Assembly (NCBI RefSeq): GCF_026340675.1
Contig: NZ_JAPEOX010000005.1
Coordinates: 1-64,000, forward strand
Origin: Streptomyces sp. NBC_01264
GTDB lineage: Bacteria; Actinomycetota; Actinomycetes; Streptomycetales; Streptomycetaceae
DNA length: 64,000 nt
Direction: 5' to 3'
Positions within the stretch are counted from its first letter, which is position 1, and every line of letters starts with the position of its first letter. Shown in pieces: positions 1-64,000 of this stretch. The position numbers were made by a program, and so were the translations under genes. The notes beneath the pieces were generated by a model, which made no database searches, had not been told where the DNA came from, and saw only the letters and a program-made list of their open reading frames with translations.

Positions 1-297
1 ACCTGAGCGCTGCGCGCTCAAGACTGAACGGCCTCGCTGCGCTCGGCCGGGGCCCTTCGGGCCCAGCTCTGCGCTTCGCTCCGAGCTATGGCCGGCCCTT
101 CGGGCCGGGGGTCCTGCGCTTCGCTCCGGACTAGCTCCGGGTTCCGCTGCGCTCCACCCGGAGTGGAGCTGCTTCGCAGCCCCAGAGACTCCCCCGCTGC
201 GCGGGGGAAGTGACCCCGTTTCACGGGGTCCGGGCCTACGGCCCGTTGGGTGTCCGCTTCGCTCCCACCCTCAGTCCTTCCGGCTCTCGGGGATGGC
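1..297. repeat. Cluster of short hairpins with three-base loops
   Basis: No convincing gene is present. The stretch is almost continuous short inverted repeats. Seven perfect stems have three-base loops: 4-20 (7-bp stem), 50-64, 92-108, 168-180, 191-207, 212-230 and 231-245. On the given strand the loops are TGC, TTC, TTC, TTC, TGC, TTC and TAC, so on the complement every loop reads GNA (GCA, GAA or GTA). Less perfect stems with TTC or TGC loops lie between them. GNA triloops closed by a C-G pair are exceptionally stable in single-stranded DNA and are a hallmark of Streptomyces telomeres, but the usual telomeric start (CCCGCGG) is absent. Long ORFs here are by-products of GC-rich palindromes. 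Confidence 0.75.
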
Positions 298-300
298 CAG

Positions 301-1181
301 GGTGCTGTCAAGTTGTTCGTGGGCTGGCTGGCTGATGGTGCGTCAGGGCATGGTGGGGCAGAGTGGTCGCGCTGGGTCAGGCCGTGGTGGGCATGACGGT
401 GACCCCGGCGATCTGGTCCCATATGGCGAAGCGGATGATCATTTCGGTGCGGTAGCCGGTGGCGGTGAGCAGGTGGCGGCGGGGCCGGAAGTGGGGTGAG
501 ATCCGGCTGAATGCGGACAGGAATCGTTGGGTCCGGCCCGCATCACGGAAGCCCTTCATCGCGCGTTCGCGCTGGCGGGTGGGCTGGCGGCTGTTCTCGG
601 CCCGATTGTTTAGTCCCTTGTGCGAGCGATGCTCGACCGAGGGCATCAGCACGCGGTGGGCGGTGCCGTAGCTCTTCAGCTTGTCGGTGACCAGCACGCT
701 GGGTACCCGGCGCTGCTTCTTCATCAACTTGGCCAGGAACCGCTTGGCTGCCTTCGCGTTGCGCCTCGACTGGAGCACGATGTCCAGGACGTTGCCGTCC
801 TGATCCACGGCCCGCCACAGGTAGTGCCGGACCCCGTTGATCTTGACGAAGACCTCGTCCAAGTGCCACTTGTCGCCGGCCTGCGGCCGACGGCGGCGGC
901 GCAGGGCGGCCGCGTACTGGGGCCCGAACTTCTCGCACCACATCCGGATCGTCTCGTGAGAGACGATGATTCCTCGGGCCAGCAGCAGTTCCTCGACCTC
1001 GCGGTAGCTGAGCGGGAAACGGTGGTACAGCCACACCGCCTCGGAGATGATCTCCACCGGGAACCGGAAGCCCTTGTACGACGGCGTGGTCTCGACGGAC
1101 TCCACAGCAGGCCCTCCCCGACGATCAACAAACCCCGCGATCATCCCAAGCCCAAGGCCCACCCATCAACTTGACAGCACC
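301..1181 (-). mobile_element. IS6-family element, subtype I, intact
   Basis: The inverted ends are GGTGCTGTCAAGTTG at 301-315 and CAACTTGACAGCACC at 1167-1181. They enclose one transposase gene. No 8-bp target duplication is visible, since the flanks differ, so the element has been rearranged since insertion. A second copy of this subtype, with a large internal deletion, lies at 6641-7056. Confidence 0.9.
377..1105 (-). CDS. IS6-family transposase (subtype I)
   Basis: DDE transposase of 242 aa if the GTG at 1105 is used; the longer ATG at 1162 would run into the terminal repeat. Visible landmarks are the N-terminal helix-turn-helix region (REVEELLLARGI), the first Asp in HLDEVF, the second Asp in VTDKLKSYG and the catalytic Glu in NNRAENSRQPTRQRER. 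The length matches the family norm of about 235-240 aa. IS6 enzymes work by replicative cointegrate formation and can use any matching copy, so the many relatives in this window are potential partners. The protein is about as distant from subtype II as subtype III is, which suggests several independent arrivals of IS6 elements. Confidence 0.93.
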   Translation of the reverse strand: MESVETTPSYKGFRFPVEIISEAVWLYHRFPLSYREVEELLLARGIIVSHETIRMWCEKFGPQYAAALRRRRRPQAGDKWHLDEVFVKINGVRHYLWRAVDQDGNVLDIVLQSRRNAKAAKRFLAKLMKKQRRVPSVLVTDKLKSYGTAHRVLMPSVEHRSHKGLNNRAENSRQPTRQRERAMKGFRDAGRTQRFLSAFSRISPHFRPRRHLLTATGYRTEMIIRFAIWDQIAGVTVMPTTA

Positions 1182-1283
1182 TCCGCGAGACCTCCTACAC
1201 CCCGTTCACCCGCCCCCTCGACCTCCTCGGACTGCCCCTGACCTGCAACGCAACATGATCAACACGACTATGAATTAGCCCTG
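1182..1283 (+). pseudogene. 3' relic of an unidentified transposable element (copy a)
   Basis: The frame reads LRETSYTPFTRPLDLLGL and stops shortly after. It is followed by ATGATCAACACG and the terminus-like GACTATGAATTAGCCCTG. The same block recurs at 5061-5160 and, inverted, at 22415-22502. Both direct copies start at exactly the same base next to an IS6 right end, even though the two IS6 subtypes differ. It looks like the C-terminal end and outer terminus of one IS family that I cannot name. Confidence 0.5.
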
Positions 1284-1396
1284 CAGTGGAACGTGAGGAA
1301 CACCTTATCCGAAGGAATGCCTTAAGAAAGGGAACGGGAATATAAAGTAAGGAGTTAAGTCGTCAAATTTGATGGCCGATCGAAATTGGAGAAAAA

Positions 1397-2614
1397 ATGG
1401 AATCGACCACACATGTAGATGCAAATGACTTTAAAGCCTATCCGGATGGAAAGGTTACTTACCAGGATCGCCTGGTGGGCTGGGCGTGCGGAGCAGAGTT
1501 CATTCCGTTGTATTTTTCTAAATACTCTGGAGAATCGGGACAGCTGCCACTTGTCGTTCATGAATATGTCGAAAGCAGTAGCGGGAAGTTTTGCAATTCT
1601 TCCGAGGTCATGGTCGACGGAAAGCCGCTCGGGGATGGACTAAATTGCAAACTGCAGCTAGAGGAATTTCAGCAGTACTGGACTATCGCCCCGGGGCGAG
1701 ATGACGTAACCTTCGAATTTCGCGGTTCGGCTCAAATCCTCGACCAGAAGAACCTCAATAGTAACTACGGGCGACTTCTTGCCGACATCGTCCGGGTCCG
1801 AGACTCGGTAAAGAACGGCCGGGAACTTGGCTGGGCGGACCCTGCCATCAAGAAGACGCTGTCGGCCTTGTATAACGATTTGGACAGTATCCGATACGAC
1901 CTGTGGGAACGGCAGAGTGGAAAGCCCATCGATCATAACTATGCCTACCATTCCGCCAAGGGGGCCAGAACATCTGCGCACTCTTTCATTTCATATCTTG
2001 ATGATTCGCAAAACTTTGACCCTAAGCACCACATGCACGGCGAACGCCAGAATCTCAAAATTGCAGTGCAGAGTCTGATAGAGCCTGCCGATGCGGGCTA
2101 TCTGGACGAATATCATCCCGAAAGCGCGTCGGCATTCAGCAATCCCAAAATAAACCGTAACGCAGGAGCGGGCGGCCCGAAACCTCCAATCTGGGAATTC
2201 AGGATTTACATTCCACGCCCCCGAGACAGTGCAGAATTTCTAATCGCGAAAGCCAAAGAGGAGATTTTGCACACGAAGGAGATACTGAGAGACAAGGCAC
2301 CAAGTCAGGGTATATACGAGGAAGGGTTCAAGCAAATTTTGGACTTGCTAAGTAATGCCCTGGATCTCAAGGTGGCGATGTTCAAATCCGGCACGGACGA
2401 GAAGAATCGGGAATATGAAGAAGTTGTAAATCGCGCAAATAGGAAACTGAAAAAACTGCACGATCGAGTCTTTTCAGATCAGAATGCATACTTTGCGGAA
2501 ATATCAGTAAACTTCACCCCGGACAAGATCGTTAAGCTTCAATATCACATGGATGCCGTCAAATACGCCAATGAATTCCGGAAGGCGGTAGATTTGCTTT
2601 TTCTTGGAGGGTGA
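1397..2614 (+). CDS. Orphan protein of unknown function, AT-rich cargo gene
   Basis: 405 aa, not recognised. The ATG at 1397 follows GGAG by six bases, a good ribosome site. The N-terminal half is mixed alpha/beta with a recurrent aromatic pattern. The C-terminal third (about residues 275-400) is rich in Lys, Glu and Leu heptads and probably forms helical or coiled-coil structure. There is no signal peptide or membrane segment. Codon use is clearly AT-richer than in the surrounding transposases (many AAA, ATT and TAT codons), pointing to recent acquisition. It stands alone between an IS element relic (ending 1283) and an IS6 copy (from 2707), with no partner gene. It could be a toxin, an effector or a phage protein; the sequence does not decide. 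Confidence 0.7.
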   Translation: MESTTHVDANDFKAYPDGKVTYQDRLVGWACGAEFIPLYFSKYSGESGQLPLVVHEYVESSSGKFCNSSEVMVDGKPLGDGLNCKLQLEEFQQYWTIAPGRDDVTFEFRGSAQILDQKNLNSNYGRLLADIVRVRDSVKNGRELGWADPAIKKTLSALYNDLDSIRYDLWERQSGKPIDHNYAYHSAKGARTSAHSFISYLDDSQNFDPKHHMHGERQNLKIAVQSLIEPADAGYLDEYHPESASAFSNPKINRNAGAGGPKPPIWEFRIYIPRPRDSAEFLIAKAKEEILHTKEILRDKAPSQGIYEEGFKQILDLLSNALDLKVAMFKSGTDEKNREYEEVVNRANRKLKKLHDRVFSDQNAYFAEISVNFTPDKIVKLQYHMDAVKYANEFRKAVDLLFLGG

Positions 2615-2706
2615 ATTAACCCTGATCCTTCAGCCGCCTTTCGGCTGTGATCGTCGCGGCGGTTCGCCCGTAATGTCCTCGGTGCCGGTGAGGTGGGCCG
2701 TCGCAT

Positions 2707-3560
2707 GGCCCTGTCACGTTGTCGGAGCGATCTGGGATGATCTTCGGGTTGCCTGTCCGGGGAGGGGCTCGACCGTGTCGTCTGTGGTGCCGTCGTACAA
2801 GAATCACCGCTACCCGGCCGAGATCATTTCGCACTGTGTATGGCTGTACTTCCGCTTCCCCCTCAGCTTCCGCGAAGTCGAGGAGCTGATGCTCGAGCGG
2901 GGCGTGATCGTGTCCTACGAGACCATCCGCCGCTGGTGCCTGAAGTTCGGCCAGACCTATGCCAATGCCTTGCGCCGCAGGCGTCCGCAGCCCGGCGATA
3001 AATGGCACCTGGACGAGGTCTTCATCAAGATCGGCGGGGTGCAGAAGTACTTGTGGCGGGCCGTGGACGCCGCCGGCAACGTCCTGGACATCCTGGTCCA
3101 GAATCGACGTGACAAGGCTGCGGCCAGGCGTTTCTTCCGTCGGCTCCTCACCTCTACCGGGCGGGTGCCCCGGGTGATCGTCACCGACAAGCTGGCCTCG
3201 TACGGGGCGGCGCATCGTGAGGTGATGCCGTCGGTGGAGCACCGTGCTCACAAGGGGTTGAACAACCGGGCGGAGAACTCCCACCAGCCCACGAGGCAAC
3301 GCGAACGGGCGATGAAAGGGTTCCGCAGCCCGGGCGGAGCGCAGCGCTTCTTGTTCGCGTTCGCTGGGATCTCACCCCACTTCCGACCTCACCGGCACCT
3401 CATGAGCGCCGGCCGCTACCGCTTCGAAATGAGGGTCCGCTTCACGATCTGGGACCAGATCACCGGCGCCGCCGGCGTACCCGCCACCGTCTGAGCAGCA
3501 GACCGCCCGCGGCCTCTCCCTGCTCTCAAACAATCACACCCCCGACAACGTGACAGTGCC
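2707..3560 (+). mobile_element. IS6-family element, subtype II, intact copy 1
   Basis: 854 bp with ends GGCCCTGTCACGTTGTC and GACAACGTGACAGTGCC. Two further copies of the same length (7347-8200 and 23118-23971, both inverted) encode an identical protein and look the same at DNA level wherever I compared them, so these three are recent. The right end directly cuts an ISAs1-family gene. Confidence 0.92.
2775..3494 (+). CDS. IS6-family transposase (subtype II)
   Basis: 239 aa from the GTG at 2775, the start shared by all subtype II copies; the longer frame from 2604 begins outside the element. DDE residues lie in HLDEVFIKIGG, VTDKLASYG and NNRAENSHQPTRQRER, with the HTH-like REVEELMLERGVIVSYETIRRWC near residues 35-55. 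It is complete and presumably active. With the identical inverted copy at 7347-8200 it brackets 3561-7346, which could move as a composite or invert by recombination. Confidence 0.95.
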   Translation: MSSVVPSYKNHRYPAEIISHCVWLYFRFPLSFREVEELMLERGVIVSYETIRRWCLKFGQTYANALRRRRPQPGDKWHLDEVFIKIGGVQKYLWRAVDAAGNVLDILVQNRRDKAAARRFFRRLLTSTGRVPRVIVTDKLASYGAAHREVMPSVEHRAHKGLNNRAENSHQPTRQRERAMKGFRSPGGAQRFLFAFAGISPHFRPHRHLMSAGRYRFEMRVRFTIWDQITGAAGVPATV

Positions 3561-4265
3561 GGCGATGTAGTGCGCGTTCTTCTCCTCGACCAGGAACTTC
3601 GCGTGGTCGGTCTGGGTCAGCAGTGCATCGAAGGTCACGACCGCGCCGGTCAGGTCCAGTGGGTCCAGCAGTGGCCGGAACGCCGTGATCTCGTTGCTCT
3701 TGGCGTCGACCGCACGCTGGGCCAGCACGATGCCGTCGCCGCGCAGCGTGGAGAGCAGGTGGACGCGGCGGCCGTCGGCGCGAATCGCGCCGCGCAGGGA
3801 CTTGCCGTCCACCGCAATCGCTGCCCGCACCGGGCGGGACGGCGGGTGTCTGTCCTGGTCGGCGGCGCGGGAGGCGTCCGCGCGAGCGGTGAGCCAGCCA
3901 CCGATCGCCGCATCGAACGCGTCGCCGTCGATGCGCTGCAGTACCCGGCGCACGGTCGCCTCGCTGGGCGCCCGGCAGGGCCGGTCCGGATCGCGCAGCG
4001 CGGCCCCGCAGCAGAACAACAGCCGGTCAGAGGCATCGGCGGCCCACTCGGCGATCGCGGTGAGGGACTTCGCTCCGGCCAGGACCGCGCAGGCGGCCAC
4101 GGCCAGGACGTACGGCAGCGGGTGCCGGCGGCCCCGGCGCCGGCGCGGGTCGGGCAGGCAAGATAGCCGTGCCAGCAGGTCGGGCAGCTCGTCGGGGCAG
4201 GCCCGATCACAGCCCGCGAGTTGGCCCAGCCCGGAGGGGATGGGTGATGATGGCGCAGCAGGCAC
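3561..4265 (-). pseudogene. ISAs1-family transposase, N-terminal part cut by IS6
   Basis: About 235 aa of an ISAs1-type transposase remain, including DPRRRRGRRHPLPYVLA near the start, the conserved AVDGKSLRGA box and VVTFDALLTQ. Normal members have about 380-430 aa. The frame is cut exactly at the IS6 right end at 3560, and the ORF reads a few residues into IS6 terminal sequence. The C-terminal DDE portion is gone, so it is inactive. Confidence 0.88.
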
Positions 4266-4368
4266 GGTCTTCCGTTGTGGTGATCAGCGAACTCGACACT
4301 CCATGATCACCGGAAGCCGTGCTGCAGGCGTATCCGCCCTTCTGCCACGAACCGCTCACCACCGCCAA

Positions 4369-4488
4369 CTTGGGATATCAGACCCATACCGGCAGCTTCG
4401 GGCCGACCGCGAGAACGACGGAGCCCTGGCCCTCATCCGTGACGGACGGCGCTACCAAGTCGCACCCACCGTCACCGAAGCGGCTTGA
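4369..4488 (+). pseudogene. Unidentified C-terminal relic
   Basis: A 39-codon open stretch ends in ALALIRDGRRYQVAPTVTEAA and then TGA. It reads like the C-terminus of a real protein but has no start and no domain I can name. It lies between a truncated ISAs1 gene and a truncated IS6 gene. The remainder of 4266-4503 shows no other gene. Confidence 0.3.
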
Positions 4489-4503
4489 CAGCAGCATTGG
4501 GAA

Positions 4504-5060
4504 GCATCTCGACGAGGTGTTCATCAAGATCGGCGGGAAGCAGAAGTACTTGTGGCGGGCCGTCGATGCCGACGGAAACGTCCTCGACATCCTCGTCCAG
4601 AATCGCCGTGACAAGGCTGCGGCCAGGCGTTTCTTCCGTCGGCTCCTCACCTCCGGTACCCCGGGTGGTCGTGACCGACAAGCTGAAGTCGTACGGGGCG
4701 GCGCACCGGGAAGTGATGCCCTCCGTGGAGCACCGTGCCCACAAGGGCTTGAACAACCGGGCCGAGAACTCCCACCAGCCAACGAGGCAGCGGGAACGCG
4801 CGATGAAAGGGTTCCGCAGCCCGGGTGGGGCGCAACGGTTCCTGGCCGCGTTCACCGGAATCTCACCCCACTTCCGGCCCCACCGGCACCTGATGACCGC
4901 CGGCGGCCACCGCTTCGAGATGATGATCCGCTTCACCGTCTGGAACCAGATCACCGGCAGCACGAGCCTGCTTGCCGCGGCCTGAATTACGCCCTCTACC
5001 AGGCCCTGGCACACCCTGACGCGCAATCAAACGATCACGCCGCCGACAACGTGACAGTGC
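4504..5060 (+). pseudogene. IS6 transposase (subtype II), 3' part with an 8-bp deletion
   Basis: Begins abruptly inside the DDE domain (LDEVFIKIGGKQKYLWRAVDADG) and runs to a right end at 5060. Near 4650 the sequence CCTCCGGTACC replaces the longer CCTCCACCGGGCAGGTACC of intact relatives. This 8-bp loss shifts the frame, so the conserved C-terminus (NNRAENSHQ) continues in another frame. It is inactive. Confidence 0.88.
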
Positions 5061-5160
5061 CTCCGCGAGACCTCCTACACCCCGTTCACCCGCCCACTCG
5101 ACCTCCTCGGACTCGCCTGACCTGCAACGCAGCATGATCAACACGACTATGAATTAGCCC
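5061..5160 (+). pseudogene. 3' relic of the unidentified transposable element (copy b)
   Basis: Nearly identical to 1182-1283, with the same frame (RETSYTPFTRPLDLLGLA, stop) and the same terminal GACTATGAATTAGCCCTG. It again starts immediately after an IS6 right end, here of subtype II instead of subtype I. Confidence 0.5.
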
Positions 5161-5162
5161 TG

Positions 5163-5332
5163 CCTCACCGCCACCGGCTACCGCACCGAAATGATCATCC
5201 GCTTCGCCATCTGGGACCAGATCACCGGCACCGCAGGCCTGCCCGCGGCCACCTGAAACAGACACCACTACCACGGCCAGACACGTCCCGAACCAGAAGA
5301 TGCCCCCGAGAATCACTCAACCTGACAACGCC
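5163..5332 (+). pseudogene. IS6 subtype III right end (C-terminal fragment)
   Basis: Encodes only the last ~30 residues (LTATGYRTEMIIRFAIWDQITG) followed by the subtype III terminus ACTCAACCTGACAACGCC. The same terminus appears at 49335-49355 and, as a left end, at 50424. The 130 bp that follow, up to the next gene, hold no other feature I recognise. Confidence 0.8.
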
Positions 5333-5486
5333 CTGCAGGGATATCAATCAGGCACTTATCTGATGTCGTGGAGTGCCCTGGATGCTGCCCTTGTAGCGAT
5401 TGTGGTTGCTATGAGGTTTCCGTGACGGTTGGCATGTCATGCCGGTGTGTCATGCCGGATGAATGGACCTCAGGGAGAAACTGATT

Positions 5487-6608
5487 ATGGAACCTGTACA
5501 AAAAGGACTGAGCGGGGCTGCCTCGGCGGTGTGGGCGATTATGGCTCCCCGGCTCCGGAATGCCAGCCCCGAGCTTTTGCGGGCATTTTACAAACGCCTA
5601 CAGGCATGGCACGAAGGCGCCGTTCTCAGCGTCCTCGCTGACACCGGTATTCCTGTGGAGATGTGGTACGAGGTCCTGAGGTACCTGTCGGCGGAGGATC
5701 TGGCCCGCCTGGCTCAGGTCAACCAGAGTCTGCGCGAGGCCGTTGAGCTGATGCGTCCCCCGGGTGAGGTGAAGCCCACCAGCCGCGCTTCGCTCCCTGA
5801 CGATTTCGTCCGCACGATCTACACCCAGTCTGAACTTGACCAGTCTCTCGGTGAGAGGCGGCGGCCGATGTTCACCCCTGGAGAGGGCAGTGACCTGACC
5901 ATCTGGTCGGGGCGCCCCCACCTGTACGGTCCAGGACGCCTGAGCGCAGTGACGGGTGGATGGGTCGAAACCCACCGCGACGCCCACATCACCAGGGTCG
6001 TTGATGGAGAAGTCATCGCGGGCAGCAGCACGACGATCACCACCGTGGAAGGCGGAGACGTCTACGCCAGCAAGCAGGCGGCGATCACGACCGTTAATGG
6101 TGGAGAGGTATCGATCACCGGGCAGGCCACCATCACCGACGTCACTGGCGGACAGATCAACGCAGGCGGTCAAGTGACAATCGGCAGCATGGCCGGCGGA
6201 ACTCTGAGCGCCCAGGAACAGGTCACGATCACGACAGTGACCGGCGGAACAGCAGACATCTTTCACAACGCGACCATCACCCACGTGACCGGGGGAACCG
6301 TTAACGCCTCCGACCAAGCCGCCATCACCCACGTGACTGGGGGAACTGTCAACGCCTCCGGCCAGACCACCATCACCCACGTGACTGGGGGAACTGTCAA
6401 CGCCTCCGGCCAGACCACCATCACAGCAGCGAGTGGTGTCGCCCACATCATCGTCAGCGACCACGCACAGGTCACCATCTCAGCGAACGCCGACATACAC
6501 GTCGACGCCTACGGCCAGAGCGTCATCAATGCCTACGGAGGCACTGTCAACGTCCACAGCCCCAACGTCACCGTCAACAACGAAGGCGCCACCCTCACTC
6601 ACCACTGA
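5487..6608 (+). CDS. F-box-like plus 16-residue-repeat beta-solenoid protein
   Basis: 373 aa if ATG 5487 is used; AGGGAG lies about 11 bases upstream, while the in-frame ATG at 5463 has no such site. Three parts are visible, numbered from 5463. Residues 62-97 (MWYEVLRYLSAEDLARLAQVN) match the spacing of an F-box helix pair (P-x-E, V/I-L-x-x-L, D-L-x-R-L-x-x-V). A linker follows to about 170. Then nine exact 16-residue repeats at 176-319 of the form I-T-x-V-x-G-G-x-V-x-A-x-x-Q-x-T predict a beta-solenoid, ending in a Val/Asn-rich tail. There is no signal peptide. Known F-box proteins recruit targets to eukaryotic SCF ubiquitin ligases, so a role inside a eukaryotic host is possible, but the motif is short and may be coincidental. 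It stands alone between IS6 pieces. Confidence 0.75.
   Translation: MEPVQKGLSGAASAVWAIMAPRLRNASPELLRAFYKRLQAWHEGAVLSVLADTGIPVEMWYEVLRYLSAEDLARLAQVNQSLREAVELMRPPGEVKPTSRASLPDDFVRTIYTQSELDQSLGERRRPMFTPGEGSDLTIWSGRPHLYGPGRLSAVTGGWVETHRDAHITRVVDGEVIAGSSTTITTVEGGDVYASKQAAITTVNGGEVSITGQATITDVTGGQINAGGQVTIGSMAGGTLSAQEQVTITTVTGGTADIFHNATITHVTGGTVNASDQAAITHVTGGTVNASGQTTITHVTGGTVNASGQTTITAASGVAHIIVSDHAQVTISANADIHVDAYGQSVINAYGGTVNVHSPNVTVNNEGATLTHH
6276..6419 (+). repeat. 48-bp in-gene tandem repeat, three near-identical units
   Basis: Three consecutive 48-bp units encode ITHVTGGTVNAS(D/G)Q plus three residues. The last two units are almost identical at DNA level. Older units upstream (from 5988) have the same 16-codon period but have diverged. 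This indicates repeat expansion by slippage or unequal exchange inside the solenoid gene. Confidence 0.85.
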
Positions 6609-6640
6609 CGGCCGCCGCCCCGATGCTCGGGGGTCTGGGA

Positions 6641-7056
6641 GGTGATGTCAAGTTGTTCGTGGGCTGGCTGGCTGATGGTGCGTCAGGGCATGGTGGGCAG
6701 AGTGGTCGCGCTGGGTCAGGCCGTGGTGGGCATGACGGTGACCCCGGCGATCTGGTCCCATATGGCGAAGCGGATGATCATTTCGGTGCGGTAGCCGGTG
6801 GCGGTGAGCAGGTGGCGGCGGGGCCGGAAGTGGGGTGAGATCCGGCTGAATGCGGACAGGAACCGTTGGGTCCGGCCCGCATCACGGAAGCCCTCGGTGG
6901 TACAGCCACACCGCCTCGGAGATGATCTCCACCGGGAACCGGAAGCCCTTGTACGACGGCGTGGTCTCGACGGACTCCACAGCAGGCCCTCCCCGACGAT
7001 CAACAAACCCCGCGATCATCCCAGGCCCAAGGCCCACCCATCAACTTGACAGCACC
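6641..7056 (-). pseudogene. IS6 subtype I copy with internal deletion
   Basis: Both ends are kept (GGTGATGTCAAGTTG at 6641 and TCAACTTGACAGCACC at 7056), but roughly 465 bp of the gene are missing. The junction is near 6894, where the C-terminal part (GFRDAGRTQRFL) is fused to the N-terminal part. It encodes no catalytic core, but both ends may still be mobilised in trans. Confidence 0.88.
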
Positions 7057-7255
7057 GCGACTGCTGACCCTGCACGACCAGGGGGACCTGGCCGACGCCG
7101 AGCCGGACACCATGCGCTTTCGCCTCTACCACCTGCCCGCCCGCCTTGCGAAACACGCCCGACGCCGTTGGCTGCGAATCGAGACCACCTGGCCCTGGGC
7201 CGGGGCGTTCACCCTGGCCTGGCGGCGACTCACCACACTCCCGGCCGTCACCTGA
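7057..7255 (+). pseudogene. IS1380-family transposase, C-terminal relic
   Basis: Open frame ending FRLYHLPARLAKHARRRWLRI..WPWAGAFTLAWRRLTTLP, then stop. This is the typical C-terminal signature of IS1380 transposases (basic strand, then WPWA and an R-L-x-x-LP ending). The start is cut by the IS6 end at 7056. The following 90 bp to 7346 hold nothing recognisable. Confidence 0.7.
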
Positions 7256-7346
7256 CCGCCGGGCGCCCACCCCGACGAGCCCAAGAGGGGAGCAGTACCG
7301 CAGGCCCGGCCCGTGGAAACCGGCGTCCCCGCAGCGTCATGCGACG

Positions 7347-8200
7347 GGCACTGTCACGTTGTCGGGGGTGTGATTGTTTGAGAGCAGGGAGAGGCCGCGG
7401 GCGGTCTGCTGCTCAGACGGTGGCGGGTACGCCGGCGGCGCCGGTGATCTGGTCCCAGATCGTGAAGCGGACCCTCATTTCGAAGCGGTAGCGGCCGGCG
7501 CTCATGAGGTGCCGGTGAGGTCGGAAGTGGGGTGAGATCCCAGCGAACGCGAACAAGAAGCGCTGCGCTCCGCCCGGGCTGCGGAACCCTTTCATCGCCC
7601 GTTCGCGTTGCCTCGTGGGCTGGTGGGAGTTCTCCGCCCGGTTGTTCAACCCCTTGTGAGCACGGTGCTCCACCGACGGCATCACCTCACGATGCGCCGC
7701 CCCGTACGAGGCCAGCTTGTCGGTGACGATCACCCGGGGCACCCGCCCGGTAGAGGTGAGGAGCCGACGGAAGAAACGCCTGGCCGCAGCCTTGTCACGT
7801 CGATTCTGGACCAGGATGTCCAGGACGTTGCCGGCGGCGTCCACGGCCCGCCACAAGTACTTCTGCACCCCGCCGATCTTGATGAAGACCTCGTCCAGGT
7901 GCCATTTATCGCCGGGCTGCGGACGCCTGCGGCGCAAGGCATTGGCATAGGTCTGGCCGAACTTCAGGCACCAGCGGCGGATGGTCTCGTAGGACACGAT
8001 CACGCCCCGCTCGAGCATCAGCTCCTCGACTTCGCGGAAGCTGAGGGGGAAGCGGAAGTACAGCCATACACAGTGCGAAATGATCTCGGCCGGGTAGCGG
8101 TGATTCTTGTACGACGGCACCACAGACGACACGGTCGAGCCCCTCCCCGGACAGGCAACCCGAAGATCATCCCAGATCGCTCCGACAACGTGACAGGGCC
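7347..8200 (-). mobile_element. IS6-family element, subtype II, intact copy 2
   Basis: 854 bp, inverted relative to copy 1 at 2707-3560. Ends are GGCACTGTCACGTTGTC at 7347 and GACAACGTGACAGGGCC at 8200. It abuts an older, damaged IS6 copy at 8201. Confidence 0.92.
7413..8132 (-). CDS. IS6-family transposase (subtype II)
   Basis: 239 aa, identical in translation to the gene at 2775-3494, with the same GTG start. The apparent 488-aa frame extending to 8879 is a read-through of this gene with the neighbouring damaged copy and is not one protein. Catalytic residues are intact. Confidence 0.95.
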   Translation of the reverse strand: MSSVVPSYKNHRYPAEIISHCVWLYFRFPLSFREVEELMLERGVIVSYETIRRWCLKFGQTYANALRRRRPQPGDKWHLDEVFIKIGGVQKYLWRAVDAAGNVLDILVQNRRDKAAARRFFRRLLTSTGRVPRVIVTDKLASYGAAHREVMPSVEHRAHKGLNNRAENSHQPTRQRERAMKGFRSPGGAQRFLFAFAGISPHFRPHRHLMSAGRYRFEMRVRFTIWDQITGAAGVPATV

Positions 8201-8850
8201 CCTTCAACGGCTGGTTGCTCAGGCATCGGAGGGCATGCCGGCGGCGCCGGTGATCTGGTTCCAGATCGTGAAGCGGACGGTCATCTCGAAGCGGTGGCGG
8301 CGGGCGGTGATGAGGTGGCGTCCGGTGCGGAAGTGGGGTGAGATCCCGGTGAACGCAGACAAGAACCGCTGCGCGGGGCCGGGGCTGCGGAATCCTTTCA
8401 TCGCCCGTTCCCGCTGCCTCGTTGGCTGGTGGGAGAGCCTTGTCACGACGGTTCTGCACGAGGATGTCGAGGACGTTGCCGTCGGCGTCCACAGCCCGCC
8501 ACAGGTACTTTTGGACCCCGCCGATCTTGACGAAGACCTCGTCGAAATGCCATTTATCGCCCGGCCTCGGGCGCCGTCGGCGCAGCGCATTGGCGTAAGT
8601 CTGGCCGAACTTCAGGCACCACCGACGGACGGTCTCGTAGGAGACGACCACACCCCGCTCGAGCATCATCTCCTCCACCTCACGGAAGGAGAGGGGGAAG
8701 CGGAAGTACAGCCACACACAGTGGGAGATGATCTCGGCCGGGTAGCGGTGGTTTTTATACGACGGCGTGCTCGACAACACGAGCGGCCCCCCTCCCCGGA
8801 CGGACAGTCCGAAGATCATCCCACCCCGCCACCGACAACGTGACAGCACC
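8201..8850 (-). pseudogene. IS6 subtype II copy, internally deleted and lacking its outer end
   Basis: An N-terminal part (SSTPSYKNHRYPAEIISHC onward) and C-terminal part are present, but about 100 codons between the first DDE Asp region and NNRAENSHQ are lost near 8430. One end, GACAACGTGACAGCACC, is kept at 8850; the other was replaced by the intact copy ending at 8200. No active enzyme is encoded. Confidence 0.88.
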
Positions 8851-8984
8851 CCGAGGACTGTGAAACGTCCGCTCAGCACCAGGAGACTGTCCGATTAATT
8901 GCCCGAACCGCCCTTAATTCCGGGTCGGACCGGACTATAACGTACCGGAAACATCCGCCCACCCCTGGTCGATCAAGGAATCCA

Positions 8985-10445
8985 ATGACGATACCCAGAG
9001 AAATGCCGACAGTACTAGGATACACGTCGGTGACTTGGCGGGACGTTTACGTCGAGGATCTTCCGAGCGGCCCCGCCGAACTCGCCGGAAAGACGCGGGA
9101 ACATTTTTTCTCGTACTGCCAGCACCTCGGCGTCAAGGATATTTTGCGGAGTAGCGACCTGACGACCTTGACATCTCGACTCAAGCGCGCGAACTACGAC
9201 ATATCCAAGGTATACGGAAATTACTACCCTCACTTCTACATGGAGAAATCTAAATTCCAGACAAGGGATTCTGAGACATACGCGAGGGTCGAGGCGACCG
9301 TAAGAGCGGGCCGGACCAAGGCGAAGGCAGCGGTTCAGGCCAAGCAGCACGGCGAGCGCATCAAGAAGTTGGCCCACCTGGCCGAAGAATGGTGCTCCTA
9401 TCCCTCGAAGTACGTAATTGCCCGCACGGCGCAATGGGATCGCCTACTCAAGGAGCGCGATGACCTGCTGAAAGTCGTACCATCAGGTTCGCAACACCGC
9501 GCCGCGCTGGAGCGGACGGCCGCCAAGATCAGCGTCAAGCAGGCCCGGGTCGAGAGCGTCGCAGAAACCACCAGATCAGCGGTGGACGCTTCCATGAAGA
9601 AGTTGGAAGACGATTTCCTGGCTCTCGCGAAGGAAACCCTTGGACCGTCCCGGATCAAAGAATGGGAACGATCCAAGGAGAGATACGAACGCGCCGTTAC
9701 CGGTTATGACCGACGCCCGGGTCGCAGATGGTGCAGAGACTCCGCCGTCGTCCTCGCATCCGGAGTTCAGGACGAGAGAATCCGGAACCTGCAACGGGCA
9801 GTCGACTCCAAACGCGAATTCGAGCGGGTCGCCAAGGAGAAGCCCACCGGTGTCGCGTACGGAATAATGGAGAGACTTCGACCAGAATTTGAATCCTCCG
9901 GCTTGACGGCCGGCGCTCCCAAGGAAATCGGCTACCGGGCGACGCTGAAGTCGATGGAGCAGAGCCTGGCGGCGTGCAAGCAGCGCCTACCGGTATGGGA
10001 ACAGCAAAGGCTTGCGAAGGAGGCTGCCCCACAGGCGGTGAACGCCGTCCGGAACGCCGTCCGGACAGGGCACACGACACGGGCGAACTCGGCCCCGGCG
10101 AGCACGCACAACTCCCAGCCCGCCCGCCGGGTAGCATACGCGCCCATGACGTGGGACATACCCATCGGCCAGGGATTCCCCGTCCCTCTGGACGCGTACA
10201 CGGCGAACAGCATCCGCGCCGATTACCGGAATTGGGACATTCCGCTCGCGAAAGCCTTCTACGCTTACTGCTACCTAAACCGGGAGGGATGCAACACGGA
10301 CACAATCCATCTCGACACTCTCGTTTACAGCGGATCCTACGACGTCGTTCTCACGGCGGTGGAACGTTTCCACGTGATGGACCCCCAGGCAGCGCTCCGC
10401 GAATTCGAACGCGCATTCATCATGGCGTATCCGGACTGGACGTAG
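8985..10445 (+). CDS. Orphan protein with long coiled-coil region
   Basis: 486 aa, not recognised. ATG 8985 is preceded by AAGGA at good spacing. Residues ~1-110 are a mixed domain rich in aromatics. Residues ~110-290 are charged heptads (Arg, Lys, Glu, Ala), predicted coiled coil. A low-complexity linker follows around 355-395. The final ~90 residues form a compact domain (TWDIPIGQGFPVPLDAYTAN onward) with paired aromatics and acidic residues. There is no signal peptide or transmembrane segment. It stands alone between IS6 pieces, with no operon partner. The architecture (two end domains joined by a coiled coil and linker) fits a delivered or structural protein, but nothing proves it. Confidence 0.72.
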   Translation: MTIPREMPTVLGYTSVTWRDVYVEDLPSGPAELAGKTREHFFSYCQHLGVKDILRSSDLTTLTSRLKRANYDISKVYGNYYPHFYMEKSKFQTRDSETYARVEATVRAGRTKAKAAVQAKQHGERIKKLAHLAEEWCSYPSKYVIARTAQWDRLLKERDDLLKVVPSGSQHRAALERTAAKISVKQARVESVAETTRSAVDASMKKLEDDFLALAKETLGPSRIKEWERSKERYERAVTGYDRRPGRRWCRDSAVVLASGVQDERIRNLQRAVDSKREFERVAKEKPTGVAYGIMERLRPEFESSGLTAGAPKEIGYRATLKSMEQSLAACKQRLPVWEQQRLAKEAAPQAVNAVRNAVRTGHTTRANSAPASTHNSQPARRVAYAPMTWDIPIGQGFPVPLDAYTANSIRADYRNWDIPLAKAFYAYCYLNREGCNTDTIHLDTLVYSGSYDVVLTAVERFHVMDPQAALREFERAFIMAYPDWT

Positions 10446-10465
10446 GGTCGAGCCGGCGAGAGGGC

Positions 10466-10525
10466 GGCGTTGTCGCATTGTCGGCGGCATGATTGTTTGA
10501 TGGGGCACTGAGCCTTTTCCAACCT
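10466..10525 (+). other. Adjoining IS6 and IS5 end relics
   Basis: GGCGTTGTCGCATTGTCGG at 10466 is a decayed IS6 left end. At 10510 begins GAGCCTTTTCCAACCT, the exact terminus of the intact IS5-family element at 58472-59360, again preceded by ACT. No coding sequence of either element remains. The stretch 10526-10637 has no recognisable feature. Confidence 0.65.
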
Positions 10526-10637
10526 GACCGCGATGCCGGGCTGTTGGGGGTCAAGGGCTGTACGCAACGACGAAGCTCCTGGTACTGATCTTTGATGCCG
10601 TGTTTGATGATCTGGGCAGGTTCGGTATGCCGGGTGT

Positions 10638-10981
10638 ATGGGGACTCGAACTCGTGCGTCGTTGAGCCCAGTTGATTTGGAGCGGCGACGTTTGCAGGCG
10701 GCTGATTTATTCGAACAGGGGATGCGGCAGAGCAAGGTCGCCCAGATGCTCGGGGTGACGCCGCAGCCGTGTCAGCCTGTGGCGGCGGGCCTGGGCTGAG
10801 GGCGGCCGTCGGGCCCTGCTGTCCAGGGGGCCGGGCGGCAGTTCGTATCTGAGCGCGGAGCAGGAGCGGGAGCTGGAGGGTCTTCTGCGGGCGGGGCCGA
10901 CGGCGTACGGCTGGGAGGATCAGCGGTGGACCCTGGCCCGGGTCGGGGTCCTGATCGAGGAGCGGTTCAAGGTCCGCTACG
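10638..10981 (+). pseudogene. IS630-family transposase, N-terminal part, frameshifted
   Basis: ATG 10638 opens a helix-turn-helix region (DLFEQGMRQSKVAQMLGVTPQ). The frame stops near 10798, but the family sequence continues in another frame (WRRAWAEGGRRALLSRG, then LSAEQERELEGLLRAGP and RWTLARVGVLIEERF). The gene is then cut by the IS6 end at 10982. Both a frameshift and a truncation make it inactive. Confidence 0.75.
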
Positions 10982-11526
10982 GGCCTTGTCACGTTGTCGG
11001 GGCAGGGTGAGATGATCTTCGGGTTGTCCGTCCGGTGAGGGGTGGGGTTCGTGTCGTCCAGCACGCCGTCGTATGCGAATCACCGTTACCCGGTGGAGAT
11101 CATTTCGCACTGTGTGTGGCTGTACTTCCGCTTCCCCCTCAGCTTCCGTGAGGTGGAGGAGATGATGCTCGAGCGGGGCGTGATCGTCTCGTACGAGAGC
11201 ATCCGCCGGTGGTGTCTGAAGTTCGGCCAGACCTACGCCAACGCGCTGCGCCGCAGGCGCCCGCAGCCCGGCCATAAATGGCATCTCGACGAGGTGTTCA
11301 TCAAGATCGGCGGGAAGCAGAAGTACTTGTGGCGGGCCGTCGATGCCGACGGAAACGTCCTGGACATCCTGGTCCAGAGCCAGCGTGACAAGGCTGCGGC
11401 CAGGCGTTTCTTCCGTCGGCTCCTCACCTCCACCGGGCAGGTACCCCGGGTGGTCGTGACCGACAAGCTGAGGTCGTACGGGGCGGCGCACCGGGAAGTG
11501 ATGCCCTCCGTGGAGCACCGTGCCCA
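10982..11526 (+). pseudogene. IS6 subtype II, 5' part, cut by an IS1182-type end
   Basis: Left end GGCCTTGTCACGTTGTCGG, then a good N-terminal and central transposase sequence up to VEHRAHKG, where it is interrupted. The catalytic Glu is lost. The sequence after the break (CCTGCTGGCCAAATG) is shared with the interruption of a different IS6 copy at 50978. Confidence 0.88.
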
Positions 11527-11745
11527 CAAGGGATCCTGCTGGCCAAATGTCGTGTCCTGCGGTGAGGGCGGGCGGTTGGCATGGTGGTGGCCGGTTCTGT
11601 CGTTCCCGGCTGGTGGGGTGGGAGTCATGTCGTTGCTGCCGGAGCAGTGGCCCGAGGTCCCTGAGGTGACGGTGCGGGTCGCGCGGGCGGTGGCTGGTCG
11701 TGGGGCGCCGCCGTTGGCTATGCGGGTGCGGGATGAGCTGGGCGG
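11527..11745 (+). pseudogene. IS1182-family element, left end and N-terminal relic
   Basis: Terminal CCTGCTGGCCAAATG followed by an ATG at 11627 encoding MSLLPEQWPEVPEVTVRVARAV and ending LAMRVRDELGG. This is the usual IS1182 N-terminal pattern (PE..ARVARA, then MRDELG). It is cut by the IS6 left end at 11746 after about 40 residues. Confidence 0.65.
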
Positions 11746-12610
11746 GGTGCTGTCACGTTGTCGGTGGCGGTCTGGGATGATCTTCGGGTTGTCCGTCTGG
11801 GGAGGGGTTCGGTCGTGTCGTCTGTGGTCCCGTCATACGCGAACCACCGCTACCCGGTGGAGATCATTTCGCACTGTGTGTGGCTGTACTTCCGCTTCCC
11901 CCTCTCCTTCCGTGAAGTCGAGGAGATGATGCTCGAGCGCGGCGTCGTCGTCTCCTACGAGAGCATCCGCCGCTGGTGCCGGAAGTTCGGCCAGGCCTAC
12001 GCGAACGCGCTGCGCCGGCGACGCCCGCAGCCCGGCGACAAATGGCACCTCGACGAGGTCTTCATCAAGATCAACGGGGCGTCGAAGTACTTGTGGCGGG
12101 CCGTCGACCAGGACGGCAACGTCCTCGACATCCTGGTCCAGAGCCGGCGTGACAAGGCTGCAGCCAGGCGTTTCTTCCGCCGGCTCCTCACCTCCACCGG
12201 GCAGGTGCCCAGGGTGGTCGTCACCGACAAGCTGAAGTCCTACGGGGCCGCACACCGCGAGATCATGCCCTCAGTGGAACACCGTTCCCACAAAGGATTG
12301 AACAACCGGGCGGAGAACTCCCACCAGCCCACCCGGCAGCGTGAACGCGCGATGAAAGGCTTCCGCAGCGTCGGCGGGGCGCAACGCTTCCTGTCCGCGT
12401 TCACCGGGATCTCACCCCACTTCCGCCCCCACCGGCACCTGATGACCGCCGGCCGCCACCGCTTCGAGATGACCGTCAGGTTCACCATCTGGAACCAGAT
12501 CACCAGTGCCACCGGCATGCCCGCCACAGCCTGAGCAGCGGGCCGCCGACGGCCCCCGCACAGCCTGACACGCAATCAAACGATCACACCACCGACAACG
12601 TGACAGCGCC
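11746..12610 (+). mobile_element. IS6-family element, subtype II variant, intact
   Basis: 865 bp with ends GGTGCTGTCACGTTGTC and GACAACGTGACAGCGCC. The flanking 8-mers differ, so no target duplication survives. Its right end is joined directly to a partial IS6 copy. Confidence 0.92.
11815..12534 (+). CDS. IS6-family transposase
   Basis: 239 aa from GTG 11815. DDE residues lie in HLDEVFIKINGASKY, VTDKLKSYG and NNRAENSHQPTRQRER; the HTH segment is REVEEMMLERGVVVSYESIRRWC. It differs from the 2775 gene at scattered positions over the whole length, so it is an older relative rather than a recent copy. It appears intact. Confidence 0.94.
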   Translation: MSSVVPSYANHRYPVEIISHCVWLYFRFPLSFREVEEMMLERGVVVSYESIRRWCRKFGQAYANALRRRRPQPGDKWHLDEVFIKINGASKYLWRAVDQDGNVLDILVQSRRDKAAARRFFRRLLTSTGQVPRVVVTDKLKSYGAAHREIMPSVEHRSHKGLNNRAENSHQPTRQRERAMKGFRSVGGAQRFLSAFTGISPHFRPHRHLMTAGRHRFEMTVRFTIWNQITSATGMPATA

Positions 12611-13106
12611 CGGGAACGTCCTCGACATCCTCGTCCAGAACCGGCGGGACAAGGCTGCTGCCAGGCGTTTCTTCCGACGACTCCTCACCACCACCGGGCA
12701 GGTACCCCGCGTGGTCATCACCGACAAACTGAAGTCGTACGGGGCCGCGCACCGTGAGGTGATGCCCTCGGTCGAGCACCGTGCCCACAAGGGACTGAAC
12801 AACCGAGCGGAGAACTCCCACCAGCCCACCCGGCAGCGGGAACGGGCGATGAAAGGCTTCCGCAGCCCAGGCTCGGCGCAGCGGTTCCTGTCCGCGTTCA
12901 CCGGCATCTCACCCCATTTCCGGCCCCACCGGCACCTGATGACCGCCGACCGGTACCGCCTCGAAATGAGAGTGCGCTTCACGATCTGGAACCAGGTCAC
13001 CGGCGCCGCCGGCGTGCTCGCCACGGCCTGAACAACAGGCCGGCCGATACCTCACCGGCCCTGACGGCCATCAAAACGATCATGCTGCCAACAATGTGAC
13101 AACGCC
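12611..13106 (+). pseudogene. IS6 transposase, 3' half only
   Basis: Begins at GNVLDILVQNRRDK and runs to the natural stop (13031) and right end ATGTGACAACGCC. Its sequence matches the corresponding part of the intact gene at 14925-15644 very closely, so it probably derives from that copy. The ATG at 12600 lies in the neighbouring IS6 end and is not a real start. Confidence 0.88.
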
Positions 13107-13220
13107 CCTCCGCCAGCGCCTTCCACAGGCCCATCGCTCCGTCGCCGACCACGAGCATCGGATCCCGCATGCCGCGCCGGCGGCAGTCCCGCAGCAGATC
13201 CGCCCAGGATTCGGTGGACT
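13107..13220 (-). pseudogene. Internal fragment of an IS256-family transposase
   Basis: About 37 codons (ESTESWADLLRDCRRRGMRDP and following) match the intact IS256 gene at 28290-29546 around residue 225 of that protein. Both borders are IS6-type ends, so the fragment was trapped during IS6-mediated rearrangement. Confidence 0.8.
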
Positions 13221-13381
13221 GGCACTGTCACGCTAACGTCGCATGGCATGCCCAGGTCAATAGATCTTGCGGCGAGCGACCTAGACTGCACAGCCGGACG
13301 GGAAATTCTCCCCGTCGGCAACCTCGAAAGCGATCGAATTTCCTGGCATGCTCACGCCATTTTCGACAACGTGACAGTGCC
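13221..13381. mobile_element. MITE-like element with IS6-type ends (diverged copy)
   Basis: 161 bp, no coding capacity, ends GGCACTGTCACGCTAACG and GACAACGTGACAGTGCC. The interior shares blocks with the two 160-bp elements at 48145 and 49025 (CATGGCATG, TAGATCTT, GGCGAGCG) but is otherwise diverged. The interior is not IS6 transposase sequence, so it is not simply a deleted IS6; it probably uses IS6 transposase in trans. Confidence 0.75.
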
Positions 13382-13522
13382 CTCCGAAGACCATCCCACC
13401 CCGCCACCGACAACGTGACAGCACCCGGCGCCGCCGACATGCCCCCCGCGGCCTGAGCAACCAGCCGCCGACGGCTTCTTCACGCCCCCAGACGATCACA
13501 CCACCGACAACGTGACAACGCC
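13382..13522. other. Two IS6 end relics side by side
   Basis: 13382-13425 is an IS6 left end in minus orientation (GAAGACCATCCCACC to GTGACAGCACC). 13426-13522 is a right end with the last codons of a transposase (DMPPAA, stop) and terminus GTGACAACGCC. Nothing else is encoded. Confidence 0.75.
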
Positions 13523-13548
13523 CTGGCGGTTGCCGACAGCGTGACGGA

Positions 13549-14709
13549 CTACAGCGCGCGCCGGCCCTCCCGTTCAGTAAGGATCTTGAAGGGTGCATCT
13601 GCGGCGCTAATCCAGCCCTGCTCGGCAGTGCTGCCCACAGCGAGGTATTTGCTGTCGATCTCGACGACCACGAAGTAGCTCTTCCGTCCCTCGTTTGACC
13701 AAGTGCTGAACCGGGTGGCGACTGCCGGATCGGTCGTGAATTCCATCACCGTGCCACCCATGTCGGCCTCGCCCACCTGGCTTCTCGCCTGCTCCGGGGT
13801 GGGCCGGGCCGCTCGGACGTTCGCCTTGCGATTCTTGGCTCTGGCGATCTGGTCGGCGTTCATTCCCCGGGCGACGATGACCTTGCGCGACTCCGCGTCG
13901 CTGACGGCCGCCAGAACCGTGGCGTACGAACTGAGGGCAGGGGGTGCGGATCGTGCGGGCTCCGAAGTCTTCTCATCACGGCTCTTTGATTCCTGCTGGC
14001 GCTGAGATGCCACCTTCCGGCGCGCTCCCGCCCTGCTCGCTGATCCCTTGACCTCTGGGCCGGTCTTCACGTCTGCAACGGTGCTGGGCTGCTGCTCGGA
14101 GGCCGCGTCCGCGACCGACACGGACGTCATCACTACAGGCTTCTTCCGTAGTGATCCCACCCGGCTGCGCTTATCGGCTTGAGTAGTCGACACGGGCGTG
14201 GGCGTGGCTATCGACTTCGGTTCCGCAGAGTCAACCGGCGTCTTCTTCCGCAGGTTCCGCGTATGCCCTGCATTCCTGCGCTCCTGTCCTTCGCTTGCCG
14301 TAGCGGTCCCCTTCGAGGGCGTCGAGGCGATCTTGGGGCGGGAAGGCGCAGGATTCTTGGAATCGGCTCCATGGCGAATCCGGGCAAGGGGGCGAGGCGC
14401 GGGAGCGCTGGCAGCGTACGTGAAAGGGCTAAGGGCGACGGTCCCGTTCAATGGCTCGAACTGCCAGAAGGTGCCGAGACGGACAAGGGACGAGCCGACG
14501 GGTAGTTCCAGTATCGGACCGGAATCCCCCTCTGTCGTTTTGAGAGGCTGGTTGCTCTCTTGCGAGATGAGCAAGCCTATGCTGGTGCAGACCTGGCCAT
14601 CCTGATCGATGAACAGCGGTTGGGAATTCTCCCCCTCCCCATACGCAACGGGTGAGGAATCGTGCATCAGTGGCCCGTACGGTGCGGGTAGAACGATCGT
14701 GGTTTCCAT
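13549..14709 (-). CDS. Protein with predicted ADP-ribosyltransferase-like C-terminus
   Basis: 386 aa from ATG 14709, which follows GAGG five bases upstream; the longer ATG at 14844 has no such site. The N-terminal ~90 residues form a compact domain. A long basic Ser/Pro/Lys-rich, probably disordered linker runs to about residue 270. The C-terminal ~110 residues resemble an R-S-E type mono-ADP-ribosyltransferase fold: VIVARGMNADQI (Arg position), MEFTTDPAVATRFS (S-T-S-like strand) and STAEQGWISAADAP (Glu position). ARTs transfer ADP-ribose from NAD to target proteins or DNA and are common toxins. No immunity gene or signal peptide is seen. The assignment is from motif pattern only; a related non-enzymatic fold is possible. 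Confidence 0.55.
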   Translation of the reverse strand: METTIVLPAPYGPLMHDSSPVAYGEGENSQPLFIDQDGQVCTSIGLLISQESNQPLKTTEGDSGPILELPVGSSLVRLGTFWQFEPLNGTVALSPFTYAASAPAPRPLARIRHGADSKNPAPSRPKIASTPSKGTATASEGQERRNAGHTRNLRKKTPVDSAEPKSIATPTPVSTTQADKRSRVGSLRKKPVVMTSVSVADAASEQQPSTVADVKTGPEVKGSASRAGARRKVASQRQQESKSRDEKTSEPARSAPPALSSYATVLAAVSDAESRKVIVARGMNADQIARAKNRKANVRAARPTPEQARSQVGEADMGGTVMEFTTDPAVATRFSTWSNEGRKSYFVVVEIDSKYLAVGSTAEQGWISAADAPFKILTEREGRRAL

Positions 14710-14855
14710 GGTTCCTCGAATCTCTGCAGGACGTCGAGACCTCGAGCGAGAGGTCTCATGGGTTCCGAAGGCTATGGACCCGCCCTCACTAGCGTGAGTG
14801 CCTATGGATAGCCCATTGGGCAGAACAGCGAATCCGCTGCGCAATCGATTGTGCG

Positions 14856-15719
14856 GGCGTTGTCACGTTGTCGGGGCAGGGTGAGATGATCTTCGGGTTG
14901 TCCGTCCGGTGAGGGGTCTGATTCGTGTCGTCGAGCATGCCGTCGTACGCGAATCACCGGTACCCGGTGGAGATCATTTCGCACTGTGTGTGGCTGTACT
15001 TCCGCTTCCCACTCTCCTTCCGCGAGGTGGAGGAGATGATGCTCGAGCGCGGTGTGGTCGTCTCCTACGAGACCATTCGCCGGTGGTGTCTGAAGTTCGG
15101 TCAGACCTACGCCAACAGCCTGCGCCGGCGGCGCCCGAAGCCCGGCGACAAGTGGCACCTCGACGAGGTCTTCATCAAAATCGGCGGGGTCCGGAAGTAC
15201 TTGTGGCGGGCCGTCGACCAGGACGGGAACGTCCTCGACATCCTCGTCCAGAACCGGCGGGACAAGGCTGCTGCCAGGCGTTTCTTCCGACGACTCCTCA
15301 CCACCACCGGGCAGGTACCCCGCGTGGTCATCACCGACAAACTGAAGTCGTACGGGGCCGCGCACCGTGAGGTGATGCCCTCGGTCGAGCACCGTGCCCA
15401 CAAGGGACTGAACAACCGAGCGGAGAACTCCCACCAGCCCACCCGGCAGCGGGAACGGGCGATGAAAGGCTTCCGCAGCCCAGGCTCGGCGCAGCGGTTC
15501 CTGTCCGCGTTCACCGGCATCTCACCCCATTTCCGGCCCCACCGGCACCTGATGACCGCCGACCGGTACCGCCTCGAAATGAGAGTGCGCTTCACGATCT
15601 GGAACCAGGTCACCGGCGCCGCCGGCGTGCTCGCCACGGCCTGAACAACAGGCCGGCCGATACCTCACCGGCCCTGACGGCCATCAAAACGATCATGCTG
15701 CCAACAATGTGACAACGCC
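14856..15719 (+). mobile_element. IS6-family element, subtype II variant, intact
   Basis: 864 bp with ends GGCGTTGTCACGTTGTC and ATGTGACAACGCC. The last 70 bp are repeated directly downstream. The 3' half is also present as a separate fragment at 12611-13106. Confidence 0.92.
14925..15644 (+). CDS. IS6-family transposase
   Basis: 239 aa from GTG 14925. The core has HLDEVFIKIGGVRKY, ITDKLKSYG and NNRAENSHQPTRQRER. It is complete, with the same length and start as the other subtype II genes but distinguishable by substitutions such as SLRRRRPKPGDKW and TADRYRLEMRV. The adjacent cargo gene on the minus strand ends at 13549 and starts at 14709, so this element lies directly upstream of it and faces away. 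Confidence 0.94.
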   Translation: MSSSMPSYANHRYPVEIISHCVWLYFRFPLSFREVEEMMLERGVVVSYETIRRWCLKFGQTYANSLRRRRPKPGDKWHLDEVFIKIGGVRKYLWRAVDQDGNVLDILVQNRRDKAAARRFFRRLLTTTGQVPRVVITDKLKSYGAAHREVMPSVEHRAHKGLNNRAENSHQPTRQRERAMKGFRSPGSAQRFLSAFTGISPHFRPHRHLMTADRYRLEMRVRFTIWNQVTGAAGVLATA

Positions 15720-15790
15720 CAGGCCGGCCGATACCTCACCGGCCCTGACGGCCATCAAAACGATCATGCTGCCAACAATGTGACAACGCC
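15650..15790 (+). repeat. Direct duplication of an IS6 right end (71-bp period)
   Basis: The post-stop tail of the transposase gene plus its terminus (AGGCCGGCCGATACC to GTGACAACGCC) occurs twice head to tail, at 15650-15720 and 15721-15790, with no change that I can see. It is analogous to the triplicated right end at 61460-61903. Confidence 0.88.
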
Positions 15791-15936
15791 ACCCAGGTAA
15801 TCCGGATGGGGCGATTTAATGAATTTCCCGTGTGTTGTCCGGCCGAGTGGAGCGCGCCTGCTAGATCATCTCAGTCGGCGCTCGCCCTCCGCGGGCTTAG
15901 GACCGCATGCTCGAATCTAGAACGAGGATGATCATC

Positions 15937-16731
15937 ATGACTTCGGACAAGACGTCGTCGACCTTGCGCTTCGGATCGGTGCCCAGGATCCGGCGACGGT
16001 TGGTGGTAGGGGCTGCAGGATCGTTGGCCCTGGTCGGTCTCAGCCTCATCAGCCCCACACTGGTCGTGGCAGACGGATCCGGTTGGGCTGATGCCACTGC
16101 CGCGTACGGCTTGGACCGTCATTCCTGCCGTGATGGTAAGGGTCGCGGCACGAACGGGCCCACAGCGCTGGGCGGCGGAGACCACGGGCACAAAGACAAG
16201 TGTCAGGGTCCGAAAGGGCCTCGGGGTCCGCGGGGCGCCACCGGTGCTACCGGGCCCACCGGCCCTGCTGGTGCTACCGGCCCCCAGGGCGCTACGGGCG
16301 CTACGGGTGCGTCTGGTGCGACCGGCGCCACGGGCGCTACCGGTGCTACCGGGCCCACCGGCCCTGCTGGTGCTACCGGCCCCCAGGGCGCTACGGGCGC
16401 TACGGGTGCGTCTGGTGCGACCGGCGCCACGGGCGCTACCGGCACCACTGGGGCGACTGGAGCGATGGGTCCCACCGGTGCGGCGGGACCAGCGTCAACG
16501 CAACAAGTCGTTGGCGCTTCCGTCAGGATTACTCCAGGAAACGATGGCGCAGCCACCGTTTCCTGCCCGGCAGGCAGCGTCGTCACAGGTGGGGGCTACT
16601 TCTCAAACCCGGCTAATGAAACCGTTCAATTCTGGGACAACGCCCCCTCCGGCAACGGTTGGGGCGTGCAAGCCCGGAACAACGGCACCTCGGACGTGTT
16701 TGTCGCAGCAACGGCTTTGTGTGCGCCCTAA
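15937..16731 (+). CDS. Secreted collagen-like protein
   Basis: 264 aa from ATG 15937, nine bases after GAGG; in-frame ATGs at 15907 and 15928 are less well placed. An Arg-rich start followed by a hydrophobic stretch ([23 protein letters not shown]) is a signal peptide. A linker follows, then about 30 uninterrupted Gly-X-Y triplets rich in GAT and GPT/GPA, the bacterial collagen triple-helix pattern. The C-terminal ~75 residues form a beta-rich globular domain with Cys residues ([13 protein letters not shown], ending in Cys-Ala-Pro). In other bacteria such proteins are surface or spore adhesins. No sortase motif is seen, so it is probably released or loosely held. It stands alone between IS6 elements. 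Confidence 0.85.
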
Positions 16732-16918
16732 CTGGACTTCCCCCACGTAGTCCAGGCGGCGAAGATCCTGCGGCATCGCACCGACGCCAAGACCAGCAAG
16801 GTCACCCGACAGACCATCCACGCCATCACCGACATGACCGCGGGTGAGGCATCGCCGCAGCTCATCGGACGTCTCGCCAGGTCACAGTGGTGCATCGAGG
16901 CCGTCCACCACGTCAGAG
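16732..16918 (+). pseudogene. ISAs1-family transposase, internal fragment
   Basis: The frame directly after the preceding stop codon reads FPHVVQAAKILRHRT, then TIHAITDMTAGEASPQLIGRL and RSQWCIEAVHHVR. These match the YAVT(S/D)L...W.IE...H motif region of ISAs1 transposases. It is cut on the right by IS6 at 16919, with no start or stop. Confidence 0.8.
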
Positions 16919-17255
16919 GGCGTTGTCACGTTGTCGGCGGCGTGATCGTTTGATGGTGCGTCAGGGCGAGCCGGGGCCTGGGGGCCGTGGTTCAGACCGT
17001 CGCGGGCAGGCCGGCGACGCCGGTGATCTGGTCCCAGATCGCGAAGCGGACGGTCATCTCGAAGCGGTGGCGGCCGGCGGTCATCAGGTGCCGGTGGGGC
17101 CGGAAGTGGGGTGAGATCCCGGTGAACGCGGACAGGAACCGCTGCGCTCCGCCCGGGCTGCGGAAGCCTTTCATCGCGCGTTCGCGCTGCCGGGTGGGCT
17201 GGTGGGAGTTCTCCGCCCGATTGTTTAAACCCTTATGGGAGCGGTGCTCCACCGA
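16919..17255 (-). pseudogene. IS6 subtype II, C-terminal third, cut by IS701
   Basis: Right end GGCGTTGTCACGTTGTC at 16919 and the last 88 residues (VEHRSHKGLNNRAENSHQ to the stop) are kept. The upstream part is missing because an IS701 element begins at 17256 inside the codon run for the conserved SVEHRS. Confidence 0.88.
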
Positions 17256-18669
17256 CACGGCAGCTGTAGTTCTGGTTCACAGCTGATCGTGACGGTGGTG
17301 TCGTTGCTGGTGGCAGGCGGTCGCGACGGCTTGGTGGTGGCGGCGCCAGGCGATCCAGTGCAGGACGTGGTCACGGTCACGGGCTGGTGGGGGCAGCACG
17401 AGGGCCCGCAGGAGACGGATGAGTTCGGGGCAGGCCAGCGGGGCGAGTCCGGGCTGTGGCCCGGAGTCTTCATGGACGGCTGCGGTGGTGAGGGCGAGGA
17501 CCGCGGCGGCGATCAGGGAGAACAGTGACCAGCGCATCCAGGAGTTCCAGCAGGTCACCTGGCCCTGGTCGAGTCCGGTGAAGCTCTTGCCGAGCTGAAA
17601 GGCTTCCTCGATGCGCCACCTGCGGCAGATCATTTCCACGAGCGTGGCCAGCGAGACGTCGCCGGGCGCCCAGCAGCGGAAGAAGGACACCTCGCCGGTG
17701 TAGCGGTGTCGCCGCGCGACCAGCACACTCGTCCCGGTCCCGGTCCCGGCCTCGTTCTCGTTCTCGTTCTCGTTCTCGTTCTCGTTCTCGTCGGGAGTGT
17801 CGTCGGGGCGGACGTCGAGCCAGGCCCAGTCGTACTCGCGGGTGCCCTTGGTGCCATGCCCGGTCTGCCGGCGCATCCACTGCCCGGGCCGTACCCTGTT
17901 GATCAGTTTGCGGGCCTGGCCACGGTGGCCGGCCCCGTCGGTGACCTGGTACGAAGCCGGGATGCCGACCGCGTAGCCGAGTCCCAGTGCGCGTATGCCC
18001 CGGCGCAGTTCGCGTCCGCAGTACACCTCGTCGCCCGCGAACCAGCGCCCTGCGATCCCGCTGGCGAGCGCGTCGGTGACCATGGCCAGTGCCTGCTGTG
18101 GCTTCGTCGCGAAGACGACCTGCTCCGGCACCCCGGCCATCTGGCGGCGTTCCTCGTCCGCGGCCCAGTCCGCCGGCAGGTACAGGACCCGGTCAAGGAT
18201 CACCTTCATGGTCGAGGTGACCGCCGCCAAGTGCACCGCCACCTGGCACAGACCCACACCACCGATCACCCCCGAGTACTGCCTGCCGGCCCCCACGCAG
18301 TGCGTGGACGACTTCGCATCGCCCGTCTCGTCCACCACCAGCACCACTTCCTGCCCGGCGAGTTCACCGGCAATCTCCCTGCGGGCCAGGTCATGGTCGA
18401 ACCGGGCCCGGGACAGCAGATGCTGCAACCGGTGCGGCCCTGGATGCCCCAGCGCCTGCCCGAGAGTCCAGCAGTTCCGCGTGACCAGCTCCGCCGCCGT
18501 CGCCCGTGCCTCACGCCGCACGAAACAGCCCGCGACCGCCCTCATCGCCTTTCCGAAGGCCTCGCCCCACGCCTGCTCAAACGGTCATGATCGCGGTGGC
18601 CGTCCTCATCTCCACACCCACCCCGGAAAGCCCCTGAACTGCGAAAACGACGGAACTACAGCTGCCGTG
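17256..18669 (-). mobile_element. IS701-family element, decayed copy
   Basis: Ends CACGGCAGCTGTAGTTCTGG at 17256 and GGAACTACAGCTGCCGTG at 18669. It is shorter than the 1489-bp copy at 20182-21670 because of several deletions. It is inserted in an IS6 gene. A further partial end (GGGAACTACAGATGTCGTG) lies just beyond, around 18704-18722. Confidence 0.88.
17277..18545 (-). pseudogene. IS701-family transposase, probably inactive
   Basis: 422 aa remain against 458 in the intact relative at 20203-21579. The first ~25 residues are lost through a deletion upstream of 18545. Two small in-frame gaps remove GLLLEVD and LLAG-type segments near the N-terminus. The central DDE sequence (VLVVDETGDAKSS, FAGDEVYCGRELRRG and WRIEEAFQLGKSFTGLDQGQ) is present. 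A run of (Asn-Glu) dipeptides around 17757-17792 is longer than in the sister copy. Confidence 0.75.
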
Positions 18670-18859
18670 TCTTAGGCGCCAGAATCCTCAACAGCGAAAA
18701 CAACGGGAACTACAGATGTCGTGACCGGAGGGGCAGGCCTGGTGCTGAGAACTGGCGCCATGGTCGTCCCCAAGGGGAAAGTCATGATGATATCTGATCA
18801 TTAGCATATGCTCTGAAACAAATTTTTCAGTGACGGCAGAGGCGCAGGGAGCTTGACGT

Positions 18860-20041
18860 ATGAAGGCCATCTATCTATCAGCCCACGGAAATTCCGGGCA
18901 GGATGATACCTTCATCCCGATCGGCAAGACGGTCACCTTCTACTGCAAGGATGGCGACGGGATCAGCCAGACCCTCACTGCCGCAGTGGTTTCCCTGGAG
19001 CAGGGCTTCCAGAGCTACACTCTGCAGGGCGGTGCAACCGTCAATAATTACACGATTGGTCCCCTCAATTCTAGCGAGGCAGCCAATGAGGTGCGCTTCC
19101 TGAGTTCAAAGCTGCAGGGCGACTTCTCCCAGTCCCCGGACAGTACGCTCTTGTGCGACAGCTTCGACTGCACCATCGAGACGGGCCATACGTGCACCGG
19201 TGTTCTGGGGAAGGCCACCGCGGAATACGACACCGTCCACTTGCTTATCTGCCGGGGTGAGGGCGAGCTAGAGTACTACGATCTCGCCGGAATGGACGAG
19301 CTGTGCGCCACCTTCCTCGGGATCAAGGACGAGGCGGACCGCCGGGCAGCCTGGATGGGATACACCGACCGACAGCGGTCCCAGCTGATCCTTCTCGGCA
19401 ACATCTCCGCCTGGTATGAGACACTGTGCGCCAGTCTGTGGGCCAGTGAGCGTGAGGGCTCGCCGTTCGGGCTCGCCCGCTACATGGCGGCCGCGGAAGG
19501 CTACGTCCACGACAACCTCGCGAAGTACGCCGACCCGAGTTCGACGTTGGGGGCGGAGATCCTCGCCCCCGTTCAGAATCATGTCGAATATTTTCTGGAA
19601 TCGGTCAAGCGGCAGAGAAAGGTACACGCAGAGCTTATCGCGAAGATCGCCTATTTCCAGTCCGGTGACGAGGGTACGGCGAACGACCCGACCAAGGAGT
19701 GGGAGGGTCTTTCGGCGTCAGCAAGGGAGGACTTTCTGGTGTTGGCGCAGACTCGAAAAATGAGCTCCGACGCATTCAACAGGGTATTCAAATTTGCCGG
19801 GAAGGAGTCGTTCCAGGAATGGCGGGCGACACTTCCGGTGGCAGAGTGGTGGCTCGACTCCGATGTGGCACTCGTCAAAGACCGGGCGTTCCGCATTACG
19901 AGGATTCCAAACGAATCCCCTCAGTGGCCGGCCTGCCTCAACGAGGAGTGGTGCTGGATCAGATCCGGCAAGGAACTCGAGCTTGTGAAGCTGAACACTG
20001 AATCGACCGCACGATGGCTCCATGAGCAGCAGCAGGCCTGA
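18860..20041 (+). CDS. Stv-like N-terminal domain protein, cargo gene
   Basis: 393 aa, ATG 18860 with AGGGAG about nine bases upstream. The first ~130 residues (AIYLSAHGN...FIPIGKTVTFYCKDGDG, then VHLLICRGEGE) resemble the putative adhesin Stv domain: a beta-strand with S-H-G, then F-x-P-x-G-x-x-V-x-F-Y and a later L-x-x-C-R/G strand. The rest is helical, with WEGLSASAREDFLVLAQTRK repeating the pattern W-x-x-L-x-x-x-x-R-E-x-x-x-x-L seen twice in the protein at 62466-63998, which has the same N-terminal layout. No signal peptide. It stands alone between IS701 elements. Function is unknown; the S-H-G motif could be catalytic or structural. Confidence 0.6.
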   Translation: MKAIYLSAHGNSGQDDTFIPIGKTVTFYCKDGDGISQTLTAAVVSLEQGFQSYTLQGGATVNNYTIGPLNSSEAANEVRFLSSKLQGDFSQSPDSTLLCDSFDCTIETGHTCTGVLGKATAEYDTVHLLICRGEGELEYYDLAGMDELCATFLGIKDEADRRAAWMGYTDRQRSQLILLGNISAWYETLCASLWASEREGSPFGLARYMAAAEGYVHDNLAKYADPSSTLGAEILAPVQNHVEYFLESVKRQRKVHAELIAKIAYFQSGDEGTANDPTKEWEGLSASAREDFLVLAQTRKMSSDAFNRVFKFAGKESFQEWRATLPVAEWWLDSDVALVKDRAFRITRIPNESPQWPACLNEEWCWIRSGKELELVKLNTESTARWLHEQQQA

Positions 20042-20043
20042 AG

Positions 20044-20060
20044 CAGGGCTGATTCATATT
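20044..20060 (+). repeat. Terminus-like motif CAGGGCTGATTCATA at cargo gene edge
   Basis: The motif begins two bases after the stop codon of the preceding gene. It matches the outer end of the relics at 1283, 5160 and 22415 and the sequence at 56964-56977. Only the terminus is conserved here; the adjoining transposase codons are not. Confidence 0.5.
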
Positions 20061-20101
20061 CCTGGCTGCTTGGAGAATCAGCAGGTCACAGGCATGTGAC
20101 G

Positions 20102-20181
20102 GGCACTGTCACCTTGTTCGGCGGTCTGGGATGATCTTGGGGTTGTGGGTGTCCGGGAGGGGTGGGGTTCGTGTCGTCTGT
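20102..20181 (+). pseudogene. IS6 left-end fragment cut by IS701
   Basis: GGCACTGTCACCTTGTTCGG to GTGTCGTCTG matches the left ends of the IS6 copies at 52096 and 59361. Only the first codons remain before the IS701 end at 20182. Confidence 0.85.
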
Positions 20182-21670
20182 CACGGCAGCTGTAGTTCTG
20201 GTTCAGGGCTGATCGTGGCGGTGGTGTCGTTGCTGGTGGCGGGTGGTCGCGACGGCTTGGTGGTGGCGCCGCCAGGCGATCCAGTGCAGGACGTGGTCAC
20301 GGTCGCGGGCTGGTGGGGGTAGCACAAGGGCCCGGAGGAGACGGATGAGCTCGGGGCAGGTCAGCGGGACGAGTCCGGGCGGCGGCTCGGAGTCTTCGTG
20401 GACGGCTGCGGTGGTGAGGGCGAGGACGGCGGCGGCGATCAGGGAGAACAGTGACCAGCGCATCCAGGAGTTCCAGCAGGTCACCTGGCCCTGGTCGAGT
20501 CCGGTGAAGCCCTTGCCGAGCTGGAAGGCTTCCTCGATGCGCCACCTGCGGCAGATCACTTCCACCAGCGTGGCCAGCGAAACGTCGCCGGGCGCCCAGC
20601 AGCGGAAGAAGGACACCTCACCGGTGTAGCGGTGCCGCCGCGCGACCAACACACTCGTCCCGGCCCCGGCCCCGGCCCCGGCCCCGTTCTCGTTCTCGTT
20701 CTCGTTCTGGTCGGGAGTGTCGTCGGGGCGGACGTCGAGCCAGGCCCAGTCGTACTCCCGGGTGCCCTTGGTGCCATGCCCGGTCTGCCGGCGCATCCAC
20801 TGCCCGGGCCGCACCCTGTTGACCAGTTTGCGGGCCTCCCGCCGGTGGCCGGCCCCGTCGGTGACCTGGTACGAAGCCGGGATACCGACCACGTAGCCGA
20901 GATCCAGCGCGCGTATGCCCCGGCGCAGTTCGCGTCCGCAGTACACCTCGTCGCCCGCGAACCAGCGGGCCTCGATCCCCGTGGCGAGTGCGTCGGTGAC
21001 CATGGCCAGTGCCTGCTGCGGTTTCGTCGCGAAGGTGACGTGCTCCGGCACCCCGGCCATCTGGCGGCGTTCCTCGTCCGCGGCCCAGTCCGCCGGGAGG
21101 TACAGGGCCCGGTCAAGGATCATCTTCGTGGTCGAGGTGACCGCCGCCAGGTGGACCGCCACCTGGCACAGACCCACACCGCCGATCGCCCCCGAGTACT
21201 GCCTGCCGGCCCCCACGCAGTCCGTGGACGACTTCGCATCGCCCGTCTCGTCCACCACCAGCACCACTTCCTGCCCGGCGAGTTCACCGGCAAGCAGACC
21301 GGCGATCTCCCTGCGGGCCAGATCGTGATCGAACCGGGCCCGGGACAGCAGATGCTGCAACCGGTGCGGCCCCGGATGTCCCAACGCCTGCCCGAGAGTC
21401 CAGCAGTTCCGCGTGTCCACCTCGAGCAACAGCCCCGTGACCAGCTCCGCCGCCGTCGCCCGTGCCTCACGCCGCACGAAACAGCCCGCGACCACACTCA
21501 TCGCCCTTCCGAAGGCCTCGCCCCACGCCTTCTCGGCTACCGTGGCCTCCACGGCCACCGCGTCTCGATACGTCGTCACAAACGTTCATGATCACGGTAG
21601 CCATACCCATGCCTGCACCCACCCCAGCAAGTCCCTGAACAGCGACAACGACGGAACTACAGCTGCCGTG
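20182..21670 (-). mobile_element. IS701-family element, intact
   Basis: 1489 bp with ends CACGGCAGCTGTAGTTCTGG and GGAACTACAGCTGCCGTG. It interrupts an IS6 left end on its left side. A clear target duplication is not seen. Confidence 0.9.
20203..21579 (-). CDS. IS701-family transposase
   Basis: 458 aa, a normal length for the family. The DDE core has VLVVDETGDAKSSTDCVG, FAGDEVYCGRELRRG and WRIEEAFQLGKGFTGLDQGQVTCW. A low-complexity patch (Asn-Glu repeats followed by Gly-Ala repeats, about 20662-20711) varies between copies in this window. It is complete and probably active; the copies at 17256 and 22638 are damaged relatives. Confidence 0.93.
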   Translation of the reverse strand: MTTYRDAVAVEATVAEKAWGEAFGRAMSVVAGCFVRREARATAAELVTGLLLEVDTRNCWTLGQALGHPGPHRLQHLLSRARFDHDLARREIAGLLAGELAGQEVVLVVDETGDAKSSTDCVGAGRQYSGAIGGVGLCQVAVHLAAVTSTTKMILDRALYLPADWAADEERRQMAGVPEHVTFATKPQQALAMVTDALATGIEARWFAGDEVYCGRELRRGIRALDLGYVVGIPASYQVTDGAGHRREARKLVNRVRPGQWMRRQTGHGTKGTREYDWAWLDVRPDDTPDQNENENENGAGAGAGAGTSVLVARRHRYTGEVSFFRCWAPGDVSLATLVEVICRRWRIEEAFQLGKGFTGLDQGQVTCWNSWMRWSLFSLIAAAVLALTTAAVHEDSEPPPGLVPLTCPELIRLLRALVLPPPARDRDHVLHWIAWRRHHQAVATTRHQQRHHRHDQP

Positions 21671-21841
21671 TCAGTACTGGCGCAGAAGTCTTTCGGAGTG
21701 CCCAAAAGGCTGCCCATTTTGCCCTTAATGGATAGCCAGTAGCGGCGAACATAGGGTGCACGGACGGTGCCCGGTTTGACATAGTGAAACGCGACCGCTT
21801 CATATATTTATGCCGGGCATAAAATCACCAGGAGGAAACAG

Positions 21842-22213
21842 ATGGAAAATTCGCTAATGTCTGCAATCGGTACCTGCTATGCGCAACTTAGCAAAGTTAC
21901 GACCTTGAGGGACACGGAACGCGCCAAGGCGATATTGCAAGAATTCGTCAATCGTCCTGACAAGAATTATGACACCCTGAAAGAAATGGTCCAGGCTCTC
22001 CATCTCGTACGCAATAGCGTCGTTGAAGTGCAGTCGCAGAGGTCTAGCCTTCTACGTATGCTGATGGAGAATGATCAGAAGATGGGGTATGAGCCTGGGC
22101 ATCAGTTCAGCTTCTCAAATCAAGTGAGGGGGGAGAATGAGGTCTTCGGGTTTTTCCTTGAGAGCCTAGATGAACTCCTCCAGGAGCTGAGCGTGCATAC
22201 GACTCAGAGCTGA
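21842..22213 (+). CDS. Small orphan protein, AT-rich cargo gene
   Basis: 123 aa, not recognised. ATG 21842 has a near-ideal ribosome site (GGAGGAAACAG). Upstream is unusually AT-rich (CATATATTTATG around 21801-21812), possibly its promoter. The protein is mostly helical with Leu, Gln and Glu heptads and no signal or membrane segment. Base composition is far below the local GC. It lies alone between an IS701 element and an ISL3-like relic. Small helical orphans like this can be antitoxins, chaperones or phage proteins, but nothing here discriminates. Confidence 0.68.
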   Translation: MENSLMSAIGTCYAQLSKVTTLRDTERAKAILQEFVNRPDKNYDTLKEMVQALHLVRNSVVEVQSQRSSLLRMLMENDQKMGYEPGHQFSFSNQVRGENEVFGFFLESLDELLQELSVHTTQS

Positions 22214-22331
22214 TTCAATGAGCTTGTTCAGCGGTGGGTTTCCAGGGCGAGGATCGCTTTGGTGATTGACGTGAGTCGAGTCCGTAAAGTTAACGGCACT
22301 GTCTCACATTCGGTGGTAACGCTGAGTGTCG

Positions 22332-22414
22332 CTATCCGAGGAGGATGCGGTGGCGGAGCAGGGTGAAGCCTGCTCGTCCGTGCATCTGACGGGCCATCCT
22401 CTTGGTCTTGAAGT
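22332..22414 (-). pseudogene. Probable ISL3-type transposase, C-terminal relic
   Basis: The minus-strand frame reads FKTKRMARQMHGRAGFTLLRHRILLG and then stops. The pattern K-R-x-x-R-Q-x-x-G-R-A-G-F-x-L-L-R is the typical ending of ISL3-family transposases. Everything upstream is missing. The stretch 22214-22331 has no other gene. Confidence 0.5.
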
Positions 22415-22502
22415 CAGGGCTGATTCATAGTCGTGTTGATCATGCTGCGGTGCAGGTCAGGCGAGTCCGAGGAGGTCGAGGGGGCGGGTGAAGGGTGTGT
22501 AG
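22415..22502 (-). pseudogene. 3' relic of the unidentified transposable element (copy c)
   Basis: Inverted version of the blocks at 1182-1283 and 5061-5160: CAGGGCTGATTCATAGTCG, then on the minus strand YTPFTRPLDLLGLA and stop. It abuts an IS6 left end at 22504. Confidence 0.5.
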
Positions 22503-22503
22503 G

Positions 22504-22637
22504 GGTGCTGTCACGTTGTCGGTGGTGGGGGTGGGATGATCTTCGGAGTGTCCGTCTGGGGAGGGGGGCCGCTCGTGTCGTCCGAGGTGCCGTCGTACGT
22601 GAACCACCGCTACCCGGTCGAGGTCATCGCGCACTGC
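22504..22637 (+). pseudogene. IS6 left-end fragment cut by IS701
   Basis: GGTGCTGTCACGTTGTCGG followed by the first codons of a transposase (SSEVPSYVNHRYPVEVIAHC). It is interrupted at 22638 by an IS701 end. Confidence 0.87.
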
Positions 22638-23117
22638 CACGGCAGCTGTAGTTCTGGTTCAGGGCTGATCGTGGCGGTGGTGTCGTTGCTGGTGGCGGGT
22701 GGTCGCGACGGCTTGGTGGTGGCGCCGCCAGGCGATCCAGTGCAGGACGTGGTCACGGTCGCGGGCTGGTGGGGGTAGCACAAGGGCCCGGAGGAGACGG
22801 ATGAGCTCGGGGCAGGTCAGCGGGACGAGTCCGGGCGGCGGCTCGGAGTCTTCGTGGACGGCTGCGGTGGTGAGGGCGAGGACGGCGGCGGCGATCAGGG
22901 AGAACAGTGACCAGCGCATCCAGGAGTTCCAGCAGGTCACCTGGCCCTGGTCGAGTCCGGTGAAGCCCTTGCCGAGCTGGAAGGCTTCCTCGATGCGCCA
23001 CCTGCGGCAGATCACTTCCACCAGCGTGGCCAGCGAAACGTCGCCGGGCGCCCAGCAGCGGAAGAAGGACACCTCACCGGTGTAGCGGTGCCGCCGCGCG
23101 ACCAACACACTCGTCCC
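22638..23117 (-). pseudogene. IS701-family transposase, C-terminal fragment
   Basis: 480 bp matching the first part of the element at 20182 (C-terminal ~150 residues, from SVLVARRHRYTGEVSFFRCW to the stop). It looks identical to that copy where compared and is cut by the IS6 element starting at 23118. Confidence 0.88.
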
Positions 23118-23971
23118 GGCACTGTCACGTTGTCGGGGGTGTGATTGTTTGAGAGCAGGGAGAGGCCGCGGGCGGTCTGCTGCTCAGACGGTGGCGGGTA
23201 CGCCGGCGGCGCCGGTGATCTGGTCCCAGATCGTGAAGCGGACCCTCATTTCGAAGCGGTAGCGGCCGGCGCTCATGAGGTGCCGGTGAGGTCGGAAGTG
23301 GGGTGAGATCCCAGCGAACGCGAACAAGAAGCGCTGCGCTCCGCCCGGGCTGCGGAACCCTTTCATCGCCCGTTCGCGTTGCCTCGTGGGCTGGTGGGAG
23401 TTCTCCGCCCGGTTGTTCAACCCCTTGTGAGCACGGTGCTCCACCGACGGCATCACCTCACGATGCGCCGCCCCGTACGAGGCCAGCTTGTCGGTGACGA
23501 TCACCCGGGGCACCCGCCCGGTAGAGGTGAGGAGCCGACGGAAGAAACGCCTGGCCGCAGCCTTGTCACGTCGATTCTGGACCAGGATGTCCAGGACGTT
23601 GCCGGCGGCGTCCACGGCCCGCCACAAGTACTTCTGCACCCCGCCGATCTTGATGAAGACCTCGTCCAGGTGCCATTTATCGCCGGGCTGCGGACGCCTG
23701 CGGCGCAAGGCATTGGCATAGGTCTGGCCGAACTTCAGGCACCAGCGGCGGATGGTCTCGTAGGACACGATCACGCCCCGCTCGAGCATCAGCTCCTCGA
23801 CTTCGCGGAAGCTGAGGGGGAAGCGGAAGTACAGCCATACACAGTGCGAAATGATCTCGGCCGGGTAGCGGTGATTCTTGTACGACGGCACCACAGACGA
23901 CACGGTCGAGCCCCTCCCCGGACAGGCAACCCGAAGATCATCCCAGATCGCTCCGACAACGTGACAGGGCC
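23118..23971 (-). mobile_element. IS6-family element, subtype II, intact copy 3
   Basis: 854 bp, same length and ends as the copies at 2707 and 7347. Its insertion removed the rest of an IS701 element on one side and truncated an MFS transporter gene on the other. Confidence 0.92.
23184..23903 (-). CDS. IS6-family transposase (subtype II)
   Basis: 239 aa, identical in translation to the genes at 2775-3494 and 7413-8132. The GTG start and DDE motifs are intact. As the same sequence occurs at three sites, this copy is probably the most recently active lineage here. Confidence 0.95.
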   Translation of the reverse strand: MSSVVPSYKNHRYPAEIISHCVWLYFRFPLSFREVEELMLERGVIVSYETIRRWCLKFGQTYANALRRRRPQPGDKWHLDEVFIKIGGVQKYLWRAVDAAGNVLDILVQNRRDKAAARRFFRRLLTSTGRVPRVIVTDKLASYGAAHREVMPSVEHRAHKGLNNRAENSHQPTRQRERAMKGFRSPGGAQRFLFAFAGISPHFRPHRHLMSAGRYRFEMRVRFTIWDQITGAAGVPATV

Positions 23972-24403
23972 GTAGAACGCGCTGATGGTTCCCAGCAGGA
24001 CAGCCGCCGCCATCAGGACCGGCAGAGACAGCAGACCGGCTGCGGACAGTACGGCCAGTAGCCCGATCCCCAGGGCCGCCGCACTGTCAGAGAGGATGAT
24101 CACCATGCGCCGGGACAACCTGTCCGCAACCGTTCCGCCGATCAGGGCGAAGACGACCTGGGGCAGGACGTTGAGAGCGAGCACGAGACCCATGGCCGCC
24201 GCCGACCCGGTCAGCTGGTAGACGGTCCAGCCCAGGGCTACCTGGTACGCCCCGTTGCCGACCTTCGATACGGTCTGGCCCAGCCAGAACACGACGAAGT
24301 TCCTCTGCGCGAACAGAGACCTCGACTGGGCCTTACTGCTCTCAGGCGGTGCGATCGTCAGGGTGGCGCCCGCCGTGTCGTCGGCTACCTGCTGCTCGCT
24401 CAT
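23972..24403 (-). pseudogene. MFS exporter, N-terminal 143 residues, cut by IS6
   Basis: ATG 24403 overlaps the upstream thioesterase stop (ATGA), which shows translational coupling. The sequence has a cytoplasmic start and FWLGQTVSKVGNGAYQVALGWTVYQLTG, then four to five hydrophobic helices with the MFS loop motif GGTVADRLSRR. This matches the transmembrane secretion effector (MFS_3) group. About 270 residues are missing, so it cannot transport. It probably exported a small molecule made by the neighbouring locus. Confidence 0.88.
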
Positions 24404-25256
24404 TGGGCGAACTGCGCGAAAGCCTTGCGCATGGCATCGACGAACCCCGGACTGCGCATGATCTGTCCGCTGCTGACCGCACGAACGGACGAGACGGTGC
24501 TCAAGGGCGCGATGTCGTCCCAGCGGACTTCCGGGTCCGCGGCCGATTCCTCGGCGACGAACACGTTGACCGGGACGTCCAGGGGCCCAAGCCGGCAGCG
24601 GAGGAAGGCGTACGTGGAAGCCGCCCAGACCAGCTGCCGCCAGAAGAAGTCCGCGGTCGGCATCTCATCGTCGATCCACCGCAGCTCCCGCATCCGGCTC
24701 ATCACAAGATCGAGGTCGCTCTCCAGATCGTGGGAACCGAACTGCCGTCTCAAGGAGGCCAGCCGCAGCTCGTACACATCCTCCAACTCGAGGTGGGGCT
24801 CGGCGGCCAGCTCTCCTCGTGCGGCGTTGACGAGCATGACCGGACCTACCTGCCGCCGGCCGCCCTGAGCCGGGTCGCTATCTCGTACGCGATCTGCGAG
24901 CCACCGCACAGCCCACCGATGAGGTACGGCCCGGAAGGCTGGACACGCCGGATCTGCCGCAGATACCGCTCAGCGATGTCAGAGACCGCGAGCAGCGGCT
25001 CCTCCTTGCTCCACAGACCGGTTGTCTCGAAGCCGTAGACGGGGTGGCCGTGATTGAAGGCATCGACGAACTCGCGTACGAATTTCACATTTCCCGATCC
25101 CCAAGGGATCAGAAACAGCGGAGTCCCCGCGCCCGAGGCGAGCTCGACCATCTGCCGGGGCTCGGACGCCTGGCCGCGGATCCGCGCCTCCCACAGGGAA
25201 GGGAAATCCGCGGCAACGGGAAGGTGGCTGACTGCGGGAACGTGCGTTGTGGACAT
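24400..25256 (-). pseudogene. Type II thioesterase-like gene with a frameshift
   Basis: From ATG 25256 the protein reads through LFLIPWGSGNVKFVREFVDAF, YGFETTGLW and GGLCGGSQIAYEIATRLRAAGG, the alpha/beta-hydrolase nucleophile elbow with Cys in place of Ser. Near 24860 a one-base change of frame is needed to continue into QVGPVMLVNAARGELAAEPHL and the C-terminal domain ending at 24400. This is either a natural frameshift or a sequencing error. Such enzymes release or edit acyl or peptidyl chains on NRPS/PKS carrier proteins, but no synthase is present in the window. Confidence 0.8.
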
Positions 25257-25404
25257 CAGGTGGTGTGTCCTTACTCGTGAGGTGCCAGCGGGAGCAGTAA
25301 CTGGTTCACGCGCGATCGGTCGCCGGCGCGCCGTGGTGCAAGGGCGGCCTGAGCTCGACATCGCACCCTGCCCTCTTCGGCCGGCGAGACGGCGGGTGCT
25401 GACC

Positions 25405-25566
25405 TCAGCCGCCCCAGGTCACGTCGAGGAGCGAGACCGGAACGTCCTGCTGTGTGGCATGAACCGGCTCCCGATATGCCGGAGAGAGGTTCTGGGTCAC
25501 CGGAACAATTACGCCAAGCGTCAGAATTCCTGCGATTGCGGAAAGCGAGAAGCGGAGAGCAGTCAC
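25405..25566 (-). CDS. Small secreted-peptide-like ORF
   Basis: 53 codons from GTG 25566, with GAAGGA about 12 bases upstream. The sequence starts VTALRFSLSAIAGILTLGVIV, a basic start plus hydrophobic core typical of a signal peptide or membrane anchor. It continues through PVTQNLSPAYREPVHATQQD and ends LLDVTWGG. It lies upstream of the thioesterase/MFS pair on the same strand, so it may be the first gene of that unit. It could encode a small exported peptide. Evidence is composition and context only. Confidence 0.45.
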   Translation of the reverse strand: MTALRFSLSAIAGILTLGVIVPVTQNLSPAYREPVHATQQDVPVSLLDVTWGG

Positions 25567-25715
25567 TTATTTTCTTCGTCCTTCAATGAGGAAGGGTGGG
25601 GTCGGTGTAATTGTCCGGAGCTTCCGGGCGGGAATCACTGAATCCGGTTAGGGGATCTTGGGCACGTCTCCACAATGGCTCGCGGTCTTACGGCGCGGAA
25701 GAGATGACGTCTGTC

Positions 25716-26120
25716 CTAATCGTGACGTGGCATATCCAGTCCACCCGGGTTCTCGGTGACCTGCCGGCTGTAGTAGCCCGGAACCATCCGCACCCCGCAT
25801 CGCCCCACCGTGAACCCGGCCAGCTCAGGTACAGACTCAACTGCCCTGGTGACCAACAGAGTCGCCAGCCGCTCGGCGTCCTCCACCGTGGCGGCCAGGA
25901 TGAACAACCCCACCAGCAGGCCCGCGGCCTCGTCCTCATGGACGACGACGTGTTCAAGTCCCTCGTCGGCATCAGCGGCGTCGGCAATCAAGCGATCGGC
26001 GTGCACCGGCAGAGCTGCACCGGCCCCGCAGCAGAGTTCAGCGTGAACGAGATACATGCCCAGAGGATCGAGGTGCACCTTTTCGCCCCACAAGCGAACA
26101 CCGCAGACTAAATATGCCAT
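25716..26120 (-). CDS. Small conserved-looking protein of unknown function
   Basis: 134 aa from ATG 26120; a shorter start at MYLVHAELCC (about residue 22) is also plausible. The body (DEGLEHVVVHEDEAAGLLVGLFILAATVEDAERLATLLV) looks like a compact alpha/beta domain. Codon use is normal for the genus, in contrast to the overlapping plus-strand frame. It is divergent from the LuxR-type regulator at 26198, sharing a short intergenic region. Function not recognised. Confidence 0.6.
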   Translation of the reverse strand: MAYLVCGVRLWGEKVHLDPLGMYLVHAELCCGAGAALPVHADRLIADAADADEGLEHVVVHEDEAAGLLVGLFILAATVEDAERLATLLVTRAVESVPELAGFTVGRCGVRMVPGYYSRQVTENPGGLDMPRHD

Positions 26121-26197
26121 TGCATAAATAGGACCCGGGCAACAAGACTCATCAGCCGTAGCCTCAGCCTCGAAGCTCCCCGGAAGAAGGAGAGATA

Positions 26198-27184
26198 GTG
26201 CTGGAGACCCTGGGTCTCGATCTGTTGGCGGAACAGGTCTACCGGATGATGCTGGCCCACCCCGCCGACGGAGTTGCCCAACTCGCAGCCCGCCTGGACA
26301 CGTCCCGGGAAGCAGTCCGTGCCAGCCTCACCAAGCTCAGCGCACTGGCCATCATCCAGCCCTCACAGGAGGAGAAGAACGGCTTTCGGGTGCTGGACCC
26401 TGAGGCCGCAATGGAGGTGCTGCTGGCCCGCCAGCACGCCGAACTGGCCGCCCAGCAGTTACGCGTAGAGGCCTCCCGCGCAGCCGCAGCCCAACTCATC
26501 GCGGAATGCTCCGGGGCCCTGCCGCGCGCTACCGACGACGAACACATCATCGGACCAGACGCCATCCGAGACCGCCTCGCCCAGCTCGCCCGGGAGACCG
26601 CCACCGAGATTATGACCCTCGCTCCGGGCGGCGCCCATCTCACCGCCGACCTGGAAGCCAGCCGCGATCCCAACGCGGAGCTGCTCCGGCGCGGCGTGCG
26701 AAGCCGGACCATCTACCTCGACAGCGTCCGCAACGACAAGCCGACGCTGGAGCACGTCAACTGGCTCAACCAGCACGGTGCCGCCGTCCGCACCAGGATC
26801 TCCCTCCCCCTGCGAAGGATCATCTTTGACCGGCGCCAGGCAGTCCTACCCACCCGCACCGCAGATGCTCGTGCCGGAGCCGTCCTCGTCAGCGGGGAGG
26901 GCACCATCACCGCGCTCTGCGCGCTCTTCGACGCGACCTGGGAGACGGCGACACCCCTCGGGGCCAGCCCCGTCCCCAGCTCACCCGGGATGACCCCTCA
27001 ACAGACCGAGATGCTCAGACTTCTGGCCACCGGAGTAACCGACGAGACCATCGCCAAGAAGTTCGGCATCTCCCCACGGACAGCCCGGCGAATCGCATCA
27101 GACCTCATGGACATCCTCGATGCCCGAAGCCGCTTCCAAGCAGGAGTCCACGCCGTCCAGCGCGGCTGGCTCCCCACCCCCTAG
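26198..27184 (+). CDS. TrmB/LuxR-type transcriptional regulator
   Basis: 328 aa from GTG 26198, preceded by AAGGAGAG. N-terminal residues 1-60 form a TrmB-like winged helix (GVAQLAARLDTSREAVRASLTKL). Residues ~120-250 form a ligand-sensing-like middle domain. A LuxR-type HTH lies at ~268-325 (MTPQQTEMLRLLATGVTDETIAKKFGISPRTARRI). Such regulators control specialised-metabolite or stress genes in Streptomyces. It is 35 bp upstream of dapF on the same strand, so the two are probably cotranscribed. Confidence 0.88.
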   Translation: MLETLGLDLLAEQVYRMMLAHPADGVAQLAARLDTSREAVRASLTKLSALAIIQPSQEEKNGFRVLDPEAAMEVLLARQHAELAAQQLRVEASRAAAAQLIAECSGALPRATDDEHIIGPDAIRDRLAQLARETATEIMTLAPGGAHLTADLEASRDPNAELLRRGVRSRTIYLDSVRNDKPTLEHVNWLNQHGAAVRTRISLPLRRIIFDRRQAVLPTRTADARAGAVLVSGEGTITALCALFDATWETATPLGASPVPSSPGMTPQQTEMLRLLATGVTDETIAKKFGISPRTARRIASDLMDILDARSRFQAGVHAVQRGWLPTP

Positions 27185-27219
27185 CCGGCTCGCGGCACAC
27201 AACACCCTCGGAGCTGACC

Positions 27220-28128
27220 ATGACAGACGTGAAAATACGCTTCGCCAAAGGGCACGGCGCCGGGAACGACTTCATCGTCGTGCCCGACCCCGACGGCCAC
27301 CTGCACCTGACCGCCGACGACGTGAAGGCACTGTGCCACCGACGGACGGGGATCGGCGCCGACGGCCTCCTTCGCGCCGTGCGCTCCACTGCCGAACCCG
27401 AAGCCGAGAGCATGTCCGCCCAGGCCGATTGGTTCATGGACTACCGCAACGCCGACGGCACCAACGGCTCCATGTGCGGCAACGGGATCAGAGTCTTCGC
27501 CCGCTACCTGGCCGACGCGGAATTCTGCCGACCGGGCCTGGTCAGCATCGTCACCCGGGCCGGCATACGACAGGTTCGCATCCCTCCGGCCGACGCAACT
27601 GACGATGCGATCACCGTCGACATGGGACGGCCCCGCCTTCCGGGCCCGGAAAATATCAAGGTCACCGTCGAACCCCGGCACTGGTCCGCCCTGAACGTCG
27701 ACATGGGCAACCCTCACGCCGTGGCGTTCATCGACGACCTCGCTCACGCTGGCGAACTCACCGTCCCACCCACTGTCACCCCAGCCGCGGCTTACCCCGA
27801 CGGTGTCACCGTCGAGTTCGTGACCATCAGGGGCCCTCGAAGACTTTCGGTGCGCGTACACGAACGGGGCGTCGGCGAGACCTCCGCCTGCGGTACGGGG
27901 GCATCCGCAGCCGTGGCGGCGCTTCGCCAACGCGAGAAGCACACTGGCATGGGTCACTACACAGTCGATTTCCCGGGTGGATGCCTCCGGATCACAGTCG
28001 ATGCCGACGAGACCTTCCAGCTCACCGGGCCAGCGGTGATCGTTCTCGAAGGAGCCTTCGCACTGCCGAACGGGCGGACTGGCCCGCTGGCAGTTCTGGC
28101 GGCCACGCAGTCCCTCGGCTCGCAGTAG
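27220..28128 (+). CDS. dapF: Diaminopimelate epimerase (DapF-type)
   Basis: 302 aa, ATG 27220. It has both catalytic cysteines of the family: C86 in NADGTNGSMCGNG and C224 in ETSACGTGASA, plus the substrate strand GHGAGNDFI near the start. The enzyme interconverts LL- and meso-diaminopimelate (or related amino acids) by a two-base mechanism without cofactor. Housekeeping dapF normally lies in a core chromosomal region, so this copy beside a regulator and an exporter remnant may instead epimerise a residue for a specialised product. The canonical YRNADG region reads DYRNADG, compatible with activity. Confidence 0.88.
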   Translation: MTDVKIRFAKGHGAGNDFIVVPDPDGHLHLTADDVKALCHRRTGIGADGLLRAVRSTAEPEAESMSAQADWFMDYRNADGTNGSMCGNGIRVFARYLADAEFCRPGLVSIVTRAGIRQVRIPPADATDDAITVDMGRPRLPGPENIKVTVEPRHWSALNVDMGNPHAVAFIDDLAHAGELTVPPTVTPAAAYPDGVTVEFVTIRGPRRLSVRVHERGVGETSACGTGASAAVAALRQREKHTGMGHYTVDFPGGCLRITVDADETFQLTGPAVIVLEGAFALPNGRTGPLAVLAATQSLGSQ

Positions 28129-28169
28129 CGTCAGAGGTATGTCCGATGAGACGAGGAGCAATGCTCGGA

Positions 28170-29568
28170 ACCTGTGGATCGGCCTGGGGCGGGGTGCCTC
28201 GTGGGATGCGGAGGGCGTACCTTCCCGGGTGATCGACTCATGGTCACCGAATGGGCCCGCGTTCGAGCGCGGGTCGGGAAGGCACGCCCGTGCTCAGCGT
28301 AGTCAACGAAGACGGCACCACCGAGTCTGGTATCTCTCTGATCGACGAGATCGTCCGGGAGGGCGCCCGGCGGATGCTCGCGGCAGCCCTGGAGGCCGAG
28401 GTCGAGCAGTACATAGCCGAGCTCGCTGGCCAGCACGACGAGCGGGGCCGGAGGCTGGTGGTCCGCAACGGCCGTCACCGGCCCCGGTCGGTGACCACGG
28501 CCGCGGGACCGGTCGAGGTGGCCGCGCCGCGTGTGAACGACAAACGAGTCGACGCTGGGACCGGCGAGCGGGAACGGTTCTCCTCGAAGATCCTCGCGCC
28601 GTGGTGCCGGAAGTCCCCGAAGGTCAGCGAGGTCCTGCCCCTGCTCTACCTCCACGGCCTGTCCTCGGGTGACTTCGTGCCCGCACTCGAGCAGTTCCTC
28701 GGCGGCACGGCCGGCCTGTCACCGGCGACGGTGACCCGGCTGACGAAGCAGTGGACAGCAGATCATGCCGTCTTCCAGCGCCGTGACCTGGCGGAAACCG
28801 ATTACGTCTATGTGTGGGCCGACGGCATCCACCCCAAGATCCGTCTGTCCCAGACCCATTCGTGCCTGCTGGTCTTGATGGGCGTCCGCGTCGACGGCAC
28901 CAAGGAGCTGATCGCGATCGCCGAGGGGCTGAGGGAGTCCACCGAGTCCTGGGCGGATCTGCTGCGGGACTGCCGCCGGCGCGGCATGCGCGACCCGGTC
29001 CTGGTCACCGGCGACGGGGCAATGGGGCTGTGGCGGGCCCTGGCGGAGGTGTTCCCCGCCGCCCGCCATCAGAGGTGCTGGGTTCACAAAACCCGCAATG
29101 TCATGAACGCGCTGCCGAAATCCGCGCAGCCCGGCGCGAGGAAAGCCCTCCAGGAAATCTACAACGCCGAGGACCGCACCCACGCCCAGAAGGCGGTCAC
29201 CGCGTTCGAGAAGACGTACGGGGCGAAGTGGCCGAAGGCGGTGAAGAAGATCACCGGCGAGGTCGACGAGCTGCTGGCGTTCTACGACTTCCCCGCCGAG
29301 CACTGGATCCACCTGCGGACCACGAACCCCATCGAATCAACGTTCTCCACAGTCAAGCTCCGGACCAAGGTCACCCGCGGCGCCGGCAGCCCCACCGCCG
29401 CCCTCGCCATGGTCTTCAAGCTCGTGGAATCCGCCCAGGCCCGCTGGCGCGCGGTCACCGCACCCCACCTCGTCGCCCTCGTCCGAGCCGGCAACCGCTT
29501 CGAGAACGGTCACCTCGTCGATCAGGACGAGACCCTCGCGGCATGAACCACCTCAGCTGATCCACAAC
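28170..29568 (+). mobile_element. IS256-family element, intact
   Basis: Imperfect inverted ends around CTGTGGATCGGC (28172) and GCTGATCCACAAC (about 29566). It is inserted at the beginning of an antitoxin-like gene on the right. A trapped piece of a near relative lies at 13107-13220. Exact ends are approximate. Confidence 0.8.
28290..29546 (+). CDS. IS256-family (Mutator-type) transposase
   Basis: 418 aa from GTG 28290, which follows GGAAGG; the frame is open to 28251 without a better start. Landmarks are LIDEIVREGARRMLAAALEAEVEQYI, VRNGRHRPRSVTTAAGPVEV, the first DDE Asp in VWADGIHPKIR, the second in LVTGDGAMGLW, RCWVHKTRNVMNALPKS, and the Glu in LRTTNPIESTFSTVKLR. Full length for the family. 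Confidence 0.95.
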   Translation: MLSVVNEDGTTESGISLIDEIVREGARRMLAAALEAEVEQYIAELAGQHDERGRRLVVRNGRHRPRSVTTAAGPVEVAAPRVNDKRVDAGTGERERFSSKILAPWCRKSPKVSEVLPLLYLHGLSSGDFVPALEQFLGGTAGLSPATVTRLTKQWTADHAVFQRRDLAETDYVYVWADGIHPKIRLSQTHSCLLVLMGVRVDGTKELIAIAEGLRESTESWADLLRDCRRRGMRDPVLVTGDGAMGLWRALAEVFPAARHQRCWVHKTRNVMNALPKSAQPGARKALQEIYNAEDRTHAQKAVTAFEKTYGAKWPKAVKKITGEVDELLAFYDFPAEHWIHLRTTNPIESTFSTVKLRTKVTRGAGSPTAALAMVFKLVESAQARWRAVTAPHLVALVRAGNRFENGHLVDQDETLAA

Positions 29569-29599
29569 TCTTGACTATTGCTCTGAGACGAGCATCAAG

Positions 29600-29953
29600 G
29601 TGAGCGTGGCCATCCGTGATCGTCTGGCGGTGTTGGCGGCCGAGCAGGGCACCACAATCGAGGAGCTCGTCGAAGCCCTCGCCGCCGCACAGCCAACCCA
29701 GGCCGAGTACGTACTGAGCTCGGAGCAGGCTCGCGCTGAGCTCGCCTCAGCCCTGGGAGCCGCGCCTGGTGGGCCAGCACCGGTCCTCCAAGAACTGCCA
29801 GGGGGACCTCTGGCCGCCGCCGGGCCGGAGGAGCAGGTTCTCCAGGCGGCGGCCGAGCTCGGGCTGGACTACACGGTCCGGGTCCAGCAGGCCGGCCAGA
29901 GCGTCTGGGACAAGCTCCGCGCGCATCAAGGCGGTGCCGCCGCAAGATCCTGA
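29600..29953 (+). CDS. Antitoxin-like ribbon-helix-helix protein, probably damaged
   Basis: 117 aa from GTG 29600. The first ~40 residues (SVAIRDRLAVLAAEQGTTIEELVEALAAAQPTQAEY) resemble the RHH DNA-binding half of actinobacterial antitoxins. The usual first strand is missing because the IS256 element ends about 30 bp upstream. The remaining sequence is Ala/Gly/Pro-rich and does not look like a normal antitoxin tail. No toxin gene follows; the CRISPR array begins at 30035. Confidence 0.5.
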   Translation: MSVAIRDRLAVLAAEQGTTIEELVEALAAAQPTQAEYVLSSEQARAELASALGAAPGGPAPVLQELPGGPLAAAGPEEQVLQAAAELGLDYTVRVQQAGQSVWDKLRAHQGGAAARS

Positions 29954-30034
29954 GCGCGCTGGGACCAGATTCCGATCCCGCGTCGACCCTGCGACAATCG
30001 AGGTGCCGCATAAGACGGCCGCGGGGACCGAAGT

Positions 30035-31190
30035 GTTGTCACCCCTGGGGGGGCGATGAGGACACGGCCCGGCCAGCGCGGAGCAGGTGAACCACGCGTT
30101 GTGACCCCTCGGAGAGTCCATGAGGATGCCACGCCGGTCGCTCGCGGCCAGATTCCGCCGGAACACGGCCTTGTGACCCCTCGGAGGGCCGATGAGGACG
30201 ATCTCTCCGAGACGGGCGCGATCCGGCTGCGCCTGCCGTTGTGACCCCTCGTTGTGTCGATGAGGACGGCTCGAAGCGAGCGCCTCAAAGGCGGTCTCTC
30301 GCTGTTGTGACCCCTCGGAGGGTCGATGAGGACCGCCGGCCTTTCGCTGGCGGGGCGTTCCTCGGCCCTGTTGTGACCCCTCGGAGGTCGATGAGGGCCG
30401 CGGCCCGCGCGGTCCTGGTTGCCTCCACCGTCTTCCAGTTGTGACCCCTCGGAGGGTCGATGAGGAAACCGTCACCTGTGACACCACCGACCTCACCACC
30501 GTGTTGTGACCCCTCGGAGGGCCGATGAGGACCTCTACGTGGTGATCGCCGCGGTCGGCTCAGTCACGTTGTGACCCCTCGGAGGGTCGATGAGAATCCG
30601 ACTCACTGTGGGCACGGGTCCGGCCGTCTACACGTTGTGACCCCTCGGAGGGGCGATGAGAACTCGCCATGGCCGGGTTCGTCCGGCACCAGTTCGCGTT
30701 GTGCCCCTGGAGGGTCGATGAGGACCCGCACGGTCCGCCTGTCGCCCACGGGCGCCGCGTAGTTGTGACCCCTTGGAGGGTCGATGAGGACGCTCGGGCG
30801 AAGCAGGACGAGCGCCTCGCCTTCTTGTTGTGACCTCTCGGAGAGTCGGTGAGGGCTGCAGTGGGCCGACCCGGCCCTCCACGGTCAGCTGTTGTGACCC
30901 CTCGGAGGGTCGATGAGGATCCGAGATACGGAGGTCACCACTATGAGCGCCCTGCCGCAGTTGTGACCCCTTGGAGGGTCGATGAGGACGCCGCATGAAG
31001 CTCACCCTCTCCACCGAGACCCTGACGTTGCGACCCCTCGGAGGGTCGATGAGGACACCCAACGCGTGCACGGTCATGAGGGTGCCGTTGTGGAGTTGTG
31101 ACCCCTCGGAGGGTCGATGACGCCGGCAGAGTTCGCCGGCCTGGGCGTCCTGATCCCGGTGTTGTGACCCCTCGGAGGGTCGATGAAGAC
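30035..31190 (-). CRISPR. CRISPR array, 18 repeats, no cas genes in window
   Basis: Repeats of 30 bp (plus strand GTTGTGACCCC...CGATGAGGAC) start at 30035, 30098, 30170, 30238, 30304, 30370, 30438, 30503, 30568, 30634, 30698, 30762, 30827, 30891, 30960, 31027, 31095 and 31161. The 17 spacers are 34-42 bp and all differ. The repeat contains a 5-bp stem (GACCC/GGGTC). I favour minus-strand transcription: in that direction repeats end in CACAAC, like known repeats that end in AAC, and the most degenerate repeat (30035) falls at the far end. Repeat 4 (30238) and repeats at 30370 and 30698 also carry changes or deletions. Spacer length fits type III or some type I systems. ORFs read through the array are artefacts. 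Confidence 0.95.
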
Positions 31191-31311
31191 AGGGCTGGCT
31201 TCGTAGGTGAGAACGGAGAGCGAATGTCGGTGGGGCCTGGCATCGGTCCTTGATCGAGATGTCCAGAAATATTGATGAGAACTGGCAGCACCCAGCGGGC
31301 TCGGCTGGGGC

Positions 31312-31797
31312 GTGTCGGCACCGACGGGCATAATTCCGGCTGTGGATCTGAGACCAGAGTTGCTGCCCCCGCCCGTGAGTCGGCAACGGCTGGGCGAGTT
31401 GTGCGCCGAGGTCGACCGGATCGCTGACCTGTTGGCCGCCCGTCCGGAGGCGGCGGTCGAGGCGGTCGCGGCCTTCAACGCGATGACCGGTCACGACTAC
31501 GAGGCGCTTGACTTCACCGAATACGACGGCAGCAGGAGTCTGGAGGAGTTCGCGATGGAGGCGGCCCGGCCGGCTCGCCCCGTGGTCGCGGACATCTCCT
31601 GGGACGAGCTCGTTGAGATCGTTCGCAGACTTCTGATGGCCTCCCCGGAGAGCGACTACTATCTGCGGCTCCTGGAGACGAACGTGTCGCATCCCCGGGT
31701 GAGTGACCTGGTCTTCCACCCGTCGGACGCGCTTAAGGATGCGTCTGCGGAGCAGATTGTCGACGAGGCTCTGAAGTACCGGCCGATCGCGCTCTGA
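31312..31797 (+). CDS. Colicin/pyocin immunity-family protein with N-terminal extension
   Basis: 161 aa from GTG 31312. The last ~70 residues (SWDELVEIVRRLLMASPESDYYLRLLETNVSHPRVSDLVFHP and so on) follow the Im2/Im9 pattern: short helix, acidic helix II, H-P-x-x-S-D-L-x-x-x-P, then a Ser-rich turn and final helix. Im proteins bind and block nuclease bacteriocins. The first ~85 residues are an additional helical region not found in classical Im proteins. No nuclease toxin gene is visible nearby, so it may act as an orphan immunity gene against rival strains. It lies between the CRISPR array and IS21. Confidence 0.72.
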   Translation: MSAPTGIIPAVDLRPELLPPPVSRQRLGELCAEVDRIADLLAARPEAAVEAVAAFNAMTGHDYEALDFTEYDGSRSLEEFAMEAARPARPVVADISWDELVEIVRRLLMASPESDYYLRLLETNVSHPRVSDLVFHPSDALKDASAEQIVDEALKYRPIAL

Positions 31798-31810
31798 GCT
31801 GCGAGCGAGC

Positions 31811-32608
31811 TCAGCCGGCCGCCTGCTGCTGTTCGGCGCGGGCGCGGGTGGTGGCGAGTCGGTAGGAGTCGGTGCCGGTCTCGATGATGTTGCCGCCGAA
31901 GGTGAGGCGGTCGACGATGGCGGCGCAAAGACGAGGATCCGTGAAGGTCTTTGTCCAGCCAGAGAAGGATTCGTTCGAGGCGATCGCCACGCTGTTCTTT
32001 TCCTCCCGCTCGGTCAGAACCTGGAAGAGGAGTTCGGCGCCACGGCGGTCGAGTTCCATGTAGCCGAGTTCGTCGATGCACAAAAGATCGACGCGGCCGT
32101 AGCGGGCGATCGTCTTGGTCAGCTGCTTCTCGTCGGCGGCCTCGACGAGCTCGTTGACCAGCTTCGTTGCCAGCACGTACTTGACCCGGTAGCCGGCCAT
32201 CGCGGCTTCGGTGCCGAGGGCGATCAGCAGGTGGGACTTGCCCGTGCCGGAGTCACCGATGAGGCAGAGCGGCAAGCTTTTCTTGATCCATTCGCACTTG
32301 GCGAGGGTGTGGATCATGGCCGCGTCGATGTTGGGGTTGGCATCGAAGTCGAACTTCCGCAGGGACTTGTCGCGGGGGAACCCGGCGGCCTTGATACGGC
32401 GTTCGGAGCGTCGTCGGGCCCGGTCGTCGCACTCGGCAAGGAGGAGTTCGGCGAGGAAGCCGAGGTAGGACATTTGCTCGCGCTCGGCTGTCGCAGCGAC
32501 CTCGGGGAACTGGGACCGGATGGTGGGCAGCCGCAGCATCCTGCATGCCTGGTCGACCGCAGCAGTGGCGGCTTGCTCGGTGAGTCCTCGCTGGCGGGGG
32601 AAGGTCAC
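31811..32608 (-). CDS. istB: IS21 helper ATPase IstB
   Basis: 265 aa AAA+ ATPase. It has Walker A GDSGTGKSH, Walker B LLCIDELGY and the sensor-like SNESFSGW, plus the family N-terminus (RMLRLPTIRSQFPEVAATAERE). IstB oligomerises on target DNA and activates the IstA transposase. It starts 12 bp after the istA stop, so the pair is cotranscribed. Confidence 0.96.
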   Translation of the reverse strand: MTFPRQRGLTEQAATAAVDQACRMLRLPTIRSQFPEVAATAEREQMSYLGFLAELLLAECDDRARRRSERRIKAAGFPRDKSLRKFDFDANPNIDAAMIHTLAKCEWIKKSLPLCLIGDSGTGKSHLLIALGTEAAMAGYRVKYVLATKLVNELVEAADEKQLTKTIARYGRVDLLCIDELGYMELDRRGAELLFQVLTEREEKNSVAIASNESFSGWTKTFTDPRLCAAIVDRLTFGGNIIETGTDSYRLATTRARAEQQQAAG

Positions 32609-32620
32609 AGTCGTTCTCCT

Positions 32621-34237
32621 TCAGGTGGTGGGGCGATCCGGCCGACGCAGCCGCAGCAGTTGGTCGTAGTGGGCGACCGAAGGAAGCGGCCGCTTGTCGG
32701 GTGGCAGGTGAGCCAGGCGGCGCGAGGCCAGGGACGTCACATTGGACCGGCCAACCGTGGGCGGCACGGGCTCTTCGGCATGGCACTCCTCCGCCGCCTT
32801 GCGGGCTTCGAGTGCGACGGCATCCGCGGTCAGCGCACCCGTTTTAAGGGCTGCCGCGAGACCGGTGACCAGGTGTTCGTGGGGCAGGTGGCGGCCGAGG
32901 AGGAGGACCTCGATCAGCGCGCGGGTGCCGTCGCGTTCTCCGTGGGCCTTCACGGCCGCCGCCCACCAGGCGTCATGGACCGGGGTGAATCTGCCCGCGG
33001 AGCGGGCCTGATCGAGCGCGGTCGCTCCCGGCAGGGCACCGGGCTTGCGCACGAGTGCCTCCAGGTAGTGGTCCAGGTCGAGGCGGCATCCTCCCTTGGC
33101 GATGAGCCGTTCATGCCGGGCGACTTCCTCGCGGCCGTCGTGGACCACCAGCTCAGAAGCGTGCAGCATCGCGCGGACCGTCCTGCCGATCAGCCGCACC
33201 GGCACGGAGTAGCGGTTGGTGCGGACGCTGATCTGGCTGTAGCGGTCGACCCGCAAGGTGAAGAGCCGGCCCGTTTCGAACGGCTCGTCCGGCAACGGGC
33301 CCAGCAGGGGGCGCTCGGCTGTGAAGTACTCACCGATCGTGCGGGGCCGCGAGCGGATCCTCCGGGCATCGTCCGCTTCGTCCCACCGCTCGATCATCGA
33401 ATTCAGCTCGGCGAGAGTGGCGACTTCGGGAACGGGGACGAGGTGGTTTCGGCGGAACCAGCCGATCTGTCCCTCGACCCCGCCTTTCTCGTGGGCGCCG
33501 CGGATTCCAGGCTGGCAGTAAAGAGCCTCCAGGCCGTAGTGCGAGCGGAACGCGGTCCACCGCTCGGCCTCGACCCGCTGCCGGGAGAAGCCCAGCACCT
33601 GGGCGACCGCGGCCCTGAGGTTGTCGTAGCGGACCTTCGAGGTCGGCACTCCGCCCAGCACGTTGAGAGCGTGGACGTGGCCCTCGAAGAACGCCTCCTG
33701 CCCGGCCGACGCGAAGATCCGGTGCACGGCCTTGCCCGAGTAGGACAGGCGGAACGCGAACAGGTAGCAGGTCACCAGCTCGCCGGCCAACCGCACGGTC
33801 ACGTCCCCGAAGTCGACCTCCGCTTCAGCTCCGGGTTTGTGGGTCTGCGGGATGAACGCCTCCACCACACCCCGGCCGGCCTGGACCCTGATCTCCTCAC
33901 GGCGCGTCGCCACGTACCCGCGGACCATCTGGTACGAGATTTCGTCCGCGCCGTGTTCATCCAGTAGCCGCTCGAAGATCCGTTTCACGGTGTGCCGCTG
34001 CTTGCGCGGCGCGTCCAGGTCCGCCCGCAGCATCTGGTCGATCAACGGCTTGAACGGATCCAGCCGGGTCGCCCTCGGGGGAAGCTGCTTCCTCGGCTCC
34101 GGCCAGGCCGAGGACAACGCCTTCTGCACCGTCAAGAACCCGACGCCGTACTTCCGCTGAAGAGCGCGGTTGGACAGCCCATGCCGCGAGTCACGGCGGA
34201 TCGCCGCGTACAGATCGACCTTGGACTTCGGCAGCAC
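32621..34237 (-). CDS. istA: IS21 transposase IstA
   Basis: 538 aa from GTG 34237 (VLPKSKVDLYAAIRRDSRHG); the frame is open to 34300 but the extra residues are not family-like. An N-terminal HTH (LSNRALQRKYGVGFLTVQKAL) precedes the DDE domain, with Asp in EAEVDFGDVTV, Asp in VRYDNLRAAV and Glu in HEKGGVEGQIGWFRRN. The C-terminal beta domain (ISVRTNRYSVPVRLIG) is present. Complete. Confidence 0.95.
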   Translation of the reverse strand: MLPKSKVDLYAAIRRDSRHGLSNRALQRKYGVGFLTVQKALSSAWPEPRKQLPPRATRLDPFKPLIDQMLRADLDAPRKQRHTVKRIFERLLDEHGADEISYQMVRGYVATRREEIRVQAGRGVVEAFIPQTHKPGAEAEVDFGDVTVRLAGELVTCYLFAFRLSYSGKAVHRIFASAGQEAFFEGHVHALNVLGGVPTSKVRYDNLRAAVAQVLGFSRQRVEAERWTAFRSHYGLEALYCQPGIRGAHEKGGVEGQIGWFRRNHLVPVPEVATLAELNSMIERWDEADDARRIRSRPRTIGEYFTAERPLLGPLPDEPFETGRLFTLRVDRYSQISVRTNRYSVPVRLIGRTVRAMLHASELVVHDGREEVARHERLIAKGGCRLDLDHYLEALVRKPGALPGATALDQARSAGRFTPVHDAWWAAAVKAHGERDGTRALIEVLLLGRHLPHEHLVTGLAAALKTGALTADAVALEARKAAEECHAEEPVPPTVGRSNVTSLASRRLAHLPPDKRPLPSVAHYDQLLRLRRPDRPTT

Positions 34238-34475
34238 CCCGGCCCCCTCATCGTGCAGAGCACAACCATGGTCCCGAAGCAAGCATCCAGGTGCTCTCAA
34301 ATCTCAGCGACATCACTCTTCCGTGGAAGAGGGTGCTCTCGCGGCTGAGCTACAGGCGCTCTCGCAACTCGCTGACAAAGCCACCCACGGTACCCGCGGA
34401 CAGTGACCGCCGCTTCACTGATTGCAAGGCCGGCCGCCCGTCACGTTCCACCCGAAACCCGTTTCTGGAGGCATC

Positions 34476-35570
34476 GTGCACCACCGCTCAGACCTCGGCG
34501 CCCTGGCCGGCGCCACCGTCCTGGTGACCGGCGGCGCCGGACTCATCGGCTCCCGCATCACCGCTCAGCTGCGGGACCTCGGCGCCCGCCCCGTGGCCCT
34601 GTGCACCATGAACGCCTACCCCGAGCGCGTGTACGCCGACCTGTTCGGCGTCCGCGCTGGGGACCCGGATGTAGTCCTGGGGGACATCCGCGATACCGCG
34701 CTGGTGCGGAAGCTGGTCTCGGACTCGGACTACGTGATCCACGCCGCTGCCCTGGCTGACGTCGCCGCCTGCACCCGCGAACCGCTGGCCGCCATCGACA
34801 CCAACGTGGCTGGCACTCAGAACGTGCTGGACGCCGTCGCCGCGACCGACCGCGTCCGCCGGATGGTGTTCGCCTCCTCCGCCAGCGTCTACGGCGACGG
34901 GAACCCCGAGGAGACGGACAGCCCCGACCTCCTGACCATGCGCCAGCTCCTGGAGTCCGTTCATGGGCGTATCCCGCCCCAGTTCCACGAGTTCACCCGC
35001 ATGCGCCCCAAGTCTGTGTACGGCAACACGAAGGCGTGGGGGGAGGAACAGACCGCGCTCGTCCTCGGCCAGGTCGGCACGTCGTACGCGATCGTCCGGT
35101 ACTTCTCCGTCTACGGCGAACCGCAGACCATCAAGCCGAGCTCCCACTCCTGGGTCGTGGCCTGGTTCGCCGCGCGGGCCCACCTCGGTCTCCCGCTCCA
35201 CCTCAACGGCGGCGGCCGGCAGGTGCGGGACATGGTCCACGTGGACGACATCGCCGAGGGCACGCTGCGGGCCCTGGCCAGCCCTCGCGCTCACACCGAG
35301 ACCGTGAACATCGGCACCGGCCTTCCCACCAGCGTCAAGAAGGTCGCCCAGCTGATCCAGGCCCACTACCCGAACACGCCGCTCCTGGAGACGCCACTCC
35401 CGGCCGGTGACCCCCTCGGCGGGTACGCGGCCACCCGCCGGATGGAAAACATCCTGGGCTGGAAGCCGAAGGTCATCATCACCGAAGGGGTGGCCCGCTA
35501 CGTGAAGTGGCTGAGGGAGACCCCGGCCGCCGCCCCGGACTGGCTCCAGCAGGAGACCGGCGCGGCCTAA
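34476..35570 (+). CDS. NAD-dependent epimerase/dehydratase (extended SDR)
   Basis: 364 aa from GTG 34476, with TGGAGG just upstream. The NAD-binding motif GGAGLIGS is near residue 20. SSASVYG and the catalytic Tyr/Lys in YGNTKAWGE are present, as is the YFSVYGEPQ substrate segment. Family members interconvert or modify nucleotide sugars such as UDP-glucose or dTDP-sugars. The stop overlaps that of the convergent glycosyltransferase gene. Together with the genes at 35567 and 36531 it forms a small sugar-modification cassette. Confidence 0.92.
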   Translation: MHHRSDLGALAGATVLVTGGAGLIGSRITAQLRDLGARPVALCTMNAYPERVYADLFGVRAGDPDVVLGDIRDTALVRKLVSDSDYVIHAAALADVAACTREPLAAIDTNVAGTQNVLDAVAATDRVRRMVFASSASVYGDGNPEETDSPDLLTMRQLLESVHGRIPPQFHEFTRMRPKSVYGNTKAWGEEQTALVLGQVGTSYAIVRYFSVYGEPQTIKPSSHSWVVAWFAARAHLGLPLHLNGGGRQVRDMVHVDDIAEGTLRALASPRAHTETVNIGTGLPTSVKKVAQLIQAHYPNTPLLETPLPAGDPLGGYAATRRMENILGWKPKVIITEGVARYVKWLRETPAAAPDWLQQETGAA

Positions 35571-36448
35571 ATGACCGGGGGCCGGCCCAGCCGGGTCAGC
35601 CGCCACACCGTCCGCCACCGCATCGGACGCCGGGGGCCGCCGCTCGTGCGAATGCCCTCGGCGAACCCGGCGAACCAGGCCCGCAGGCCGGTCAGGGACC
35701 GCGTGCGGGCCACGGTCAGCAGCGTCCACACCCCCAGGTAGACCGGGACCAACGGGGCGGGCAGGTGACGGCGGGCCAGCCAGACCCGGTTCCGGGCGGT
35801 CATCCGGTAGTAGACCGCATGCCGGGCCGGGGACGTCTTCGGGTGCTGGAGCACCAGCTCCGGTTCGTAGAGGATGTCCCAGCCGCGGTCGATGGCCCGC
35901 CAGGCCAGGTCGGTCTCCTCGTGTGTGAAGAAGAACGCGTCCGGCCAGCCCCCGGTCTCCTCCAGCATCGGCATGGACAGGGCGTGTCCGCCGCCCAGGA
36001 AGGTCGTCACCAGGCCCCGCCGCATCGGGTCACCCGCCCGCAGGCGGGGCACGTGCCGCCGCTGCGTATGGCCGCTCTCGTCCGCGATCCGGAAGGACAC
36101 GATGCCCAGCCGGGCATCAGCCGCGTGCAGGTCGGCGATCCGGCGAATCACATCAGCCTCGGTCAACAGGCCGTCGTCGTCCAGGTCCACCAGGACATCA
36201 ACGTCCCCGAAGTCCCGCAGGCGGCGCCAGGCTACGTTCCGGCCGCCGGACACCCCCAGATTCTCCTCCAGCTCCACCGCGGTCACGCCCTCGGGCAGAT
36301 CTGGCAGGGCTGTGCCGTTCCCGACGACCACGACCCGCACCGCAGGCTCGTCCTGCTTGGCGACCGAGGTCAGCAGGGCCAGCAGTTCAGGCATCCGGTC
36401 GCCCATGGTCAGCACGGCGACACCCACACGCGGCCGGGTCACGACCAC
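35567..36448 (-). CDS. Family 2 glycosyltransferase
   Basis: About 293 aa. A run of GTG codons (36454, 36451, 36448, 36442) follows GGAAGG; 36448 gives the best spacing. Landmarks are VGVAVLTMGDRMPELLALL, ENLGVSGGRNVAWRR, the metal-binding VDLDDDG, and HEETDLAWRAIDRGWDILY, the usual GT2 acceptor region. It probably transfers a sugar from a nucleotide donor to a cell-surface or natural-product acceptor. Convergent with the epimerase and divergent from the acyltransferase. Confidence 0.92.
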   Translation of the reverse strand: MVVTRPRVGVAVLTMGDRMPELLALLTSVAKQDEPAVRVVVVGNGTALPDLPEGVTAVELEENLGVSGGRNVAWRRLRDFGDVDVLVDLDDDGLLTEADVIRRIADLHAADARLGIVSFRIADESGHTQRRHVPRLRAGDPMRRGLVTTFLGGGHALSMPMLEETGGWPDAFFFTHEETDLAWRAIDRGWDILYEPELVLQHPKTSPARHAVYYRMTARNRVWLARRHLPAPLVPVYLGVWTLLTVARTRSLTGLRAWFAGFAEGIRTSGGPRRPMRWRTVWRLTRLGRPPVI

Positions 36449-36530
36449 CACCACTTCCTTCCGGGGCCAGGTGAACGGAGAGCGTACCCCCGCCGAACCC
36501 GGGCCCCGGACCGTATGAGAGGGCATCGAT

Positions 36531-37232
36531 ATGGAACGGATCATCCTCGGCGACTACGTCACCGCCCCCACCGAGGGGGCCCTCACCGCGAGCGTCTACG
36601 GCGGCCTGGAGAAGTTCGAGCTGGCCGCGTTCCTGGCTCAGTGGAAGGGCCTTCAGCGCGAAGCCCTGGTCGCGCTGGGGGAGGAGCAGCGCATCCACCC
36701 CTCCGCGTTCATCCACCCCACGGCGATCATCGGTGACGATGTGATCATCGGACCGGACGTCAAGGTCCACGAGTTCACCACCGTGAGGAAGGGCAGCGTC
36801 CTGTGCGCCGGCGCTCAGGTCGGCTTCAACTGCGAAGTCACCGCCGCATTCGTAGGGGAAGGCGCGGTCCTCGGGCACCGGATTGGCGTCAACCGGACGA
36901 TCCTCGGAGCGCGAACCCACCTGTCCGCCAACGTCACCGTGGCCGCGATCAACATGACCACCGACATGCGCAAGCCCGACCGAGAAGTGATCATGCGGAC
37001 TGGCAACGGCCTGTACCGGTCGGGCACCACCCAGTTCGGCGCCGTCATCGGAGACGACACCCAGACCGGCAACAACATCAGCATCGGCCCCGGCGTCGCC
37101 ATCGGCCGCCGCTGCCAGATCACCAGCGGCGTGACCCTGGCCATCCGGACCGTGCCGGAGGACTGCACCATCACCGCCCCACACGCCACGGAAGCCAGCA
37201 TCCGTCGCCGCCGGAGCACCTTCCCACACTGA
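36531..37232 (+). CDS. Hexapeptide-repeat (left-handed beta-helix) acyltransferase-like protein
   Basis: 233 aa, ATG 36531. About 55 N-terminal residues precede imperfect hexapeptide repeats from residue 60 to 225 (IHPTAIIGDDVIIGPDVKVHEF; VGEGAVLGHRIGVNRTIL; IGDDTQTGNNISIGPGVAIG). These form a left-handed beta-helix as in sugar O- or N-acetyltransferases and GlmU-type C-domains. The likely role is acylation of a sugar made by the neighbouring epimerase. The acceptor is unknown. Confidence 0.85.
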   Translation: MERIILGDYVTAPTEGALTASVYGGLEKFELAAFLAQWKGLQREALVALGEEQRIHPSAFIHPTAIIGDDVIIGPDVKVHEFTTVRKGSVLCAGAQVGFNCEVTAAFVGEGAVLGHRIGVNRTILGARTHLSANVTVAAINMTTDMRKPDREVIMRTGNGLYRSGTTQFGAVIGDDTQTGNNISIGPGVAIGRRCQITSGVTLAIRTVPEDCTITAPHATEASIRRRRSTFPH

Positions 37233-37610
37233 GAGGAAGAATCTCCGGCGCCCATTGGGCGACCGTTCCGCGTGTGGACCTGGTGGACGCCCGGATGCAG
37301 CTTAAGAAGCAGGCGCGCCCGGTGGAACCCGATGTCGTGACCGAGTCGGCGTAGCCCACCGCGTCGGTGCCGCTCCGGCTCGCGCTGGCGCGGGCCGGAA
37401 CTCCACCTTCACTTCGCCCGCACCATCCTGGGGCGTTCCGGGGCGCCTTCCGAGTCGCTGTCAGTGTCGGGCTCTAGGCTCCGGCCGTCGCTGATATCGA
37501 ACTCACCGACGACCTGATCCTCCTCCAGAAGCGCTCTGACACCGCGTGGGTGCGGGTACGGGAGATCCAGGACCGCTACGGGCGGCCCTCCGCTGAGGGC
37601 GGGTGGACGG
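37233..37610. other. Intergenic region without a supported gene
   Basis: 378 bp between the acyltransferase gene and the XRE-type regulator. Short open frames are present but none has a ribosome site plus plausible protein. Part of 37530-37610 may belong to the missing N-terminus of the downstream regulator. Confidence 0.5.
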
Positions 37611-38894
37611 ATGATGCCCATGCTGACCGGCTACTCGGCCGCCCAGGTATCCCGCCTGGAGCGCGGAAAGTCGAACATGACGGACGTCTCCGTGCTCCAG
37701 AGGTTCGCCCGCGTGCTCGACATCCCACCGCAGGCCCTCGGCCTCGCGCCGGCCACGGGCGCCGATCCGGATCCACTCAGTCAGCGAACCGGTCCGTATC
37801 CCAGCCTGCCCGCCCCTACCCTGGGAACCTCAGGGCGCGACGACGGAGAGGATCCGGTGCGCACGCGAAGGCAGCTGCTCGCGAACCTGGCGGTCACCGC
37901 GGCGGCCGCCATGGGAGCCTCCCTCACCGGCACCACCCCGGCCAAGACCGAGGAGGCGCAACTCGGCGAGACACTCGTTGCGGGGCTGCGCGACGCGATG
38001 CTGGGACTCGGCCGCGCGGCCCCCGACACGCCCCCGGACCACCTCTCGGTGGAACTGCACCGCGCCTCGGCGGACTTCAACGACTGCGCCTACTCCAGCC
38101 TCGCCCTACGGCTCCCACGCCTGATCTCCGCCGGGCACCAGTCCACCAGCGACAACTTCCCCCTGCTGGCGCAGGCCTACCTCCTGGCGACGCGGATCCT
38201 CATCAAGCTCGACGAGCCGCAACTCGGCTGGATGGCAGCTGACCGAGCCCGGCAGTTCGCCGCCGTCAGCGGCGCGCCCGTCGCGGTCGCGGAAGCGGCC
38301 CGCCAGCAGGCCGTCCTCGCCCGCAAGGCAGGATGGCACGACCAGGCCCTCACCCTCGCCCTGAACGCCGCCGAAGATCCGGCCCTGCGTGAGCTCGGGA
38401 ACGCCGGGATCGCCCAACGAGGGCTGCTGGTCCAGTGCGCCGCCTACACCGTCGCCAACCAACGCGACCAGGCAGGCATGCGCGAGCTGACCAGCGAGGC
38501 CACCGCCATCGCCAAGAGCCTGGTTTCCGTTACCCACCTCCGGGACACCACCGGCGGGTTCAGCTGGGCCACGATCCAGTTGCACCTGATCTCGGCAGAG
38601 AACACTGCTGGAGACCCTTCGGCCGCCATCGCCGCCGCCGACGCTCTCGCCCCCCAAGCGCTCCCAACCACGGAGCGGCGCGCGCTCTACTTCACCGACC
38701 GGGCGGAGGCCTTCGCCCAATGGGGCCGCCGAGACGAATGCATCCGCGCCCTACTCCAGGCCGAGTACTGGGCTCCACAGGAAACCCACGCCCGCCCCGC
38801 TGTGAAATCCCTCGTCTCCGGCCTGCTGCTCTCCGGGCGCACCACACCCGAGCTACGCGGCATCGCCGCCCGTACCGGCGTACTGCACAGCTAG
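37611..38894 (+). CDS. XRE-family regulator with TPR-like C-terminus
   Basis: 427 aa from ATG 37611. The frame begins in the middle of the helix-turn-helix (GYSAAQVSRLERGKSNMTDVSVLQRFARVLDIP), so the first helices lie upstream of the first ATG or are lost. Residues ~85-105 (RTRRQLLANLAVTAAAAMGASL) form the Tat-like hydrophobic stretch common in this Streptomyces regulator group. The remainder is helical, TPR-like. These proteins are abundant in Streptomyces and often linked to development or plasmid functions. The target is unknown. Confidence 0.8.
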   Translation: MMPMLTGYSAAQVSRLERGKSNMTDVSVLQRFARVLDIPPQALGLAPATGADPDPLSQRTGPYPSLPAPTLGTSGRDDGEDPVRTRRQLLANLAVTAAAAMGASLTGTTPAKTEEAQLGETLVAGLRDAMLGLGRAAPDTPPDHLSVELHRASADFNDCAYSSLALRLPRLISAGHQSTSDNFPLLAQAYLLATRILIKLDEPQLGWMAADRARQFAAVSGAPVAVAEAARQQAVLARKAGWHDQALTLALNAAEDPALRELGNAGIAQRGLLVQCAAYTVANQRDQAGMRELTSEATAIAKSLVSVTHLRDTTGGFSWATIQLHLISAENTAGDPSAAIAAADALAPQALPTTERRALYFTDRAEAFAQWGRRDECIRALLQAEYWAPQETHARPAVKSLVSGLLLSGRTTPELRGIAARTGVLHS

Positions 38895-38899
38895 GACTC

Positions 38900-39559
38900 T
38901 TAACCCTCGGCTTCGTCTTGGTGGAGGCGGCGGGCGAGGTCGTCGGACCAGAGTTGCGCCCACGTCCGCAGGGCGGCCATGGCGTTCTCGTCGAGGCCGT
39001 AGGCGGTGAACTCGGCGTCGTCGATCCAGTCGGCGCCGGCCAGGCGGCTCTGGAGGTCTTCGGGACTGAACCGGCCTCGTGCGTGGCGGCGGCCGAACTC
39101 TTCGAGGTCGGGGGTGGTCCAGCGGCGGGATGCGGCGTACACGTCGAGGAAGTCGCGGGCCGCGCCCCGGTCGGCGAGGGCTCGGACTTTGGTGCCGATC
39201 ACGTCCTCCTCGCCGAGGACGGGGCCGTAGGCGGTGTGGGCGAGGGGCCGCCAGAACACTTCCTTGAGGACGTCGACCTCGCACGCTTCGCCGGTGGCGG
39301 GGTCGGTGACCTGGAAGCGGGCGGACAGCGGGGCGATCTCGACGTCGGCGACCTGCCAGCCGCGTTCCGTGAGCCCGTCGCGCACCGTCTGGGCGATGTC
39401 TTCCATGGGGGTCGCGGACTCGGTGGCGACGTCCAGGTCCTGGCTGACCCGCTCCAGGAGCTGGTGAGCCTGCACGGCGTAGCCGCCGGTCAGCACGAGA
39501 GGGAACGGGGAGCCGAGCGCAAGGACATCGGCGAGGAGCCGTGCGTGCAGGTCGGGCAT
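38900..39559 (-). CDS. AbiEii-like nucleotidyltransferase (possible toxin)
   Basis: 219 aa from ATG 39559; the 524-aa frame reaching 40474 merges this with non-coding sequence. It has the nucleotidyltransferase core LTGGYAVQAHQLLERVSQDLDVAT (GG, then D-x-D), GEEDVIGTKVRALADRGAARDFLDVYA and a helical end. This is the AbiEii/AbiGii family, toxins of type IV toxin-antitoxin or phage abortive-infection systems. It starts two bases after the stop of the gene upstream, so both are one operon. Confidence 0.82.
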   Translation of the reverse strand: MPDLHARLLADVLALGSPFPLVLTGGYAVQAHQLLERVSQDLDVATESATPMEDIAQTVRDGLTERGWQVADVEIAPLSARFQVTDPATGEACEVDVLKEVFWRPLAHTAYGPVLGEEDVIGTKVRALADRGAARDFLDVYAASRRWTTPDLEEFGRRHARGRFSPEDLQSRLAGADWIDDAEFTAYGLDENAMAALRTWAQLWSDDLARRLHQDEAEG

Positions 39560-39561
39560 CT

Positions 39562-39912
39562 TCACGCCGCAGCCCGCTCCTGGAGCTCGGGGAAGGCCTT
39601 CTCCCACACGTCCCGCACGCTCGGGCCTGCAAGGGTGCGCAGCACCGGCCACAGGCTGGCGAGCAGCTCGGCGTTCAGGAACCGGCACAGGTCCTCGCGG
39701 GTGCCCTCGGCGAGGACTGTCCGATACAGACCCATCCGCTGCCGGGGCTGATCCAGGTCGAAGGCACGCAGCCCGGACCACGCCACGTGCAGCGGAAGCT
39801 CGACGATACCGTGAACGGGCCCGGTCAGCTCGGACAGACCTGCCGGCAGCCGACGGGCAAACTTCAACCGGTACAGCACCGCATCGTCCAGGCCGGAATC
39901 GTCGACAGTCAT
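39562..39912 (-). CDS. Partner gene of the AbiEii-like toxin, possible antitoxin
   Basis: 116 aa from ATG 39912. The sequence MTVDDSGLDDAVLYRLKFAR, then VHGIVELPLHVAWSGLRAFDLDQPRQRMGLYRTVLAEGTREDL, does not show the classical AbiEi winged helix. Position and spacing (2 bp to the toxin gene) suggest an antitoxin or accessory subunit. I cannot assign a domain. Confidence 0.7.
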   Translation of the reverse strand: MTVDDSGLDDAVLYRLKFARRLPAGLSELTGPVHGIVELPLHVAWSGLRAFDLDQPRQRMGLYRTVLAEGTREDLCRFLNAELLASLWPVLRTLAGPSVRDVWEKAFPELQERAAA

Positions 39913-40480
39913 GTCTCTGAGTATCCCCCGGCTCGTCGTTGAACCGCGCGCCTTGTTCGCCGTGCCGCTGATGCCATGGCGCTTGGGATTCGCAGTAGGA
40001 GAAGGCAGGCAGGTTCTCGAACATGTCCCGTTGGGCTTCGTCGACCGCCTCCCAAGTTTTCGCGGTGTAGGGGTGGACGACAACGGGCCCTCGCGAGGGC
40101 TCCTGGCCCTCCACGCTCCTGATGTACGGAAGACGTCGCCCTGCGAAGCCTGAACACTGCTCCCGCACCTCGTTGTTCGGTCCAAGGTTCCGGAGAGCGA
40201 TGACATTCGGCTCCCGGCGGCGCACAACTGCTACCTGGGCTTGGCGCGCGGGGCCAGCCTGCGGTAGTGCGATGTCGCCCAGGCCTTTTCCGATCACCTT
40301 TGGCAGAGCAGCGCGTCCTCGGTGGGAGGCTTTGCGCGGAGGGGCATCCCAGTCCGAGGCCGCCAGCCCCTCTCGAGTCGCCCACTGGTGCCTTTCGATG
40401 GAGGCAGTAGCCCTCGTCTGGATTCGGGAGTGGCCTGAGCACTGGCAAGGTACCTCTGGAGGACTCCCAACCAATACGGG
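39913..40480. other. Intergenic region, no supported gene
   Basis: About 570 bp between the toxin pair and the iteron-like field. Long minus-strand frames continuing from the toxin genes lack starts and coding-like composition. A few repeated blocks of dense Arg/Pro codons are seen, nothing more. Confidence 0.5.
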
Positions 40481-40484
40481 TTGG

Positions 40485-41054
40485 GTCCCTGCTGAGATTC
40501 AGTCCCTCGACGAAGCCCTCCCAGAAAGCGCAGGTCAGAGCGCCTCCTTGGATGACCTGCGGGGACTGGAGGGACCGAAGGGACTCTAGTCGCTAGTTCC
40601 ACTCATCACGTGTGTGCGTATATGCGCACGCGCGTTAGCAGAGGACAGTAAGTCGTGAGCAGCTCATAACTACGGATTCTGAGTCCCTTCAGTCCCTCTT
40701 CTGAGGGGGTGGTGCTGCTGACCTGGTCTTTTCCATCAGGGACTCAGTAGGGACCGAAGCTCAATCCGTCCCTTGCCCCAGTCCCGGCGCCAGGGCCCCG
40801 CCCTGGCTGGTACCCGACACGCCCGGGTTCGCAGAGTCCCTCAGCTGAGGCGCCAGCCTGTGGTTCCTTTGCCCAGTAGGTGGCGAAGGGACTGAAGGGA
40901 CTGGGGAACTGATACAACGGCAGTGTTGGCGCACCACGCTGCGGTAGGCTCTGGATCTCATTCGAAAATTCGGTCCCTTCAGTCCCTCCTGGACGGCTAT
41001 AGGCCACCTGACCAGGTCTTTCCTCGCAGGGTCTGAATCAACTGTTGGGTCCCT
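40485..41054. repeat. Iteron-like field of GTCCCT/AGGGAC repeats, possible origin
   Basis: The hexamer GTCCCT, or its complement AGGGAC, occurs about 16 times in 570 bp. The 15-mer GTCCCTTCAGTCCCT occurs at 40683 and 40973, and its complement AGGGACTGAAGGGAC at 40887. Variants (AGGGACCGAAG) are at 40570 and 40749, and single units at 40485, 40502, 40768, 40836 and 41049. An arm-loop GTGCG-TATATG-CGCAC is near 40615. The field lies directly upstream of prim-pol and helicase genes, as expected for a replication origin with iterons or for an operator autoregulating them. Confidence 0.7.
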
Positions 41055-41072
41055 CGACAAGGAAAAGCCACA

Positions 41073-42152
41073 GTGTCACGCCAGCGTGAGAGCCACGGAT
41101 CAGTGCCATCGGGGTCTATCAGTCCCCTCGATGTCGCGATGTGGTGCGCTTCGAACGGGTGGCCCGTACACCCGCTGGCAACCGGCCGGAAGACACCAGC
41201 CGCCAACTGCCCAGCCTGCAGGGAACACGTTCACGCCCCGCAGGCCTGCCCGTGCACCGCTGAAGGGAAGTGGTGCCACGGCTTCCATGCCGCCACGACG
41301 GAGAGCTCCCGGGTGCGGGCATGGTGGGGTCAGGACGCGCCACTGGGAGTCGGTGTCTCGTGCGGCCCTGCGAAGCTCGTAGTTCTCGACGTCGACGCCC
41401 ACAGTGCCGAAGTCCCAAACCGAGACCGGCTCCTGCCAGGCATTGCCATCCCTCAGGCAGTCAACCTTGCCGGCCTAGCCTCGGGATTCGACACCCTGGC
41501 CCTCCTCGCTGCCTACCGAGGCCAGCCGGACCCCTCCCAGGACGAGCAGACCCTACGCGTCAGGACGCCCTCGGGCGGCCTCCACATCTGGTACCAGATC
41601 CCCCCGTCCGGGATCCGGTACCGGTCATCGACGGGTTCGAGCCCCAAGGTGGCGCTTGCCTGGCAGGTCGACGTCCGGTCCACAGGCGGCTACATCGTTG
41701 CCCCAGCCACCAAGACGCAGGCAGGCACCTACCTTCCCGTTGGAGCGGCGCGACAGCCCGCCCCACTGCCAGCCTGGCTGGCCTCCGAACTAGAACGTAC
41801 CGGACATGTGGTGAATGACAGCCCAGTCCGTCCGGCCGCGCCAACCCCACGCCGAGCTGTGCCGACGGACGGCACAGCCGCGCACCGGCTACTCGATCCG
41901 CTGCTGGCCGAGGTTCAGGACTGTGCGGCAGTTCCACAGGGAGCGAGTTTCACGGAGAAGCTCAACCGGGCTGCCTACACGGCCGGAGGCCTGGTGGCCG
42001 GCGGCTACTTCACACAGTCCCAGGCCCGCGAGCTCCTGACGGCGGCCGCCGAGACAGCTCGCCCACATCAGATTCACCGCAGTGTCTCTGTCATCAACTC
42101 TGCCCTGTCCGCCGGCCAGAGCCGGCCGCTTCACCTCAAAGGACGCCCATGA
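41073..42152 (+). CDS. Bifunctional DNA primase/polymerase (prim-pol)
   Basis: 359 aa from GTG 41073, with AAGGA upstream. The archaeo-eukaryotic primase core includes VAMWCASNGWPVHPLATGRKTP, a Cys/His cluster at ~48-70, the metal-binding VVLDVDAHS and the His strand TPSGGLHIWYQIP. The C-terminal ~80 residues are helical. Such enzymes prime and extend DNA at plasmid or element origins. The stop overlaps the ATG of the helicase (ATGA), so both are translationally coupled. The iteron field lies just upstream. Confidence 0.93.
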   Translation: MSRQRESHGSVPSGSISPLDVAMWCASNGWPVHPLATGRKTPAANCPACREHVHAPQACPCTAEGKWCHGFHAATTESSRVRAWWGQDAPLGVGVSCGPAKLVVLDVDAHSAEVPNRDRLLPGIAIPQAVNLAGLASGFDTLALLAAYRGQPDPSQDEQTLRVRTPSGGLHIWYQIPPSGIRYRSSTGSSPKVALAWQVDVRSTGGYIVAPATKTQAGTYLPVGAARQPAPLPAWLASELERTGHVVNDSPVRPAAPTPRRAVPTDGTAAHRLLDPLLAEVQDCAAVPQGASFTEKLNRAAYTAGGLVAGGYFTQSQARELLTAAAETARPHQIHRSVSVINSALSAGQSRPLHLKGRP

Positions 42153-43705
42153 GCAGCGCCGACGGCCCGCGTTTCGACGCCACTGCCGCCGCCCAGCAGA
42201 TGCTCGACCTCGAAGAACAGCAGACCGCGGCGAACCTGCCTGCCCAGCAGGGCACCACCACGGTACGAGAGCAGGCCCGCCCCACAGGACAGCTCCCCGG
42301 CCTACTTACCGACCGCGGCAACGCGAAGCTGTTCGCAGTGATGTACGGCGATCAGTTCCGTCATGTCGAGGGGCTGGGCTGGTACCACTGGAGCCAGTAC
42401 CGCTGGAAGCGCACCGGGGGCGAGAAGTCCGCCCTCTGGGCGGCTGGCGACATGGCCGAGCAGATGCCAGCCAGCGACCCCACCGGCCTGTTCAGCGACC
42501 GAGACCTTCTCCTGCACCGGCGCAGGTCCATGTCGACCCCCGGCATCAAGGCGATGCTGACCCAGGCCAAGGCCTCACCCGCGCTCGCCCTCGACCCCGA
42601 CACACTGGACGGCGACCCCTACGCCCTGTGCACCCCGGCCGGCGTCGTCGACCTGCACACCGGGCAGCTGCGCAAACCCGACCCCGAACGCGACATGCAC
42701 TCAAGGGCCGCCAGCGTCGGCCCCGAGGCCATGCCCACACCCCGCTGGTACCGGTTCCTCCACGACACCTTCGGCGACGACGACAAGGGCCTGGAGACCA
42801 TCCAGTTCCTCCACCTGCTCCTGGGCTACTCCATCACCGGAGACGTCGGCGCGCAGGTCCTGCCGTTCCTCTACGGCACCGGCGCCAACGGCAAGTCCGT
42901 CCTGCTGGACGTCATGACGCAGATCCTGGGCGACTACGCGCAGGCCGCCCCGCCCGGATTCCTGATGGAGAAGGGCAAGTTCTCCGAGCACTCCACCGAG
43001 CTGACCGAGCTCCACGGCCGGCGCATCGTGGTGTGCAGCGAGCTCAAGCCCAACGACAAGTTCGACGAGTCGCGCGTCAAGCTCCTGACCGGTGGCGACC
43101 GGATCATGGCCCGCCGGATGCGCCAGGACTTCTTCTCCTTCACGCCCACACACAAGCTGTGGCTGCTGGGCAACCACCGCCCGGAAGTCGGCACCGGCGG
43201 GCACGCCTTCTGGCGCCGCATCCGCCTCATCCCCTTCGAACGTGTCGTCCCCGCCGCACGCAAGATCGATAACCTGGCCAAACAGCTCGTCGACAGCGAA
43301 GGCCCAGGCATCCTGCACTGGCTGATCGAAGGCGCCCAGCTCTACCTCGCCACCCGCGACCCCCTGACCGGACCCGCGTCCGTACGGATGGCCACCCAGG
43401 CCTACGCGACAACCGAGGACCACATCGGGCGCTTCCTCGCCGAGTGCTGCACCAGCGCCACCAAGAGCCGAGCCAGCGATCGAGGCCCGGGAGACCTGAA
43501 GGTCGAGCAAGGCCTCCTCTACGCCGCCTACAGCAGTTGGTGCAGCACCGGTGAAGGCATCCGGCCAGCCACCGCCCGCGCCTTCGCAACCCGCGTACGT
43601 CAGGAACTCGCCCTGGCCTCACCGGCCGACATGATGAAATCCAGCGGAAAGAAGTACTACCCCGGACTCGCACTCCTAGCCGACGACGAACCTCAACATG
43701 TCTAA
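42149..43705 (+). CDS. P4-family SF3 helicase / replication initiator
   Basis: 518 aa. An N-terminal D5-like domain (GRFLxx-type CTPAGVVDLHTGQLRKPDP) precedes the SF3 helicase: Walker A GTGANGKS at 243-250, Walker B-like GRRIVVCSELKPN, sensor WLLGNHRPE and the arginine-finger region WRRIRLIPF. It unwinds the origin for the upstream prim-pol. This pair is typical of actinobacterial plasmids, phages and AICEs of the RepPP type. Confidence 0.93.
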   Translation: MSSADGPRFDATAAAQQMLDLEEQQTAANLPAQQGTTTVREQARPTGQLPGLLTDRGNAKLFAVMYGDQFRHVEGLGWYHWSQYRWKRTGGEKSALWAAGDMAEQMPASDPTGLFSDRDLLLHRRRSMSTPGIKAMLTQAKASPALALDPDTLDGDPYALCTPAGVVDLHTGQLRKPDPERDMHSRAASVGPEAMPTPRWYRFLHDTFGDDDKGLETIQFLHLLLGYSITGDVGAQVLPFLYGTGANGKSVLLDVMTQILGDYAQAAPPGFLMEKGKFSEHSTELTELHGRRIVVCSELKPNDKFDESRVKLLTGGDRIMARRMRQDFFSFTPTHKLWLLGNHRPEVGTGGHAFWRRIRLIPFERVVPAARKIDNLAKQLVDSEGPGILHWLIEGAQLYLATRDPLTGPASVRMATQAYATTEDHIGRFLAECCTSATKSRASDRGPGDLKVEQGLLYAAYSSWCSTGEGIRPATARAFATRVRQELALASPADMMKSSGKKYYPGLALLADDEPQHV

Positions 43706-43825
43706 ACCACGCGCACTACGCACCCAGCCCACACGTCTCTACGATGGACACGGCACGCCCGAATGCGACCGTTCCCACACCCACCCCGGCCACCCGGCCG
43801 CCGACAACGAAAAGGGGCCGCAGCC

Positions 43826-44212
43826 ATGAGCTCGCTGCTGAACGAGAGCGACCTCCTCCACGAGAACACGGTGGTGTGGCTGGAGAACCCCGAACACCTC
43901 GACTACGTACGCCAGGCCCTCGACAAGACCGCCCGCCGCCGCGGGAAGCCCCGCTACGCCCGTGACGGTCGGATGGTCGGCTATACCGAACTCGACGAGC
44001 ACGCCGAAGCCGACCCCGACAGCGGCCTCCAGCTCCGACGGGTCTTCTTCTTGCTCCCACACGACCGAGACACCGACCCCGACGGCGTCTACCACCAAGG
44101 CGCGCCCGGTGAAGCGATCGACCCCCGGACGGTCGAGCCACGTCGGGTGGGCGCCAAAACCCCCCGCTCCCAAGGCGGCCTCGACGTCGAGGCAACTGCC
44201 AGGACGGCGTGA
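43826..44212 (+). CDS. DUF6009-like plasmid protein
   Basis: 128 aa from ATG 43826. It contains LENPEHLDYVRQALDKTARRRGKPRYARDGRMVGYTELD and LRRVFFLLPHDRDTDPDG, the conserved appearance of small proteins found next to replication genes on Streptomyces plasmids. Function is unknown. It is about 120 bp after the helicase on the same strand and may be part of that transcript. Confidence 0.75.
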   Translation: MSSLLNESDLLHENTVVWLENPEHLDYVRQALDKTARRRGKPRYARDGRMVGYTELDEHAEADPDSGLQLRRVFFLLPHDRDTDPDGVYHQGAPGEAIDPRTVEPRRVGAKTPRSQGGLDVEATARTA

Positions 44213-44220
44213 AGGAGCAC

Positions 44221-44590
44221 GGTTGCGGGTCACCAAGCTCGCGACGTGGGACCGCGAGTGCCTGGGCCTCGTACAGGTCATGGACACGGTGATGGTTCTG
44301 AACCCGATGAGGTGGCTGGATGAATTCAGATCCGCCTCCCAGCTCGGCGCCCCAGACCTGACAGCCGTGGTCGACGCGGCTCCGCGTTTGCGGAGACCTC
44401 GTCCGGAGGGGGCATGAGCCCGACGAGTACCGCGAGGCTCTGGAGAAGCTGATCCAGGCCAAGGCCGCCGGCACCCGCTCCGAACGCGTGGAAGTACCCG
44501 AGCCGATCTCCACACAGGTCGTCGACCGCATGGCCACGCTGGAGCGCTCCATCAGCGAGGCCAAGACCGCGCGGACCGATGTCCCGACGC
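44221..44590 (+). pseudogene. Ku DNA-end-binding protein, C-terminal relic with frameshift
   Basis: One frame reads RVTKLATWDRECLGLVQVMDTVMVLNPMRWLDEFR, matching the Ku core (R-E-x-L-x-L, then V-L-x-x-M-x-W-x-D-E-x-R). It stops at 44417. The C-terminal extension EPDEYREALEKLIQAK and VVDRMATLERSISEAK continues in another frame. The N-terminal half is absent. Ku supports bacterial non-homologous end joining; this remnant is inactive. Confidence 0.68.
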
Positions 44591-44654
44591 CACCGTCTAC
44601 GACCTCCCGATGTCGAAGGCCGCTGTGCCGGTCGGCGTGTGACGGTCACCCTGT

Positions 44655-45057
44655 CCGGGTGGCGATACGAGTGCAGGTGCGTGAGATCAATGATGACGAG
44701 GGGCGACGGTTTTAGCGGATCATCCGCAGGGGCACCGATTCGGTGGTGACCTGTCGGCGGGCGCAGATGGTGCTGCTGCCTGTGCGGGGCATGGCGGTGG
44801 CGAGGGTCACCGAGGTGTCGTTCGCCAGCGACGACCGGGTTCGCGACGTGATCCACAACTTCAATACGGACGGCTTCGGCTCGCTGCATCCGACGTACAA
44901 GGGCGGCTGGCCGAAGACGCTCACGCTGCCTGAACGCCGCGAGATCGCGAAGCCGAAGCCGACCGAGCACGACCTGCTGTTCTCGACCTGGAGCCTGACC
45001 TACTTGGCGGACTTCCTGGTCGCCGAGGGGGCGGTCGACGACATCAGCCAACCGCAC
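44655..45057 (+). pseudogene. IS630-family transposase, N-terminal part with internal stop
   Basis: VQVREINDDEGRRF is followed by an in-frame TAG (44713-44715) and then RIIRRGTDSVVTCRRAQMVLLPV, VRDVIHNFNTDGFGSLHP and LPERREIAKPKPTEHDLLFSTWSLTYLADFLVAEGAVDDIS. Homology ends near 45057, before the DDE domain. Degenerate and inactive. Confidence 0.82.
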
Positions 45058-45916
45058 ACGCGGAGGCTGCCCACCTCAACCGCCCAGCATCACAAGATCA
45101 GCGACAGAGCCCGTTCACGTGTACGCCGACACCGCGCCCTGCAACGCGCCGGTCGCCCGCCGCGCAGAGACCGTCGTCCAGACCTGCGTCGTTCGCCTTC
45201 TGCGGGGCATCGTTCCGACTTCGCGCCCGCCGCCGGTCGATCCCCGCGGCCCGGCCAGTTTCTGACCTGCAACGAGCCTCCTACGTTCTCTTGTGCGGCG
45301 CCTGGAAGCTGCCCCGCGCGCAACCAACAACTGGAATCCGAGAATCGGGAGTTGCGCGAGGTCTCGCCCTTGCGCTCGAGGAATGACGCACAGCCGACCC
45401 GCCGGGCCGCCGCGGCGGCACACCGGGAGAAGTGTTCCGCCGTCGTCGGACCCTGTTGGCGAGATCGTCGAGGACACAGTCCTCCACACAACACACCGGG
45501 TCAGGAATCTGCAAGATCGGTAGGGTCAAGGTCTACGGTTCGCACATAACTCGGCAGTTCAGTGTAAAAACCCCGACTCCACAGACGCAGCGGTCGGAGC
45601 GTGTCGGACTATTCCGACACGGGTTGGTCCCTCATGAGCGGGTGGCCGGCCCCATGAGCCCTTTCGATGCCACGTTCGATATTCGCTTTCTGTCTCTATC
45701 GGGTACTCGGCTCTCCGGCATGCAATCGGGGTGCGAGGTATCTGCACTCAGGACTACGGACCGGAAATGTCAAAGGTTCGACCGTGAGACAACCAGAGTG
45801 CCGACGGGTCCGACCAGGGGGTTGAGGAACATCTATGCCAGATCGTGCGCTAAGCCCGGATCGCCGCTGGTGGGCACCTGACTGCGCGTCGGTGCTGGCA
45901 GGGTCGTGAAGTCGTT
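45058..45916. other. No supported gene
   Basis: About 860 bp. Frames on both strands are Arg/Pro-rich shadows without ribosome sites. The piece around 45320-45370 (NQQLESENRELRE) has a coiled-coil look reminiscent of an IS3 orfA leucine zipper, but it is too short to call. The composition from 45530 is more AT-rich, with no recognised element or tRNA. Confidence 0.45.
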
Positions 45917-46009
45917 CCACAGATAACACCCCAATATCTGCGGTAGCTTGATACGTGACCTGCGGTGACGTTCTCCGGCAGCTACGTGAAGCGGCCCTGT
46001 TATCTGTGG
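45917..46009. promoter_or_regulatory. Perfect 11-bp inverted repeat upstream of integrase
   Basis: CCACAGATAAC at 45917-45927 is exactly inverted as GTTATCTGTGG at 45999-46009, just before the integrase start at 46023. The arms are 71 bp apart. They could be integrase arm-binding sites of an attachment region or an operator for the integrase promoter. Confidence 0.55.
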
Positions 46010-46022
46010 CAAGGGGGAAGCG

Positions 46023-46995
46023 GTGTCCGCCGTCGTGCAGCTGCCAGCCGGGAAGGCGTTGACCGTCCGGGTGGCGGCAGATGTGTTCCTCGATTCGCTC
46101 GGCAACCCGAACACGGTGCGCAACTACGGGATCGGGGTCGGCAAGACCGCCGAGCGGATCGGCGAGGGGCGGCCGTTGGCATTGGTCGCGGACGACGAGG
46201 TCGGCGAGGCCCTCGAACTGTTGTGGGGGAACGCGGCGGTTAACACGTGGAACTCGCGCCGGGCCGGGGTGCTGTCCTGGCTCGGCTGGTGCCGTGAGCG
46301 CGGCTACGAAGGTCCTGCGGTTCCGGCGGGCGAGGCGGCTGGCGGTGCCGGATTCCCAGACCCCGGCCCGTTCGAAGATGGCAGTTGACCGGCTGATCGC
46401 ACGGCGTGAGGTCCACCTGCGGGAGAAGACCCTGTGGCGGATGCTTTACGAGACGTCCGGGCGGGCGGACGAGGTGCTGGGCGTGAACATTGAGGACCTG
46501 GACCTCGCCGGGCGCCGATGCCCGGTCAAGGCGAAAGGTGCCCGGACCAAGGCTCGCCGCCGCGGCCAGGCCCGCGAGGACTATGTTCTGGAGACCGTCT
46601 ACTGGGACGCAGGCACCGCCCGGCTCCTGCCACGCCTTCTGAAGGGCCGCACTCGGGGGCCAGTGTTCGTCACCCACCGCAAGCCCGGCCCCGGCAAAGT
46701 CGTCGGCACACGCGACATGTGTCCGGACACCGGCTTCGCCCGGCTGTCGTACGGCCAGGCGCGCGCCCTGCTCGACGAACACACAGCCGCGCGAGGGCCC
46801 GGGACGGGCTGGGACCTGCATGAGTACCGCCACTCGTCCCTGACCCACCTCGGCGAGCAGGGCGCGTCGCTACTGATGCTGATGGCCAAGTCCCGGCACA
46901 GGAAGCCGGAGAACGTCCGCCGCTACTTCAAGCCGTCACCCGAGGCGATCGCCGAACTCACCAGCCTGCTGGCCCCGGGCGACAGTCGGCGCTGA
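46023..46995 (+). pseudogene. Tyrosine recombinase/integrase with a frameshift
   Basis: GTG 46023 (after GGGGGAAG) opens an N-terminal SAM-like domain ([30 protein letters not shown] to [15 protein letters not shown]). Near 46320 the frame must change to continue with [25 protein letters not shown]. The catalytic domain is complete: Arg in [23 protein letters not shown] (H-x-x-R), a His/Arg-rich turn and the nucleophile Tyr in NVRRYFKP. Either a real frameshift inactivates it or the base call is wrong. It is probably the integrase of the element carrying prim-pol and helicase. Confidence 0.85.
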
Positions 46996-47003
46996 TCCGT
47001 CCT

Positions 47004-47018
47004 GCCCGCCGTGCGGGC
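47004..47018 (+). terminator. Possible terminator hairpin after the integrase
   Basis: Stem GCCCGC/GCGGGC with a three-base loop nine bases after the integrase stop codon. No T-run follows, as is common in high-GC actinobacteria, so termination is only inferred. Confidence 0.4.
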
Positions 47019-47228
47019 GGTGAGTCTTTCGGGTGGGTTGGGGACTTTGGACCAGACGTTTGGTGGGATGGGCCACCGCTGATTTCCGGCGAGATCGTGC
47101 GCCACCTGCTGCGATGCTCTGCGACATGGCTGCTTCTGGCGTAATGGCAGGAGGTGGGGTATTCGGCCGGAATGCTGGCCGAATGCCCTTCGGGATATAC
47201 CCGACTTACTCGCCGGTTGAGGAGCTCC

Positions 47229-47948
47229 ATGGCGCCCACGCGAACAGTCCTGGTCACCGGCGCGACCCGGGGCATCGGCCTTGCTATCACCCGAAGGCTC
47301 TGCCACGAGGGAGTCCAGGTCCTGGGGATCGCCCGTTCCGCGCCGGATGCCGGCTTCCCGGCCACGTTCGTCCCCTGCGACCTCTCTGACGTCCGGCAGA
47401 CCGCCGACGCGCTCCAGGCCCTGACGTGCGACCACCACGTGGACGCCGTTGTCAACAACGCGGGCATCGCCCTGCCCGAGCCCCTCGGCCAAATCGACCT
47501 GGCCAACCTCCAAACCGTGCTCGACCTCAATGTCCGGGCCGCGGTGCAGACCGTCCAGGCGTGCGTCGACGGTATGCGCGAACGGGGATGGGGACGGATC
47601 GTGAACATCACCAGCCGCGCCGTCTTCGGCACCCGCGGCCGCAGCAGCTACTCCGCCGCCAAAAGCGCCCTCACCGGACTGACCTCCACCTGGGCACTCG
47701 AACTCGCCCACCAGCCCATCACCGTCAACGCCGTCGCCCCCGGCCCCATCGACACCGACCTTTTCCACTGCACCCGTCCCGCCGGAAGCGACGCCGAAGC
47801 AGCGGTCCTGCGCACCATCCCCATGGGACGCCTGGGCCGCCCCGACGAGATCGCCGCCGCCGTCTGCTTCCCCCTCAGCGACGACGCCGGCTACATCACC
47901 GGCCAGACCCTCTGCGTCGACGGCGGCGGCAGCATTCCTGGCCGCTGA
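47229..47948 (+). CDS. SDR-family oxidoreductase
   Basis: 239 aa from ATG 47229, with GAGGAG six bases upstream; the frame is open to 47154 without such a site. Classical SDR landmarks are TGATRGIG near the start, NNAGIA, the Ser in NITSRAVFG, catalytic YSAAK, NAVAPGPIDTD and the C-terminal G-x-x-L-x-V-D-G-G. It uses NAD(P)H on an alcohol/ketone substrate, possibly fatty acyl-like as in FabG relatives. No linked pathway is seen. Confidence 0.92.
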   Translation: MAPTRTVLVTGATRGIGLAITRRLCHEGVQVLGIARSAPDAGFPATFVPCDLSDVRQTADALQALTCDHHVDAVVNNAGIALPEPLGQIDLANLQTVLDLNVRAAVQTVQACVDGMRERGWGRIVNITSRAVFGTRGRSSYSAAKSALTGLTSTWALELAHQPITVNAVAPGPIDTDLFHCTRPAGSDAEAAVLRTIPMGRLGRPDEIAAAVCFPLSDDAGYITGQTLCVDGGGSIPGR

Positions 47949-48033
47949 CCGAGACCCCGCCGCGCCCGACGTCCGTACCGCCAGCCCGAAGCCACTCGAA
48001 CGGTTGCTCCCATATGGCCCGAAGAATCACCAG

Positions 48034-48144
48034 CGTTCTTCGATGGCCTGGAGCCGGTCCATCGCGACAGCGGCGGCGGCGGCCTGAGAGAGCAGGGCCT
48101 GGTAGCGGCTCCGGTCGGGGTGCGCGGTGAGGCGGGCGGCCGAC
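48034..48144 (-). pseudogene. C-terminal relic cut by a MITE-like element
   Basis: The minus-strand frame reads AARLTAHPDRSRYQALLSQA, then AVAMDRLQAIEERW, then TGA. It looks like the helical end of a real protein whose start was removed at 48145. I cannot name the family. Confidence 0.35.
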
Positions 48145-48304
48145 GGCACTGTCACGTTATCGAAATTGGCGTGACCACGTCAGGAAATCTGGGCGCCTCC
48201 GAGGTGTCCGCCACGGAAATCTCTCGTCCGACGACGCGATCCGGAGCGCTCGCCGAAAGATCTACTGACGCGTCCATGCCATGCATCGATAACGTGACAG
48301 CGCC
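48145..48304 (+). mobile_element. MITE-like element with IS6-type ends, copy 1
   Basis: 160 bp, non-coding, ends GGCACTGTCACGTTATCGA and TCGATAACGTGACAGCGCC. By eye its reverse complement matches 49025-49184 at every base. The ends match the IS6 terminus GTCACGTTNTC, but the interior is not transposase sequence. Confidence 0.88.
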
Positions 48305-49024
48305 CGCACACCGTCGAACGCTGCCTCGCGCGCGTGACCGGCAACGCCGCAGGTGTCCTTCTCCCCGCGGCCGTGACGCTCATCTGGCACCCGGGGACGG
48401 TCGCGAACGCGGTCCTGGCCGTGCTGTTCATCGGATGTGCCTACCTGGTCGCAGAGACCGGGTACGTCGCCCTGAGCGCAAGCCTCGCGGCAGCGATCAT
48501 CTTCCTTACCTCCGCCACCGGAGCCTCCGAGACCGACGCTGTCGCCACACGCCTCGCGGCCACCGCCATCGGCGGTCTCCTGGCCGTCGCCGCCCACCTC
48601 CTGCTCCCGGACACGCCCGACGCGCAACTGCGCCAACGGGCCGACGAAGCGATCACCGCACACCGCATTTACCTCGCAGCGGCCCTGACCCTCTTCACAA
48701 ACCCCGGCCAGGAGAGCACGGCGGCCGTGCGGAGCGCGGGGCGCCGGGCACTGCGCGCGCGATCGGAGCTGGCATCCTTCGCCCACCGCAAGGACCTGGG
48801 AGCCACAGCCCAGTCGCGGGCGGCCGCAGTACGCGAAACTCTGGACCCCCTGCACACGGCATGCGCCGTCCTCGAAACCCACCAGCCCAGCGGGACAGCC
48901 TCGCCGCCGCTCCCCGAGGCACAGGAACTCGCCACCGCACTGCTGGAGCGACTGCAACCACGCGGCGTCCTCGCGCCCGGGACGGACCCTGGTGAGAGCC
49001 GGGCCGGCTGGGAAGAGTCGGCCG
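48305..49024 (+). pseudogene. FUSC-family permease, internal fragment between two MITEs
   Basis: The open frame reads ARVTGNAAGVLLPAAVTLIW with four to five hydrophobic segments (AVLAVLFIGCAYLVAETGYVAL; AIIFLTSATGASETDA; LAATAIGGLLAVAAHLLLPD), then a cytoplasmic helical part with RALRARSELASFAHR. This is the second half of a fusaric-acid-resistance/aromatic exporter (FUSC) protein. Both ends are cut: the start by the MITE ending at 48304 and the end by the one starting at 49025. Apparent longer frames only read into MITE sequence. Confidence 0.8.
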
Positions 49025-49184
49025 GGCGCTGTCACGTTATCGATGCATGGCATGGACGCGTCAGTAGATCTTTCGGCGAGCGCTCCGGATCGCGTCGTCG
49101 GACGAGAGATTTCCGTGGCGGACACCTCGGAGGCGCCCAGATTTCCTGACGTGGTCACGCCAATTTCGATAACGTGACAGTGCC
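49025..49184 (-). mobile_element. MITE-like element with IS6-type ends, copy 2
   Basis: 160 bp, the perfect inverted counterpart of 48145-48304. It also cuts an IS6 subtype III left end that begins at 49185. The outer ends of the pair are both GGCACTGTCACG-type, so the whole 48145-49184 segment has the layout of a composite element. Confidence 0.88.
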
Positions 49185-49438
49185 CACGCAGACTCAGACC
49201 GAAGCGGTGGTACAGCCACACGCAGTGGCTGATGATCTCCGGCGGGAAGCGGAAACCCCGGTACGACACCGTCTCCACGAGCAGCCCCTCCAGCAACCCC
49301 GACCAGACAGATGATCATCCCACCGAGCGACACCCCCACTCAACCTGACAACGCCAGCCTGAGCACTGGACCAGAACGGGCCCCGGCATGCCCTGACGCA
49401 CCCTCAAACGATCACACCCCCGACAACGTGACAGTGCC
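49185..49438 (-). pseudogene. IS6 subtype III left end and subtype II right end
   Basis: 49185-49355 encodes the first ~30 residues of a transposase (VETVSYRGFRFPPEIISHCVW and on), ending with CTCAACCTGACAACGCC. 49356-49438 is a separate right end (post-stop tail and GACAACGTGACAGTGCC). Neither is functional alone. Confidence 0.82.
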
Positions 49439-49501
49439 CTTCGGCCCGTTGGGCTGGTCGGCTCCGTTCCTCCACCCCTGTCCTTCCGGCTCCGCCTCGA
49501 G

Positions 49502-49530
49502 GTCACCAGCCCGCTCCGCGGGCTGGTGAC
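49502..49530. terminator. Perfect 13-bp hairpin with TCC loop
   Basis: GTCACCAGCCCGC / GCGGGCTGGTGAC with a three-base loop, which on the complement is GGA, again a GNA triloop as at 1-245. It may be a terminator, or a structural relic related to the cluster at the left end of the window. The nearby text (CCTTCCGGCTC) also resembles 275-285. Confidence 0.5.
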
Positions 49531-49785
49531 GAAATCCACTGTCATCCGTATGCCGATTCCTGTCAGTCAAGTGACAAACAGCTAGGGACGGGCACAGCTC
49601 CCCCAGAGTTCACGGTGAGGCCGGTGCAGACTCTGTGCTTCATTTCAGCTGACGGATTGAGACTGGAAGCGAGACCCCCACCAATTCACCCAACCGAACC
49701 ACACCACGGCCCGCCTCCCCCAACACACCACCCACACACCCACAAAATACAAACACCACACCCACCAACAAACAGGGAGAAAAGG

Positions 49786-50421
49786 ATGCGCTACACGCGC
49801 CCCGCACTCGCCATCACCACAGCCCTCCTCGCCCTCACCGGAATCGCCACCACCGCACACGCAGACGACGATCACAGCAAGGAAAAGGGCAAGGGCAAGG
49901 GCAACCTCTGCGTCATCGAGGTCAAGGGCAACCACAACCACAACGCCTGTGGCAACATCGAATATGGCAACAACGCCACCACCGGAAACGAACACACTGT
50001 TATCAGCGGAAGGCTTGGTGACGAGGGTGATGGATGCATCCGCGTCGTAAATTACCTCACGGACACAGGAATTAACGTCACTGGTTCCACTACCCCGCCG
50101 GCGACCTGGAATGTTACTCCACCTAATTCCATCATCAACTTCAACTTGCCTCTGAATAACCCAGACCAGAACTGGTGCTTGAGTTCTAATAATGGAAACG
50201 ATACGACGACTTACATGCAGGCAGCAGTCAACGCAAACCTGATCCTTAAATGGCAAGTAGATATCGGCCCCCTCATTGCGAACACTTCCAACGTCGGTTG
50301 GTTTGACGCCAATAATCAGCCTGCCACAACCAATTTCCAGTACCGCTTTTACAATGTGAACACCTCTATGGCCATGAGAATCTGCCCTCCTTCGCCGTTC
50401 AACTGCTCAGGAGGTCTCTAA
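49786..50421 (+). CDS. Secreted protein of unknown function, AT-rich cargo gene
   Basis: 211 aa from ATG 49786, preceded by AGGGAGAAAAGG. The signal peptide is RPALAITTALLALTGIATTAHA, with likely cleavage after AHA at residue 26. A Lys/Gly-rich stretch (KEKGKGKGN) and a His/Asn-rich patch (VKGNHNHNACGNIEYGNN) follow. The mature part is beta-rich, Asn/Thr-rich, with about six Cys. Codon use is AT-richer than the signal-peptide region, as if a foreign mature domain were joined to a host-like leader. It lies between IS6 relics with no partner. Confidence 0.75.
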   Translation: MRYTRPALAITTALLALTGIATTAHADDDHSKEKGKGKGNLCVIEVKGNHNHNACGNIEYGNNATTGNEHTVISGRLGDEGDGCIRVVNYLTDTGINVTGSTTPPATWNVTPPNSIINFNLPLNNPDQNWCLSSNNGNDTTTYMQAAVNANLILKWQVDIGPLIANTSNVGWFDANNQPATTNFQYRFYNVNTSMAMRICPPSPFNCSGGL

Positions 50422-50423
50422 GC

Positions 50424-50977
50424 GGCGTTGTCAGGTTGAGTGGGGGTGTCGCTCGGTGGGATGATCATCTGTCTGGTCGGGGTTGCTGGAGGGCTGCTCG
50501 TGGAGACGGTGTCGTACCGGGGTTTCCGCTTCCCGCCGGAGATCATCAGCCACTGCGTGTGGCTGTACCACCGCTTCGGTCTGAGTCTGCGTGAGGTCGA
50601 GGAGCTGATGCTCGAGCGGGGCGTCGAGGTGTCTCACGAGACGGTCCACCAGTGGACCCGCCGGTTCGGCCCCGCCTACGCCGGCGCGCTGCGCCGGCGC
50701 CGCCCGCAGCCGGGCGACAAATGGCACCTGGACGAGGTCTTCGTCAAGATCAACAAGGTGCAGAAGTACTTGTGGCGTGCCGTCGACCAGGACGGGAACG
50801 TCCTCGACATCCTGCTGCAGAACCGCCGCGACGAGGCCGCGGCCAGGCGTTTCCTCCGGAAACTGATGAAGAAGACCCGCTCGGTGCCCAGGGTGATCAT
50901 CACCGACAAGCTCCGCTCCTACGGAGCCGCCCACCGCATGGTGATGCCCTCGGTGGACCACCGCTCCCACAAGGGAT
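50424..50977 (+). pseudogene. IS6 subtype III, 5' part, cut by IS1182
   Basis: Left end GGCGTTGTCAGGTTGAG and a transposase from VETVSYRGFRFPPEIISHCVW through HLDEVFVKINKVQKY and ITDKLRSYG to VDHRSHKG, where an IS1182 end interrupts it. The catalytic Glu is lost. The break lies at the same codon as in the different copy at 11526. Confidence 0.88.
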
Positions 50978-52095
50978 CCTGCTGGCCAAATGTGGGGGGC
51001 AGTCAGGCCGTGAGGGTGAGGTCAAGTCTCGCGAGGTGACTGGTGCGGGTGTGGTCGAGGGGTTGGTTGTTCCACCAGGCGTCGAGGCGGATGAGGTTGA
51101 GGGCGACGGCGGAGTAGACGTGTTCGAGGTGGGTCTTCGCGAGGCCGCGATAGCGGGCCCTGCGGTTACCGGTGACGGCTGTGGCCTGGCGGATGGTGCC
51201 CTCGACGCCGGCGCGCAGGGCGTATGTGGTCTGCCAGTCGGCGTCCTGCTGGGCGGCGTGGTTCGTGTTGATCAGTTCCTGCAGGTCCCGTGGGCGCAGG
51301 GTGAGCTGGCGGCCCTGGCGTGTGGCGTCGGTGCATGCCGCTCTGACCGGGCAGGGGCCGCAGTCGGCCTCGTCGAAGCGGACCGCGATCCCTTCGCGGC
51401 CGTGTTGCCGGGCCGGGCTCCAGAACCTGCTGGTGGCGCCCTGGGGGCAGGTGGCTTGCTCGGCGTCCCAGTCGATGGTGAAGGCTTCGCGCTGGTAACC
51501 GGCGTTCTCCCGGTCCTGGCGGGAGGTGCCCGCCAGGAGCGGTGCGACCAGGGTGATCCCGAAGGCGGCCCGGGCCCCGGCGAGGAGTTCCGCGCTTGCG
51601 TAGCCGGAGTCGAGGTAGTGCTCGGCGGGCAGCAGGCCCCGGTCGGCGAGGGCCCGGTGGACGGGCTCGACCAGCTTCACATCGGGCACGGTCGCGTCCG
51701 TGGTCGCGACATGTGTGATCACGTTCGGGATGTCCGGACGCGCCCGGCGTCCCGGCCGCGGGGTCCCTCCGCCGGGCCGGGGCCGCTGGCAGACCTCGCT
51801 GATGTGCAGTTTGTACCCGGTCCAGTGTAGGGCGTTCTTGGTGCCGTTGCGGGCGTCGAGGTCGTAGGGCGAGGCCAGGCGCAGTCTGCCGGGCGGGAGA
51901 CCCTCCTTGTCCGCCTCCCGCCGCTTGACCACCTCCCGCCCGTCGCCGCCGGTGGTGACCAGGTAGTTCTGCACAGTGATCCGGCGCAGGACCTGGACCG
52001 CGGGCAGCTCGCGCAGCCACAGGGGCGAGTGAGGGTTGTGGACCGCCCGCAGCAGGGCCACCGCGTCACGGCCGTAGTCCAGTACGAGTTCGTCC
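50978..52095 (-). pseudogene. IS1182-family transposase, C-terminal two thirds
   Basis: From the stop at 51003 the protein extends 360 residues: LVTTGGDGREVVKRREADKEGLPPG, NALHWTGYKLHISEVC, ITHVATTDATVPDVKLVEPVHRAL, LDSGYASAELLAGAR, CGPCPVRAACTDATRQGRQL and the Glu region LRAGVEGTIRQATAVTGNRRARYRGLAKTHLEHV. The N-terminus is removed by IS6 at 52096. The terminus CCTGCTGGCCAAATG matches the relic at 11527. Confidence 0.88.
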
Positions 52096-52790
52096 GGCAC
52101 TGTCACCTTGTTCGGGCGGTCTGGGATGATCTTGGGGTTGTGGGTGTCCGTGAGGGGTGGGGTTCGTGTCGTCTGCGTCGCCTTCGTACAAGAACCACCG
52201 CTACCCGACAGAGATCATTTCCCACTGTGTGTGGCTGTACTTCCGCTTCCCGCTCTCCTTCCGTGAGGTGGAGGAGATGATGCTCGAGCGGGGTGTGACC
52301 GTCTCCTACGAGACGATCCGCCGGTGGTGCCTGAAGTTCGGCCAGACCTACGCAAACGCCCTGCGCCGGCGCCGCCCGCGGCCGGGCGATAAGTGGCACC
52401 TGGACGAGGTCTTCATCAAGATCCGCGGGGTGCAGAGGTACTTGTGGCGTGCCGTCGACGCCGACGGCAACGTGCTCGACATCCTGGTGCAGAACCGGCT
52501 CGACAAGGCCGCGGCCAGGCGTTTCTTCCGCAGACTCCTCACCACGACCGGGCAGGTGCCCCGGGTGGTCGTCACGGACAAGCTCCGCTCCTACGGGGCT
52601 GCGCACCGTGAGGTGATGCCCTCGGTCGAGCACCGCTCCCACAAAGGGTTGAACAACAGGGCGGAGAACTCCCACCAGCCCACCCGGCAGCGGGAACGCG
52701 CGATGAAAGGATTCCGCAGCGTCGGCGGGGCGCAACGCTTCTTGTCCGCGTTCACCGGAATCTCACCCCACTTCAGACCCCACCGACACC
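52096..52790 (+). pseudogene. IS6 subtype II, lacking the last ~30 residues
   Basis: Left end GGCACTGTCACCTTG, GTG start at 52166 and an otherwise normal transposase with HLDEVFIKIRGVQRY, VTDKLRSYG and NNRAENSHQ. It is cut at HFRPHRH by an ISAs1 element beginning at 52791. All DDE residues remain, but the C-terminal beta segment and right end are gone. It is almost identical to the interrupted copy at 59361-61607. Confidence 0.88.
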
Positions 52791-54083
52791 CAGGGCCCCG
52801 GAGTGTTTGACCTTTGCCCGAGTTCGTCACGTGATTCGGTAGAGGGTGAGGACTTGCTCGGGGTTGGTGTGTCCTCGGCGTCCGGTGGCGATGTTGGCGT
52901 ATCCGGCGGTGTGTAACGCGCCTCTGACCAGGTCGCGGATCGCGGCCAGGACGGCGGGAGCGTTACCGGTCCTGACCTGGCATTTGTCCTCGTTGAAGGT
53001 GCAGTCTCTGCTCCAGTGGACGGTGTTCTCTACCGTCCAGTGCTCCCTGGCCCACGTGGCCAGCTCCTTGGGGGAGGCTTGCTCGGCGGGCAGATCGGTG
53101 ACCGCGTAGACCGTCTCGGTGCTCCACTTCTTCGCCCCGATACGGCGGCGTCTGCGCTCGATCCGCAGCACTTGCTTCGCGTGCGGGAACAGCAGCCCGT
53201 CAACGGTGACGACCTTGATCCGGCGGACCTCCTCGCGGCCGTGTCCGCGCCCGGTCTGGGAGTGCAGGACGGGAACGTCCTTCCACGGCAGCGTGCGGAG
53301 CTGGTCGGCGAGCTTGCGCTGGTTGTTCTTCACCGTCAGCAGATAGTGCGCCCCCAGCTGTTCGACGACGTCAGTAGCGTGGGATCTCTGTGCGTGGAGC
53401 GCGTCCGCCGTGATCACTGCGTTCCGCAGCTGACCGGCGGGGATCTGCCGCAGCAGTGGGGTGAACTCGGGGATCTCGCTGCTCTTGGCCGCGATCTCCC
53501 GCATCGCCACCGTTACCCCGTCGCCCTGGCGCACGACGGACAGCACGATCACTTGGGTTCCGTCTGCCCGTCGGGCGCCCCGCAGGTACTTGCCGTCCAG
53601 GGCGTAGGCCTGTCGCCGGGCCGGTTCAGCCAGGCCGGCGCGGTGGACGCGGTGTTGTTCGCGTTCACGGACCCCGTCCGGGGTGTGGTCAGCGGGTCCG
53701 GCGGCCTTGAGTAACGGGCGCAGGAAGCCGAAGCCCGCTGTGGTCAGCGCGGCCGCATCCAGCTTGGCGGCCAGGTCGCGGAAGGTCCGCTCGTCCGGGA
53801 CGCACAGTGTGCCGGTGAACGGGTCACGCGGGAGTTTCAACAGGTCAAGGACGTGTGGGGCGTTCAGTGCGGTGCGTTGGCACCATTCGTGGACGGCCGT
53901 GAGGGAGTCGTGGCCGGCGCCCGTCATCGCGCAGATCATGATGGTGAGCAGGGTGGGCAGTCCGTAGCGTCGGCCGCGCGGGTCACGCGGGTCGGGTATC
54001 ACATCACAGCTGGTCAGCAGGCTGTTCAGGAGCTGTGGGGAGGTTCCCGCTCCGCTGGGTGAGGCGCCCGGCAGATGGGGTCC
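52791..54083 (-). mobile_element. ISAs1-family element, outer end cut by IS3
   Basis: Begins with CAGGGCCCCGGAGTG at 52791, the usual ISAs1 CAGGGC terminus. The opposite terminus was replaced by the IS3 element starting at 54084. Confidence 0.8.
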
Positions 54084-54125
54084 TGAGGGGCCTCGCGTTT
54101 TTCGGACAGGGATCTGACCGTTCAT
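52827..54125 (-). CDS. ISAs1-family transposase
   Basis: The frame is open for 432 aa, but the first ~14 residues are encoded by the adjacent IS3 end, so the native start is lost or lies further in. Family landmarks are CDVIPDPRDPRGRRYGLPTLLTI, CVPDERTFRDLAAKL, AYALDGKYLRGARR, NAVITADALHAQRSHATDV, YLLTVKNNQRKL, VYAVTDLPAEQASPKELATWAREHW and NIATGRRGHTNPEQ. It may still be made from an IS3-derived start. A different ISAs1 lineage is intact at 59531-60906. Confidence 0.85.
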   Translation of the reverse strand: MNGQIPVRKTRGPSGPHLPGASPSGAGTSPQLLNSLLTSCDVIPDPRDPRGRRYGLPTLLTIMICAMTGAGHDSLTAVHEWCQRTALNAPHVLDLLKLPRDPFTGTLCVPDERTFRDLAAKLDAAALTTAGFGFLRPLLKAAGPADHTPDGVREREQHRVHRAGLAEPARRQAYALDGKYLRGARRADGTQVIVLSVVRQGDGVTVAMREIAAKSSEIPEFTPLLRQIPAGQLRNAVITADALHAQRSHATDVVEQLGAHYLLTVKNNQRKLADQLRTLPWKDVPVLHSQTGRGHGREEVRRIKVVTVDGLLFPHAKQVLRIERRRRRIGAKKWSTETVYAVTDLPAEQASPKELATWAREHWTVENTVHWSRDCTFNEDKCQVRTGNAPAVLAAIRDLVRGALHTAGYANIATGRRGHTNPEQVLTLYRIT

Positions 54126-54126
54126 T

Positions 54127-55050
54127 TCACGCGGCTATTCGCAACCTTGCATACTCGGCGTGGACTTCCTGCGGAGGCCGGTAACCGACAGCCGAGTGAA
54201 GGCGTTTGCGATTGTACCAGAATTCGATGTAGCGAGTGATGTCCTGCCGGGCGGCCTCGAGGGTCAGGTAAGTCACACGTGAGACACGCTCGTTCTTCAG
54301 AGTTCCGAAGAACGATTCGGCCATCGCGTTGTCGAAACAGATCCCGGTGCGCCCAGACGATCTGCGGAGGCCGAGCCGGTTCAGCGCCTTCCCGAACTCG
54401 GCTGACATATAGTTACTTCCGCGATCGGAGTGAAAAATTGCCCCCTTGGTGAGCTTCCTGTTGCGGGCTGCGTTGCGTATGGCCCGGGATATCAAAGGCG
54501 TCTGGTAGTGGTCGTCCATCGCATACCCGATGACTTCCTTCGTGCAGCAGTCGATGACCGTCGCGAGATAAAGCCAGCCCTCGCCAGTCGGAATGTAGGT
54601 TATGTCTCCGACGAGCTTTTCACCCGGGGTGTCGGCGGTGAAGTTCCGGCCGACGAGGTCGGGCACTGCGCCCGCCGCAGCCTGGGTCAGGCTGAACCGC
54701 TTCGGGCGGGGCTGGCAGGGCATCAGGCCCAGTTCACGCATGAGCTGGCGCACGAGCTCCAGGCCGGCGGCGTGCCCCCAGCGCGCCAGCTGGGCGCGGA
54801 TGCGCCGGTATCCGTACGTACTGTCGGACACCTCGAAGGCTTTCTTGACGAGCAGTTTCAATTCCTCGCGCCGCTGAGCCGTCGCAGAATCAGGACGGCG
54901 TCGCCAGTCGTAGTAGCCGGACTTGGACACGTCGAGCCGCTCACACATGAACTCGACAGAAAATACGTACTCCGCGGTGTCGAGTCGCATCGTTTCGATG
55001 AACTCGTACTTGCGTGCTACCGGGGATCCTTCGCGAAGTACGCCGCGCAT
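54127..55050 (-). CDS. IS3-family transposase OrfB
   Basis: 307 codons from the ATG at 55050, most likely translated as an OrfAB fusion by -1 frameshifting on the A6 run (GAAAAAATG) near 55050 where it overlaps OrfA. It has HTH_21 (SKSGYYDWRRRPDS), the rve integrase core with Asp in LVGDITYIPTGEGWLY, Asp in IFHSDRGSNYMSAEF, Glu in DNAMAESFFGTLKNE and the end RLHSAVGYRPPQEVHAEY. Complete. Confidence 0.95.
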   Translation of the reverse strand: MRGVLREGSPVARKYEFIETMRLDTAEYVFSVEFMCERLDVSKSGYYDWRRRPDSATAQRREELKLLVKKAFEVSDSTYGYRRIRAQLARWGHAAGLELVRQLMRELGLMPCQPRPKRFSLTQAAAGAVPDLVGRNFTADTPGEKLVGDITYIPTGEGWLYLATVIDCCTKEVIGYAMDDHYQTPLISRAIRNAARNRKLTKGAIFHSDRGSNYMSAEFGKALNRLGLRRSSGRTGICFDNAMAESFFGTLKNERVSRVTYLTLEAARQDITRYIEFWYNRKRLHSAVGYRPPQEVHAEYARLRIAA

Positions 55051-55322
55051 TTTTTCAGGAAGGCGTTCTCCATCTCGACTTCGCGAATGCGGCGTTCGAG
55101 TTCCTTCAACCGGGCGCGTTCACTCACCGTCAGCTCAGCGTCAGCGGCCGGCTCACGCCGTTTCTGGAACTTTTTCACCCAGCCCCGGAGTGTCTCCGGG
55201 TTCAATTCAAGCTCTCGGGCTGTCTCCGAGACGGTCTTGCTGGAGCGGAGCGCGATCTGGACTGCTTCCTCGCGGAACTCCGGGGTGTACTTGCTGGGCG
55301 GTGCCACTTCGTGCTTCCTCAT
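55017..55322 (-). CDS. IS3-family OrfA
   Basis: 101 aa with the HTH of IS3 OrfA (YTPEFREEAVQIALRSSKTVSETARELELNPETLRGWVKK) and a leucine-zipper end (LKELERRIREVEMENAFLKK). It binds the terminal repeats. It ends 30 bp inside OrfB. Confidence 0.94.
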   Translation of the reverse strand: MRKHEVAPPSKYTPEFREEAVQIALRSSKTVSETARELELNPETLRGWVKKFQKRREPAADAELTVSERARLKELERRIREVEMENAFLKKCAAYFAKDPR

Positions 55323-55377
55323 TCCCTTGACAGGACAACCCTATTGGGCCCCTGTCCGAGAACTTCGGGGCACCTCA

Positions 55378-55725
55378 GCTGTTGCGGTCCCTCGGTACGT
55401 CCACCGTGACCGGACCGGCCGTCGTGGTCACCGTCTTCGGATACACACCGTTGCGGTGGTTCCCCGACCCGCGACCCGCCCGGTCCCCGGCCTCGTAGCC
55501 CAGATGATCGGCCATCTCGACCTGCAGAGCCCGCTCCAGCACCGCCTTCATCATCTGCCCCAACAGACCGCCGGCCCCGTCCAGACCCATCCCGGACTCC
55601 ATGGCGTCCACAACCAGCCCGTCAATCGTCTCCGGCGACAGCACCCTGGCCAACCGCCCAGCCGCCGCCTCCCTACCCTCCACATCCCGCCCGTCGCCCT
55701 GCTCATCTACCCGCATGATCGTCAC
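55378..55725 (-). pseudogene. IS256-family transposase, N-terminal 115 residues
   Basis: Reads LSPETIDGLVVDAMESGMGLDGAGGLLGQMMKAVLERALQVEMADHLGYEAGD and HRNGVYPKTVTTTAGPVTVDVPRDR, the IS256 N-terminal domain. It is cut by IS3 at 55377. It belongs to a different lineage from the intact IS256 at 28290. Confidence 0.9.
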
Positions 55726-56072
55726 AGCCTGTTACTCCCTGATGAGGAAGGAACCAGACCATCCAGACCTAACCATCACCAACTCACACAATCATGTGTA
55801 CATCCCCGGTCTTGCCGCAATCGGTTCCCGCCCATATCCGGCTCATCGCGCTCCATGAGGTCGTGTCTGCAGGTATGTGCCACGGACGACCTCGCCGGCA
55901 TTGCCTTACGCAGCGACTTGTTCGCACTTCCCAATCAGCGGCCCGGTCGTCGTGGGATGCCGGGCGGCAAAGCATCTGAAGCCACAGACGGCAGCCATTT
56001 GTCAGCCACACCCAGCACCCCTGGGCGACCCAACCCTACGAATGGCTCGATCAACCCGTCCAACAACGTAAG
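55726..56072. other. No supported gene
   Basis: About 350 bp. The first 60 bp are probably the outer end of the IS256 relic. The remainder has only short frames without ribosome sites and no recognised domain. Confidence 0.45.
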
Positions 56073-56372
56073 GCCATTTGTCACCCGGCCTCGGCCGTCG
56101 CCGGCGCAGAGCGTTCGCATACGCCTGCCCGAACTTCAGACACCACCGGCGGACCGTCTCGTACGAGACGACAATGCCGCGCTCGAGCATCAGCTCCTCC
56201 ACCTCACGGAAGGAGAGCGGGAAACGGAAATACAGCCACACACAGTGGGAAATGATCTCCACCGGGTAACGGTGGTTCGCATACGACGGCGTCACAGGCG
56301 ACACGATCGGGCCCCTCCCCAGACAGACCAACCCGAAGATCATCCCACCGCCACCGACAACGTGACGGTGCC
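56073..56372 (-). pseudogene. IS6 subtype II, 5' part
   Basis: Left end GACAACGTGACGGTGCC at 56372 and the first ~75 residues (VTPSYANHRYPVEIISHCVW to RRRRPRPGDKW). The remainder is missing at 56073, where unrelated sequence begins. Confidence 0.87.
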
Positions 56373-56555
56373 CCCAGGCGCACCAACGTGCATGATCACG
56401 GCCTGTAGAGGCAGAAACGTTCGTTATTCCGCTTCCCGTTCAGGATTGGCGTGAACAGTTGCCGATCCCATGATTGACACCATCCCAGGGGGTCGGTGAG
56501 TACGATCCCCATCCAGCCTTAGCTGACTGAAGCATCTCAACCAAAGGACTCCTTG

Positions 56556-56942
56556 ATGGAACTCCGCATGCAGGACATAAATGGATTTGCGCAAGACCTG
56601 CCGGCGCACCAGCATCTAATTGACACCGGGAAAGACGGCATGGGGGACTGCGTCAGCATCGTCGCCCTATGGAATAGGCAGCCGGATGGCTCCTACAGTG
56701 ACATGCGAGGATATCACGGGTGGGGTGGAATTGTTAATGTCAATCTACATAGTCTATTTAATGGCGTCCCACTGAATGCGCGAGTTATCTCTTTCCTTGG
56801 TCCGCTCTCCAGTCAGAGCAAGGGAAGTCAGGAGCATTCTAGGGTTAAGGAAGCGGTCGACGCTTTTGGTTTCAGTACGGAAATTTACGAGGATTGCCCC
56901 CGTGGGGTTGTGAACCGTTGGGGCATTGTGACCTGTTGGTAA
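56556..56942 (+). CDS. Small orphan protein, possibly CheD/deamidase-like, AT-rich
   Basis: 128 aa from ATG 56556, nine bases after AAGGA; the TTG at 56553 is less likely. The sequence has GKDGMGDCVSIVALWN, then MRGYHGWGGIVNVNLHSLF and later FLGPLSSQSKGSQEHSRVKEAVDAFGF. A Cys after G-x-G-D/S followed about 20-25 residues later by a His in a Gly-rich loop is the layout of CheD glutamine deamidases and some deamidating toxins. Homology is not evident beyond this. Base composition is much lower in GC than the neighbours. It stands alone between an IS6 relic and IS701. Confidence 0.6.
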   Translation: MELRMQDINGFAQDLPAHQHLIDTGKDGMGDCVSIVALWNRQPDGSYSDMRGYHGWGGIVNVNLHSLFNGVPLNARVISFLGPLSSQSKGSQEHSRVKEAVDAFGFSTEIYEDCPRGVVNRWGIVTCW

Positions 56943-56963
56943 GTTGGCGCACCCAATTCACCG

Positions 56964-56979
56964 GGCTAATTCATAGTCG
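56964..56979 (+). repeat. Terminus-like motif GGGCTAATTCATAGTC
   Basis: The same motif as at 20044, 22415 and, inverted, 1266-1283 and 5143-5160. It lies about 20 bp after the stop of the preceding orphan gene and just before an IS701 end. Confidence 0.5.
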
Positions 56980-56987
56980 GGCACTGA

Positions 56988-58468
56988 CACGGCAGCCGTA
57001 GATCGTGCTGCCGTGGCGTTGCCCCTGGTCAGGGTTGGTCGTGGCGGTGGTGGCGTTGTCGGTGGCAGGCTTGGGCGACAGCTTGATGGTGGAGTCGCCA
57101 GGCGGACCAGAACACTACGTGCTCGTTGTCGCGGGCCGGGCGTGGCAGGGCTGAGGTGCGTAGCAGCTTGAGGAGTTCGGGGCAGGAGACCGGGGCGAGG
57201 TCGGGGGGCCAGTCGGGTGCGGTGCGGGCCGTGGTGGCGGTCTGGGTCAGTGTGAGGACGATCGAGGCGATCATGGAGAACAGTGACCAGCGGTGCCATG
57301 AGTTCCAGCAGGTCACCTGGCCCTGGTCGAGGCCGACGAAGGACTTCCCCAGCTGAAACGCTTCCTCGACGCCCCAGCGGCGGCAGATCACCTCGATCAG
57401 CTTCGCGAGGGTGAAAGGCTGTGGGTGGTGGCAGAGGTAGAACGATGTCTCGTGGGTGTAGCGATGCCTGCGAGCGATCAGTGCGGACGTCCCGGGCTCG
57501 TGTCCTTCCGGGGTGTCGTCCGGGCATATGTCGATCATGGACCAGTAGTACTCGCGGGTCCCCTTTCCGCCCTGGCCGGTGGCCATGCGCATCCAGTTCC
57601 CGGAGGTGAGTGTGTTGATCGTCTTCCGGGCCTCGATGCGCAGACCGGAGCGCAAGGTGACCTTCTGGTTCTGCTTGACCGCGACCGTATAGCCCAGCCC
57701 CATCTCGCGCATGCTGTGCCTCAGTGCCCGGCTTGAGTAGACCTCGTCACCGGCGAACCAGTCGGCCCGGACGCCGGCGTCGAGGGCGTCGCGCACCATG
57801 GCGACGGCCTGGTCCGGCTTCGTCGAGAACTCCAGCTCATCAGGGACCCCGGCGAGTTCGCGGCGCTCGTCGTCGGCCGCCCAGCCCTGGGGCAGGTAGA
57901 GTTTCCGGTCGATCATCACGCGTATCCTCGCGGTCACCGCTACGAGGTGTACCGCGACCTGGCACTTCGCCGTGCCGCCGATCGCCCCGGAGTACTGGTG
58001 GGCCGCTCCGACCGCGTACTCGGACGCCTTCTCGTCGCCGGTCTCGTCCGCGACCAACACGATCTCCTGACCGGCAAGGTGCACGGCGACCTGCTCGGCG
58101 ATCTTCCTGCGGGCCGCCTCGTGGTCGAACTTCGCCCGCGCCAGCAGGTGCTGGAACCGGTCCGGGCTCCGGTGACCCACAGCTTCGGCCAAGGTCCAGC
58201 AATTGCGGGTCTCCAGCTCCATCAACAGGCCCGACGTCAGCTCGGCCGCGGCCTGACGGGGTTCACGCCGCTTGAAGCAGTCCGCGATGGCGCCCATCGC
58301 AGCCCCGAAGACACCCGCCCACTCCTGCACGGCTATCCGCGCCGTCGCGGCCACCGTCTCATGATGTCTCGTCACAAAGCTTCATGATCACGGTGGCCGC
58401 ACCCACGCCCACAACCGGACCCCGCGGCCACCATGACCTGCGAGAACACCAGATCTACGGCTGCCGTA
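56988..58468 (-). mobile_element. IS701-family element, second lineage, intact
   Basis: Ends CACGGCAGCCGTAGATC at 56988 and AGATCTACGGCTGCCGTA at 58468. Related to the element at 20182 but clearly distinct in sequence. Confidence 0.88.
57029..58375 (-). CDS. IS701-family transposase
   Basis: 448 aa. It starts MTRHHETVAATARIAVQEWAG; the core is VLVADETGDEKASEYAVGAAH, FAGDEVYSSRALRHSM, ATGQGGKGTREYYWSMIDICPDDTP and WGVEEAFQLGKSFVGLDQGQVTCW. It lacks the Asn-Glu repeat seen in the other copies. Complete. Confidence 0.94.
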   Translation of the reverse strand: MTRHHETVAATARIAVQEWAGVFGAAMGAIADCFKRREPRQAAAELTSGLLMELETRNCWTLAEAVGHRSPDRFQHLLARAKFDHEAARRKIAEQVAVHLAGQEIVLVADETGDEKASEYAVGAAHQYSGAIGGTAKCQVAVHLVAVTARIRVMIDRKLYLPQGWAADDERRELAGVPDELEFSTKPDQAVAMVRDALDAGVRADWFAGDEVYSSRALRHSMREMGLGYTVAVKQNQKVTLRSGLRIEARKTINTLTSGNWMRMATGQGGKGTREYYWSMIDICPDDTPEGHEPGTSALIARRHRYTHETSFYLCHHPQPFTLAKLIEVICRRWGVEEAFQLGKSFVGLDQGQVTCWNSWHRWSLFSMIASIVLTLTQTATTARTAPDWPPDLAPVSCPELLKLLRTSALPRPARDNEHVVFWSAWRLHHQAVAQACHRQRHHRHDQP

Positions 58469-58471
58469 ACT

Positions 58472-59360
58472 GAGCCTTTTCCAACCTCAGCCTGAGCTGG
58501 CCAGATGCAGGGTGAGGACAGCTTGGACGAGGCTGGTGATGCGGGTGGTCGAGCAGCGGAGCTTGCGTAGGAGGCGCCAGGACTTGAGGGTGGCGATGGC
58601 CTGTTCCACGAGAGCCCGGATGCGTGCATGGGATCGGTTAGCAGCCTGCTGACCTGCGGAAAGTGTCTCCCAGCGACCACGGTACGGAACACGGACGGTG
58701 CCCTTGGAACCCTGGTAGGCCTTGTCGGCCCAGCAGGGAATGCCGGCCCCGGTCAACGCGTCGATGATGCCGTGCCCGCGGGCCGCGCGGACATCATGCA
58801 CGGCCCCGGGAAGAGCGGGTGAGGCCCACAGGAGTCGGCCGAATGGATCCGCGATGACCTGCACGTTCATCCCGTGCTTCTTGTGTTTGCCCGAGTAGAA
58901 GGGCCGGTCGGCAGCGATCCGGTCGATCGGCAGCAGCGTCCCGTCCAACAGCACGAACGCCTTCATCGACGCCGCCCTGACCACCTCGGCCAGCATCGGA
59001 GCCAGGGCCGACAGGACCTCGACCGCCTCGGCGATGTAACGGAATGCGGTGGTCGTGCCGACCCCGAAACCAGCCGCGAGCTGGGCATACGGATGTCCGT
59101 TGCGGAGGTGGGCGAGGGTGAGCAAGGCCTGTCGGCCCGCGCTCAGGCGCCGCCACCGGGTGCCAAGAGCGCGGCGGTGTTCCCTCAGGCGGGCAGCGAG
59201 GAAGCGAAGGACCGAGCTGGACACGTCGACGCCCGACGGGTAGACAAGCACACGAAGCCCCTGATGGAGACGGATTTCTTGGTCGAAAACCCATCTACCA
59301 GGGGCTTCACCTGTCTGTCAGCCCAACTACCCAGCTCGACCAACAGGTTGGAAAAGGCTC
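58472..59360 (-). mobile_element. IS5-family element, intact, flanked by ACT
   Basis: Inverted ends GAGCCTTTTCCAACCT at 58472 and AGGTTGGAAAAGGCTC at 59360. ACT occurs immediately outside both ends (58469-58471 and 59361-59363), consistent with a 3-bp target duplication inside an IS6 end (GGCACTGTCACC). Confidence 0.92.
58487..59251 (-). CDS. IS5-family transposase (DDE_4 type)
   Basis: 254 aa from GTG 59251. The HTH region (RQALLTLAHLRNGHPYAQLAAGFGVGTTTAFRYIAEAVEVL) is followed by the DDE domain: VLLDGTLLPIDRI, YSGKHKKHGMNVQVIADPFGRLLW, CWADKAYQGSKG and HARIRALVEQAIATLKSWRLL. Complete. A diverged N-terminal relic of the same family is at 61904-62295. Confidence 0.94.
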   Translation of the reverse strand: MLVYPSGVDVSSSVLRFLAARLREHRRALGTRWRRLSAGRQALLTLAHLRNGHPYAQLAAGFGVGTTTAFRYIAEAVEVLSALAPMLAEVVRAASMKAFVLLDGTLLPIDRIAADRPFYSGKHKKHGMNVQVIADPFGRLLWASPALPGAVHDVRAARGHGIIDALTGAGIPCWADKAYQGSKGTVRVPYRGRWETLSAGQQAANRSHARIRALVEQAIATLKSWRLLRKLRCSTTRITSLVQAVLTLHLASSG

Positions 59361-59530
59361 ACTGTCACCTTGTTCGGGCGGTCTGGGATGATCTTGGGGT
59401 TGTGGGTGTCCGTGAGGGGTGGGGTTCGTGTCGTCTGCGTCGCCTTCGTACAAGAACCACCGCTACCCGACAGAGATCATTTCCCACTGTGTGTGGCTGT
59501 ACTTCCGCTTCCCGCTCTCCTTCCGTGAGG

Positions 59531-60906
59531 CAGGGCGGTTGCAAGTTCCGGGGTCGTGCGAGCCGGTCGGTGTTGTGACGGGTTGGGGTGGTTAGAGGAG
59601 CAGGCGCGGGCTTCGTGATCATTTGGGTGTCTACGCCCGTTGATCATGAGGTGGCCCGTGCCTGCTGCCATATCTTCTCCCGTCCCGGCCGTGCTTGTGA
59701 GGCTGGGTCCGCTGGACGCTGACCGGGTCGCTGATCTGCGCCCCTACTTCGATGCAGTGCCCGATCCGCGCTCACTGCGGGGCCGCTGGTACTCACTGAC
59801 CGCGGTCCTGCTGGTGTGTGCCTGCGCGGTCGTCTCGGGAGCCAGGAGCATCGACGAGCTCGCCGAGTGGGGCCAGCGCGCCTCGGACACACTCCTGACA
59901 GTGATCGGTATCCGCCGTCACCTGCTCGGATGGCGGCGCGCCCCGTCGCCGGCCACGATCGGTCGCGTGCTGGGGGCTGTCGACGGCGATGTGCTGGACC
60001 GGGCGGTGGGCGCCTACCTGGCCGACCGGCACCGTGCTGCCACCGAGCCCACCCGGACACCACCCTCGGCGTCGGAGCGGCTGCGTGTGATCGCTGTCGA
60101 CGGCAAAGCACTCAAGGGATCAGCCCGTCTCACCGCGAAGCGCCGACACCTGCTCTCCGCGGTCACACACGGCACCGTCGTCACCATCGCCCAGGTGGAG
60201 GTCGGCGCGAAGACGAACGAGACCACACACTTCCAACCGCTTCTGACACCGCTGGACCTGGCCGGCACCGTCGTCACCTTCGACGCCCTCCACTCGGTCC
60301 GAGCGAACATCACCTGGCTGGTCGAGACCAAGAAGGCCCACTACATCGCCGTGATCAAGACCAACCAGCCGACGGCTCACCGCCAGCTCGCATCCCTGCC
60401 GTGGCGGGACATCTCCATCCAGCACACCGCCTCCGCCACCGGGCACGGCAGGCGCGAGTCCCGCTCGGTCAAGACCTGCGCCGTCCCCGACCAACTCGGC
60501 GGGATCGCTTTTCCCCACGCCCGCCTGGCCATCCGCATCCACCGGCGCCGCAAGCAGACCGGCCAGCGCGAGACCCGGGAGAGCGTCTACGCCGTCACCA
60601 GCCTCGACGCCCACCAAGCCACCCCAGCCGACCTGGCCGCCGCAATCCGCGGGCACTGGGGCATCGAGAACTCCTCGCACCACACCAGGGACGTCACTTT
60701 CGCCGAGGACGCCTCCACCGTCCACACCCGAACCGCACCCCGCGCGATGGCAACTCTCCGCAACCTCGCCATCGGCGCCCTGAAAACCCTCGGCGCCGCC
60801 AACATCGCCAAGACCACCCGAGCCATCCGCCACGAACCGCAACGAGCACTCGGCATCCTGGGCATCACCCACGATCCGGACACCCACGGAACTTGATCAA
60901 GCCCTG
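59531..60906 (+). mobile_element. ISAs1-family element with 9-bp target duplication
   Basis: 1376 bp, ends CAGGGCGGTTGCAAGTTCC and GGAACTTGATCAAGCCCTG. The 9-mer TCCGTGAGG is found directly outside both ends (59522-59530 and 60907-60915). This is the clearest unrearranged insertion in the window. Confidence 0.95.
59646..60896 (+). CDS. ISAs1-family transposase
   Basis: 416 aa from ATG 59646; a TTG two codons upstream and GTG 59658 are alternatives. Landmarks are YFDAVPDPRSLRGRWYSLTAVLLVC, RRAPSPATIGRVL, IAVDGKALKGSARL, VVTFDALHSVRANI, YIAVIKTNQPTAHRQL, VYAVTSLDAHQATPADLAAAI, HWGIENSSHHTRDVTFAED and GAANIAKTTRAIRH. Full length for the family and surely recent, given the intact target duplication. 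Confidence 0.95.
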   Translation: MRWPVPAAISSPVPAVLVRLGPLDADRVADLRPYFDAVPDPRSLRGRWYSLTAVLLVCACAVVSGARSIDELAEWGQRASDTLLTVIGIRRHLLGWRRAPSPATIGRVLGAVDGDVLDRAVGAYLADRHRAATEPTRTPPSASERLRVIAVDGKALKGSARLTAKRRHLLSAVTHGTVVTIAQVEVGAKTNETTHFQPLLTPLDLAGTVVTFDALHSVRANITWLVETKKAHYIAVIKTNQPTAHRQLASLPWRDISIQHTASATGHGRRESRSVKTCAVPDQLGGIAFPHARLAIRIHRRRKQTGQRETRESVYAVTSLDAHQATPADLAAAIRGHWGIENSSHHTRDVTFAEDASTVHTRTAPRAMATLRNLAIGALKTLGAANIAKTTRAIRHEPQRALGILGITHDPDTHGT

Positions 60907-61607
60907 TCCGTGAGGTGGAGGAGATGATGCTCGAGCGGGGTGTGACCGTCTCCTACGAGACGATCCGCCGGTGGTGCCTGAAGTTCGGCCAGACCTACGC
61001 AAACGCCCTGCGCCGGCGCCGCCCGCGGCCGGGCGATAAGTGGCACCTGGACGAGGTCTTCATCAAGATCCGCGGGGTGCAGAGGTACTTGTGGCGTGCC
61101 GTCGACGCCGACGGCAACGTGCTCGACATCCTGGTGCAGAACCGGCTCGACAAGGCCGCGGCCAGGCGTTTCTTCCGCAGACTCCTCACCACGACCGGGC
61201 AGGTGCCCCGGGTGGTCGTCACGGACAAGCTCCGCTCCTACGGGGCTGCGCACCGTGAGGTGATGCCCTCGGTCGAGCACCGCTCCCACAAGGGATTGAA
61301 CAACAGGGCGGAGAACTCCCACCAACCCACCCGGCAGCGGGAACGCGCGATGAAAGGATTCCGCACCGTCGGCGGGGCGCAACGCTTCTTGTCCGCGTTC
61401 ACCGGAATCTCACCCCACTTCAGACCCCACCGACACCTGATGACGGCCGGCCGGTACCGCTTCGAAATGAGAGTCCGCTTCACCATCTGGAACCACATCG
61501 CCGGCGCCACCGGCATGCCCGCCACGGCCTGAACAGCAGACCGCTGGCACCTCACCACGCCCTGACGCGCGATCAAACGATCACGCCCTCGATAACGTGA
61601 CAGTGCC

Positions 61608-61903
61608 CTTCGAAATGAGAGTCCGCTTCACCATCTGGAACCACATCGCCGGCGCCACCGGCATGCCCGCCACGGCCTGAACAGCAGACCGCTGGCACCT
61701 CACCACGCCCTGACGCGCGATCAAACGATCACGCCCTCGATAACGTGACAGTGCCCTTCGAAATGAGAGTCCGCTTCACCATCTGGAACCACATCGCCGG
61801 CGCCACCGGCATGCCCGCCACGGCCTGAACAGCAGACCGCTGGCACCTCACCACGCCCTGACGCGCGATCAAACGATCACGCCCTCGATAACGTGACAGT
61901 GCC
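61608..61903 (+). repeat. Two extra tandem copies of an IS6 right end (148-bp period)
   Basis: The final 148 bp of the preceding IS6 copy (CTTCGAAATGAGAGTCC to GATAACGTGACAGTGCC), including the last ~25 codons and stop, are repeated at 61608-61755 and 61756-61903 without visible differences. Together with the parental end this makes three in a row. Confidence 0.92.
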
Positions 61904-62295
61904 ATCTGAACCCCTGTCACCACATCCCGCATCCCGGGGGAAGCTCAAGGAGATTGACCGCCTCGGTGATGTACCGGTAGGCCGTCGTGGTTCCGATGCC
62001 GAAACCGGCCGCGAGCTGGGCGTAGGTATGTCCCATCCGCAGATGGGCGAGGGTGAGCAGGGCCTGGCGGCCAGCGGTCAGACGTCGCCACCGGGAGCCG
62101 ATGGCGCGGCGGTGGCGCCGCAGCTGCTGCGCGAGGAAGCGGAGGGCGGAGCTGGACACGTCGACGCCCGACGGGTAGACAAGCATGCGAAGCCCCTGGT
62201 GGAGCCGGTTCTCTTGGTCGAAAACCCATCTACCAGGGGCTTCACCACGCTGTTAGCCCAACGGCCGCACACCAGAAGCAGGTTGGAAAAGGCTC
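61904..62295 (-). pseudogene. IS5-family transposase, N-terminal relic
   Basis: The end AGGTTGGAAAAGGCTC at 62295 and an 85-residue frame (SGVDVSSSALRFLAQQLRRHRRAI to GIGTTTAYRYITEAVNLL) are related to the intact gene at 58487 but diverged. It is cut near 61920, next to the triplicated IS6 end. Confidence 0.85.
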
Positions 62296-62374
62296 ACTGC
62301 CGTCCGCGCTCACCCAGCGGCAAGTGCGGCTCGATCAACTCCCACTCGGAATCCGTCAGATCACCACGCGTCAC
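62296..62374 (-). pseudogene. Second IS5-type transposase N-terminal relic
   Basis: GTG 62374 opens VTRGDLTDSEWELIEPHLPLGERGRQ, the N-terminal signature (DLTDxEWxLIxPxLP) of another IS5 subgroup. It is cut by the neighbouring IS5 end. 62375-62465 holds no recognised feature. Confidence 0.7.
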
Positions 62375-62465
62375 CCGATTACGTCTACCAGCCCGAGGTT
62401 GATCAGATGGCCGGTTCAGCCGAACAGTGATCCGAACCTAGAACGGGCCCTAGTACCGGTGCCGC

Positions 62466-63998
62466 TCAAGGGATGCCAACACGGAGCTTCCAGGCGACGA
62501 CAGCGTCCGGGGCGAGTCCGGTCAGGGCTTCGCGTTCCTCCGAAGGCCACGTGTTCCACTCCGCCAGACGGTCTGCGTCGCTGCGCTCATGATCTGCCCA
62601 GCGGACCAGAACGTCCAGGGCCTGCAGCATGAGAGCGGTCCAGTCCGAGTGGACGGCCGCGGCCTCCTGCAGGTCCTCGGGCTGGCTCAGTAGCCAGCAG
62701 TAGGCAGTCAGGGTCCACAGGTCCGGGAACTGAGCACGAGCCCCCCGCAGGTACTCGCGTGTGTGCCAGTCTGCCACCACGTCTGGGACCAGCTGGATCA
62801 GGGCTTCGCGTTCCTCCGCGGGCAACAGGTCCCATTCCGCCTGGCGGTCGGCATCCCTCGTGTTCTCATCGGACCATCGAGCCTGAACCTCCTGCCCAGC
62901 AGCAGCCAGTCGGATCATTTCCGGCGAGTTTTCGCAATAGGCTGCGATGATACGGTCTCGTTGCGTTAGCTTCCTCAGCGCCATATAGGCGCTGAGGAGC
63001 CGTCCAGCATCACTCAGGGCACGGACGCCTGCCTCGTTGAGGGATTTGCTGGCAAACTGCGCCCTGGCCCATTCCTCCGAGCCCGTGGCGATTTTGGTGA
63101 TCCACCGCTGATCCCGAGTGGGCAGGATAGCGAACCACTCTTTCCCCTCCTCGCTGCACAACGCCTTCGAACGGTCTCTGCATGCCACGATGATGTTCTT
63201 AAGGAATGGATTCTCGCGAATTCCGGCGCGTACCTTCTCGGTGCTCGCTAGGTAATATACGTAGAGACCCCAGTCGCCTTCCTTTTGCCAATGATCTCGA
63301 GCGGTTTCTATCTCAAACCAAATCTCGGCAAGGGGGGAGTCGGCTAGGACTCTAGCCTGCTCCTTGGGGTCGAGCTCGTCGAAGTAGGTCTTGGCAGCAT
63401 GAAGCTTTGCTTCATCAGTGGTTACGGCGTTCCTTCGGACATCCACAATGAGCCAGCTAAATGCCTGGCTCCTAGCGTAATCCCTGTGCAGGGTCCGAGG
63501 GTCCCGATCACCGGAGAGTTCCGTCGTACTTTTCTGGGTGCCCCGCCGGCCACGACAGCAAGAAATCCTGATCTCCGTGAAAGAACCCAGCGTGCCGAAA
63601 ATTCCATCGCAGCGATGCCGGGGCGGGCGGCATGCATGCGGTGCGGAACACAGCTGAGTCAGGCTGGCAGGCAGGTGGTTACCGCCGACAAAATACAGTC
63701 GCGGCGCGTGCGAAGCACTCTCGGCCTCCACGCCGGCGAGCTGCGTCCGAATACTCACGTCAAGGTCGGAGAAGCCCTGCAGCGTGTAGTTGTCTACGCA
63801 TACCGAGCCATCCTTCACCCCAAAAAACGTTTCCTGTCCTACATCGTGGAGAATCTCCAGCACCCGAGCCCCCACGAGGCCGTCCAGACGCGTCTCAGGT
63901 TTGGCATAGAACAGCACTCTCAGCCCAGCGGGCACGAATGTTTTGCCACTTGTCGCAAGCAGCCCTCCATGAGAGGCAACGTAGACTACCCCCGCCAT
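62466..63998 (-). CDS. Stv-like domain protein with C-terminal helical repeats
   Basis: 510 aa from ATG 63998; the ribosome site lies beyond the window, so the start is unconfirmed. N-terminal residues 1-130 (VVYVASHGG..FVPAGLRVLFYAKPET, then LYFVGGNHL) match the layout of the protein at 18860-20041 (S-H-G, F-x-P-x-G-x-x-V-x-F-Y). A Cys/Arg-rich stretch around 135-165 is unusual. From residue ~190 the protein is helical, with at least three copies of the pattern D-x-x-x-E-W-x-x-x-P-x-E-E-R-E-A-L-x-x-L. No signal peptide. The shared N-domain and repeat type suggest two members of one effector-like family on this replicon. Confidence 0.65.
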   Translation of the reverse strand: MAGVVYVASHGGLLATSGKTFVPAGLRVLFYAKPETRLDGLVGARVLEILHDVGQETFFGVKDGSVCVDNYTLQGFSDLDVSIRTQLAGVEAESASHAPRLYFVGGNHLPASLTQLCSAPHACRPPRHRCDGIFGTLGSFTEIRISCCRGRRGTQKSTTELSGDRDPRTLHRDYARSQAFSWLIVDVRRNAVTTDEAKLHAAKTYFDELDPKEQARVLADSPLAEIWFEIETARDHWQKEGDWGLYVYYLASTEKVRAGIRENPFLKNIIVACRDRSKALCSEEGKEWFAILPTRDQRWITKIATGSEEWARAQFASKSLNEAGVRALSDAGRLLSAYMALRKLTQRDRIIAAYCENSPEMIRLAAAGQEVQARWSDENTRDADRQAEWDLLPAEEREALIQLVPDVVADWHTREYLRGARAQFPDLWTLTAYCWLLSQPEDLQEAAAVHSDWTALMLQALDVLVRWADHERSDADRLAEWNTWPSEEREALTGLAPDAVVAWKLRVGIP

Positions 63999-64000
63999 TT

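Follow-up and report, generated by a model that had tools for sequence, protein, structure and literature searches.

Inverted sister copies of a 160-bp IS6-group MITE around a split FUSC gene point to an IS6-type replicative inversion in Streptomyces

Intramolecular transposition of IS6 elements in the in-trans configuration inverts the DNA located between the element and its target (PMC7986276). As drawn in Figure 6 of that article, the product includes a new copy of the element in inverted orientation and an inverted duplication of the target, and each copy is left with one original flank and one target flank. The same article argues that inverted IS6 pairs halt at the cointegrate stage because the cointegrate is not resolvable, and do not behave as compound transposons. 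It describes IS6 terminal inverted repeats as 15-20 bp long, with GG tips and the motifs cTGTt and caaa, the latter showing strong though incomplete conservation. That account also includes two IS6 MITEs, 227 and 336 bp long, and the IS6-family MITEs MITEBth2 and MITEHarch3 are named as ISfinder members in another (PMC6807381); as these two sources present them, IS6-family MITEs are few in databases, with two entries (PMC6807381, PMC7986276). In the Tn3 family, the structures known as TIME-COMPs and the integron mobilization unit (IMU) are described as two miniature-element copies around a gene-bearing segment, with inverted pairs among them (PMC13367494). The same source speculates that MITESen1, a Tn3-type miniature element, undergoes intramolecular replicative transposition into circles (PMC13367494).

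The window analyzed here is a 64,000-nucleotide stretch of Streptomyces sp. NBC_01264 that includes two inverted 160-bp units on both sides of a fragment of a FUSC-family gene. An earlier note, made from the sequence alone, described this structure as a composite MITE transposon that mobilized a captured permease fragment. Our analysis led to a different reading: it is very probable that one replicative event of the IS6 type duplicated the MITE, inverted about 0.7 kb and split the FUSC gene, probably with a resident transposase acting in trans. The features of the locus are as follows.

48027..48143, minus strand: C-terminal end of the FUSC gene with its stop codon, about 36 codons, just outside the left MITE and beyond the inversion
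48137..48144, plus strand: outer copy of the 8-bp target duplication (CGGCCGAC), outside the left MITE
48145..48304, plus strand: left MITE copy, 160 bp, 100% reverse complement of the right copy
48305..49016, plus strand: inverted segment with FUSC codons for residues about 7-243 (similarity to protein P0001; PF13515)
49017..49024, minus strand: inner copy of the 8-bp target duplication (GTCGGCCG), exact reverse complement of 48137-48144, on the inner side of the right MITE
49025..49184, minus strand: right MITE copy, 160 bp, 100% reverse complement of the left copy
49185..49355, minus strand: IS6 transposase-end fragment adjoining the right MITE, with a 99.4% match to 50424-50593 and a 100% match to C5:97136-97306

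A repeat search of the window identified 48145-48306 and 49023-49184 as inverted arms of 162 nt with 716 nt between them. The arms are 100% complementary, as the earlier note had stated for the units; the element proper takes 160 bp of each arm and the remaining 2 bp are flank. The IS6-like termini were also confirmed. The MITE ends match the 14-mer GGCACTGTCACGTT, which has 30 matches in the window (up to 2 mismatches) versus 0.63 expected from shuffles, and the end pattern GGCRYTGTCACGTT occurs 120 times genome-wide versus 0 for the reversed control. The terminal repeat is near-perfect for about 19 bp and goes on imperfectly to about 45 bp. It includes the GG tip and the CTGT characteristic of IS6-type terminal inverted repeats, and the caaa motif is missing from the MITE ends as well as from those of the resident IS6 elements. 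The left end agrees in its first 19 bp, without a mismatch, with the end of an IS6 element located at C5:67092, which carries a 248-aa transposase frame. Since the likeness to the IS6 elements that were compared is confined to the ends, the idea that the unit could be a fragment of a known larger IS gained nothing from these comparisons: beyond the ~19-bp ends, the MITE was matched against six IS6 ends, and the best of 12 comparisons stood at 29 of 1000 shuffles, uncorrected, with none convincing, so that no parental IS emerged from them.

The longest stop-free stretch in the unit has 52 codons, too short for a transposase, and 21 whole or partial matches exist in its own genome, in agreement with the MITE-like units with IS6-type ends that had been proposed. 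It is, like the IS6-family MITEs, short, devoid of a transposase gene and present in several dispersed copies, and it is associated with a target duplication of exactly 8 bp, shared out between the two sister copies. The best reading of the 160-bp unit is a new IS6-group MITE. It resembles MITEBth2 and MITEHarch3 in having an IS6-type end on each side and no open reading frame; going by the published descriptions of these two and of the 227- and 336-bp MITEs, it differs in being shorter and in being found in Streptomyces. Another small element, at C5:94125-94196, is 72 bp long, shorter than the MITE, and consists of scarcely more than two IS6-type ends.

The flanks of the two copies reveal how they are related. 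The reverse-complement match between 48137-48144 and 49017-49024 is exactly 8 bp long, with the ninth base failing on either side, and in the orientation of the element the left flank of one copy is the right flank of the other. Among the 16 MITE-sized end pairs in the 1.0 Mb of genome examined, this was the only valid left/right flank match; in a control of 20,000 random-site draws, any flank match was found in 1.2%. The two copies are also the only MITE pair that is 100% identical, the nearest relatives of the other 14 copies being 73.6-99.4% identical. Thus, the locus has what is expected from an intramolecular replicative inversion by IS6, i.e., inverted sister copies and a target duplicated in inverted orientation. 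Because this flank geometry is the one predicted for the in-trans reaction (PMC7986276), we read the locus as an IS6 replicative inversion. The resemblance to the IS26/IS6 in-trans inversion extends to the inverted segment and the mixed flanks; the difference is that the element measures 160 bp and lacks a transposase gene of its own. That the arrangement is an assembly error or a chance palindrome is extremely improbable. IS6 ends are abundant in the genome and make its assembly hard, but repeats joined in error are not expected to yield a split-gene junction along with the 8-bp signature, and a pair of random sites on the contig shows an 8-bp match of this kind with a frequency of 5e-5.

The composite MITE transposon of the earlier note, in which a permease fragment captured elsewhere was delivered to this locus, was rejected as the flanks outside the pair are not direct repeats (CGGCCGAC on the left versus CACGCAGA on the right). 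A composite would not be excluded simply by a lack of direct repeats outside the pair, since the Tn3-derived IMU pairs are reported to be inverted, to lack outer direct repeats and yet to be mobilized in trans (PMC13367494). The TIME-COMPs and the IMU are similar to this locus in their two miniature copies around a gene-bearing segment, but they belong to the Tn3 family and their repeats are 5 bp long, mostly direct and outside the pair (none in the IMU) according to the description available (PMC13367494), whereas those found here are 8 bp long and inverted. Delivery as a composite is also contradicted by the location of half of the duplication inside the pair and by the presence of the remainder of the FUSC gene just outside the left MITE. 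Taken with these points, it is very improbable.

A FUSC_2 piece (PF13515, E 7.5e-9) is encoded between the two MITE copies, in line with the FUSC fragment noticed before. The description of this piece as simply cut at both sides did not hold, because the gene's C-terminal end is found on the other strand, directly beyond the left copy. The comparison was made with P0001, a 280-aa FUSC family protein from Streptomyces sp. NPDC059918 and the one protein obtained at E <= 1e-10 from a large protein collection, in which the 8000 candidates sharing most words, with 0.55-1.75 times the length of the query, were scored. Nucleotides 48307-49023 (plus strand) correspond to residues 7-245 of P0001 with 211 of 239 identical (88%), the final residues of the match, up to 245, coming from the 8-bp target copy, and nucleotides 48027-48143 (minus strand) correspond to residues 245-280 with 29 of 36 identical (81%). 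Body and tail, which were compared separately, correspond to adjoining residues of one 280-aa protein, with the 8-bp target as their junction. When the window was searched with P0001 by tblastn (E <= 0.01), only two places were detected, the body and the tail, the latter with E 7e-12. The GC content at the three codon positions of the tail (0.77/0.59/0.87) is like that of a coding frame, being close to that of the body (0.76/0.58/0.82). Identification of the tail comes from one close relative, P0001; a C-terminal profile of 37 FUSC homologues (about 29-37% identity) did not recognize the 38-aa tail, which ranked 556 among 952 listed stretches, and these distant homologues vary strongly in their C-terminal stretch. 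The FUSC fragment is found once in its own genome, where a second match, at C1:5510927, is a 33% homologue; P0001 has two weak matches elsewhere in the part of the genome examined (28-29% identity, E 1e-4 and 0.004). Since body and tail join at the 8-bp target and match adjoining residues of P0001, the FUSC gene was most likely resident and broken at this locus rather than captured. The contiguity of the segment in the other orientation before the event is thus indicated at the protein level by one homologue.

These observations suggest the following pathway. A 160-bp IS6-group MITE would have been located beside a FUSC-family gene that was read leftward from the minus strand. The enzyme that cut both ends of the MITE was probably a resident IS6 transposase working in trans, and the ends would have attacked an 8-bp target (CGGCCGAC) in the 3′ part of the FUSC gene, on the same molecule and in the in-trans configuration. 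Replication would then have added another MITE copy, inverted relative to the first, and flipped the ~0.7-kb segment between the two. Of the two target copies, one would have ended up on the outer side of the new MITE and the other, in reverse complement, on the inner side of the old one, and the outcome would have been a split FUSC gene. Considering that the target duplication puts the target on the left, the right copy (49025..49184) would be the older of the two sisters. While the identical pair, the 8-bp signature and, at the protein level and through one homologue, the split gene can be read from the DNA itself, we infer the acting transposase, the single step and the age order of the copies; support is good for both the inversion and the splitting of the gene. 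A new miniature element has apparently made use of a known mechanism here, and the locus is not a new kind of composite transposon. A local inversion duplication found nowhere else, which the earlier note had named as an outcome that would count against its reading, comes close to this event, except that the duplication would have occurred by transposition and other copies of the unit exist elsewhere in the genome.

A route in two steps would lead to the same 8-bp arrangement and an identical end structure: a second MITE inserted close to an older one, opposite in orientation and by ordinary transposition with direct 8-bp repeats on its two sides, followed by homologous recombination between the copies that flipped the segment. 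It would suit the identity of the copies, and host recombination between IS6 copies is described as a documented route of resolution (PMC7986276). However, it needs a simple insertion with direct 8-bp repeats, and such repeats, target duplications of 8 bp being what the earlier note had suggested looking for around solitary copies, were present in 0 of the 16 end-paired MITE copies and in 1 of 42 IS6-sized end pairs in the 1.0 Mb examined. It also needs recombination between repeats that are 160 bp long and 0.7 kb apart. We therefore regard the two-step route as unlikely.

The single replicative event requires an enzyme from elsewhere, as the 160-bp unit has no transposase gene, and it was probably a resident IS6 transposase that drove the MITE in trans. 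Candidates for this activity, which had been attributed to the IS6 transposases before, are plentiful. All four transposases tested on the same contig, two of them in the window, scored above the cut-off of the IS6 family model NF033587, and a tblastn search for IS6-family transposases in the 1.0 Mb examined produced 200 stretches, of which 53 have at least 200 aa. Two inverted pairs of IS6 elements served as positive controls, indicating that the inversion signature occurs in the same genome. One of them is in the window.

2707..3560, plus strand (position in the pair, not gene): IS6 element, left copy of the inverted pair, 854 bp, with a transposase match over residues 10-247 of 248
7347..8200, minus strand: IS6 element, right copy of the inverted pair, 854 bp, 100% identical to 2707-3560 inverted

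This pair has reverse-complement 8-bp flanks (CGTCGCAT) at the outer left and inner right, like the MITE pair, and on that geometry is read as a second replicative inversion in the window, of about 3.8 kb. The other pair, C8:46673-47537/50269-51133, is 99.4% identical over 865 bp and shows the same 8-bp flank geometry. In each of the four IS6 copies of these pairs a frame of 251-261 codons is open, and its transposase match is close to full length. When all 265 IS6-like ends in the 1.0 Mb were considered, nine pairs had reverse-complement 8-bp flanks versus a shuffle mean of 1.15 and a maximum of 7. The two IS6 control pairs are among the nine. One of the others is trivial (67083/67092, where one 8-bp stretch was read from either side), another is an ordinary insertion with direct repeats (C1:6878336-6879203), and some of the matches between contigs may be due to chance.

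The remaining two flanks of the MITE pair matched no sister end among the 265 ends, and for that reason an earlier event must be assumed. Together with the IS6 fragment adjoining the right MITE, these unmatched flanks make an earlier deletion or rearrangement beside the first MITE copy likely. At a larger scale, the outermost IS6-type ends of a region of ~16 kb that runs from 52096 to C5:68137, past the end of the window, share direct 8-bp repeats (GTTCGTCC); this region is possibly a pseudo-compound transposon, or the repeats may be a chance match among the 265 ends.

The MITE was detected in its own genome only among 392 genus genomes (own included, E <= 1e-6), and in 199 relatives (own included) four others had partial matches of 27-33 bp at most; in these wide searches 2-4 candidates were scored per genome. 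No MITE was found in PLSDB plasmids, nor was an exact 30-base MITE pattern, which fits one subfamily, found in one genome each for 84,980 species, collections from which the own genome or near kin may be absent. The same proviso applies to a search of GTDB for relatives of the FUSC protein, in which none of 117 pattern matches was a relative, to a search of plasmids with the FUSC body (no match) and to one with P0001 (two distant matches, 31-34%). Within the genus, P0001 matched only the own genome among 392 and 393 genomes (own included, overlapping draws), and the left neighborhood of the pair showed only dehydrogenase-gene similarity, and no uninverted locus, in the best 8 of 236 plasmid records. 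As the uninverted locus was found in no strain, the old gene order is deduced from one homologous protein.

The flanks of two of the 16 MITE copies were compared with plasmids. The left flank of the copy at C5:124702 follows a polymorphic-toxin-type gene of S. goshikiensis at 80% as far as 2 bp from the MITE; for the right flank, no match was found in the 6.9 kb of the S. goshikiensis locus examined. In this one case the break in the flank would fit a breakpoint. It is quite possible, and we propose it tentatively, that this undescribed family of 160-bp IS6-group MITEs, with the enzyme supplied in trans, is an agent of replicative rearrangement genome-wide (inversions, adjacent deletions and replicon fusions), found in the smaller contigs and contig-end regions; hence none of the 16 copies would look like a simple insertion.

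Among the open-access literature consulted, no report of an IS6-type inversion made by a MITE was encountered. The natural footprint described here suggests that a 160-bp IS6-ended element without a transposase can act like IS26, inverting DNA and splitting a gene, and the MITE offers a small substrate for asking whether IS6 transposases work in trans. Annotators who meet two identical MITEs in inverted orientation on either side of a gene fragment should look for an 8-bp duplication in inverted orientation before labelling the structure a composite transposon.

Two other arrangements were observed in this genome. The most closely related MITE copies after the identical pair, C5:124702-124862 and C8:19064-19224 (L003 and L004), are located on two contigs and are 99.4% identical without matching flanks. 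In the window, nucleotides 61460-61903 consist of a 148-bp unit repeated three times in perfect tandem, with an IS6-type terminus at the end of each.
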